The position numbers were made by a program, and so were the translations under genes. From Methylococcaceae bacterium (GTDB lineage: Bacteria > Pseudomonadota > Gammaproteobacteria > Methylococcales > Methylococcaceae): DNA of 38,559 nt. Of the stretch, positions 1 through 38,559 are shown in pieces. The notes under the pieces were generated by a model, which did not search any database, was not told where the DNA came from, and saw only the letters and a list, made by a program, of their open reading frames with translations. Where the stretch lies: positions 1 to 38,559 of the forward strand of contig SCQD01000281.1 of the NCBI GenBank assembly GCA_004299145.1, read 5' to 3'. Each line of letters opens with the position of its first letter. Within the stretch, counting starts at the first letter, position 1.

Positions 1-223
1 TCGCCCAAATCAATACCCTTGAACTCTTCTTTCGCCCAGCTCACTACGACCTCGCTTACATCGTGAAGTCAGTAGCTTACGCGGTAATGCTCAAGTTGTG
101 TGTAATGGTATGGGTATTCCCCCCGTCCCGCCGAAGGATTTGCGCAGTATTTTGATGATATTCTGCTGGCCCCTAAGTTCAGCCTGTAGGGGCGAGAAAA
201 GAAAAGCAACCAAAAAAGGCACG
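1..223. other. No supported gene
   Basis: The left edge is AT-richer than the rest of the window. One plus-strand frame is open from base 3 to about 152, but I recognise no motif in it and it could be the tail of something outside the window. I see no RNA gene or strong terminator. Confidence 0.3.
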
Positions 224-475
224 TTACTCCAATGGTTCTTTCTTATGGACTTCAATATGCTCCGGCGCTTTGCCGTTAACACTTAACCAATATTTATATC
301 GCCCTAGCTTTTCAGAATAGAGTAATTGGGCGCGACTGCCTACCATTCTAGCAAGTATGCCTTCATCGCGACCTGCTGGAGGAAGGTGGTTTTTTGTAAT
401 TAATCCATACATAACCAGCTCATCAGACAGATTTATTTCCGCCACATGCATATGATGTTTTTCGATCTGATCCAT
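224..475 (-). CDS. Hypothetical protein, 83 aa
   Basis: This is a small soluble frame on the minus strand that I do not recognise. It lies 16 bp downstream of the stop of the broken DUF4062 gene, in the same direction, and has no convincing ribosome binding site. Its composition is ordinary, with a charged C-terminus ending EVHKKEPLE and a central aromatic stretch GRYKYWLSVNG. It could be a separate small gene co-transcribed with the DUF4062 gene, or a displaced C-terminal piece of it left by a second lesion near 475-492. No function is proposed. Confidence 0.4.
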   Translation of the reverse strand: MDQIEKHHMHVAEINLSDELVMYGLITKNHLPPAGRDEGILARMVGSRAQLLYSEKLGRYKYWLSVNGKAPEHIEVHKKEPLE

Positions 476-491
476 TTCACTTGAAAAGATA

Positions 492-927
492 CTATTCTTC
501 AGCGGATTCCCAAAAACTAACCAGCCTCTTCGCGACGACCTTGTCTCGAAAGTCCTGTAATCTTACTCGCAACGCTGGAACCGTCTCCGACTTTTCAAAC
601 GATAACTTGTTTGGGTCTTTGTGCAAGAACGCAATGACTTTTAAACCACGTTCCAGTGCATATTCATACTCCTGCTCCGTGTAGCTGAGTGTAGCTGATG
701 CCTTGCTCCGTTAGAGAGCCGTATCTGCCACCAACAATCAATAGATAGTAGTCACAGTCATCAATAATTTTCTTTATAAACTCAAACTGCTCTTCATCCA
801 TAGCAGGAAAAAGCTCCATCCCAGCCGGTATGCAATCCATTCCCATTAAAGTTTGAAAGACTTTATCTCGTTCTTTCTGTAAGTCAGCGTATGTGGAGCT
901 GACAAATACTTGATACCTTTTATCCAA
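492..927 (-). pseudogene. DUF4062-domain protein, frameshifted
   Basis: The first part reads (L)[35 protein letters not shown] and [15 protein letters not shown], the hallmark start of DUF4062, a TIR/nucleoside-deoxyribosyltransferase-like domain often found in accessory, defence-like genes. The best start is TTG at 927-925 with GGAG 7 nt upstream; a longer frame to 972 adds residues the family does not need. After GISYT the frame is lost, but a second frame continues the domain as [20 protein letters not shown], then PALRVRLQDFRDKVVAKRLVSFW, to a TAG at 494-492. The switch point is a 10-bp direct duplication at 679-698; removing one copy restores a continuous domain. The repaired protein would be about 142 aa and may also be 3' truncated. 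The family is secure and the loss of function is inferred. Confidence 0.75.
679..698. repeat. 10-bp tandem duplication causing frameshift
   Basis: GTGTAGCTGA occurs twice back to back (679-688 and 689-698) inside the DUF4062 frame. Deleting one copy rejoins the two halves of the domain, so this looks like a recent slippage or duplication mutation, or a reversible on/off switch. Confidence 0.8.
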
Positions 928-1062
928 TAATTTTCTCCAATACTTGGCTGGAACAAGGGGAAGGGGCGTCAATATCGTTTATCCTCATGCCCATACGCCG
1001 TGCTCGTGGTTATACACAAATACATGGATACCCATGTTTTGCAACCTGGAGGGTTGCCAGCC

Positions 1063-1242
1063 ATTAGCCGGGGGGTGAGCGCCAGCGACACCCCCGGATT
1101 GGATGATGATATGAGCTATTCGACCCTGGTGGGGGCGCAGAGATCGGGCCACAACGCGGATTGCTGCGACCCCTCCGGGGTCGTGGCTTTCATTACCTGG
1201 CCGCCGACCGGGGGTGTCGCTGGCGCTCAACCCCCGGCTAAT
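1063..1242. repeat. Long inverted repeat, REP-like intergenic element
   Basis: Two 35-nt arms at 1063-1097 and 1208-1242 are inverted copies with a single mismatch. Each is itself GC-rich and contains CGCCAGCGACACCCCCGG or its complement. The 110-bp centre carries further CCCCTCCGGGGT-type palindromes, and related sequence extends to about 1040 and 1270. Frames running through it are low-complexity shadows of the repeat. This matches the look of dispersed, non-coding palindromic elements. No transposase is present. Confidence 0.75.
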
Positions 1243-1279
1243 AGCTTTAACCCCTCCGGGGTATTCCTTATATCAACCC

Positions 1280-1360
1280 GTAGGCTGGGTTAAGTCGGCG
1301 AAACCCAGCAGGCTTATGCATCATTACCGGGTTACGCGGAGGACCGCTAACCCAGCCTAC
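1280..1360. repeat. Inverted repeat with 13-bp perfect arms
   Basis: The arms GTAGGCTGGGTTA (1280-1292) and TAACCCAGCCTAC (1348-1360) are perfect complements around a 55-bp centre that contains a further partial copy of the motif. It lies between the long inverted repeat and the nrdA terminator. It is probably another dispersed palindromic element. Confidence 0.65.
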
Positions 1361-1384
1361 AAACTCAATCCCCCCCACATTTCT

Positions 1385-1415
1385 AAAATCCCCTCACCGA
1401 ATAAGCGGGGATTTT
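1385..1415 (-). terminator. Rho-independent terminator of nrdA
   Basis: AAAATCCCC (1385-1393) pairs with GGGGATTTT (1407-1415) around a 13-nt loop, overlapping the nrdA stop codon. Read on the minus strand the hairpin ends in an ATTTT tract, so transcription from nrdA should end here. Confidence 0.7.
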
Positions 1416-4287
1416 ATTGGCATGCTTCACAATCCGGCTCCAATATCGAACACATTTTGACCGGCTCCAGCTCTTCGGCAATCGGCCCACCGATTTTCAC
1501 CGCGTTCAACTTGCCGTCCGCCAGCGTGCTTTTCTCGACGTGGGTGGCGCCCATGGAGCGCAGGTAATAGGTGGTCTTCAATCCCCGCACCCAGGCCAGC
1601 TTATACAGCGCGTCCAGCTTTTTGCCGTTGGGCTCGGCCATGTACAGGTTCACCGACTGCGCCTGATCCAGCCATTTTTGGCGGCGCGCGGCGGCTTCGA
1701 TCAGCCAGCGCGTGTCCAGCTCAAACGCCGTGGCGTATAGCGTTTTCAGCTCGGCGGGGATGCGCTCGATGGGCTGCACGCTGCCGTCGTAATATTTCAG
1801 ATCATTGATCATCACCGCGTCCCACAAGCCGCGCTGCTTCAATTCCTGCACCAGGTAGGGATTGACCACGGTGAACTCGCCCGACAAATTGGATTTGACG
1901 AACAGGTTTTGGTAAGTCGGCTCTATGGATTGCGACACGCCGCAGATGTTGGAAATCGTCGCCGTGGGGGCGATGGCCATGGTGTTGCTGTTGCGCATGC
2001 CCACCGTTTGCACGCGCCGGCGCAAAGCCTCCCAGTCCAGGCTGGCGGAGCGGTCCACCTGCAAATAGCCGCCACGGTTTTTTTCCAGTAAATCAATGGA
2101 ATCCAGGGGCAATATTCCCTTGCTCCACAGCGAGCCGTCGAAGCTGGCGTAACGGCCGCGCTCCTCGGCCAGGTCGGTGGACGCTTTGATGGCGTAGTAG
2201 CTGATCTGCTCCATGCTCTGATCGGCAAACGCCACCGCCGCTTCGGAAGCATACGGCACGCTCAGCTTGTACAAGGCGTCCTGAAATCCCATGATGCCCA
2301 GCCCCACCGGGCGGTGGCGCAGGTTAGAGCGGCGCGCCTGCGGCACGCTGTAGTAGTTGATGTCGATAACGTTGTCCAGCATGCGCATGGCGGTGCTGAT
2401 GGTCTTTTCCAGCTTATGCGCGTCCAGCACGCCGCCGTCGGCGATGTGATTGACCAGGTTCACCGATCCCAGGTTGCACACGGCGATTTCGTTTTCGTTG
2501 GTGTGCAGGGTGATTTCGGTGCACAGGTTGGAGCTGTGCACCGTGCCCACGTGCTGGTTGGTGTAGCGCACGTTGCACGGGTCTTTAAACGCAATCCACG
2601 GATGCCCGGTTTCGAACAGCATGGTCAGCATTTTGCGCCACAGCTGCGCGGCGGGCATGCGCTTGAACAGCTCGATTTCGCCCCTGTCGACCTTGGCTTC
2701 GTATTCCTGGTAGCGCGCTTCGAACGCCTCGCCGGTCAAATCGTGCAGATCCGGCGTGTCGTTGGGCGAAAACAAGGTCCACGATCCGTCCTCGGCTACG
2801 CGCTTCATGAACAGATCCGGCACCCAGTTGGCGGTGTTCATGTCGTGGGTGCGGCGGCGGTCGTCGCCAGTGTTTTTGCGCAGGTCCAGAAACTCTTCGA
2901 TATCGATGTGCCAGGTTTCCAGGTAGGCGCACACAGCCCCCTTGCGTTTTCCGCCCTGATTCACGGCTACCGCCGTATCATTCGCCACTTTCAAAAACGG
3001 CACCACGCCTTGCGATTTGCCGTTGGTGCCTTTGATGTGGGCGCCCATGCCGCGCACCGGGGTCCAGTCGTTGCCCAGGCCGCCGGCGTATTTGGAGAGC
3101 AGGGCGTTGTCCTTGATGGCGCCGTAGATGCCGTCCAGGTTGTCCGGCACGGTGGTGAGGTAGCAGCTCGACAACTGCGGGCGCAGCGTGCCGGCGTTGA
3201 ACAGGGTCGGCGTGGACGACATGAAGTCGAACTGGGACAACAAATCGTAAAAGGCAATGGCGCGCGCTTCGCGGTCGATTTCGTTGACGGCCAGGCCCAT
3301 GGCGACGCGCATGAAAAACGCCTGCGGCAGTTCGAAGCGCACGTGCTGGCTGTGGATGAAATAGCGGTCGTACAGGGTTTGCAGCCCCAGGTAGTTGAAC
3401 AGCAGATCGCGTTCCGGTTTTAGCGCCGCGCCCAGGCGGGCCAGGTCGTAGCGGGTCAGTTCCGGCGACAGCAGTTCCAGCGCAGCGCCGCGCTTGAGGT
3501 ACAGGGCGAAGTATTCGGCGTAGCGTTCGCCCATGTCTTCCTGGGTGGCGTAGACATCGCCCTCGCCCAAAAACACCAACGCTTCGTGGCGCATGCTGTC
3601 CAGCAGCAGGCGCGCCGCCACTTGCGAATAATTGGGTTCTTGTTCGATGCGGGTGCGCGCCGCCATCACCAGCGTGGCGGCGACGTCTTTTTCCTGCACG
3701 CCGTCGAACAGGCCGCGCCGCGCTTCGTCGATGATCCAGGCGCCGTCCACGTCCGCCAGACCATGGCAGGCTTCCGCCACGATCTTCTGCATGCGCGCTT
3801 CGTTCAGCGGCCTGCGGCTGCCGTCGGGCAAAGTGACCTGCAACGGCGCAACGGCTTCGGCCGGCGGTTCCTGTTTGGCTTTTTCGGCGCGCAAACGGGC
3901 GTGTTCTTCCCGATACAGCACGTAGGAACGGGCGACTTTATGGAACTCGCCGCGCATCAGCGCCAGTTCCACCTGGTCCTGGATGTCTTCGATGTGCATG
4001 GTGCCGCCGTCGGCAAAGCGGCGGCGCAGTGCGCCGTAAACCTGCTCGGTCAGCGCCGCCACCGCGTCGTGGATGCGGCGGCTGGCGGCGGCGTTGCCGC
4101 CTTCCACGGCCAGGAAGGCTTTGGTGATGGCGACGCTGATCTTGCCGGCGTCGAAAGTGGTGACCTTGCCGTTGCGGCGGATGACCCGCATTTCGCCCGG
4201 CATCACCGCTTGCAGCTCAGGCCGGCTGGGAGAGGCGTGGTCGGCAATGGGGGAGGACTGGGGGTGTACAACGGTTTCCGGTTCCAT
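1414..4287 (-). CDS. nrdA: Ribonucleoside-diphosphate reductase, class Ia alpha subunit
   Basis: This is the large catalytic subunit that reduces ribonucleoside diphosphates to deoxyribonucleotides together with a radical-carrying beta subunit. It is about 957 aa from ATG 4287; a GTG at 4305 would add 6 residues. Two tandem ATP-cone domains are visible (about residues 35-135, starting VIRRNGKVTTFDAGKI, and about 145-235). This layout is known from Pseudomonas NrdA and allows dATP-controlled inhibition. The 10-strand barrel follows, with the substrate-site cysteines in QLSSCYLTTVPD and AVCNLGSVNL, and the NxCxE catalytic motif in SSNLCTEI. The C-terminal swinging arm ends CSILEPDCEACQ, with a CxxC pair for thioredoxin or glutaredoxin. 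No nrdB is adjacent: downstream there is only a terminator and repeats. Confidence 0.97.
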   Translation of the reverse strand: MEPETVVHPQSSPIADHASPSRPELQAVMPGEMRVIRRNGKVTTFDAGKISVAITKAFLAVEGGNAAASRRIHDAVAALTEQVYGALRRRFADGGTMHIEDIQDQVELALMRGEFHKVARSYVLYREEHARLRAEKAKQEPPAEAVAPLQVTLPDGSRRPLNEARMQKIVAEACHGLADVDGAWIIDEARRGLFDGVQEKDVAATLVMAARTRIEQEPNYSQVAARLLLDSMRHEALVFLGEGDVYATQEDMGERYAEYFALYLKRGAALELLSPELTRYDLARLGAALKPERDLLFNYLGLQTLYDRYFIHSQHVRFELPQAFFMRVAMGLAVNEIDREARAIAFYDLLSQFDFMSSTPTLFNAGTLRPQLSSCYLTTVPDNLDGIYGAIKDNALLSKYAGGLGNDWTPVRGMGAHIKGTNGKSQGVVPFLKVANDTAVAVNQGGKRKGAVCAYLETWHIDIEEFLDLRKNTGDDRRRTHDMNTANWVPDLFMKRVAEDGSWTLFSPNDTPDLHDLTGEAFEARYQEYEAKVDRGEIELFKRMPAAQLWRKMLTMLFETGHPWIAFKDPCNVRYTNQHVGTVHSSNLCTEITLHTNENEIAVCNLGSVNLVNHIADGGVLDAHKLEKTISTAMRMLDNVIDINYYSVPQARRSNLRHRPVGLGIMGFQDALYKLSVPYASEAAVAFADQSMEQISYYAIKASTDLAEERGRYASFDGSLWSKGILPLDSIDLLEKNRGGYLQVDRSASLDWEALRRRVQTVGMRNSNTMAIAPTATISNICGVSQSIEPTYQNLFVKSNLSGEFTVVNPYLVQELKQRGLWDAVMINDLKYYDGSVQPIERIPAELKTLYATAFELDTRWLIEAAARRQKWLDQAQSVNLYMAEPNGKKLDALYKLAWVRGLKTTYYLRSMGATHVEKSTLADGKLNAVKIGGPIAEELEPVKMCSILEPDCEACQ

Positions 4288-4338
4288 AGATGAGGGGGCT
4301 CGCACGGGTTGTTTGGAAGATGGCGTATATCTTCATCC

Positions 4339-4354
4339 ACAACAGAGTGTGTGT
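4339..4354 (-). promoter_or_regulatory. Candidate NrdR box (distal match)
   Basis: On the minus strand this reads ACACACACTCTGTTGT, about 10 of 16 positions of the NrdR consensus. It is weak alone, but it lies exactly 30 bp from a better box, close to the paired spacing typical of NrdR sites, and overlaps a TTGACA hexamer (4358-4353), so binding would block a promoter. Confidence 0.4.
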
Positions 4355-4368
4355 CAACGGCCAGCGCA

Positions 4369-4384
4369 ACACAATATCCTGTGC
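4369..4384 (-). promoter_or_regulatory. Candidate NrdR box (good match)
   Basis: The minus-strand sequence GCACAGGATATTGTGT matches about 13 of 16 positions of the NrdR box consensus acaCwAtATaTwGtgt. NrdR is the zinc-ribbon/ATP-cone repressor of ribonucleotide reductase genes, so a box upstream of nrdA is expected. Confidence 0.6.
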
Positions 4385-4391
4385 ATGAAGC

Positions 4392-4411
4392 CGTGGATAA
4401 GCTGTGGATAA
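4392..4411 (-). promoter_or_regulatory. Two tandem DnaA boxes upstream of nrdA
   Basis: On the minus strand the sequence reads TTATCCACA (4411-4403, perfect DnaA box) then TTATCCACG (4400-4392, one mismatch). They are 11 bp apart, so on the same helical face, and oriented like nrdA, about 105-125 bp before its ATG. DnaA boxes upstream of nrdAB are known in E. coli, where DnaA links dNTP synthesis to replication initiation; the same role here is inference. Confidence 0.65.
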
Positions 4412-4537
4412 ACTGTGCGTGGCGTGGTGCTGGGCGCTGCGGGAACCCGTTTGCACCGGCTCCGCTCCCCCATCGCCAAGCTCAGGGCGAGCGGTCCGGC
4501 TTTATCGTAGCGGCATTGCGCTACGCTGGATGGTGGT

Positions 4538-5161
4538 TCAGGCAATATTCTGCGCCGCCACCATGAAATACAGCATGGGAATGGAGAACATGGTGTTGAA
4601 GCGGCTGGCGAGCATGGCGACGCGGGCGGCGGCCTGTTTTTCTTCCGCCGTGGCTTCCACCAGGCCCAGGACTTTTTGCTGGTTGGGCCAGATGATCATC
4701 CAGACATTGAAAGACATGACCAGGCCCAGCCACATGCCCAGCCCGATATAGGTGGTTTGGCCCCAGGTGCCTATGCCCAGCAGCATGGCCTTGACGATGT
4801 AGCCGTTGAGCGTGGCCAGGATCAGGCCGGTCACCACCGTCGACAATGCCGACCAGCGAAACCAGAACAGCGCCGTGGGTGCGATGACCTTGCTGATGGC
4901 GGGCTTCTGTTCGTCGGGAATTTTCGGCATGGACGGAATCTGCACGAAATTGAAGTACCACAGCAGGCCGATCCACATGATGCCGGACATCACGTGCAGC
5001 CAGCGGAACAGGAAAGCAAACCACGCTTGGGACATTTGTACACTGCCGCTGACCAGGGCCAGCACCAGCACCAGGCCGCCGCCGAACATCAGCGCGCGCG
5101 GCAGTTTGTCCAGGCCGAATGGGGCGAGGATGTTGAACAGTTTGATCATGAGATTTTGCAT
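4538..5161 (-). CDS. PuuD-like (urate hydroxylase membrane domain) protein
   Basis: This integral membrane protein of 207 aa has about four to five hydrophobic segments: LMFGGGLVLVLALVSGSV, FLFRWLHVMSGIMWIGLLWY, ALSTVVTGLILATL, YIGLGMWLGLVMSFNVWM and a C-terminal one ending YFMVAAQNIA. The RWLHVMSGIMWIGLLWYFNF stretch resembles the membrane domain of the PuuD/DUF989 family. Canonical PuuD also has a C-terminal cytochrome c domain; no CxxCH is present here, so this is the membrane part only. The histidine in WLH could be a haem ligand. The start at 5161 has a strong GGAGGAAAACG ribosome site. No purine catabolism genes are nearby, so urate as substrate is doubtful. Confidence 0.7.
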   Translation of the reverse strand: MQNLMIKLFNILAPFGLDKLPRALMFGGGLVLVLALVSGSVQMSQAWFAFLFRWLHVMSGIMWIGLLWYFNFVQIPSMPKIPDEQKPAISKVIAPTALFWFRWSALSTVVTGLILATLNGYIVKAMLLGIGTWGQTTYIGLGMWLGLVMSFNVWMIIWPNQQKVLGLVEATAEEKQAAARVAMLASRFNTMFSIPMLYFMVAAQNIA

Positions 5162-5300
5162 CGTTTTCCTCCAGGTTTTGGCTATGCCTTGACATAGTTG
5201 TTTTTAAGTCGTGCAAACGGCGACGGCGCCGTTCACCGTGCAGGTAATACACCCATGAGAAAGCCTTGGCAAGCGCGGCGTGGCGATGGGACAATGCCCG

Positions 5301-5492
5301 ATGTTTTGGCTCAATTCTTTCAAACAAGCTTGGCGGTGGCTGCGCCGCGCCAGCGGCGATGACGCTTACGAACGCTACCTGGCGCATTGGCAGGAACGGC
5401 ACGCGCAACAAGGCGGCCGGCCGTTGAGCCGCAAAGCGTTTTTCCGCGCCGAACTCGATCGCAAATGGAACGGCGTGCGCCGCTGCTGCTGA
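5301..5492 (+). CDS. YbdD/YjiX family small protein
   Basis: This 63-aa protein has the family pattern: an aromatic N-terminus (AWRWLRRASGDDAYERYLAHW), a central PLSRKAFFRAELDRKW and a terminal RRCC. YbdD/YjiX proteins normally sit directly downstream of a CstA/BtsT-type pyruvate or peptide transporter and are thought to assist it. No transporter is present here, so the gene is an orphan. The ATG at 5301 gives the usual family length; ATG 5286 and GTG 5280 are in-frame alternatives without a clear ribosome site. The neighbours are a divergent membrane-protein gene and miaB downstream. Confidence 0.75.
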   Translation: MFWLNSFKQAWRWLRRASGDDAYERYLAHWQERHAQQGGRPLSRKAFFRAELDRKWNGVRRCC

Positions 5493-5502
5493 GGTATGCT
5501 GC

Positions 5503-5529
5503 TTGCCCGCCCGGTAAATCTGCTAAAAT
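5503..5529 (+). promoter_or_regulatory. Possible promoter of miaB
   Basis: The sequence TGCTAAAAT is an extended -10 (TG 5521-5522, TAAAAT 5524-5529) with a weak TTGCCC -35 at 5503-5508, 15 bp away. It lies about 50 bp before the miaB ATG. It is plausible from sequence only. Confidence 0.35.
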
Positions 5530-5577
5530 GCCGCCAACTTTCCCGGAACCCCCGCACGCAAGCCCTGCGTGCTTTTC

Positions 5578-6966
5578 ATGACCCGCAAGCTATTCATACA
5601 AACCTACGGCTGCCAAATGAACGAGTACGACTCCGCCAAGTTGCGGGATCTGCTCGGCGAAACCCACGACCTGGAACTGACCGATGATCCGGCCCAGGCC
5701 GACGTTCTGTTACTCAATACCTGCTCGGTGCGCGAAAAAGCCCAGGAAAAAGTTTTTTCCGAATTGGGACGCTGGCGCGCGCTGAAAGAAAAACGCCCCG
5801 GCGTGGTGATCGGCGTCGGCGGTTGCGTCGCCAGCCAGGAAGGCGCAGCTATACGCGACAGAGCTTCCTACGTGGACGTGGTGTTCGGCCCGCAAACCCT
5901 GCACCGCTTGCCCGCCATGCTGGATGAAGTCCAGGCCGGCCGCAAAGGCGTGGTGGACGTGTCTTTCCCGGAAATCGAAAAGTTCGACTGCCTGCCGCAG
6001 CCGCGCGCCGAAGGCCCGAAAGCGTTCGTGTCGGTGATGGAAGGTTGCAGCAAATACTGCACGTTCTGCGTAGTGCCTTACACCCGCGGCGAAGAAATCA
6101 GCCGCCCACTGGCGGACGTCATCGCCGAAGTCACGGCGCTGGCGCGCCAGGGCGTGCGCGAAGTCAACCTGCTGGGCCAGAACGTCAATGCCTACCGGGG
6201 GGCCATGAGCGATGGCGACATCGCCGATTTTTCCCTGCTGCTGCATCACGTGGCGCGGGTGGCGGGCATAGACCGCATCCGCTTCACCACCTCGCACCCG
6301 ATCGAGTTCAGCGACGAACTGATCGCCGCTTTCGCGGAAATTCCGCAACTGGTGGACCACTTGCACCTGCCGGTGCAGAGCGGCAGCGACCGCATCCTGA
6401 CGCAGATGAAACGCGGCCATCGCCGCGCCGATTACGTGGAAATCATCCGCAAGCTGCGTGCCGTCAGGCCCAATATCAGTCTGTCATCGGATTTCATCAT
6501 CGGCTTTCCCGGCGAAACCGAGGCGGATTTCGCCGACACCTTGCGCCTGATCGATGAAATCGGCTTCGACCACTCTTACAGCTTTATTTACAGCGCCCGC
6601 CCCGGCACGCCGGCCTCGGACCTGCCGGACGAAACCCCGGCGGCGGTGAAAAAAAACCGTCTGGCCGAATTGCAATCGCGCATTCTCGCCAACGCGGCGG
6701 CCATTTCCCGCGGCATGGTCGGCACGGTGCAGCGGGTGCTGGTGGAAGGCGCGGCGCGCAAAGACGCCAACGACATCAGTGGCCGCACCGAAAACAACCG
6801 GGTGGTCAATTTTGCCGGCCATCCGCGCCTGGTCGGCCAGTTTGTCGACGTGCTGATCACCGAAGCGCTGCCCAATTCGCTGCGCGGCCGGCTGGTGGAA
6901 TCCTCCCTGGCCGAACTGGTCGCCGCCCACGCCCCCTCCACTCACCTTGCACCCACTCTTGACTAA
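5578..6966 (+). CDS. miaB: tRNA-2-methylthio-N6-dimethylallyladenosine synthase
   Basis: This radical-SAM methylthiotransferase adds the 2-methylthio group to i6A37 in tRNAs reading UNN codons. It has 462 aa from ATG 5578; a GTG at 5569 is less likely because family members start [19 protein letters not shown]. The N-terminal UPF0004 domain binds an auxiliary 4Fe-4S cluster through C12, C49 (LLNTCSVRE) and C83 (GVGGC). The radical-SAM motif is C157-x3-C161-x2-C164 ([10 protein letters not shown]). A TRAM-like RNA-binding domain fills the C-terminus from about residue 375. The 3' end overlaps phoH by 20 bp, the usual miaB-phoH-ybeY order. Confidence 0.97.
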
Positions 6967-7957
6967 CCACTCGCCCCACGCCGTCAATTTAACCCTGGAG
7001 CCCGCCGACAACGAGCGGTTGGCAAACGTCTGCGGTCCCATGGACGAACACTTGCGCCAGATCGAACGCCGCCTGGGCGTGGAAATCGCCAACCGCGGCA
7101 ACCAGTTTCAGGTGATCGGCGCGCAGCCGGCGGCCACGGCCGCCGGCAAAATATTGCAGAACCTGTTCGATGCCAGCCGCGAGACTGCCATCACCCCGGA
7201 ACACATCCACCTGTCGCTGCAGGAATCATCCATCCTGCACCTGCTGAAAGCCGACCAGCCGCCGGCAAACGGCGAATTGCTCTCCATCCACACCAAGCGC
7301 GGCATCATCCGCGCGCGCGGGCCCAATCAGCAGAACTATTTGCGCAGCATCCGCGGTAACGACATCAATTTCGGCATCGGCCCGGCCGGCACCGGCAAGA
7401 CCTATCTGGCCGTGGCCTGCGCGGTGGAAGCCTTGGAACGCGACAAGGTGCGGCGCTTGATACTGGCGCGCCCCGCCGTGGAAGCCGGCGAAAAGCTGGG
7501 CTTTTTGCCGGGCGACATGGCGCAAAAAGTCGACCCATATCTGCGCCCTTTGTACGATGCTTTGTATGAAATGCTCGGTTTCGAGCGCGTCGCCAAATTG
7601 CAGGAGCGCAACGTCATCGAAGTGGCGCCGCTGGCGTTCATGCGCGGGAGAACGCTTAATGATGCATTCATCATCCTGGACGAAGCGCAAAACGCCACCA
7701 TCGAACAGGTCAAAATGTTTTTGACCCGCGTCGGTTTCGGCTCCACCGCCGTGGTGACCGGCGACATCACCCAGATCGACCTGCCGCGCCACAAGCAATC
7801 GGGCCTGCGCCACGTCATCGACGTGCTGCGCGACGTGGAAGGCATCAGCTTTACGTTCTTCAGCGCCCAGGACGTGGTGCGCCATCCGCTGGTGCAGCGC
7901 GTGGTGTCGGCGTATGAAACCTATGAACTCAGCCATCCCAACGATTATGGGAACTAA
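6947..7957 (+). CDS. phoH: PhoH-like ATPase (YbeZ)
   Basis: This is a PhoH-family P-loop ATPase of about 336 aa, associated with YbeY in ribosome and rRNA maturation. Visible are a KH-like N-terminal region, the Walker A GPAGTGKT (about residues 145-152) and the Walker [10 protein letters not shown]. There is no ATG before the conserved start [11 protein letters not shown]: candidates are TTG 6947 (overlapping miaB by 20 bp) and TTG 6959. A rare start inside the preceding gene suggests translational coupling. Downstream, a palindromic element separates it from ybeY, with which it is usually tightly packed. Confidence 0.94.
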
Positions 7958-7976
7958 GGTAACCGCCTTGCCACGA

Positions 7977-8242
7977 CATCGTTCCCACGCTTTCCAGAAG
8001 CCTTGGTTATTCCGCGAGGACGCGGCGGCTTTGCGTGGGAATGCCGCCTGGGACGCTCCGCGTCCCGCATTCCCCGTTTTCACTGGCCACAGGCGTAACC
8101 GGCCCATTGAAGCTTCCGGCATGCATGCCCGGTACGTTGCGCCATCCCGGCGATGGTCTTTGCTTTGCACAGGCTATCGCTACGACAGACCCGGGACGCA
8201 GAGCGTCCTGAACTGCATTCCCACGCGGAGCGTGGGAACGAT
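7977..8242. repeat. REPIN-like element A (inverted pair) with nested element B
   Basis: The ends are mirror images: CATCGTTCCCACGC at 7977-7990 and its inverted counterpart ending GGGAACGATG at 8242. Inside each end sits a second palindrome, GGGACGCTCCGCGTCCC or its variant GGGACGCAGAGCGTCC. The hairpin loop of the left copy is split by a family-B unit (7991-8031, containing TTCCGCGAGGACGCGGCGGC), so one repeat is nested in another. The element fills almost the whole phoH-ybeY gap. The same family A recurs at 10064-10268, 12544-12600 and 34055-34166. Confidence 0.85.
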
Positions 8243-8254
8243 GTGTGGTGAAAT

Positions 8255-8722
8255 ATGATTGACGTGGAAGTACAACTGGCCAGCGCCAATGCCGGCATAC
8301 CCGACGAAGCGCAACTGTGCGCCTGGGCCAAGGCCGCTGTGCAAGGCCGGCGCGCACAGGCGGAACTGGTGATCCGCGTGGTGGACGAAGCCGAATCCGC
8401 CGAGCTGAACGGCGCTTACCGGGGCAAACACCAGCCCACCAACGTGCTGAGCTTTCCGTTCGAGGTGCCGCCGGGCGTGCCTTGCGATCACTTGGGCGAT
8501 TTGGTGGTATGCGCCCCGGTGGTGGAGCGCGAAGCGCTGGAGCAGCACAAAACCCTGGACGCCCACTGGGCACACATGCTGGTGCACGGCGTATTGCACC
8601 TGCTGGGCTATGATCACGTGGATGATGAACAGGCCACAACCATGGAAACCGAGGAAATCCGCATTCTGCAATCCTTGGGATACCTTGACCCCTATGCTGA
8701 AAGCCGCCGCGAAGCGGAATAA
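8255..8722 (+). CDS. ybeY: Endoribonuclease YbeY (rRNA maturation factor)
   Basis: This zinc-dependent single-strand endoribonuclease acts in 16S rRNA 3' maturation and ribosome quality control. It has 155 aa, the normal length. The signature HGVLHLLGYDH carries the three zinc histidines H111, H115 and H121, preceded by the conserved NVLSFPF and HLGDLVVC stretches. The start at 8255 follows a GTGTGGTG sequence that is the end of repeat element A, so the repeat supplies part of the leader. The order phoH-ybeY-corC is the canonical one. Confidence 0.96.
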   Translation: MIDVEVQLASANAGIPDEAQLCAWAKAAVQGRRAQAELVIRVVDEAESAELNGAYRGKHQPTNVLSFPFEVPPGVPCDHLGDLVVCAPVVEREALEQHKTLDAHWAHMLVHGVLHLLGYDHVDDEQATTMETEEIRILQSLGYLDPYAESRREAE

Positions 8723-8748
8723 CCAAGGCTTCTTGAAGGATCGTTATC

Positions 8749-9618
8749 ATGAGCGATGAGCAATCACACAGTAACAGCGAATCGAAAACCTGGATAGAAC
8801 GGTTTGCCCAATACCTGGTCGGCGAACCCAAGGACCGCAAAGATCTCATGGACGTGCTGCGCGACGCGCAAAAGCGCCACCTGATCGACCCGGAAGCGCT
8901 GACGATGATCGAAGGCGTGTTGCAAATGTCCGAGTTGCGCGTGCGCGACATCATGATTCCCAGGGCGCAAATGGTGGTGGTGCCCCAGGACGCCGAACTG
9001 GAAACGCTGTTTCCCCTGCTCATCGAAACCGCCCACTCGCGTTATCCGGTCATTGGCGAAGACCGCGCCGAGGTGGTGGGCGTGTTGCTGGTCAAAGACC
9101 TGCTGGCGCAAGTGCTGCGCAATCCCGGCATCCTGGCGCGCAGCCTGATGCGCCAGGCCCAGTTTGTCCCGGAGAGCAAGCGCCTCAACGTATTGCTGCG
9201 CGAGTTCCGTTCCACCCGTAACCACATGGCCATCGTCGTGGACGAATACGGCGCGGCGGCGGGTCTGGTCACCATCGAAGACGTGCTGGAGCAGATCGTC
9301 GGCGACATCGTCGACGAATACGATTTCGACAACGAAGACTACATCCGCCGGCGCGGTACCAACGAATACACCGTCAAAGCCTTGATGCCGGTGGAAGATT
9401 TCAACGACTATTTCAGCGCCGATTTACCGGACGACGAATTCGACACCATCGGCGGACTCATCGTCCATCAGGCCGCGCGCGTCCCCAAGCGCGGCGACAA
9501 AGTTTCGCTGGGACGCTTCCGCTTCGAAGTGCTGCGCGCCGACAACCGCCGCTGCCATTTGCTCAGGCTGCGCGTGCAGGAAACGGCGGATGACGGGCAG
9601 GACGATGCCGCCGAATAA
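8749..9618 (+). CDS. corC: CorC/HlyC family CBS-domain protein
   Basis: This soluble protein of 289 aa has two CBS domains (about residues 65-190, with VRDIMIPRAQM and VDEYGAAAGLVTIEDVLEQI) and a C-terminal CorC_HlyC transporter-associated domain from about 200 (DDEFDTIGGLIVHQ). In this locus context it is annotated as magnesium and cobalt efflux protein CorC (YbeX), and genetic links tie it to ybeY and ribosome function. The ribosome site is AAGGATCG upstream of ATG 8749. It ends 4 bp before the chosen lnt start. Confidence 0.93.
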   Translation: MSDEQSHSNSESKTWIERFAQYLVGEPKDRKDLMDVLRDAQKRHLIDPEALTMIEGVLQMSELRVRDIMIPRAQMVVVPQDAELETLFPLLIETAHSRYPVIGEDRAEVVGVLLVKDLLAQVLRNPGILARSLMRQAQFVPESKRLNVLLREFRSTRNHMAIVVDEYGAAAGLVTIEDVLEQIVGDIVDEYDFDNEDYIRRRGTNEYTVKALMPVEDFNDYFSADLPDDEFDTIGGLIVHQAARVPKRGDKVSLGRFRFEVLRADNRRCHLLRLRVQETADDGQDDAAE

Positions 9619-9622
9619 GGCC

Positions 9623-11434
9623 ATGGCCGAAAACAACCCGTCGGCCTCGCCTGTCGATGCAGGGTACGCTGTGCGTTATGCACAGCGTACCCTACGAAAT
9701 GAGCCGGACACTGGCAATGTAGCACCGATTCAGGGAGCGCCAAATCCCAAGCGCTGGTTTACCGACGCGCTCGCCCTGCTGGCAGGCCTGCTGTTCCCCT
9801 TGGCCTTTGCACCTTTCCAGCAAAGCTGGCTGGCGATGCTGTGCCTGGCGGCTTTGTTTTACACTTGGCACGACGCCAGCCCCAAAGCCGCCGCTTGGCG
9901 CGGCTATTTATTCGGCCTGGGGCAGTTCGGCTTCGGCGTATCCTGGGTTTACGTGTCCATGCACGACTTCGGCGGCGCCAGCCCCATGGCGGCCGGCCTG
10001 CTGACCGCCCTGTTCGTCGCGTGTTTTGCCCTGTATCCGGCATTGGCAGGCTATTTGAGCCGGTATCGTTCCCACGCTCGGCGTGGGAATGCATCCGTGG
10101 ACGCTCCGCGTCCCGAAGGGCAGCACCACCAACCCGCGTCATGGACAACATGGTTCCATAACGCAAGGCAATTAATCGGTCTGGGTGATTTACTTAAGGT
10201 AACTCGCGAAAAAATACGGGACGCAGAGCGTCCTGGGCTGCGTTCCCACGCAGAGCGTGGGAACGATAACGGCCTCTGCTTATTGGTCATCTTCCCGATG
10301 GTCTGGATACTGGTTGAATGGCTGCGCGGCTGGCTGTTCACCGGCTTTCCCTGGCTGCAGGCGGGCTATAGCCAGATCAACACCCCGCTGGGCAAGCTGG
10401 CGCCGCTGGCCGGCGTGTACGGCGTCGGCTGGCTGGTCGCCTTTGTCGCCGCCTGTCTGGCGGCTTTTGTATGCCTGCGTGGCCCAGGCCGGCGCTGGTG
10501 GCCCATCGCCGCCGGCGTGTTATGCCTGGGGCTGGGCCAGCTGCCCGCCCCGTCCTGGACTCAGCCCGCCGGTGCGGCGATTCCCGTCGCCTTGATCCAG
10601 GGCAATATCCCCCAAGCATTGAAATTCCAGCCCGACCAGCAATGGCGCACGCTGGAGCGCTACGTCGAGCTGACCCAGGCCAATTGGAACGCCAAAGTCA
10701 TCGTCTGGCCGGAAACGGCGGTGCCGCTTTTTTACCATCAACTGGCCGACACGTTTTTCGCCCGGCTGACCCAGGCTGCCGTGGAGCACGGCAGCGACGT
10801 ACTGGTGGGCGTGCCGGTGGGCTCCCGCGACGGCGGCGCCGATTACTACAACGGTCTGGTGAGCGTAGGAACGAACGTAGCTGCGTATCGCAAGCGCCAT
10901 CTGGTGCCTTTCGGCGAATTTTTACCGTTGAAGCCGCTGCTCGGCTTCGTGCTGAACATTTTGCAGATTCCCTTGTCCGACTTCAGCGCCGGTGATGTCC
11001 GGCAGCCGCTGCTGCAAGCGGGCGGCTGGCCGCTGCTGGCCACGGTGTGCTACGAGGATGCATTCGGCAACGAAGGCCGCGTCGGCCTGCCGGAGGCGGC
11101 CTACCTGGTCAACGTCAGCAACGACGCCTGGTTCGGCGACTCCATCGCTCCGCACCAGCACTTGCAAGTGGCGCAGATGCGCGCCCTGGAAACGGGGCGC
11201 TACATGCTGCGCGCCACCAATACCGGCGTCACGGCCCTGGTCGGCCCGGACGGCAAAGTCGTCAAACAACTGCCGCAATTCGAGGCGGGCGTGTTGACGG
11301 GAAACGTCACGCCCATGGCCGGCGCCACGCCGTACGTGCGTTACGGCGATGCGCCGGTGGTCATGCTGCTGGCTTTACTGTGGCTGGGCGCCGCTTGGAT
11401 GGGACACGATAAGCGGGTTGGTGGGGCGGCATAG
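9623..11434 (+). CDS. lnt: Apolipoprotein N-acyltransferase with two in-frame repeat insertions
   Basis: This inner-membrane enzyme transfers an acyl chain to the N-terminal cysteine of lipoproteins. The C-terminal nitrilase domain has the catalytic triad E364 (WPETAVP), K424 (RKRHLVPFGEFLP) and C476 (VCYEDAFGN). It is about 603 aa from ATG 9623, roughly 90 longer than E. coli Lnt, and the excess is explained by two palindromes. One (9661-9693, encoding GYAVRYAQRTL) lies before the first membrane helix. The other (10064-10268) encodes about 68 residues including RSHARRGNA and RSHAERGND in the loop between ALYPALAGYL and LVIFPMVWILVEWLRGW. The frame is intact throughout, so the gene is probably functional. 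ATGs at 9590 and 9605 are possible starts overlapping corC. Confidence 0.93.
   Translation: MAENNPSASPVDAGYAVRYAQRTLRNEPDTGNVAPIQGAPNPKRWFTDALALLAGLLFPLAFAPFQQSWLAMLCLAALFYTWHDASPKAAAWRGYLFGLGQFGFGVSWVYVSMHDFGGASPMAAGLLTALFVACFALYPALAGYLSRYRSHARRGNASVDAPRPEGQHHQPASWTTWFHNARQLIGLGDLLKVTREKIRDAERPGLRSHAERGNDNGLCLLVIFPMVWILVEWLRGWLFTGFPWLQAGYSQINTPLGKLAPLAGVYGVGWLVAFVAACLAAFVCLRGPGRRWWPIAAGVLCLGLGQLPAPSWTQPAGAAIPVALIQGNIPQALKFQPDQQWRTLERYVELTQANWNAKVIVWPETAVPLFYHQLADTFFARLTQAAVEHGSDVLVGVPVGSRDGGADYYNGLVSVGTNVAAYRKRHLVPFGEFLPLKPLLGFVLNILQIPLSDFSAGDVRQPLLQAGGWPLLATVCYEDAFGNEGRVGLPEAAYLVNVSNDAWFGDSIAPHQHLQVAQMRALETGRYMLRATNTGVTALVGPDGKVVKQLPQFEAGVLTGNVTPMAGATPYVRYGDAPVVMLLALLWLGAAWMGHDKRVGGAA
9661..9693. 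repeat. Palindromic element C inside lnt
   Basis: A perfect 14-bp stem, AGGGTACGCTGTGC (9661-9674) and GCACAGCGTACCCT (9680-9693), with a 5-nt loop, lies within the translated N-terminus of Lnt. A longer-loop copy of the same element is at 14876-14933 in the hydrolase gene. Confidence 0.9.
10064..10268. repeat. REPIN-like element A inserted in frame in lnt
   Basis: The outer ends TATCGTTCCC (10064-10073) and GGGAACGATA (10259-10268) are perfect inverted repeats. Each is followed inward by the GCGTGGGAA hairpin and a GACGCTCCGCGTCCC-type palindrome. The 205-bp unit has an about 100-bp non-repetitive centre and contains no stop in the lnt frame. Confidence 0.9.
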
Positions 11435-11521
11435 CGGCAAGCCGGTTTTAAGCCGGGCGGCGTGCGCCTACATGGGCGGCGCTGGGGCGAAACCAAAGTC
11501 AATGGCGTATTGGCGATGGCT

Positions 11522-11527
11522 TATAAT
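11522..11527 (+). promoter_or_regulatory. Candidate -10 box of yjdM
   Basis: A perfect TATAAT lies 30 bp before the yjdM ATG. No good -35 hexamer is seen at the proper distance. Confidence 0.4.
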
Positions 11528-11556
11528 GTGCGGCTTACCTTCACTAGAGAGACATC

Positions 11557-11898
11557 ATGACCACTATCCCAGCCTGCCCGCAATGCACCCTGGAAAACAC
11601 CTACCCGGATGGCGACAACTATGTTTGCGCCGATTGCGGCCATGAATGGCCGATGCAGGCAACCGCCGCTGCCGACGATGATGGAGCTGCGGTGGTCAAG
11701 GACGCCCACGGCAACGTACTGAACGATGGCGACGCGGTGGTACTGATCAAGGACTTGAAAGTCAAAGGCTCGTCCATCACGCTGAAAATGGGCACCAAGG
11801 TCAAGAGCATCCGTCTGGTCGGCGGGGACCACGAGGTGGATTGCAAAATGGACGCGGGCAATTTCATGCTGAAAGCCTGTTTTTTGAAAAAAGTCTGA
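11557..11898 (+). CDS. yjdM: YjdM/PhnA zinc-ribbon protein
   Basis: This 113-aa protein has an N-terminal zinc ribbon, CPQC (C8, C11) and CADC (C27, C30 region, YVCADCGHEW), and a C-terminal SH3-like KOW-type domain beginning VKDAHGNVLNDGDAVVLIKD. This is the YjdM family, historically called PhnA or alkylphosphonate utilisation protein; it is not the phosphonoacetate hydrolase. Its molecular role is unsettled. The ribosome site is AGAGAG 6-7 nt before ATG. It appears to be a single gene after lnt with its own -10 box. Confidence 0.92.
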   Translation: MTTIPACPQCTLENTYPDGDNYVCADCGHEWPMQATAAADDDGAAVVKDAHGNVLNDGDAVVLIKDLKVKGSSITLKMGTKVKSIRLVGGDHEVDCKMDAGNFMLKACFLKKV

Positions 11899-12024
11899 GT
11901 TCACACTTGTGGACCAACCTGTTTTGCATATTGTGACGAGCAACGCAGACAAGCAAAAAGCTTTACGTTAGGGCCGGGTTTTGGTACAAAGACACCCTGG
12001 CTATTCCAGCCACAGAGGTGATGA

Positions 12025-12435
12025 ATGACTAATTCTTTGAAATTAGTAGCTAAATCGATACTGTCGGTTTCTCTGCTATCGGCCTGCTCGGTTGTTTCAG
12101 CCAAGGGGGCACCCCACCATTCCAGTACCGAGGCGCTGCCGCAAATCGGTCTGGCTACCTACTACAGCGATCACTATCAAGGCCGGCGTACGGCCAGTGG
12201 CGAGCGCTACGACAAAACCAAACTGACGGCGACGCACAGCAAGCTGCCGTTTGGAACCCGGCTACGGGTTACCAACCTCGCCAACCACAAATCCGTGGTG
12301 GTCCGCATCACGGACCGGGCGCGGGCGCGCAACGGCAAACTGGTGGATCTTTCCATGCAGGCTGCGCGGGAGCTGGATTTCGTCAAGGCCGGCAGGGCCA
12401 AGGTGAAATTGGAAGTGCTGAGCTTGGGTAGCTGA
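12025..12435 (+). CDS. rlpA: RlpA-like septal/peptidoglycan protein
   Basis: This 136-aa exported protein has an N-terminal hydrophobic segment ending LLSACSVVSA, which includes a plausible lipobox (LSAC, Cys21) and also a possible signal-peptidase I site. The mature part is a double-psi beta-barrel of the RlpA type: IGLATYYSDHYQGRRTASGE, LPFGTRLRVTNL, VVRITDRARARNGKLVDLS with the conserved aspartate, and AARELDF. RlpA proteins cleave glycan strands lacking stem peptides. The SPOR domain of longer family members is missing. The ribosome site AGAGGTG lies 6 nt before ATG 12025; an upstream ATG at 12021 gives only a 3-codon frame. Confidence 0.88.
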   Translation: MTNSLKLVAKSILSVSLLSACSVVSAKGAPHHSSTEALPQIGLATYYSDHYQGRRTASGERYDKTKLTATHSKLPFGTRLRVTNLANHKSVVVRITDRARARNGKLVDLSMQAARELDFVKAGRAKVKLEVLSLGS

Positions 12436-12457
12436 TTCGTTTACCCAAAACAGCCGT

Positions 12458-12512
12458 TGAACATTCCAAAACCCCTTTCGACCGCTTGGGCGGCGGGGTT
12501 TTGGAATGTTCA
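12458..12512 (+). terminator. Large hairpin after rlpA
   Basis: A perfect 18-bp stem, TGAACATTCCAAAACCCC (12458-12475) with its complement at 12495-12512, encloses a 19-nt loop. There is no U-tract after it, so it may be a factor-dependent terminator, an mRNA-stabilising structure or a repeat element. Confidence 0.55.
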
Positions 12513-12543
12513 CCCCATGAGCGTACAGAGGTTTTTCCATCCC

Positions 12544-12600
12544 CATCGTTCCCATGCTCTGCGTGGGAATGCGTGCTTGGGACGCTCTGCGTCCCGAATG
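12544..12600. repeat. Single family-A palindromic unit
   Basis: It starts CATCGTTCCCATGC, followed by the GCGTGGGAA arm and GGGACGCTCTGCGTCCC. It is one half of the paired element seen at 7977-8242, without an inverted partner nearby. Confidence 0.8.
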
Positions 12601-12784
12601 CATCACTGTCAGAATCCCGATCAAGTTTTTTCTCCTTCGTTATGCGCACGCACGGGTGTGGCGAGCATCAATTCGGCGCCGGGAGCGCTGACGATGTTCA
12701 GTTCGACAACCCAGTGTTGCAATCCAGGCGTTCACCTTATGACCCCCTGTCGATGCACTTCATGCACATCATGTACCCCGCCGA

Positions 12785-13771
12785 TCAGGCTTGTTGTTCG
12801 TTGTGCAACAGGTCCAGCAGTGTTTGCATGTCTTCCGGCAGAGCCGAATGCCATTCGCAATACCCGCCGCTGTCCGGGTGGGTCAAAGCCAGCCGCGTGG
12901 CGTGCAGTGCTTGGCGGCGGAAGTCTTGCAGGCATGTGCTCAGTGCCGGGCTGGCGCCCGCCGGCAAGCGCAGGCGGCTGTAAACCGGGTCGCCGAAGAC
13001 GGGGTAATGCAGGTGTGCCATGTGTACGCGAATCTGGTGGGTGCGGCCGGTTTCCAGCTTGAGCCGCAGCAAGGTATGCTGGGCAAAGCGCTCCGCCACG
13101 CGATAGTGCGTCACGGCGGGTTTGCCGTCGTCGCGCACGGCAAAGCGCTTGCGGTCGGTCGGGTGGCGCCCCAGCGGCGCATCCACCGTGCCGCCCGCCG
13201 TCACGCAGCCTTGCACCAAGGCCAGGTATTCGCGCTCGATGTCGCGCGCCTGGAGCTGGTCCACCAGCAGTTTATGGGCTTGCAGGGTGCGCGCCACCAT
13301 CAACAGGCCGCTGGTGTCCTTGTCCAGGCGGTGGACGATGCCGGCACGAGGCAGCGCCGCCAGTTCCGGCGCGAAGTGCAGCAAGGCGTTGACCAGCGTG
13401 CCGTCCCAGTGTCCCGCCGCCGGATGTACCACCAGCCCCGCCGGTTTGTCGACGATGATCAGGCTGGCGTCCTGGTAAACGATCTGCAAGGGGATGTTTT
13501 CGGCCTGGTCGGTCCCGTGCTCGGCCAGTTCGGCGCGCAAGGCAACCTCCCATCCGCCGATTACCTTATCCTTGGCGCGCAGTGGTTTGCCGTTCACCAG
13601 CACGCAGCCGGACTTGATCCATTCCTGCAAGCGGCTGCGGGAAAACTCGGGAAACATTTCCACCAGGGCCTGGTCCAGGCGCAGGCCGCTGAGGTCGTAG
13701 GGAATGTCGGCGCTATAAAGTGATTGGGTCACAGTGTGTGTCGAGGTGGGTGTGGCTTCAGGTTCTATCAA
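12785..13771 (-). CDS. rluD: 23S rRNA pseudouridine synthase RluD
   Basis: This enzyme makes pseudouridines 1911/1915/1917 in helix 69 of 23S rRNA. Up to 328 aa. An S4 RNA-binding domain comes first (LRLDQALVEMFPEFSRSRLQ to VLVNGKPLRAKDKV), then the RsuA/RluD catalytic domain with the motif GIVHRLDKDTSGLLMVA holding the catalytic aspartate, then ETGRTHQIRVHMAHLHYPVFGD. The start is uncertain: TTG 13771 has GGTGAG just upstream and sits 4 bp after the hydrolase stop, suggesting coupling; GTG 13732 would give a length nearer the family norm but has no ribosome site. Confidence 0.94.
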   Translation of the reverse strand: MIEPEATPTSTHTVTQSLYSADIPYDLSGLRLDQALVEMFPEFSRSRLQEWIKSGCVLVNGKPLRAKDKVIGGWEVALRAELAEHGTDQAENIPLQIVYQDASLIIVDKPAGLVVHPAAGHWDGTLVNALLHFAPELAALPRAGIVHRLDKDTSGLLMVARTLQAHKLLVDQLQARDIEREYLALVQGCVTAGGTVDAPLGRHPTDRKRFAVRDDGKPAVTHYRVAERFAQHTLLRLKLETGRTHQIRVHMAHLHYPVFGDPVYSRLRLPAGASPALSTCLQDFRRQALHATRLALTHPDSGGYCEWHSALPEDMQTLLDLLHNEQQA

Positions 13772-13775
13772 ACAC

Positions 13776-14975
13776 TCACCGGCAGGGTGTTTCGATTACC
13801 GCCGGCTTGTAGGGTTTGCCATCGGGCCAGCCCCCCAGAAAAGTCGCCTCGGCATTGTCGCCGAATACTTCGTCGGGATAGCGATTAAACGCCAGCCAAT
13901 CAAGCAAGCCGCCGACGATTTTCCAATAACCGGCGAAATCCAGCGTATTCAGCGAAGCGGAGGCTTCAAACCCTGCTCTGGCCGGAATCACGCCGGGAAC
14001 CGCGCCGTGCGAGTCGGGAAAATCGTAGCGCGAATCCGGTGCGCCGGGCGAGCCATGCCCTGCTTTTACCTGCGCCTTGCCGGACTGGTCGGAAGGGAAA
14101 ATAAACAGCCGGCGCCGGTCTTTTTGTACGTGGCACAGCTTGGCCGCCCAAGCGCGGGCGGTGGGCAAGCCTATGGCTGTGTCGGCTTGCCCGCCCACCA
14201 GGACCACCGGCAGATCGGCGGGAATTTTCGCGAGATCACCGATAATGCTGGCGCTTTCGGGGCCGTGCATGACGTGGTGGGCGTTGCCCGGCGCCATCAA
14301 AGCCAGCGCGCGCGGGCCCGGCAAGCCGTATTTGTCCGGCGCCGATGCCAAATTCAGTGAAATTGCCGCGCCCATGGAATAACCGTAATACATGACTTTT
14401 TCCAAGTCCATCAGCTCGGGATAAAGGTGCGCGACTTCAGCCAATGCCTGGCGATCAGCGGTCGCGGCCAGCTCGGTAATGGCCGAGGGCATGGTGTGGG
14501 GTGGCTCCTGGTAGACGGGGTAGATGACCACCGCCCCGCGCCGTACCAGATGGTCGATCAACGCGCCGAAATTCTTGGGGCTCACGCCCAGCCAGCCGTG
14601 GTGAAACAGCACCACCGGCGCTTTTTTGGGGGGAGGATCGTCGGGAATGAATGCATAAGCCCGCTGCGCGCCTTCCCCCACGGTCAAGACCTTGACCCGT
14701 GCGTGTTGGTGTTGGGCTGAATAGGCAGGCGCACTGTATTTTTCCGCCGGCGGGGTTGAGCCTGCATCCGCGACGCTCAGCCCCGCGGCAAACGCCAAAA
14801 TAAAGAAAGCGATTTTGCGCTGAATAGGCGCGGCAAACGTTACGGACGGGGTGGATATTCCGTCCAGCCAGCCTTGTAGGGTACGCTGTGCGTACCGCTC
14901 GACGCCATTGAAGGTGCGCACAGCGTACCCTACATTGATGGGCGCAAGCGGAAAGTTATATGTCTTAGCCGCCAC
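13776..14975 (-). CDS. Exported alpha/beta hydrolase (dienelactone hydrolase-like)
   Basis: This serine hydrolase has the nucleophile motif GYSMG in VMYYGYSMGAAISLNLAS, an oxyanion region VVLFHHGWLGVSPKNF and a late LPVVLVGGQADTAIG likely to hold the acid residue. A signal-like hydrophobic stretch (KIAFFILAFAAGLSVADA) sits about 50 residues from the start. The leading part is unusual: it contains palindromic element C, read as GYAVRTFNGVERYAQRTL. The first codon is GTG 14975, overlapping the ubiJ stop by 11 bp; the only in-frame start nearer the signal is a GTG within the repeat. It sits where ubiB usually follows ubiJ. The substrate is unknown. Confidence 0.8.
   Translation of the reverse strand: MAAKTYNFPLAPINVGYAVRTFNGVERYAQRTLQGWLDGISTPSVTFAAPIQRKIAFFILAFAAGLSVADAGSTPPAEKYSAPAYSAQHQHARVKVLTVGEGAQRAYAFIPDDPPPKKAPVVLFHHGWLGVSPKNFGALIDHLVRRGAVVIYPVYQEPPHTMPSAITELAATADRQALAEVAHLYPELMDLEKVMYYGYSMGAAISLNLASAPDKYGLPGPRALALMAPGNAHHVMHGPESASIIGDLAKIPADLPVVLVGGQADTAIGLPTARAWAAKLCHVQKDRRRLFIFPSDQSGKAQVKAGHGSPGAPDSRYDFPDSHGAVPGVIPARAGFEASASLNTLDFAGYWKIVGGLLDWLAFNRYPDEVFGDNAEATFLGGWPDGKPYKPAVIETPCR
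14876..14933. repeat. Palindromic element C inside the hydrolase gene
   Basis: The arms at 14876-14896 and 14913-14933 (21 nt each, one mismatch) contain GTAGGGTACGCTGTGCG and its complement around a 16-nt loop. It is related to the copy in lnt at 9661-9693 and is translated in the same frame. Confidence 0.9.
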
Positions 14976-15654
14976 AATGCGCCTTTAACCGGGCGATGCG
15001 CGCTTCCAAGCGGTCGGCGTCGGCGCGCAATCTGTCCACCTCGGCACAGAAAAACTCGGTTTCGCTAACGGCGGGCAAATCGCGGCTTTCTTCTTGCAGG
15101 TATTCCGCCAGATTAAGGCGAAAAGTCCGCCGGGTTTCGCGCCACCAGTCGCGCCCGCTACGTAGCGCCCGCCCCAGGCTGTTGGCGGCAAAATCGCCGG
15201 TCAGCTGGGACAGATGCTCCTCCCAGTCGATGTCCAGCCGGGTGAACAGGGTCTGCAAACGTTTGGCGACGTCCATGTCGCCGGTTACCGTCACCCCACC
15301 GCCGAACAGCGCCTGGCGCGGATCGTCGCTCAGACTCAAACGGGTAAATGCCCAGGGGCTGCCGCGCAACGTGACGTCCACCGTGCCCAGGCATTCCGGT
15401 AAGAGCTGTACCGTGCCCCCGCCTGGACACAGGTATAAGGTCCATTCGAACGGTTCCAGCACCAGCGCGATGGTTTTGCCGTCCAGCGGCGCGACCAGCC
15501 TGGTGCTGTCGCTATCCAGCGCCAGATAACGGGCCAGTGCCGTTTCCAGCACGCCGACCAGCAGGCTGGGCCAGGGGTTGGCGCTTTTAGAACTTGTAGC
15601 CGCGATGAATGGCGACGACGCCGTGGGTGAGATTGAAATATTCGCAGCGTTCAA
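14965..15654 (-). CDS. ubiJ: UbiJ, SCP2-domain ubiquinone biosynthesis factor
   Basis: This protein is required for aerobic ubiquinone synthesis; it binds lipid intermediates and organises the Ubi complex. The SCP2 fold is visible in [34 protein letters not shown] and [20 protein letters not shown], followed by [20 protein letters not shown] and a C-terminal coiled coil ([20 protein letters not shown]), the UbiJ arrangement. The start is unclear: TTG 15654 is the longest and overlaps ubiE by 68 bp, but homology should begin near [17 protein letters not shown], where no ATG exists, so a rare internal start is possible. It is encoded directly after ubiE; ubiB is not in the window. Confidence 0.88.
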
Positions 15655-16336
15655 AATTAACCGCCTCCATCATGGCTTTAAGGTTTTCTTGGGTGGGATG
15701 CATGCGGATCGATTCCGCCAGGTAGCGATAACTGTCGGCATCGTCGGCGACCAGTTTGCCCAGCGTGGGCAAGAGTTTGAAGGAATAGGCGTCATAAACT
15801 TTTTTGAACACGCCTTCCGGTGGGTGGGAAAACTCCAGCACGATCAGACGCCCGCCCGGTTTCAGCACCCGGTACATCGACGCCAATGCGGCTTCTTTGT
15901 GGGTCACGTTGCGCAGGCCGAAAGCGATGCACACGCAGTCGAAAGTGTTGTCGGGAAACGGCAGTTTTTCGGCATCGATCTGCGCGAAGCGGACTCCGCC
16001 CACCACGCCTTCGTTCAGCAGGCGGTCGCGTCCCTGGCTGAGCATGGCGGCGTTGATGTCGGACAAAATCACTTCGCCCTTGTCACCCACCCTTTCCCGG
16101 TACAAGCGAGTCATGTCGCCGGTGCCGCCGGCCAGGTCCAGTACTTTGTCGCCGTGGCGCACGTTGCTGAGCTGGATGGCGATGCGCTTCCAGATCCGAT
16201 GCACGCCCATGGACATCAGGTCGTTCATCACGTCGTATTTGCCGGCGACGGAATCGAATACGCTACGCACCAGCTTGGCTTTTTCACCCTCCGGCACTTG
16301 GCGGAAACCAAAATGGGTGGTGTTCTGTTCGCTCAT
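15587..16336 (-). CDS. ubiE: Ubiquinone/menaquinone C-methyltransferase
   Basis: This SAM-dependent methyltransferase carries out the C-methylation of the benzoquinol ring in ubiquinone synthesis. It has 249 aa from ATG 16336, the normal family length; the TTG at 16366 would add a non-conserved ten residues. Key motifs are [37 protein letters not shown], the SAM-binding [12 protein letters not shown] and the family signature [13 protein letters not shown], then [13 protein letters not shown]. The C-terminus ends [16 protein letters not shown]. It lies 26 bp after nudF and overlaps ubiJ. Confidence 0.97.
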
Positions 16337-16362
16337 GGTCAAACCTAATCCAGTCAAAATAT

Positions 16363-16965
16363 TCAAATATAATCCCGGCGCAAGCGCTCACGGTGCTGTG
16401 CCAGCCATTGCAAACCGATGTAAGGGATGGTGGAGTTGATGGCGCCGCGCTCCAGCATGGCCTGGACTCCGGCAAAATCCAGCACGTGCACGCGAATGTC
16501 TTCATGCTCTTCGGCCAGGCCCAGCACCCCGCCCAGTCCCGTGCAATCCACGATGGCGCAATAAAGCGTGGCTTTTTCCGAAGAGCCGCCCGGGGTGGTA
16601 TAAAACGATCCTATCGGCAGCAGGTGCTGAATCGCACAACCCGCTTCTTCCAGCGTTTCGCGCCGCGCCACCTCGTGCAGCGACTCGCCGTTTTCGACCA
16701 CCCCGGCGACGACTTCCCACAGCCAGGGGTTGGCAGCGTCGTCGATGGCGCCGACGCGGAATTGCTCGATCAGCACCACTTTATCCTGCCGTGGATCGTA
16801 AGGCACTACCGCCACGCTGTCACCCCGCTCGAACAATTCGCGGGTCAGTAGTGCGCTCCATCCGCCCTGAAATAGCGTATGGCGCAAGCGCAGCACCGCA
16901 ATGCGGAAAAAGCCCTGGTAACGGGTTGATCGTTCGAGAACTTCAAAAGCTTTGTGGCTGGACAT
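16363..16965 (-). CDS. nudF: ADP-ribose pyrophosphatase (Nudix)
   Basis: This Nudix hydrolase splits ADP-ribose to AMP and ribose 5-phosphate. It has 200 aa. The Nudix box is complete ([20 protein letters not shown] followed by AGC), and upstream [11 protein letters not shown] and [10 protein letters not shown] fit the ADPRase subfamily, as does [11 protein letters not shown] after it. The ATG 16965 is close behind a hairpin at 16975-17011 that ends the preceding gene and has no clear ribosome site, so the transcript may start at the hairpin edge. It is transcribed with ubiE. Confidence 0.93.
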
Positions 16966-16974
16966 ATAAAGAAA

Positions 16975-17011
16975 CAGGGTTCTGTCGAACGGTAATGCCG
17001 ACAGAACCCTG
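16975..17011 (-). terminator. Rho-independent terminator before nudF
   Basis: A perfect 13-bp stem, CAGGGTTCTGTCG (16975-16987) with CGACAGAACCCTG (16999-17011), is followed on the minus strand by TTTCTTTATAT. It ends the disordered-protein gene (17035-17646) and sits only 9 bp before the nudF start. Confidence 0.75.
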
Positions 17012-17034
17012 GTTGGAATAAGGAAAGTAGTGAA

Positions 17035-17646
17035 TTAGAAAGCGCCTAATGCCTGCAAAGCGCGATACTGGGCAGCGCCCTGTTGCTGTAACCTTGCCGG
17101 TGCGCTCCGCTCTGCAACCACATCGTTGCGGCGCTGCTCGGAGCGCAACGATGCCGCCCTTTCGCTGTCGTTGTTCGCAGCAGTCTGCGCTTGAGTCCTG
17201 GTTTCGCGGTTTTGCGCGGCGTTCTCGCGCAGGCGCTCTGACGCGGAACGCTCATTCACCGTGTTGCTGCGCGGCTGTTCGGTACGGCCTGAGCTTGTTC
17301 TTTCGCTGTTTGCCGTGGCCGATAATTGGGCTTGTATATCACGGTATTGCGCGGCGCCCTGGCGGGGGCGCGTCCGCTCCTCTCGTTCCGCCGGCGCAGT
17401 GGCGCGCGGCTGTTCGGAACGGGGAGATTCGGTTTGCTGGTTGTCTTTGCCGGCGGCCAGAGCCTGAGCTTGCGGGCTGATGGTCAGCTTGTCCGTGCCG
17501 CCATTTTGCGCACGGGAACCTTGTGTCGGCGGTACGGGCCGCTGTGTTTCCGGCGGAGATTCCGTACGAATCTGCGGGGGGCGCTGCCCCGCCTGCAAAG
17601 CCAATTGACCGGCATTGTTAGCTGTAACATCGTTGACACTAGCCAT
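17035..17646 (-). CDS. Disordered repeat-rich hypothetical protein, 203 aa
   Basis: I do not recognise this protein. It is rich in Q, A, R, E, S, T and N with almost no hydrophobic core, so it is probably intrinsically disordered. A motif recurs: GAAQYRDIQA, NAAQNRETRTQA and GAAQYRALQA, each preceded by an (R/S)E-rich stretch with ER-SA or SEQPR-type words, suggesting three degenerate units of about 45 residues. The N-terminus MASVNDVTANNAGQLALQ and the segment DKLTISPQAQALAAG look ordered. There is no signal peptide. The AGGTGG ribosome site is good and a strong terminator follows, which supports expression as a single gene. Confidence 0.65.
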   Translation of the reverse strand: MASVNDVTANNAGQLALQAGQRPPQIRTESPPETQRPVPPTQGSRAQNGGTDKLTISPQAQALAAGKDNQQTESPRSEQPRATAPAEREERTRPRQGAAQYRDIQAQLSATANSERTSSGRTEQPRSNTVNERSASERLRENAAQNRETRTQAQTAANNDSERAASLRSEQRRNDVVAERSAPARLQQQGAAQYRALQALGAF

Positions 17647-17826
17647 GACCCACCTCGCTTTTGTTCGTTAAGCCATGAGAGGCTTAAGGACATAATAGCA
17701 TAGTCCTGTTTGCGTTACCCGATAACGGCCTTATTGCTCTGATACGCCCATCACAATTCAGCACTTTGCCTGCGCCGTGCCATATTGCGCACAGGCCGAC
17801 ATTCAACCCTGCAAATTGTGCCTTTA

Positions 17827-17842
17827 TGTGACATTGGTCATA
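17827..17842. promoter_or_regulatory. CRP-like operator upstream of the ODP gene
   Basis: TGTGACATTGGTCATA fits the CRP/Vfr pattern TGTGA-N6-TCACA with one mismatch. It lies about 75 bp before the start of the ODP/GGDEF-EAL pair. A single match of this kind is suggestive only. Confidence 0.4.
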
Positions 17843-17917
17843 CTAGGCGTTAATACACGCCCGTTGTCTTAGATGCAAACACACCATACCAATCGCTGCC
17901 AAGGAAAAAGAAAAACT

Positions 17918-18694
17918 ATGCGGAACGTAACGCTTTACGAATCCCCGGGACACCGCTTTATCCTGTTGAACGAATCCGACGCCGGCGAAGAAGAAGGCGT
18001 GCGCTCCAACCAATACCTCGTCGCCCACGACGGCCAGGGCGTGCTGCTGGACCCGGGCGGTTTCGGCGTGATGCCCAGGGTGCTGGTGGAAATGCTGCGC
18101 TATGTGCAGCCCGAGCAGGTCAAAGCCATCATTCTGTCCCATCAAGACCCGGATATCGTCGGCGGCCTGTCCACTTGGCTGGAAATGGTGGAAGCTCCGG
18201 TTTACGTGTCCAGCATCTGGTTGCGCTTTCTGCCTCACTACGGCATTTCCGGCATGCATCGCTTCATCGGCGTGCCGGATGAAGGCCTGAGTTTGGAGCC
18301 GGCACCAGGTTTTCATCTGCAACTCATCCCGGCGCACTTTCTACACTCCGAAGGGCATATCAACGTTTACGATCCTGTCTCCAAAATATTGTTTACCGGG
18401 GATATCGGTGCGGCCATGTTGCCTGATAACCAGGAATTTACTTACGTCGATGATTTCGACAGCCACATCCCTTACATTGAATGGTTTCACCGCCGCTACA
18501 TGGGCTCGAACAAGGCGGCCCAGGCCTGGGTAAACCGGGTTTCCAAGCTGGACATCCGCATGCTTGCGCCGCAGCACGGGCCGGTTTATCGCGGCAAAAC
18601 GGTTCAGCAGTTTCTGGATTGGTTCGCCCGCCTGCAGTGCGGCATCGACTTGATGGCAGCCGATGGTTCTTTCGCGATGGACGCCACGCCATGA
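17918..18694 (+). CDS. ODP-type di-iron metallo-beta-lactamase-fold sensor
   Basis: A metallo-beta-lactamase-fold protein of 258 aa related to flavodiiron (FprA) cores and the oxygen-binding di-iron protein (ODP) group. Proposed metal ligands: H75, D77 and D79 (SHQDPDIVGG, an H-x-D-x-D variant of the H-x-E/D-x-D-H motif), H143 (PAHFLHSEGH), D162 (LFTGDIGA) and H220 (APQHGPVYRG). There is no flavodoxin domain, so it is more likely a sensor of O2, Fe(II) or NO than a reductase. The start at ATG 17918 follows AAGGAAAAAG; an ATG at 17873 is upstream and less likely. The stop overlaps the next gene's start by 4 bp (ATGA), implying coupled translation and a joint role in c-di-GMP signalling. Confidence 0.87.
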   Translation: MRNVTLYESPGHRFILLNESDAGEEEGVRSNQYLVAHDGQGVLLDPGGFGVMPRVLVEMLRYVQPEQVKAIILSHQDPDIVGGLSTWLEMVEAPVYVSSIWLRFLPHYGISGMHRFIGVPDEGLSLEPAPGFHLQLIPAHFLHSEGHINVYDPVSKILFTGDIGAAMLPDNQEFTYVDDFDSHIPYIEWFHRRYMGSNKAAQAWVNRVSKLDIRMLAPQHGPVYRGKTVQQFLDWFARLQCGIDLMAADGSFAMDATP

Positions 18695-20862
18695 GCGAGT
18701 CGCCGCCGCAGGAAATATTGCCCAATCACCTGGAAGCCTTGCGTCTGGCGATGATGGAACGTTTCGCCCGGCTCAGCGAAGGCCAAAACCGTACCCGGAC
18801 TTTCGCTAGTTACATCACCGCCATGATCAAGGACATGCATGGCTGTGTGGTCAGTGACGTGCTGGATGCCATGACTGGGGACAAATCCCGCCTTGAAATC
18901 AACGAACGCCTGACCCAGGCGCTGGTGCATTTCGACATGTTGCAGCGCGGCATTGAACTTTTGGTGGAAGAAAGGACGCGCCAACTCAATAAAAACGGCG
19001 ACATTATTCGCTCGGCCATGCTCTATTTCAATCAGACGGCGGAGGATTTGGCCAGTACGCTAGTCAGCAAGGACTTGCTCGAGCGCCAAGGCCGCGTGCT
19101 GGAAAGCATCATTCTTTCTCACGAGCGCATTTCGCAATGGAAGGATTTTGTTCAGGAAATACTGGATGATTTTCACAGCATTTTCCCATTTGATTTTTTT
19201 TATATCGCATTCGCGGAAGAAAACAGCCTGACGCTGTACATTTATTACATGGGGAATTATACGGAATCGGAGCGGCGCGCCGCACGCGAGTTGCTGTCTT
19301 TGGAAATGCTCAAACAGCTCAATATGCCGCTGGATGCCGCTTTGGACGTGGAGGAATTTCAGGTCCGGGACAACCAGCGCCGCACCCAGGTCGACGAGGT
19401 GCAGATGATCGCCGTGGCGGTGCCGGAGCACGCGCCCAATCTGGCCGGCATGCTGGGCGTGGCCTGTGCTTCCAGCCAGACGCGCAGCGCCCAGGAATCC
19501 AGCATCATCCGCTCCATACTCTCGGTCATGGTCATGGTGGTGGGCTCCAGCAAAGCCCTGTCGCGCACCATGTCGGAGCTGGAATACTACTCGGTGCACG
19601 ACCCGTTGACCGGCCTGCACAACCGGCGCTATTTCAACGACATGCTGGAATACGAAATCGGCCGCTCGGCGCGCCACCGCCACGAATTCTGCGTGTTGTT
19701 CCTCGACCTGGACGATTTCAAAGACATCAACGACTCCTACGGCCATCTCATGGGCGATCAGGCGCTCAAGGCCATCGCCGACACGCTGGTCGCGGAAATG
19801 CGCAAAGGCGACGTAGTCACCCGCATGGGTGGGGATGAGTTCGCCATCATCCTGCCGGAAACCCGCCCGGAAGGCGCGCTTAAGGTCGGTGAAAAACTGC
19901 GCAACGCCATCCGCGCCATCCGTTTCGACGCCGCCGCTGCCAAATACTTTCACATCACCGTATCCATAGGGTTGATCGCCTATCCTCGCGATGCGCAAAA
20001 CATGGCGGATCTGATGGCCGGCGTGGATACTGCCCTGTACCGGGCCAAAGGCCTGGGCAAAGACGGCGTTTGCAATTTCGATGGGCTGGGCGATAACGTC
20101 CGCGCCGTGCGCGACACGCGGACTTATGCCGAAACCTTGCGCGAAGCGTTGCAAAATCAACGCATCGTGCCGTACTTTCAGCCTATCCTGGAAACGGCCA
20201 CGGGCCGCTTGCACGGCTTTGAAACGGTGGCGCGCCTGCTCAACGAAGACGGCAGCACCACGGCAGCGGGCGCGTTCATCGAAACCATCAATAAATATGG
20301 CCTCAGCCGCGACCTGGATCGCTGCATCATCCATAAAACGTTTGAAACCATGCGCACCGCGCTGACGCCCGCTGACGGGCTGCGCATGTTCATCAACCTG
20401 TCGCCCCAGGAAATCCAGGGGCGCAACATCCTCAGTTTTGCCGAGCACCTGTGTGAAGAAATGGGACTGTCGCCGGGACAGATCGTCTTTGAAATCACCG
20501 AGCACGACGCCATCAGCGACATGTCGCACATGCGCCGATTTTTAACCAACCTGCGCGCCAGCGGCTTTGCTTTTGCGCTGGATGATTTCGGCAGCGGCTA
20601 TAACTCGTTTCATTACCTGCGCGAACTGCGCTTTGAATACGTCAAAATCGACGGTGCTTTCGTGCGCAACATCATCCACTCCGACGTGGACTTCGCGCTG
20701 GTGCGCAACCTTACCCATTTGTGCCGCGATTTAGGCATGCTGACTATCGGCGAGTTCGTCGAAAATCAGGAAATTCTCGATGCCATGCGGGAAATCGGGG
20801 TTGATTATGCCCAAGGGTATTACTTGGGGATGCCGCTGCCGGAACTCGTTATACAACAGTAA
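18691..20862 (+). CDS. GAF-like/GGDEF/EAL protein, c-di-GMP turnover
   Basis: This 723-aa cytoplasmic protein has no membrane segments. Residues 1-140 form a helical, ODP-partner-like N-terminus; about 150-310 look like a GAF-type sensor. The GGDEF domain ([20 protein letters not shown] at 380-384) is intact and has the inhibitory I-site RKGD five residues before it, so diguanylate cyclase activity is expected. The EAL domain follows: its signature reads ETV at 511-513 instead of EAL, but the metal and catalytic residues seem kept ([39 protein letters not shown]), so phosphodiesterase activity is possible. The overlap with the ODP gene suggests the di-iron protein controls it. Confidence 0.93.
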
Positions 20863-20878
20863 GCACCGCATGTGATGG

Positions 20879-20965
20879 CGGCGGCTTTCGGGAAGCCTTA
20901 GTTTTACCGCTACGCGGCGGCTTTCGGGAAGCCTGGGTTTTACCGCGTTGCGGCGGCTTTCACGG
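20879..20965. repeat. 36-bp tandem array of family-B units
   Basis: Units beginning CGGCGGCTTTC start at 20879, 20915 and 20951, giving a period of exactly 36 bp and 2.4 copies. The internal part AAGCCTTAGTTTTACCGC resembles the family-B repeats at 7991-8031, 34193-34309 and 38271-38309. It fills the gap between the GGDEF-EAL gene and hemE. Confidence 0.85.
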
Positions 20966-21002
20966 TAATATGTGCGCCCCTATGCTTTCAGTCGAGAATT
21001 TG

Positions 21003-22079
21003 ATGACTGCCAACCTACAAAATGATTGTTTTTTGCGCGCCCTGCTGCGCGAACCGGTGGAACGCACCCCGGTCTGGATGATGCGCCAGGCGGGCCGCTA
21101 TTTGCCGGAATACCGGCGCGTGCGCCGGCAAGCGGGCAGCTTTATGGACTTGTGCACCCAGCCCGAATTGGCTTGCGAAGTCACTTTGCAGCCGCTGGAG
21201 CGGTTCCGGCTGGATGCGGCCATTTTGTTTTCCGACATCCTGACTATTCCCCATGCCATGGGGCTGGGCCTGTCTTTCAGCGAAGGCGAAGGCCCGCGTT
21301 TTGCCCATCCGTTGCGCACGGCGGCCGATATCCAGCGTCTGGCCGCGCCCGATCCGGAAAACGAGTTGCGCTACGTCATGGACGCAGTGCGCCTGATCCG
21401 CCGCTCCCTGAATGGCCGCGTGCCGCTCATCGGTTTTTCCGGCAGTCCCTGGACTTTGGCCTGCTACATGGTGGAGGGCGGCAGCAGCCGCGACTATGCC
21501 AAAGTGAAAGGCTTGCTGTATGACCAGCCGCAGTTGATGCACCAGTTGCTGGAGGTGTTGAGCCAGGCCGTGGCCGCTTATTTGAATGCGCAGATCGCCG
21601 CCGGCGCCCAGACGGTCATGCTGTTCGATACCTGGGGCGGCGTGCTCAGCAGCGAAGATTACCGCGAATTTTCCTTGGGTTATGCGCGCCGCATCAGCGC
21701 AGCGCTCAGCCCTGAAGCGGATGGAAGGCGCGTGCCGCGTATTTTGTTTACCAAGGGCGGCGGCCAGTGGCTGAGCGATATGGCGGATGCCGGTTACGAT
21801 GCGCTGGGCGTGGACTGGACCACGCCGCTCAGCGTGGCGCGGGCCGCCGTCACTGAGCGCGTGGCATTGCAGGGCAATCTGGACCCGGTGGTGTTGTATG
21901 CCGCGCCGGAAACGATACGCCGCAAGGTTCAGGCCACGCTGGCGCAATTCGGCCACGGCGCCAGTGGGCACGTATTCAACCTGGGGCACGGCATTCTGCC
22001 CGACGTAGACCCGGCCCACGCCGAGACCATGATCGAGGCCGTGCACGAATTCAGCCCGGCGTATCACGTGCACGGCTAA
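21003..22079 (+). CDS. hemE: Uroporphyrinogen decarboxylase
   Basis: This haem-pathway enzyme decarboxylates uroporphyrinogen III to coproporphyrinogen III. It has 358 aa from ATG 21003. The signature [16 protein letters not shown] carries the conserved arginines, followed by [10 protein letters not shown] with the catalytic aspartate and later [28 protein letters not shown] closes the active site near the C-terminus. An in-frame ATG at 20970 would add 11 residues not typical of the family. The upstream region is a tandem repeat, so the promoter is hard to place. Confidence 0.97.
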
Positions 22080-22089
22080 AAGGCGGCAC

Positions 22090-22704
22090 ATGGCTAGAAC
22101 GACCGAGCTGGCACAACTGGACTTGAACGGCATCTACACGTATGCCGACTATCTGACCTGGCAGTTCGACGATGCCGTCGAATTGATCAAGGGCAAAATC
22201 ATGACCATGAGCCCGGCACCCAGTTCCGAGCACCAAGGCATTTCCTGGCGCTTGAGTGGCTTGCTGTTCAATTACTTAAAAAACAAGCCGTGCCGCGCCT
22301 ATGCGGCTCCGTTCGACGTGCGTTTGTACGACCGTAAAAAATCCATAGTCGCCAATCAGGAGATTTATTCCGTCGTCCAGCCCGACTTGTCGGTGATTTG
22401 CGATGCAGCAAAAATTGACAAGAAAGGCTGTCTGGGGGCGCCGGACTGGATTATAGAAATCCTCTCCGCGGGTAATTCCAAAAAGGACATGCAGATCAAA
22501 TACCGGCTGTATCAGGAAAGCGGTGTCCAGGAATACTGGCTGATTTATCCTTATGAAAAGGCCGTGCATCAGTTTGTGTTTGACGAAGAAGCGGGGAAAT
22601 ACCCGTTGCTAAATATGTATGCCGGTGATGACATCGCTGTTCCGCAGCTGTTTCCCGATTGCAGGATCGATTTGCGCGAAGTGTTCGAAAGCGAAGGCGA
22701 ATAG
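22090..22704 (+). CDS. Uma2-family putative endonuclease
   Basis: This DUF820/Uma2 protein of 204 aa has a PD-(D/E)XK-type restriction-like fold. The family core is visible: YTYADYLTWQ at the start, ELIKGKIMTMSPAPSSEHQ, VQPDLSVICD and APDWIIEILSAGNSKKDMQIK with the D...E-x-L catalytic pattern, then YRLYQESGVQEYWLIYP. The biological role is unknown; such proteins are often linked to mobile DNA or defence. It starts 10 bp after hemE and may be co-transcribed; convergent fumC follows after a palindrome. Confidence 0.9.
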   Translation: MARTTELAQLDLNGIYTYADYLTWQFDDAVELIKGKIMTMSPAPSSEHQGISWRLSGLLFNYLKNKPCRAYAAPFDVRLYDRKKSIVANQEIYSVVQPDLSVICDAAKIDKKGCLGAPDWIIEILSAGNSKKDMQIKYRLYQESGVQEYWLIYPYEKAVHQFVFDEEAGKYPLLNMYAGDDIAVPQLFPDCRIDLREVFESEGE

Positions 22705-22736
22705 GCGCAGTCGGAAACTGTATATAGGCCATACAC

Positions 22737-22785
22737 GGGAAGCCGGAGCTTCCCAGTCCGTGTTCCCAAGCTGGAGCTTGGGAAC
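22737..22785. repeat. Double hairpin between uma2 and fumC
   Basis: Two adjacent palindromes are GGGAAGC-cgga-GCTTCCC (22737-22754) and GTTCCCAAGCT-gg-AGCTTGGGAAC (22762-22785). Lying between convergent genes they could end transcription in both directions, but they also have the look of a dispersed repeat family. Confidence 0.7.
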
Positions 22786-22799
22786 CAGCAAATCCAACC

Positions 22800-24188
22800 T
22801 TATGCCTGGATTCCACCTTCGGTCAATTTGGCTGGGTCGAGCAAGCGCTCCAATTCGGACCGGCTGATCTCGGTCATTTCCTCTGCCACGTCAATGATGG
22901 GCCGCCCGGATTTATAGGCCGCTTTGGCGATTTCCGCCGCTTTGGCATAGCCGATGATGGGGTTCAGCGCGGTGATCAAAATCGGATTGCGCGCCAGCGC
23001 GGCTTGCAGGTGATCTTCGCGCACGTTGAAGCCGGCGATGGCTTTGTCGGCCAGCAAGCGAGTGACGTTGGCGAGCAGTTGCAGGCTTTGCAGCAGGTTG
23101 TAGGCGATCAGCGGCAGCATGACGTTGAGCTGGAACGAGCCGGACTGGCCGGCGATGGTGATGGTGGCGTCGTTGCCGATCACTTGCGCGGCCACCATGG
23201 CGGCGGCTTCGGGGATGACCGGATTGACCTTGCCGGGCATGATGCTGGAGCCGGGCTGCAAGGCGGGCAGTTCGATTTCCGCCAGGCCGCCCAGCGGGCC
23301 GGAGTTCATCCAGCGCAGGTCGTTGGCGATTTTCATCAGGCTGACGGCGATGACCTTGAGCTGGCCGGATAGTTCGACCGCTGCGTCCTGGCAGCTCAGG
23401 CTTTCGAAAAACGAGGTGTTGGGCGCAAACGGCAGGCCGGTGTTTTCGCTCAAGGTCTGCGCGAAGCGGGCGGCGAATTCGGGGTGGGCGTTGATGCCGC
23501 TGCCCACGGCGGTGCCGCCTTGCGCCAGCCGATAGATGCGCAGCAGGCTGTCCTGTACGCGCTCGCCGCCGTTGCGGATTTGCAGTGCCCAGCCGTTCAA
23601 CTCCTGGCCCAGCGTGATGGGCATGGCGTCCATCAGGTGGGTGCGACCGGTTTTGACCACGTGGCTCAGGGCGGCGGCTTTGTTTTCGAGGGTAGCGGCC
23701 AGGTGATCCAGCGCGGGCAGCAGGTGGCGGTTCACTTCCAGCGCGGCGCTCACGTGAATGGCGGTGGGAATGACGTCGTTGCTGCTCTGGCCCATGTTGA
23801 CGTGGTCGTTGGCGCTGACCGGTTTGCCCAGGCGCCGGCCGGCGAGGCTGGCCAGCACTTCGTTGACGTTCATGTTGGTGCTGGTGGCCGAACCGGTCTG
23901 GAACACGTCCAGCGGGAATTGCCCTGCGTGCTGGCCCGCCAGAATATCGTCGGCGGCGGCGGCGATGGCCTCGGCCATGTCCGCTTCCAGCACGCCCAGG
24001 CCGCAGTTGACGCGGGCGGCGGTTTTTTTGATCAGGGCGATGGCCTGAACGAATGCGGGCGGCAGCACCAGGCCGCTGACGGGAAAGTTTTCCACGGCGC
24101 GCTGGGTTTGCGCGGCGTACAGGGCGTCGGTCGGGACTTGCAGTTCGCCCATGCTGTCTTTTTCGATGCGATAGTTTTGCGTCGGCAT
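22800..24188 (-). CDS. fumC: Class II fumarate hydratase
   Basis: This iron-independent, heat-stable fumarase interconverts fumarate and malate in the TCA cycle. It has 462 aa from ATG 24188; the TTG at 24212 would add 8 residues. Family motifs include RIEKDSMGELQVP, GSATSTNMNVNEV, MGQSSNDVIPTA, the loop GSSIMPGKVNPVIPEA and, near the end, TALNPIIGYAKAAEIAK. The C-terminus is of normal length. It is convergent with the Uma2 gene and divergent from the DUF4156 gene. Confidence 0.95.
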   Translation of the reverse strand: MPTQNYRIEKDSMGELQVPTDALYAAQTQRAVENFPVSGLVLPPAFVQAIALIKKTAARVNCGLGVLEADMAEAIAAAADDILAGQHAGQFPLDVFQTGSATSTNMNVNEVLASLAGRRLGKPVSANDHVNMGQSSNDVIPTAIHVSAALEVNRHLLPALDHLAATLENKAAALSHVVKTGRTHLMDAMPITLGQELNGWALQIRNGGERVQDSLLRIYRLAQGGTAVGSGINAHPEFAARFAQTLSENTGLPFAPNTSFFESLSCQDAAVELSGQLKVIAVSLMKIANDLRWMNSGPLGGLAEIELPALQPGSSIMPGKVNPVIPEAAAMVAAQVIGNDATITIAGQSGSFQLNVMLPLIAYNLLQSLQLLANVTRLLADKAIAGFNVREDHLQAALARNPILITALNPIIGYAKAAEIAKAAYKSGRPIIDVAEEMTEISRSELERLLDPAKLTEGGIQA

Positions 24189-24366
24189 ATTCGATGGCTC
24201 GTGGTTGGTCAAGAAGAATGAGTGGGTAAACTGCGGTTTTGGCAGTCTCTCTCAGTCAGGAACAGCGGTCAAGCGACGCTGGATGATGCTTTTCCGCCTT
24301 GGCCGTGTTTCACGTTACAATGGCCGCAAACCCTGGCAGGTCAATACCATTTATAGGAGGTTAGTT

Positions 24367-24699
24367 ATGCAGACTGTACCCTTTCGCCGCGTGTTCCTGA
24401 CGCTGGTGCTGGCGGCGCCTTTGGCTGCTTGTTCATTCGTCGAGCTGAATCCGGGTGGCGAGAAAGTGCGCGTGCTGAGTCTGGCCGAAGTGGGCCGCTG
24501 CACCAGCCTGGGCCGCGTCAATTCCAATACCAAGGCCACCCTCGGCTTTATCGCCCGCGGCAAGGAATCGGTGCAGGAAGAAATTTATACCCTGTCGCGC
24601 AACAGTGCGGCGGCGATGAACGGCGATACCATCGTGCCTTTGGGGCCACTGATCGACGGCGAGCAGGGGTTCAATGTGTATCGTTGCATCAATCCTTAA
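24367..24699 (+). CDS. DUF4156 lipoprotein
   Basis: This 110-aa protein has a signal peptide and lipobox (LVLAAPLAAC, lipid-modified Cys about residue 22) and then the DUF4156 pattern: VELNPGGEKVRVLS, RCTSLGRVNS, GFIARGKESVQEEIYTLSRN, GGDTIVPL-like NGDTIVPLGP and a terminal NVYRC. Two cysteines in the mature part could form a disulfide. The function is unknown. The perfect AGGAGG site 6 nt before ATG 24367 fixes the start; a longer open frame from 24205 is not needed. A TACAAT at 24316-24321 is a possible -10 box. Confidence 0.9.
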   Translation: MQTVPFRRVFLTLVLAAPLAACSFVELNPGGEKVRVLSLAEVGRCTSLGRVNSNTKATLGFIARGKESVQEEIYTLSRNSAAAMNGDTIVPLGPLIDGEQGFNVYRCINP

Positions 24700-24753
24700 C
24701 AAATTAAGCGTAAACTGAATAGTGGTTTTTTCTATGACTTTCTGGACTTGGGC

Positions 24754-25671
24754 ATGATTCGAGGCAGTATCGTGGCGTTGGTGACGCCGATGGAAGAAAA
24801 TGGTGCGGTGGACGCGGCAAGCCTGCGCCGCCTGGTGGATTTTCATATCGAACAGGGCAGTGATGCCATCGTGGCTGTGGGCACGACGGGGGAGTCGGCC
24901 ACTCTGGACGAAGACGAACACTGTGAAGTCATCCGCTTGGTGGTGGAGCAGGCATCCGGGCGGATTCCCGTCATCGCCGGCACCGGCGCCAATTCCACCA
25001 GCGAAGCCATTGCCCTGACCCGCCGCGCCAAAGCCGCCGGCGCGGACGCCTGTTTGCTGGTGACCCCTTACTACAACAAACCCACTCAGGAAGGACTGTA
25101 TCGCCATTACAAGGCGGTGGCTGAAGCGGTGGAGATTCCCCAGGTTCTTTACAACGTGCCGGGCCGCACCGGTTGCGACATGCAAACCGAAACCGTGGTG
25201 CGCCTGCACGGCGTGCCCAACATCGTCGGCATCAAGGAAGCCACAGGCGATCTGGCGCGCGCCAGGCAAATTCGCGCACAGTGCGGCAGCGGTTTTGCCT
25301 TGTATTCCGGTGACGACGCCACGGCTTGCGAATTTTGCCTGCAAGGCGGTGACGGCGTGATTACGGTGACCGGCAACGTCGCGCCGCGTTTGATGCACGA
25401 GATGATCATGGCCGCGCTGGCCGGCGATGCGGCAAAAGCCCAAGCCCTGGATGCCGGCTTGCAAGCCTTGCACCGGGACCTTTTCATCGAATCCAACCCC
25501 ATTCCCGTCAAATGGGCGGTTCAGCAAATGGGGCTGATAAAAACCGGCATTCGCTTGCCGCTCACCTGGTTGTCCGACGCTTGTCACGACACAGTGCGGC
25601 TGGCCATGCAGCAGGCGGGCGCGTGCATTCTCCCTCTCCCCGCGGGAGAGGGTCGGGGTGAGGGCAATTGA
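24754..25671 (+). CDS. dapA: 4-hydroxy-tetrahydrodipicolinate synthase
   Basis: The first committed enzyme of lysine and diaminopimelate synthesis, condensing pyruvate with aspartate semialdehyde. It has 305 aa from ATG 24754. Motifs are [11 protein letters not shown], the tyrosine in [13 protein letters not shown], the Schiff-base lysine in [10 protein letters not shown], and YSGDDATA. The protein is about 13 residues longer than usual at the C-terminus; the extra part, [14 protein letters not shown], is translated from a palindromic repeat (25630-25664). It is followed 4 bp later by bamC, the conserved dapA-bamC pairing. Confidence 0.97.
25630..25664. repeat. Palindromic element D at the dapA 3' end
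   Basis: The core CTCTCCCCGCGGGAGAG is a perfect hairpin followed by GGTCGGGGTGAGGG. A near-identical copy lies at 35551-35585. Here it is inside the dapA frame and directly before bamC, so it could modulate expression within the operon. Confidence 0.85.
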
Positions 25672-25675
25672 AAAA

Positions 25676-26407
25676 ATGAGCACAACTTTTCGTACCTCCT
25701 CGATAATCCTCTTGGCATTGAGCCTTGGCGCCTGCAGCACCATACAAAGCCTTTTTCCCGATAAGCAAAAGGAATACCGCTTCAGCTCGGAAATCCCGGC
25801 GCTGGAAATTCCGCCGGATTTGATCGGTTCTTCGCCGGAACTGCCGGAAATGAACGAGGCGGATGCTCCGGCGGCGCAGATGGCGGGCGGCAGAGACGAC
25901 AAAGCGCTGGCGGAAAGCCCCATCGGCAAATACCGGCCGGCTGCTCCGGATGCGGAAGAATCGGCCATGTTGACGCAGGACGACACGGGGGCGTGCATCG
26001 TCGTCGAAGCGCCGTTCGTCAACGTCTGGACCATGACGGAAAAAGCGCTGAATCGCTTGTTCCTCGAAGTCAAGGATAAAGACCGCTCGGAAAAAGTGTT
26101 TTTCGTGTACTACTCGAAAGATGCCAAGCCGTTCAAGCCCAGCTGGACCGACGATCTGCTCTCGCCTTTCCGCAGCAGCAGTGCCAAGCACGAGAACGAG
26201 CGCGAATATCAGATACGCCTGGAAGAGAAAGGCGATTTGCTGACCAAAATCCGCGTGCTGAACGACGCAGGCGAAGTGCAGTCCCAGGGTGAAGGCAAGA
26301 AATTGCTGCACCACATCCACCAGAAAATCCTCAGACTGGACAAGCCGGACAAGTCGGAAAGGATCAGGCCGGAGGATGAAAATCCCGAGGATGATGGGTT
26401 CTACTAG
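25676..26407 (+). CDS. bamC: Outer membrane assembly lipoprotein BamC
   Basis: This accessory lipoprotein of the Bam complex inserts beta-barrel proteins in the outer membrane. It has 243 aa from ATG 25676. The signal peptide has a lipobox (LSLGAC), followed by the unstructured KEYRFSSEIPALEIPPDL segment that binds BamD, a helix-grip domain around VVEAPFVNVWTMTEKALNRL, and a second about residues 140-225. The sequence is more divergent than E. coli BamC but the position after dapA and the length fit. The GTG 25658 is an alternative start inside the repeat. Confidence 0.88.
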   Translation: MSTTFRTSSIILLALSLGACSTIQSLFPDKQKEYRFSSEIPALEIPPDLIGSSPELPEMNEADAPAAQMAGGRDDKALAESPIGKYRPAAPDAEESAMLTQDDTGACIVVEAPFVNVWTMTEKALNRLFLEVKDKDRSEKVFFVYYSKDAKPFKPSWTDDLLSPFRSSSAKHENEREYQIRLEEKGDLLTKIRVLNDAGEVQSQGEGKKLLHHIHQKILRLDKPDKSERIRPEDENPEDDGFY

Positions 26408-26418
26408 AGGCAAAACCG

Positions 26419-27408
26419 ATGTGCAAAATAAACCCTCGCGTCGATTTCGCCTTTAAAAAGCTGTTTGGCAGCGAAGGCAATAAGGACCTGTTGATTTCGC
26501 TGATCAACTCGATCGTATCCGAGCAGGATCAAGTCGCCGAGGTCGAATTAAAAAACCCCTACAATCTGGCCGATTATTGTGCCGGAAAAATCTCCATACT
26601 CGACATCAAAGCGCGTAGTAACGAGGGTGTTTGGTTTAATATCGAAATGCAGATCAGCGAAGACTATAACTTCGATAAGCGTGCGATTTACTACTGGGCA
26701 AAACTGGTCACGGACCAACTCAGCGAAGGCATGATGTTCAAGGAGTTAAAAAAAACGATCAGCATCAACATCATGGATTTCAACTTTATCCCTGAAACGG
26801 AGGATGTGCATAGTTGCTACAAAATCATTAACGTCGCTTCCGGCAAGGACGACAAATTGCACGATATTTTTGAACTGCACTATATCGAACTGCAAAAATT
26901 CAAAAAACAGTTCCATCAAATCTCTACCGCGCTGGATCGCTGGAGCACTTTTTTAACCCGGGCCGGTGAGTTGACTCTGGCGCACATACCCGAAACATTG
27001 GCCGGCGATAAAGCCATTGTCAAGGCCATTGAAGCGGTGGATTGCATGTTCAACGAGGATGAACGCCAAGTCTACGAAGTACGCATGCAGGCTTTTGCCG
27101 ACATTAAGAGCAAAATTGCCTCGGCGGAAGAGATAGGCATGAAAAGAGGCATGGAGAAAGGCATGGAGAAAGGTATGGAGAAAGGTATGGAGAAAGGTAT
27201 GGAAAAGGGTATCGAGCAAGGCTTGAAGAAAGGCATTGAGAAAGGGCTGCAAGAAGGCCGTCAAGAAGGCCTGCAAGCGGGCTTGCTGGAAGGCGAACAC
27301 CGTAAAGCGCTGGAGATTGCGCACAATCTGCTGGATATTCTGGATAATGCCGCCATCGCGGCTAAAACCGGCCTGGACGAAGCCGAGGTTGAACTGTTGC
27401 GTCGTTAA
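26419..27408 (+). CDS. Rpn-family recombination-promoting nuclease
   Basis: This PD-(D/E)XK nuclease family protein (DUF4351/Rpn type, often called putative transposase) has 329 aa. The start reads INPRVDFAFKKLFGSEGNKDLL, typical of the family, and the catalytic core is in SILDIKARSNEGVWFNIEMQ with the D...E-x-Q pattern. The C-terminal quarter is a run of (G-M-E-K) units encoded by a 12-bp microsatellite (27148-27219), then Q/E/G-rich residues, so its length is prone to slippage. Rpn proteins promote RecA-independent recombination. It starts 11 bp after bamC and is more AT-rich than its neighbours, suggesting horizontal gain. Confidence 0.9.
   Translation: MCKINPRVDFAFKKLFGSEGNKDLLISLINSIVSEQDQVAEVELKNPYNLADYCAGKISILDIKARSNEGVWFNIEMQISEDYNFDKRAIYYWAKLVTDQLSEGMMFKELKKTISINIMDFNFIPETEDVHSCYKIINVASGKDDKLHDIFELHYIELQKFKKQFHQISTALDRWSTFLTRAGELTLAHIPETLAGDKAIVKAIEAVDCMFNEDERQVYEVRMQAFADIKSKIASAEEIGMKRGMEKGMEKGMEKGMEKGMEKGIEQGLKKGIEKGLQEGRQEGLQAGLLEGEHRKALEIAHNLLDILDNAAIAAKTGLDEAEVELLRR
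27148..27219. repeat. 12-bp in-frame microsatellite in the Rpn gene
   Basis: Five successive 12-bp units GG(C/T)ATGGAGAAA (the fifth ending GGAAAAG) plus a degenerate sixth encode GMEK repeats. Because the unit is four codons, copy-number changes keep the frame while changing linker length. Confidence 0.9.
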
Positions 27409-27486
27409 CGAGCAACGCGACCATGAATGAATGGATTCATTAAAAACCCACCGCATCATCTCCGTTACCCGCCATCCGAGAAAACC

Positions 27487-30400
27487 ATGCTGTTGACCCT
27501 TACCGGCCCTTCTGCGCTGGCACCGTTTCGCCAACAAAAACTGTTGGAAACGCTGCGGGCCATCGACCACCAAGTCTGTCGCGTTACCGCCCACTATGTC
27601 CATTTCATCGACTGCCGGCGCGCGTTGAGCGAGAGTGAATCCGCCGCGTTGTACGAATTATTGCGCTATGGTCATCCCGCCGCAGCCGGCGCGGAGGATC
27701 ATGACGACACCATCCTGATCGTCCCGCGTTTGGGCACCATTTCGCCCTGGTCCAGCAAAGCCAGCGACATCGCCCGCCAGTGCGGCCTGGCCGAGGCAGT
27801 GCGGCGCATCGAGCGCGGCACCGCCTACCGTATTCATAGCCACGCCCAGTGGAGCAGCGCGCAACGCAGCGCTATCGAACAGCGCCTGCACGACCGCATG
27901 ACCCAGACCGTGCTGGCGGCGGCTTCAGCGCCGGACTTGTTCGCCGAACACGCGCCGGGCTACCTGAACTTTATTCCGCTGCTGGAACAAGGCCGAGTGG
28001 CTTTGTGGCAAGCCAACGACAGCCTGGGCCTGGCTTTGTCGGAAGACGAAATCAACTATCTGGCGTACAGCTTCAGCGCGCTGGGGCGCAATCCCAGCGA
28101 CGTCGAACTGATGATGTTCGCCCAGGCCAATTCCGAACACTGCCGCCACAAAATTTTCAACGCCCAATGGACTATCGACGGCGTGGCGCAAGAACACACG
28201 CTGTTCGGCATGATCCGCCACACCGCCAAGCTGCATCCGGCCGGGCTGATTTCCGCCTACAGCGACAACGCCGCCATCATGCAGGGCGCCACCGCCCAAG
28301 TATTGTTGCGCGATCCGGCGACGCGGGCTTATGGTTACCACGAGGAAGCTGCCCACATCCTCATGAAAGTGGAAACCCACAACCACCCCACCGCCATCTC
28401 GCCGCACCCCGGCGCGGCCACCGGTTCCGGCGGCGAAATCCGCGACGAAGGCGCCACCGGGCGCGGTTCCTGGACTAAAGCCGGCCTGACCGGCTTCAGC
28501 GTTTCGCACTTGCGCATCCCCGGTTTTGCCCAGCCCTGGGAACAAGACTTCGGCAAGCCGGAGCGCATCGCCACCGCGCTGGACATCATGCTGGAAGGCC
28601 CCATCGGCGGCGCGGCGTTCAACAACGAATTCGGCCGTCCCGCGCTGGCTGGTTATTTCCGCACTTTCGAGCAAGCCGTGCCCGGCACCGACGACAAGCA
28701 ACTGCGCGGCTATCACAAGCCCATCATGCTCGCCGGCGGCATGGGCAACATCCGTCCCATGCACACCCACAAGCAGGACATCCCGGCCGGCACGCCCATC
28801 ATCGTGCTGGGCGGCCCCGCCATGCTGATCGGCCTGGGCGGCGGCGCCGCTTCATCGCAAGCCTCCGGCACGGCGGCGGAAGCGCTGGATTTTGCCTCGG
28901 TGCAGCGGGAAAACCCGGAAATGCAGCGCCGCTGCCAGGAGGTCATCAGCGCCTGCACCGCCATGGGGGACGCCAACCCCATCCTGTCCATCCACGACGT
29001 CGGCGCGGGCGGCTTGTCCAACGCCGTGCCGGAAATCATCCACGACAGCGGCCGTGGCGGAAAGCTGGAACTGCGTGAAGTCAACAACGACGACCCCGGC
29101 ATGTCGCCCATGCAGATCTGGTCCAACGAAGCGCAGGAACGTTATATCCTGGCGGTGGAAGCGGACGCCTTGGCGGCGTTCCAGGCCTTGTGCCAGCGCG
29201 AACGCTGTCCTTATGCCGTCATCGGCCACGCCACGCAGGCGGAGCACTTGCTGCTGACCGACCGCGAGTTCGGCAACAACCCCATCGACATTCCCATGGC
29301 CCTGCTGTTCGGCAATCCGCCGAAAATGCACCGGGACGTGGCGCACGCCGCGCTGCCGGTACCGGCCTTGCAACTGGCCGGCGTCGATTTGGCGCAAGCC
29401 GCGCAGCGCGTGCTGCGTTTTCCGGCGGTGGCGGACAAAACTTTCCTCATCACCATCGGCGACCGTTCCATCACCGGCCTGGTGGCGCGCGACCAGATGG
29501 TCGGTCCCTGGCAGACGCCGGTGGCGGACGTGGCGGTCACCGCATCCGGCTATACGGTATACAGCGGCGAAGCCATGGCGCTGGGCGAACGCAGCCCGCT
29601 GGCGCTGCTCGACGCCCCGGCGTCGGGGCGCATGGCGGTGGCGGAAGCCATCACCAACATCGCCGCCACAGCCATCGCCCAACTCAGCGACGTCAAGCTG
29701 TCCGCCAACTGGATGGCCGCCGCCGGCAGCCCCGGCGAAGACGCCGCGCTGTTCGACACCGTGCGCGCCGTGGGACTGGAACTGTGCCCCGCGTTAGGGC
29801 TAGCCATTCCGGTCGGCAAGGACTCGCTGTCGATGAAAACCGTGTGGCGCGACGCGGCGGGCGATAAAAACATGAGCGCGCCGCTGTCGCTGATCGTCAC
29901 GGCCTACGCGCCGGTGGTCGACGTGCGCCGCACTTTGACGCCGCAATTGCAACTGGATGGCGGAGCCAGCCGTTTAATCCTGGTCGACCTGGGTTTCGGC
30001 AAAAACCGCCTGGGCGGTTCGGTGCTGGCGCAGGTCTACAACCAACTGGGCGCCGCCGTGCCCGACCTGGACGACGCCGCCCACCTCAAGGCGTTCTTCA
30101 GTACTATCCAGGCTTTAAACCAGCAAGGCTTGTTGCTGGCCTATCACGACCGTTCCGACGGCGGCCTGCTGGCGACGCTGTGCGAAATGGCGTTTGCCGC
30201 CCACTGCGGTTTGGAGGTGGATTTAAGCGCGCTGCCGGGCGATGCGCTGGGCGCATTGTTCAACGAAGAACTGGGCGCGGTGGTACAGGTGGCGACCGAC
30301 CACGTCGCCGCCGTGCTGGCCGCCCTGCAAGCCGCAGGTTTGGGCGAGTGTTGCCACGATATCGGTGCGCCGTGCGCCGAGCAAACCATCCTGCTACGGC

Positions 30401-31377
30401 GCGGCGGCGAAATCCTGCTGCAACAACCCCGCGTGGCGCTGCAACGCACTTGGTCGGAAACCAGCTGCCGCATGCAGGCCCTGCGCGACAACCCCGACTG
30501 CGCGCGCCAGGCATTCGATGCGCTGGAAGACGCCCACGATCCGGGGCTACACGTGCGGTTGAGCTTTGATCCTGACGAAAACATCACCGCACCCTTCGTA
30601 AACACCCAGCGCCCGCGCATCGCCATCCTGCGTGAACAAGGCGTCAACGGCCACGTGGAAATGGCGGCGGCATTCGACAAAGCCGGCTTTAGCGCGGTAG
30701 ACGTACACATGAGCGAGATTCTGGCGGGGCGCGTCAGCCTGCAAGACTTTGTTGGTCTGGCGGCGTGCGGCGGCTTTTCCTACGGCGACGTGCTGGGCGC
30801 GGGCGGCGGCTGGGCCAAGTCCATCCTCTTCAACTCCAGGGCGCGCGATGAATTCGCCGCTTTTTTCCAGCGCGGCGACAGCTTCGGCCTGGGCGTGTGC
30901 AACGGTTGCCAGATGATGGCGCAGCTGCGTGATTTAATTCCCGGCGCCGGACACTGGCCGCGCTTCGTGCGCAACCTCTCGGAACAGTTCGAAGCGCGCG
31001 TCGCCATGGTCGAAGTCCGCCCTTCGCCTTCCATCCTGCTGCGCGGCATGGAGGGCTCGCGCCTGCCGGTGGCGATAGCCCACGGCGAAGGTTACGCCGA
31101 ATTCCAGGGCGATCCCGCCGCCGTCCTGCACGCCAACCGGGTCAGCCTATGTTTTGTGGACAACTACGGCGCGCCCACCGAACGCTATCCCGCCAATCCC
31201 AACGGCTCGGCTTTCGGCATCACCGGCCTGACCAACGACGATGGCCGCTTCACCATCATGATGCCGCACCCGGAACGCTGCTTCCGCAGTGTGCAGAACT
31301 CCTGGTATCCCGGGGATGCCGGCGAGGACGGCGCCTGGCTCAGGCTGTTCCGCAATGCCAGGGTTTGGGTGGGGTAA
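27487..31377 (+). CDS. purL: Phosphoribosylformylglycinamidine synthase
   Basis: This large single-chain FGAM synthase performs the fourth step of purine synthesis, ATP- and glutamine-dependent. It has 1296 aa from ATG 27487, the size of E. coli PurL. Visible are the N-terminal PurS-like domain, the linker with [16 protein letters not shown], the tandem AIR-synthase-like FGAM domains with [20 protein letters not shown] and SVHD-type [11 protein letters not shown], and a C-terminal glutamine amidotransferase with nucleophile Cys in [15 protein letters not shown] and the His in [10 protein letters not shown] longer frame from 27427 lacks support. It is convergent with thpR after 47 bp. Confidence 0.98.
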
Positions 31378-31424
31378 GACAGTAGTGGCGTGTGTGGCAG
31401 CGGCTGGTCAACGATCAGTTTCGT

Positions 31425-32015
31425 TCAAGGCCAGCGTTGCAGTACGGTGTAACTCGATCCCGTCGTATTAAGGCGAGACTCTACCAGGCAAAAATCCCGC
31501 AACGGCCAGGCCAGGGGCGTGATGGCTTGTGGCGGCAAGCGTCGGCGTACCCGGCGGGCCAGGGTCAGGTGCGGCAGGAATGGCCGGTGTTCCACCGGCA
31601 ACCCCAGCTGTCCCGCCACGGTGTTGAGGCCGCTGACCAGATCGAGCAGCGCTGGCGGCGGCGTGGCCGTCAGGCACAGCACTTGCGCGCGCGGCCAGCA
31701 TTCCAGCCGTTGCAGCGACAGTTCGCACGGCGCGAAAGGCAAGCCCCCAGCCAACGCCGTGAGCGGTGGGATGCATGCTTGCGGTACCGCTCCCAGAAAA
31801 GCCAGGGTGATATGGTAGTTTGCGGGTTTGATCCAGCGCGCCGCCAGCGTGCCGTGCAGCGGCTGTACCAGTGGCAGCAAAGACCTGCATAGCGCTGCGT
31901 CCGGCCACAGGGCGAAAAACAGGCGCGCCGTCGGAGGGTTGCCATGAAAGTCGCGGCAACCTTGCTCTCCCTCTGGGAGAGCGCCATGATCGTTAATGGC
32001 CGCCATCGGCGTCAT
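31425..32015 (-). CDS. thpR: RNA 2',3'-cyclic phosphodiesterase
   Basis: This 2H-phosphoesterase (2'-5' RNA ligase-like) has both catalytic HxT motifs, YHITLAFLG and PHLTLARR, and the family start RLFFALWPD. Before that start lie about 30 residues with no family counterpart, translated through a palindromic repeat (31937-31963 and its flank) and reading PEGEQGCRDFHGN. No start codon exists between the repeat and RLFFALWPD in this frame, so an upstream start (ATG 32015 or 32006, overlapping the pncC 3' end) seems obligatory. ThpR genes frequently neighbour pncC. The enzyme's cellular RNA target is unknown. Confidence 0.9.
   Translation of the reverse strand: MTPMAAINDHGALPEGEQGCRDFHGNPPTARLFFALWPDAALCRSLLPLVQPLHGTLAARWIKPANYHITLAFLGAVPQACIPPLTALAGGLPFAPCELSLQRLECWPRAQVLCLTATPPPALLDLVSGLNTVAGQLGLPVEHRPFLPHLTLARRVRRRLPPQAITPLAWPLRDFCLVESRLNTTGSSYTVLQRWP
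31937..31963. repeat. 27-bp element E, identical copy at 35520
   Basis: The sequence contains the hairpin GTTGCC-atgaaagtc-GCGGCAAC. An exact 27-bp copy is at 35520-35546. Here it is followed by GCTCTCCCTCTGGGAGAGC, at 35520 by element D, so the two families form compound units. It lies inside the thpR frame. Confidence 0.85.
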
Positions 32016-32526
32016 ACAGCGCAATGAGGCCTTGCAGTGCGGCGGCTACCGCCTGGCGGCGCACGGCGTCGCGGTCGCCGCTGAAGCAGGCTCGGCGGCA
32101 GAGCGAGGGTTTGCCGCGTTGCTGCCAGGCAAACCACACCGTTCCCACCGGCTTGCCGGGCGTCGCGCCACCAGGGCCGGCGATGCCGCTCACCGCCACC
32201 GCCACCTGGGCGTGACCGCGCTGCAACGCGCCCGCCGCCATTTCACCTACCGTTTCGCCACTGACGGCTCCGTGCGCTTCCAGGGTTGCCGTTGTGACCC
32301 CCAGCAATGCGTTTTTGGCGTCATTGCCGTAGGTCACGAACCCCCGTTCGAACCAGCCGGAACTGCCCGCCACGTCGGTCACGCACTTGGCCAGCCAGCC
32401 ACCGGTGCACGATTCCGCCAGGGTCAGACTATGGCCTTGGGCTTTGAGCCGCAAGCCCGCTTGTTCCGCCAGATGGTACAAAGCAGCGTCGTCGGGATCG
32501 TTGGAAGGAAGGGTAATAGGCTGCAT
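31993..32526 (-). CDS. pncC: Nicotinamide-nucleotide amidase (CinA C-terminal domain)
   Basis: This 177-aa enzyme deamidates NMN to NaMN in pyridine nucleotide recycling. The catalytic serine lies in LAESCTGGWLAKCVTDVAGSS, with GFVTYGNDAKNALLGV and VAVSGIAGPGGATPGKPVGT completing the CinA signature. It is a stand-alone C-terminal domain without the N-terminal MoCF-like domain, the usual PncC form in Gammaproteobacteria. No recA, often downstream in this group, is present. It is divergent from the fleQ-like gene. Confidence 0.94.
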   Translation of the reverse strand: MQPITLPSNDPDDAALYHLAEQAGLRLKAQGHSLTLAESCTGGWLAKCVTDVAGSSGWFERGFVTYGNDAKNALLGVTTATLEAHGAVSGETVGEMAAGALQRGHAQVAVAVSGIAGPGGATPGKPVGTVWFAWQQRGKPSLCRRACFSGDRDAVRRQAVAAALQGLIALYDADGGH

Positions 32527-32569
32527 GGGGTTGTCCAGTCAGGTGATGAAGTCGTTAAGCGCCATAATT

Positions 32570-32599
32570 TTGACATTATAGGGCCAGGCTGTTTAAGAT
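32570..32599 (+). promoter_or_regulatory. Candidate promoter of the FleQ-like gene
   Basis: TTGACA at 32570-32575, an 18-bp spacer and TAAGAT at 32594-32599 form a sigma70-like promoter 30 bp before the start of the FleQ-like gene, in the short gap between divergent genes. The -10 is only 4/6. Confidence 0.4.
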
Positions 32600-32628
32600 C
32601 GTGGGCTCAATCCATTCAGGCAGACACC

Positions 32629-34050
32629 ATGGTTGCACAACGCATACTGTTAATGGGGGGCGATACGGCGCAACAGCGCGAGTTGCGTGCCGTGCTGGAG
32701 TTTATGGAGCACGCCGTCGCGGTGGCGACCGAACCCACGGTGCTGGCCGAAGTTTGCGCCGACGAGCCGCCGGCCGTCGCTTTTCTGACGCACGACAGCG
32801 CGTTGGAACCTTTAATGGATGCTTACCGGCAGATAGGCTTGAAGGCGCCGGTGGTGCTGGTCAAGGACAAAGCCACAGCGGCGGCCATGCCGGATGGCTT
32901 TTCGGTGGCGAGTTTTCTGGATTGGCCCAGCACCCATAGCGTGCTGGCCGATCTGTTGCAGCGCTTGCTGAAGTCCAGCGCTGAGCGGTCCACCAAGCCT
33001 CTGCCTGAATTGGGACGCTGGCTGGTGGGTGAAACCCCGGCCATCTGCACGATACGCAAGCTGGTCGGCCAGGTGGCTGGGGCGGAGGCCACGGTGTTGA
33101 TCCTGGGCGACTCCGGTACGGGCAAGGAAGTGATTGCTCGCGGTTTGCACTACTGTTCTCCCCGCCGTGAAAGACCTTTCGTGCCGGTCAATTGTGGTGC
33201 CATTCCCGGCGAACTGCTGGAAAGCGAGCTGTTCGGCCACGAAAAAGGCGCGTTTACCGGGGCACTCACTTCGCGCCAGGGCCGCTTCGAACTGGCCGAA
33301 GGCGGCACGCTGTTTCTGGATGAAATCGGCGACATGCCTTTATCCATGCAGGTGAAGCTGTTGCGCGTGTTGCAGGAACGCACTTTCGAGCGGGTCGGCA
33401 GCAACAAGACCATTCAATGCGACGTGCGCGTGGTGGCCGCCACCCACCGCAACCTGGAAGAAGAAATCCGCAATAACCGTTTCCGCGAAGATTTGTTTTA
33501 CCGCCTCAACGTATTTCCCATCGAAGTGCCGCCTTTGCGCGAGCGGGTGGCGGATATCCCCGTGCTGGTGGACGAACTGATACGGCGCATCGAGAACGAG
33601 CGCCGTGGCTCGGTGCGCCTGACCCAGGCGGCGCTGGCGGCATTGCAGCAGCATCATTGGCCCGGCAATGTGCGCGAACTGGCCAATCTGATCGAGCGGC
33701 TGGCGATACTTTATCCCGAGGGCACGGTGGACGTGGGCGAGTTGCCGGAGAAATTTCAGCAGTACGCCGGTTTGCCGCGTCGCGACCAGGTGGATTTTTT
33801 TCCAGCGGCGGAGCTGGATACGCTGGACGTGCCGGCCATGGGGCAAAGCATGGACAAGCTGCCGGAAGATGGCCTGGACTTGAAGGAACACCTGAGCAAC
33901 CTGGAATGCCACTTGATTCAGCAGGCGCTGGAAGAATGCAACGGCGTGGTCGCCCACGCCGCCAATCTGCTGCGCATGCGCCGCACCACGCTGGTGGAAA
34001 AACTGCGCAAATATGGGCTGCGTGGTGACGGCGACAGTGAAGAGGTGTAG
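32629..34050 (+). CDS. fleQ: FleQ-like sigma54-dependent regulator
   Basis: This 473-aa enhancer-binding protein resembles flagellar/biofilm master regulators of the FleQ/FlrA type. The N-terminal receiver-like domain (about residues 1-120) lacks the phosphoacceptor aspartate, as in FleQ. The AAA+ domain has Walker A GDSGTGKE (160-167), the sigma54-contacting GAFTGA loop (207-212), the ATPase FLDEIGDMP, and arginine-finger and sensor stretches. The C-terminal Fis-type HTH is in [20 protein letters not shown]. Start ATG 32629; the long open frame upstream is antisense to pncC. FleQ proteins bind c-di-GMP, so this could respond to the GGDEF-EAL protein at 18691. The exact flagellar role is inferred. 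Confidence 0.87.
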
Positions 34051-34054
34051 GAAG

Positions 34055-34166
34055 TATCGTTCCCACGCTCCGCGTGGGAATGCATCCAGCGACGCTCCGC
34101 GTCGCGGAAGCCTGAGTTATTCCGACCACCGTCGGCGGCGTTCCCACGCGGAACCTGGGAACGATA
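34055..34166. repeat. REPIN-like element A after the FleQ-like gene
   Basis: Ends TATCGTTCCC (34055-34064) and GGGAACGATA (34157-34166) are perfect inverted repeats. The 112-bp unit has palindromes GCTCCGCG and, in the centre, a degenerate family-B motif (GCCTGAGTTATTCCG). Confidence 0.85.
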
Positions 34167-34192
34167 AATACAGTGCCATCAACAACGCCCTC

Positions 34193-34309
34193 TCAAGCAG
34201 CCTTAGTAATTCCGCGAGGACGCGGCGGCTGTCAAGCAGCCTTAGTAATTCCGCGAGGACGCGGCGGCTGTCAAGCAGCCTTAGTGATTCCGCGAGGACG
34301 CGGCGGTTG
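34193..34309. repeat. Three 39-bp tandem copies of family B
   Basis: Exact units of 39 bp start at 34193, 34232 and 34271, the third with two substitutions. Each contains TTCCGCGAGGACGCGGCGG. Thirty-nine bases are 13 codons, so in the frame of the downstream kinase gene they would read AALVIPRGRGGCQ three times. There is no spacer variation, so this is not a CRISPR. Confidence 0.92.
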
Positions 34310-34316
34310 TCTTGCC

Positions 34317-35639
34317 ATGCCGCTTAACGGCCCGTCCAGCGCGGCGCGGCTGGAAGACGCCTTCAACCTATTCAACGAAATGTCCGAGGCGCTGGCCCAG
34401 TCCTACCGGGAACTGGAAGGCCAGGTGCTGCGGCTCACCGAAGAACTGGCCGCCGCCCGCAGCGAACGCCTGCAAACCCTGATGGAAAAAGCAGCCCTGG
34501 CCAATCGCCTGCAGCGCTTGCTGGAGGCCTTGCCCGGCGGCGTGGTGGTGCTGGACGGGGCAGGGCAGGTGGCCGAATGCAATCGTGGCGCCACGGAATT
34601 GCTGGGCACGGCGCCTTTGCATCGTCCCTGGAGCGAGGTATTGGCGGAAGTGCTGGCCGCCAGTAGCGATAATCCCCATCAGCGCCGCCTGACCAATGGC
34701 CGTTACGTGAGTTTTTCCGCCAGTTCCTTGGGCGAAGAACCGGGCCAGATCATCCTGTTGACCGACGTTTCGGAAATGCACGCTTTGCAAGGCTTGGTGG
34801 AGCAGCAGCAACGCCTGACCGCCATGGGCGAGATGTTGGCCGGCATGGCGCACCAGATTCGCACGCCCTTGGCGGCGGCGGTGCTGTATGCCTCGCACTT
34901 GGGTGGCGAGTTGCCGGAAGTCCAGCGCAAAAAGTTTTCCGACAAGCTGCTGGAGCGCTTGCGTCACTTGGAGCGGCAGGTCAACGACATGCTGGTGTTT
35001 GCCCGCGCCGGGCGCTATGCCATGGAAAAAGTGCCGGTACGGCGCTTGCTGGAACGGGCGGTGCAGGCCATGGAAGCCATGGTGAAACACCGCAGGGTGG
35101 AGTTTCGCATCGTCGAGGAGAGCATTTGCCCGGACATTTACATCAGCGAAGACGCTTTTCTGGGGGCTTTGACCAACTTGATGGCCAATGCCGTGGAAGC
35201 CTTGGGCGACAGCGGTTTGGTGACGCTCAGCATCAGCCGGCCGGAAGCGGCCTCGCTACGCATCAGCGTCATCGATAATGGCCCCGGCATGAGCGAGGAC
35301 GTCTGCCGGCGCGTGTTTCAGCCTTTCTTTACCACGCGCAGCAGCGGCACCGGTTTAGGGCTGGCGGTGGTGGAGTGTGTGGTGCGGGCCCACGGCGGCA
35401 GCGTCAGCTGTGAATCCGCGCCGGGTCAGGGCGCCCAATTCCACATCGACTTGCCCTTGGTGACCGAGCCCACGCCATTGGCGGCCGGAACGACGGCCAA
35501 AGGCTTGACGGTAGATTCGGGTTGCCATGAAAGTCGCGGCAACCTTATTCCCCCTCTCCCTGCGGGAGAGGGTCGGGGTGAGGGGAACAATCATGGCGCG
35601 CGTGACGTTTCATGGTCAGGGGCGGCGCGCGCGCCATGA
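34317..35639 (+). CDS. fleS: FleS-like sensor histidine kinase
   Basis: This is a cytoplasmic two-component kinase of about 440 aa with no membrane segment. A helical N-terminus (to about residue 60) is followed by a PAS-like region (GGVVVLDGAGQVAECN), then HisKA with the phosphoacceptor H179 in GMAHQIRTPLAAAVLYA, a motif typical of FleS/FlrB, then HATPase_c boxes NLMANAVEALG, DNGPGMSEDV and GTGLGLAVVECVVRAHGG. The C-terminal about 45 residues (after DLPLVTEPTPLAAGT) are translated from repeats E and D. The start ATG 34317 lies 8 bp after the tandem array and has no clear ribosome site; a frame through the array from 34173 is possible. The cognate FleR regulator is not next to it. Confidence 0.87.
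   Translation: MPLNGPSSAARLEDAFNLFNEMSEALAQSYRELEGQVLRLTEELAAARSERLQTLMEKAALANRLQRLLEALPGGVVVLDGAGQVAECNRGATELLGTAPLHRPWSEVLAEVLAASSDNPHQRRLTNGRYVSFSASSLGEEPGQIILLTDVSEMHALQGLVEQQQRLTAMGEMLAGMAHQIRTPLAAAVLYASHLGGELPEVQRKKFSDKLLERLRHLERQVNDMLVFARAGRYAMEKVPVRRLLERAVQAMEAMVKHRRVEFRIVEESICPDIYISEDAFLGALTNLMANAVEALGDSGLVTLSISRPEAASLRISVIDNGPGMSEDVCRRVFQPFFTTRSSGTGLGLAVVECVVRAHGGSVSCESAPGQGAQFHIDLPLVTEPTPLAAGTTAKGLTVDSGCHESRGNLIPPLPAGEGRGEGNNHGARDVSWSGAARAP
35520..35585. repeat. Compound element E+D at the fleS 3' end
   Basis: The 27-bp element E (35520-35546, exact copy of 31937-31963) is followed by element D (35551-35585, near copy of 25630-25664). Both are inside the open frame of the kinase C-terminus, reading CHESRGN and [10 protein letters not shown]. 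Confidence 0.85.
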
Positions 35640-35644
35640 TTGTT
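35586..35644. terminator. 17-bp inverted repeat between convergent genes
   Basis: The arms at 35586-35602 (AACAATCATGGCGCGCG) and 35628-35644 are perfect complements around a 25-nt loop. The stop codon of the kinase frame (35637-35639) lies in the right arm. It may end both fleS and the opposing TonB fragment, or be the scar of a mobile element. Confidence 0.55.
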
Positions 35645-35686
35645 GAGGAGCCGTTAGGGAACCCGGCATACGAACGTAGCGGCGGC

Positions 35687-36657
35687 TTAAAATCCTATTT
35701 CCACACTGGCAAAAAACATGCGCGGCGCACCGGCTTGAACATAAGTCCCCGCACCGGTTGGGTCGCTGGCGGAAAAGCCGCTTTGCCCCAGCGTCGCGAT
35801 GTAATCGCGGTCGGTGAGGTTTTCCACATTGGCTTGTACGCGCAGCGACGGCAGGCCGAAACAGGTTTGACAGGCATAGCCCGCGCCCAGACTCCACAGC
35901 GCAAACGCCGGCGCGGTCAGGTCGTTGGTATAACTGGCTTGGCGTTCACCGACATACTTGCCCCTGACCGAGGCAAACCAGCCGCCGTACTGGCGGCGCA
36001 ATTCCCAGGACGCGATCCATTGCGGCGCGTCCACCGTGGTTTTACCGGCGGTAGTCACGGTATCGCCTGCCGACGCGTAGTTTTCCAAATAGCGCGAATC
36101 GCCATAGTTGAGGGTCGCATAGGCCGTCCAGTCCGGCAGGAAGTTCCACTGCAGCGAGCCTTCCACTCCGAGTTTGCGCACCGCGCCGACATTGGCGACC
36201 AGCGAAGGGCAGGTGCCCAGCAGCGCGCAATTGTTGATCTGCAACAGCCGGTCGCGGTAGTCGATGTGATACACCGACAAGCTGGTATGAAGCCCATCCC
36301 GGCCATGCCGCCAGCCCGCTTCCAGTGTGCGGCTGCGCTCCGGTTTAACGTCGGGGTTGAAGGTTTGGGTGGTAAACACCGTAATCGGCACGGCACTGAT
36401 GTTTTCCGCGTAATAGGTAAACAGCTCGTTATCGGCATCCCAGGCATAGTTCACGCCGACTTGTGGTAAAAAATCCCCGTGGCTGGTCATGGCGTTGCCG
36501 GGATAAACGGCGAGGTGATCGACAAACGCCGTGCGCACGTGGCTGGTTTTCAAGCCCAGCGACAACAGCCATTGATCGGACAGCGCAATATCATCCTTCA
36601 CCCAGGCTTGCAGCGCGTTGCTGTCATAAATTCGATCCAGCAGCGTATCGGCTGCGA
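35687..36657 (-). pseudogene. TonB-dependent receptor, C-terminal fragment
   Basis: About 323 residues of an outer-membrane beta barrel are recognisable: WVKDDIALSDQWLLSLGLK, PQVGVNYAWDADNELFTYYA, NPDVKPERSRTLEAGWRH, LSVYHIDYRDRLLQI, NVGAVRKLGVEGSLQW, VRVQANVENLTDRDYIATLG-type and a terminal ...FFASVEIGF with the aromatic last residue of porin-like barrels. The signal peptide, plug and first half of the barrel are absent. Upstream (higher coordinates) the frame continues only as antisense of brnT and brnA. The receptor was therefore truncated when brnTA came to lie here, and is unlikely to be functional. The ligand (siderophore, metal or other) is unknown. Confidence 0.88.
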
Positions 36658-36919
36658 CCCCAACAAACGCGCCAAAACCTTCGAGGATCGCGGGCTTGAT
36701 TTCATGGACGCCGCGTATGTTTTTGCTGGTCCCCACTTCACGATGGTGGATGATCGGCGCGATTACGGGGAAGAACGACGCATCACCATTGGATCGCTGT
36801 CTGGTCGCATGGTAGTCGTTGGATGGGTTGAACGCGGCAAGGCCCGACACGTTTTCGCGATGAGAAAAGCCAATGACAGAGAAATTGCAAAATATCAGGA
36901 GCGACTTGAGCAAGGTTGA
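36608..36919 (+). CDS. brnT: BrnT-family toxin, 5' end altered
   Basis: BrnT is a RelE-like ribonuclease toxin neutralised by BrnA. The family core is clear: DPNKRAKTFEDRGLDFMDAA, YVFAGPHFTMVDDRRDYGEERRITIG, VGWVERGKARHVFAMRKAN and DREIAKYQERLEQG. The usual first residues (M-x-F-E-W/F before DPNK) are missing because the TonB fragment on the other strand runs up to about 36657. In frame, the nearest start is TTG 36608, giving 103 aa, without a clear ribosome site. Either the toxin is expressed with a foreign N-terminus or it has lost its start and is silenced. It overlaps brnA by 47 bp. Confidence 0.82.
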   Translation: MQRVAVINSIQQRIGCDPNKRAKTFEDRGLDFMDAAYVFAGPHFTMVDDRRDYGEERRITIGSLSGRMVVVGWVERGKARHVFAMRKANDREIAKYQERLEQG

Positions 36920-37169
36920 CGTCCACGTGATTTCCCCAGAGGAATACGACGAAATCCCGGAATTGACGGATGAGTTTTTCGATAATGCGGATTTGTACAA
37001 AGGCGCCCAATTGATTCGGCGCGGAAGACCGAAGGCGGACAGCAGAAAGCAACTTTTATCCGTTCGATATAGCCCCGAAGTCATCGGATATTTCCGCGCT
37101 ACGGGGCCAGGCTGGCAATCCCGTATGGACGAAGCCCTGAAAGAATGGATTAAGGCGCGGGCAGCATAG
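36873..37169 (+). CDS. brnA: BrnA-family antitoxin
   Basis: This 98-aa antitoxin has the family ending: RRGRPKADSRKQLLSVRYS, PEVIGYFRATGPGWQSRMD and EALKEWIKARAA, a ribbon-helix-helix that binds its own promoter, preceded by an acidic toxin-binding N-terminus (ELTDEFFDNADLYKG). Start ATG 36873 has a GAGAAAAG site and lies within brnT. The antitoxin seems intact while the toxin's start is altered. Confidence 0.9.
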   Translation: MTEKLQNIRSDLSKVDVHVISPEEYDEIPELTDEFFDNADLYKGAQLIRRGRPKADSRKQLLSVRYSPEVIGYFRATGPGWQSRMDEALKEWIKARAA

Positions 37170-37222
37170 CTGCCCGCCGGGAGACGCTCAGGTCGGGCTG
37201 CGCGGCTTATCAGTCGTCTTTG

Positions 37223-38122
37223 CTAATCGGTTTTGCGGTGCCGGCGTGGCATCAGGACGATGCTGTTGGGGGTCAAGCCCTGGTTTTTCAGGGTGTCGAT
37301 GCGCGCGATGGCTTCGAGCTTTTCCAGGTCGAGCACCGTGATCGAGCCGTCGTTCATGTCCGGCAGGTTCAGCAGGCTGTTTTGTATGAAGGCGTAGCGT
37401 TCATCTGGTGAAAATGCCACGTGGTGCGCACCGGCTGCGGCGGGTATGGATTTGAGCAGGGTAGGTTGCGCGGCGGAGCGGCTGATGTCGAATATGTTGA
37501 AATTTCCGGGTTTGGCGGTGGTGATGTACAGGCGGCTTTTATTCGCGTTGAAATATATTTCCAGCGGCACGCCTTGCTGAATGCCGTTGAAATCATAGGC
37601 TTGCTGAAAATGGAAGGCTTTGCGGTCCGCTTGCCACTCGGCCGTCCATAGCGTGCCGGACAGCATGTTGTTGATGTATGCCAGGGGCGGGTTGGCGTCG
37701 GGCAGAAATACCACTTCCACCGGCGCGGCGCCGATGGCGTCGGGGCCGTTGGAGACTTTGTGGCTGGACAGCACTTTGCCGCTGCCGGCTTCGATGACGG
37801 TGACGTTTTCGCCCGCTTCGCCCAGATCGGATGGCCGTACCGTGCTGGTGACCAGCAGCCGGTCGATGCCTTCGTGCAGGCCGATGCCGTGCGGGTAGCG
37901 GATCGACAGCGGGCTGCCGGGCGGCGTGGCCAGGGTTTTGACGGCCCGGTCGGTTTGCGCGTCGCCGACGATGACGTTGCTGCTGCCCATGCAGGTCAGG
38001 TACCAGGTTTTGTTGTCCTCGCTGAAGATGATGTCTTCGCTGACCTTGCATTGGGGGAGGTCTATTTTTTGGAGGGTATGCGGCGGCGGGAAAAAGGGGT
38101 CGCAACCCTTTAAAAACCGACC
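37223..38122 (-). pseudogene. YncE-like beta-propeller protein, no 5' start
   Basis: A soluble beta-propeller of the YncE type: IRYPHGIGLHEGIDRLLVTS, VTVIEAGSGKVLSSHKVS, DANPPLAYINNML, EIYFNANKSRLYITTAKPG and HHVAFSPDERYAFIQNSL are its blade motifs. Good protein sequence extends upstream of the first ATG (37990) to about 38060 (CKVSEDIIFSEDNKTWYLTC), but the frame has no ATG, GTG or TTG between 37990 and the in-frame TGA at 38125-38123, so the 5' part, including any signal peptide, is lost. A short product from 37990 (255 aa) is possible. A small hairpin with a T-run around 38091-38110 fits a break here. I call it a remnant. Confidence 0.7.
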
Positions 38123-38160
38123 TCATTGCATTTGCTCGGCAACGGCATGCCATGCGCACC

Positions 38161-38184
38161 CTTAAAAATCCCGTTCAGGACGGG
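38161..38184 (-). terminator. Possible minus-strand terminator
   Basis: CCCGT (38170-38174) and ACGGG (38180-38184) form a short stem that, on the minus strand, is followed by ATTTTTAAG. The stem is only 5 bp, so this is weak. It would lie upstream of the propeller remnant. Confidence 0.3.
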
Positions 38185-38270
38185 GTGTTCTTTTGGGCAA
38201 CGACAAATGCATGGCGGAATAACAAAAAAAGGCGCAGCCCTTGTGCCGCATTCCAAAAGTGGCAGCAGCC

Positions 38271-38309
38271 GGAAAGCCGCCGCGTCCTCGCGGAATCGCT
38301 AAGGCTTCC
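38271..38309. repeat. Family-B palindromic unit, reverse orientation
   Basis: It contains GCCGCCGCGTCCTCGCGGAA followed by TCGCTAAGGCTTCC, the reverse complement of the units at 34193-34309. It sits just upstream of the DUF2887 remnant. Confidence 0.8.
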
Positions 38310-38338
38310 TGAAACCACCTTGATGGTAAAATCGCCCC

Positions 38339-38446
38339 ATGAAAACCGATAGCCTGTTTTATCGCTTGTTTCAACGGATGCCGGCGCTGTTGTTGAAGCT
38401 GGCAGCGCTGGATATTGCCGCCGACGGCTACCGCTTCAGCTCGTAG
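38339..38446 (+). pseudogene. DUF2887 (Rpn-like) protein, 5' fragment
   Basis: Thirty-five residues starting MKTDSLFYRLFQRMPALLL and ending DGYRFSS match the N-terminus of DUF2887, a PD-(D/E)XK nuclease-related family of more than 200 residues. A TAG (38444-38446) follows directly where the family continues with an E-x-K-Q-T-A stretch. The break is most simply explained by insertion of the element starting near 38447. Confidence 0.75.
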
Positions 38447-38559
38447 GATAATGGCATGGACTCCTCCCCTCCCCAAACGGCATCGCGATGTGCCAAAGTG
38501 GGAGAAGTTAACCACCACTTGAAACAGGCAGAGGAGAAGTCACCATGAAGCTTACAACG
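38447..38559 (+). mobile_element. Left end of a probable insertion sequence
   Basis: Homology to the DUF2887 gene stops at about 38446. The following about 100 bp are non-coding and lead into a strong ribosome site and a start codon at the window edge. This is the layout of an insertion sequence end with its leader, plausibly IS110/IS1111-like. The assignment rests on position and very few residues. Confidence 0.45.
38545..38559 (+). CDS. Start of a gene cut by the window edge (possible transposase)
   Basis: Only five codons are visible (M-K-L-T-T), behind GAGGAGAAG, a strong ribosome site 6 nt away. The beginning fits IS110-family transposases, many of which start MKLTTIGIDLAK, but five residues cannot prove it. 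Confidence 0.4.

Follow-up and report, generated by a model that had tools for sequence, protein, structure and literature searches.

A short palindrome, element C, is repeated well over a hundred times in the genome of this Methylococcaceae bacterium and is probably mobile. It is best explained, with a probability of roughly 0.77, as a mobile, GTAG-tagged REP dimer; its copies inside genes, which themselves look intact, would survive mainly by way of one benign reading frame at forgiving sites. Its half-sites number 288 in the 4.64-Mb genome, against 4 for a reversed control. In the window, by which we mean the whole 38,559-nt stretch of DNA analysed, there are 4 half-sites against 0.07 expected, a number that 0 of 100 shuffles reached; Rfam gave no match in the window at its gathering threshold. 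Among the matches listed, most copies carry GTAG and then GGTACGC-TGT-GCGTACC.

Where do the copies lie? We inspected 219 half-sites, spread over 93 stretches, and those stretches hold 105 paired copies and 51 singles (up to 4 mismatches). Ninety-seven of these 156 copies are intergenic and 20 overlap the end of a gene. Predicted genes contain 21 of the 105 pairs, compared with 91 expected from the coding fraction, the gene finder having been trained on the same stretches in which the copies were placed. The TAG of the element is the terminal stop of 14 predicted genes. An almost exclusively intergenic distribution, the outcome that the earlier note set against its own proposal, thus describes most copies, but not the 20 of 105 pairs for which, by our count, expression of the gene would entail translation of the element. 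These comprise 13 mid-gene copies and 7 at the 5' ends of genes, the latter lacking a usable start codon 3' of the element.

Two of the genes concerned lie in the window, where the relevant features are:

9616–9750, plus strand: class-1 composite element that makes up the 5' end of lnt and consists of alpha arm, core and beta arm, from arm scores
9623–11434, plus strand: lnt coding sequence (Pfam LNT_N and CN_hydrolase)
9659–9695, plus strand: core palindrome C in lnt, 37 nt
10052–10273, plus strand: second, unrelated palindromic insert in lnt (element A pair), about 62 codons, from repeat arms
13776–14975, minus strand: alpha/beta hydrolase coding sequence (Pfam DLH above its cut-off; Abhydrolase_1 and _3 slightly under theirs)
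14876–14933, minus strand: core palindrome C in the alpha/beta hydrolase gene, 58 nt

The lnt core is shorter than the usual 58 nt by 21 nt, or 7 codons. Its arms (9661–9674 and 9680–9693) are perfect, enclose a 5-nt loop and fold as a strong hairpin (−28.2 kcal/mol, z −6.9), and the plus-strand ORF across it reads ...SPVDAGYAVRYAQRTLRNEP.... The composite element around this core was aligned with 24 other copies; its alpha arm scores 23 and its beta arm 19, both exceeding every shuffled flank. Its first three bases are the TAA stop of the upstream gene, which we take to be corC-like, and the lnt ATG at 9623 lies within the alpha arm, where the element's own ATG stands. In the hydrolase gene the core lies inside a 29-nt inverted repeat that is 86% complementary (arms 14868–14896 and 14913–14941), and the copy again folds strongly (−38.7 kcal/mol, z −6.4). 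The minus-strand ORF across it reads ...INVGYAVRTFNGVERYAQRTLQG.... The sole start codon upstream lies on one side of this core and the signal peptide on the other; the start candidates are GTG 14975 and GTG 14921, the latter within the core itself.

The earlier note had proposed that the same palindrome is read in the same frame in these two genes. This is so, and it extends to nearly all of the genic copies counted. In 19 of the 20 must-translate copies the frame is the reported one, as against 7 of 19 traversals that do not require translation (p 1.4e-4). The usual product, (V)GYAVRT..(D/E)G..ERYAQRTL, is rather hydrophilic. Frames among these genic copies are not random, the sole exception being C211:8783. 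Two or three frames had been said to be open; three phases are open in the lnt copy and two in the hydrolase copy. Eight of the 20 are open in the reported phase alone and so are uninformative on frame choice; among the 12 with more than one open frame, 11 use the reported one (p 0.002).

These counts depend in part on how the copies were chosen. The 20 were selected with partly visual criteria from 39 open traversals, the other 19 (seven in phase 0, eleven in phase 2, one in phase 1) being dropped by judgement, for a start codon 3' of the element or for nothing coding upstream. C24, C97:43062 and C200:3220 were among those dropped, and C200:3220 would be a second exception to the frame. C24 and C116 were dropped though the following start lies 27 and 44 codons away; C184 was kept despite a start codon 6 codons past the element, inside the hydrophobic stretch. 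The 51 single half-sites, some of which match by chance at up to 4 mismatches, were excluded from the frame count. The orientation count omits 6 of the 20, since their loops give no orientation. An FtsQ-like gene (C79), a 101-aa ORF on C136 (L064), C188 and C24 were rejected as hosts, either for a normal start 3' of the element or for an ORF that seems to be spurious.

Do orthologues lack the insert? This comparison, which the earlier note had called for, bears the insertion out. The 42-residue insert of LpxB is absent from all 20 orthologues aligned, out of 27 relatives matched, and the protein keeps 104 of the 107 columns invariant among them. In a model of LpxB the insert block, 182–220, is the sole long stretch with pLDDT below 50. 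All 27 Lnt orthologues are without the inserts, 3 further relatives giving distant matches only. The element A pair is likewise missing from 27 of 27 true-Lnt relatives that align on both sides of it, and alignment with a same-genus Lnt also supports that insertion. In CheA, CheB, a molybdopterin/BFD protein and a two-domain ABC protein, element C lies between Pfam matches. Most of the CheB relatives listed show a match split near residues 150–198, and the linker between the matched ends is 8 codons in the relative G006 and 45 here. Since this linker is naturally variable, the comparison supports insertion into CheB without proving it. Two inserts fall within a domain match, one of them (C31) splitting AAA_16. 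Other genes, which Pfam did not name, we take from their sequences to be NasA-like, MltB-type, thioredoxin- or TlpA-like, Rpn-like and, at 34 kb, a histidine kinase.

Two larger composite elements are built around element C. Class 1 is about 165 nt long with inverted ends, often has its own ATG, and is found mostly between genes or where genes begin, lnt being an example. Its consensus (25 copies) has imperfect terminal inverted repeats of about 28 nt, as in a MITE, and in 9 of the 25 an ATG stands exactly 36 nt 5' of the core. TA, a possible target-site duplication, is seen by eye at many though not all outer ends of the aligned copies, a clean empty site for a full-length copy being absent. 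The alpha arm contains AAGGA; we do not claim that it donates a Shine–Dalgarno sequence, because only 1–2 nt separate it from the ATG. Class 2 occupies gene interiors: 9 of 11 class-2 elements are mid-gene as against 1 of 53 of class 1 (p 2e-8; flank clustering used 103 pairs, 2 of the 105 being too close to a stretch end). The class-2 3' arm has diverged too far to be searched by pattern, one place only being matched at up to 3 mismatches. A composed consensus of the class-2 linker is TPSGANCVGYAVRTFDGSERYAQRTLHFSPRAELDATAL.

How might such an element persist in genes? Insertions would be kept mostly between genes; those within genes would survive only if the ribosome reads through them and the added peptide is nearly harmless, so that selection would act as a filter on copies translated in vivo. 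Of the three frames, the TAG within the GTAG tag normally shuts one, and a second is often shut by a loop or arm stop; nearly all survivors consequently use the one, rather hydrophilic frame. Forgiving sites would be linkers between domains and positions ahead of a signal peptide, a prepilin motif or the first membrane helix, where the peptide would be cut off or remain cytoplasmic. In lnt, a complete class-1 element makes up the 5' end and would provide the start codon. The element had been placed upstream of the first hydrophobic segment in lnt and the hydrolase, rightly; inspection finds the same for all 7 must-translate 5' copies, and a hydropathy cut-off for 6 of the 7.

Might the 5' copies instead be untranslated leaders, with translation starting downstream at a rare codon and the open frame incidental? 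The mostly intergenic siting of class-1 copies would fit, as would phase 0 being unfavoured in the other traversals (7 of 19). In the hydrolase gene an ATT immediately 5' of a normal-looking signal peptide is conceivably a non-standard start 3' of the element, and there is no orthologue of this protein among 30 relatives. We nevertheless consider this explanation rather improbable. No ATG, GTG or TTG lies between the element and TM1 of lnt. Where the GFGVSW motif was recognised (10 of 27 Lnt relatives; nothing was recognised in 17), start codons lie 58–76 codons 5' of it; here they lie 86, 102, 108 and 113 codons before it, the next being at 43, late in TM1. The gspG gene, too, has no standard start codon from the element to the first hydrophobic stretch, where its orthologues have an ATG or GTG 11–17 codons 5' of the cleavage site in 15 of the 15 recognised (the pattern recognised nothing in 8 of 23 relatives). 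True starts downstream of the element, which the earlier note had named as speaking against its proposal, are thus contradicted for lnt and gspG, the hydrolase being without an orthologue for comparison. Untranslated leaders would also leave the mid-gene copies unexplained.

Alternatively, class 2, and perhaps class 1, may have been domesticated: positive selection would retain the peptide, or the carried ATG, for some use such as a hairpin linker or a mobile start codon with leader. The mid-gene bias of class 2 and the fixed position of the class-1 ATG favour this. So do two short strands, 205–207 and 210–212, in the LpxB model, at low confidence, and the loop turn, where S, G or A occurs in 10 of the 13 copies within genes but in 8 of the 48 intergenic ones. 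The same comparison (12 of the 20 must-translate copies plus C224, against 48 intergenic 58-nt pairs) also favours our main explanation: the turn is more hydrophilic in the genic set, and 7 of 25 codon differences among the genic loops are synonymous, against 6 of 78 (p 0.014). Both loop signals could come from subfamily descent. We judge domestication very improbable: the hosts and sites are unrelated, the orthologues examined lack the element, and survivorship accounts for the same data. That the frame agreement is mere chance with ORF artefacts is scarcely credible: one to three frames are open per copy, and lnt and the hydrolase alone prove nothing, but the agreement over all 20 copies and over the 12 informative ones, and the orthologue comparison, stand against it.

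If element C is a mobile REP dimer, what moves it? Three Y1_Tnp genes were found, and none has element C in its locus (up to 1.5 kb each side); the nearest copies are two that lie 2–4 kb from such a gene on C230. A cognate gene might have escaped notice, since the assembly is in 353 contigs and two of the Y1_Tnp genes are on contigs shorter than 4 kb. As mobiliser the RAYT-like gene on C157 was rejected; the REP it carries is a different one, matched at 3 places in 627 kb, of which two adjoin the gene. Nor was a parent IS with class-1 ends found within those 627 kb, where inverted pairs of the class-1 end motif are 130, 131 or 203 bp apart and none farther, up to 3,500 bp.

How does element C compare with known systems? 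PMC3733652 describes GTAG REPs with an end tag, GTAG, and a short stem-loop, which form inverted dimers, are mostly intergenic and supply TAG stops. All of this is found in element C, together with high copy number and some copies in ORFs. GTAG REPs inside ORFs are thus already in print there, encoding 20–30 residues, with linkers and loops named as tolerant sites, and the kind is already known; element C is seemingly a new variant. It differs in a subfamily that lies mostly in gene interiors, in its single predominant frame (frame use was counted for element C only), in 5' copies without an alternative standard start codon, in larger arms with an ATG, and in that no flanking RAYT gene was found. 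With REPINs, described as two inverted REPs with a short spacer at high copy number (PMC3116915; PMC2817692), it shares those three traits but differs in its absence from the three Y1_Tnp loci and from the RAYT-like gene on C157.

The parallel drawn earlier with Rickettsia palindromic elements is fair as a way of working. According to PMC3733652 these lie in frame in unrelated, apparently working genes, as element C does in the conserved LpxB, Lnt and GspG, and proteins decorated at the N-terminus are described as expressed in vivo. The likeness is in the mode of insertion; the organism is another, and element C is mostly intergenic. For enterobacterial RU frames PMC2759123 gives fusions with 24 annotated loci, all but one of which keep the RU amino acids; fusions also occur in shifted frames (RU-1f, RU-3f), and one is inside a predicted signal peptide. 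A Coxiella QMITE2 copy extends a C-terminus in frame (PMC5896051). Both resemble element C in being MITE-like. RU fusions are described as C-terminal in large conserved proteins and never within conserved domains, whereas element C inserts in linkers, at N-termini and twice within a domain match. The suggestion of an undescribed family therefore stands in part: GTAG REPs in ORFs (PMC3733652) and MITE-like fusion frames (PMC2759123) are in print, but neither the element C family nor its gene-dwelling subfamily was found among the literature matches listed, Methylococcales-directed ones included.

PMC3733652 also cautions that N-terminal REPs may be annotation errors with a downstream start; the lnt and gspG copies argue, for two genes, against this. 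Element C is an experiment of nature whose outcomes can be counted: it shows, in a genome other than a reduced Rickettsia genome, at which sites folded proteins and export signals put up with 20–45 added residues. Start codon, leaders, linkers and stops all seemingly come from one element family, which bears on how mobile DNA can turn into protein sequence. A bolder reading, which we hold to be unlikely, makes class 2 a protein-dwelling mobile palindrome read as a benign hairpin-like linker, and class 1 a mobile gene start; if so, class 1, with its own ATG and in-frame leader, could take over the starts of exported and membrane proteins.

An earlier note had placed one palindrome, element C, in frame in two unrelated genes of the window, and both copies were confirmed at the places and in the frames that it gave:

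9661–9693, + strand: element C in lnt
14876–14933, − strand: element C in the alpha/beta hydrolase gene

In each half of element C, a GTAG tag precedes a small hairpin (GGTACGC-TGT-GCGTACC). The usual 58-nt unit is two oppositely oriented halves with a 16-nt loop between them, the same architecture as GTAG-tagged REP dimers. At up to 3 mismatches the window holds four TAGGGTACGCTGTGCGT half-sites (0.07 expected). Its own genome (4,636,067 bases, 353 contigs) holds 288 (forward 148, reverse 140); the pattern read backwards, as a control, gives 4.

How are these copies placed with respect to genes? We sampled 93 merged stretches, the window included, which total 627,502 bases and cover 219 of the 288 half-sites. 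With up to 4 mismatches allowed, they contain 156 copies, 105 of them pairs and 51 single. A hexamer gene finder built for this analysis predicts 650 genes (87% of the sequence coding) and places 97 copies between genes, 20 across a gene end and 39 within a gene. For the pairs the corresponding figures are 69, 15 and 21, whereas 91 of the 105 would be expected in genes by chance at 87% coding. The TAG of the tag provides the stop codon of 14 predicted genes in the own genome.

Twenty copies, by our count, would nevertheless have to be translated if their genes are expressed: 13 in mid-gene, with coding sequence on both sides, and seven at gene 5′ ends with no suitable start codon after the element.

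Copies of element C counted as requiring translation, by host gene
Mid-gene: LpxB, two LpxB stretches split apart by the insert
Mid-gene: Haem_oxygenas_2 protein, two copies
Mid-gene: ABC protein with two ATPase matches, insert between Pfam matches
Mid-gene: BTAD-AAA protein, insert contained in the AAA_16 match
Mid-gene: large protein with YDG/Glug domains
Mid-gene: large protein with TPS domains
Mid-gene: CheA-like protein, insert between Pfam matches
Mid-gene: CheB, insert between Pfam matches
Mid-gene: multi-domain histidine kinase, insert a little upstream of the Hpt domain
Mid-gene: second multi-domain histidine kinase, insert inside a receiver domain, judged from the look of the flanks
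Mid-gene: molybdopterin/BFD protein, insert between Pfam matches
Mid-gene: FtsX-type permease
5′ end: Lnt
5′ end: alpha/beta hydrolase
5′ end: GspG
5′ end: SNase/DUF4124 protein
5′ end: FlgT
5′ end: HlyD-type adaptor
5′ end: SLT_2 transglycosylase

In six of the seven 5′ copies the next standard start codon lies at least 25 codons past the element; in the SLT_2 transglycosylase it lies 6 codons past, inside a hydrophobic stretch. By inspection, all seven lead into a signal peptide, a prepilin motif or a first membrane helix. A hydropathy cut-off finds a hydrophobic segment after the element in six of them (the HlyD-type adaptor is missed), compared with one of the 13 mid-gene copies. Two similar-looking genes were left out of the count because a possible start codon stands within 2 codons of the element: CcmH (own-genome contig C97, position 43062) and a thioredoxin-like protein (C200:3220) in another frame and with no Pfam match.

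Which frame is used? Nineteen of the 20 copies are read in phase 0, which gives VGYAVR, the exception (C211:8783) being in phase 2, whereas the 19 other open traversals comprise seven in phase 0, 11 in phase 2 and one in phase 1 (p = 1.4 × 10⁻⁴, the division into 20 and 19 having been made partly by eye). In eight of the 20, phase 0 is the only open frame; of the 12 with more than one frame open, 11 use phase 0 (p = 0.002). Orientation is the same in 13 of the 14 orientable copies (p = 0.002, loops read by us).

The flanks, described by eye at first and then clustered blind to context (103 pairs with enough flank), define two composite forms. Class 1, about 165 nt in total, has an alpha arm and a beta arm whose outer ends resemble each other (TAAGGATATGGCTGAAAACAACTTCCC and similar); both arms are called in 25 copies, a few of them weakly. 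By eye, TA frequently stands at the outer ends, consistent with a possible TA duplication. The class-1 arm cluster comprises 53 elements: one mid-gene (LpxB), four gene starts counted as requiring translation and 48 others. The class-2 cluster comprises 11, nine mid-gene and two others, on contigs C306 and C224, the latter standing before an AMP-binding domain (mid-gene or not, class 2 against class 1, p = 2 × 10⁻⁸).

Is there selection on the peptide itself? The 13 genic loops (12 of the 20 copies, plus C224) differ from their own consensus by 18 non-synonymous and seven synonymous codons, the 48 intergenic loops from theirs by 72 and six (p = 0.014). The turn residue is S, G or A in 10 of 13 genic but only 8 of 48 intergenic copies (p = 9 × 10⁻⁵). 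Descent, rather than protein-level constraint, could produce both patterns, because the genic copies are mostly class 2.

Class 1 often carries an ATG of its own. Reading its consensus in the GYAVR phase, from the alpha to the beta arm, one meets an ATG 36 nt upstream of the core (the palindrome itself), and the frame stays open almost to the far end: MAENNFPTAPIDVGYAVR...RYAQRTLQGGLDPGNIASIQGSYFRPNP. No Shine-Dalgarno function is ascribed to the element. The ATG is at exactly this position in nine of the 25 class-1 copies, lnt included, and the frame remains open at least 60 nt beyond the core in 13 of 25. The 5′ end of lnt reads MAENNPSASPVDAGYAVRYAQRTLRNEPDTGNVAPIQGAPNPKRW, so ATG 9623 belongs to the element, whose first bases are the TAA stop of the upstream gene. 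ATG 9590, ATG 9605 or a GTG in the core are possible alternative starts; they would likewise imply translating the element at least in part.

In all 27 relatives with a true Lnt (three more have distant matches only), the match begins at query residue 30–49 and breaks at 146–159/211–225, and thus the own lnt has two inserts. These are element C at the start and, inside, a pair of element A, a distinct repeat:

10052–10273: element A pair, palindromic, in frame in the lnt body (SHARRGN...SHAERGN), missing in all 27 of those relatives

Across the 627 kb sampled, a search allowing up to 5 mismatches gives 57 matches for element A and none for the reversed control. Elements C and A also seem to co-occur ahead of signal peptides at C188:553–760 and C136:5689–5900 of the own genome. 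The same-genus Lnt starts at MPFPTTAQRR, directly ahead of TM1; between element and TM1 the own lnt has no ATG, GTG or TTG. The best named Lnt relatives among those listed, where very near records may be absent, are Methylococcales at 43–48% identity, which suggests this order for the bacterium itself. A hydrolase orthologue was found in none of 30 relatives, a short match in one (G012) covering residues 11–58 only, so comparison does not fix the hydrolase start.

LpxB and GspG offer further comparisons. Of 27 relatives with an LpxB match, 20 were aligned, and all of them lack a 42-residue block of the own protein, one having 5 residues at the site. These 20 share 107 invariant columns, of which the own LpxB retains 104; its identity to the same-genus LpxB is 79%. 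Its AlphaFold model has a mean pLDDT of 82.6, with residues 182–220 below 50; among PDB structures it best matches LpxB 5w8s (E = 6 × 10⁻²¹), though the overall superposition is poor (TM 0.59, rmsd 20.4). All 15 GspG orthologues recognised among 23 relatives examined have an ATG or GTG 11–17 codons ahead of the cleavage glycine, whereas the nearest start codons of the own gspG are a GTG at −42, in the core, and an ATG at −64. GspG holds the beta-arm reading GNVRPIQGSSFRPNLK.

What might mobilize element C? None lies within the loci of the three Y1_Tnp genes of the own genome, up to 1.5 kb on each side; two copies lie 2–4 kb from the one on C230. The RAYT-like Y1_Tnp gene on C157 was rejected as mobilizer, since it carries another REP: it stands between copies of its own inverted REP (stretches L117/L033), unrelated to element C. 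Its C-terminal end appears altered by eye. Most of the 40 relatives have half-site counts near those of the reversed control. With 21, many of them with a variant stem, the same-genus genome falls below three genomes of other families in the order (G027, G031 and G037: 62, 81 and 83). The distribution is patchy.

Two other repeats of the window lie in open frames. At 34188–34311, element B (QAALVIPRGRGGC) forms three tandem in-frame copies; an ATG (MPLNGPSSAARLEDAF) follows them, so that, in contrast to lnt, their translation is unnecessary. The gene downstream we take, by its look, to be a histidine kinase. At 27130–27273, the C-terminal part of an ORF, presumably Rpn-like from its look, contains a tandem repeat with a 12-nt unit (GAGAAAGGTATG), giving MEKG repeats.

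Passages of PMC3733652 describe GTAG REPs within ORFs and REPs supplying TAG stops, propose linkers and loops as tolerant sites, and caution that N-terminal REPs may be untranslated, while noting that Rickettsia proteins with N-terminal decoration are expressed. GTAG REPs with RAYTs are catalogued in PMC2817692. In PMC2759123, 24 loci are described as fused to MITE-like frames; element residues are retained in all but one example, and one fusion lies inside a predicted signal peptide. PMC5896051 deals with MITE-encoded protein ends. Given these precedents for GTAG REPs in ORFs and for fused MITE-like frames, element C is of a kind already known, and the variant appears to be new.
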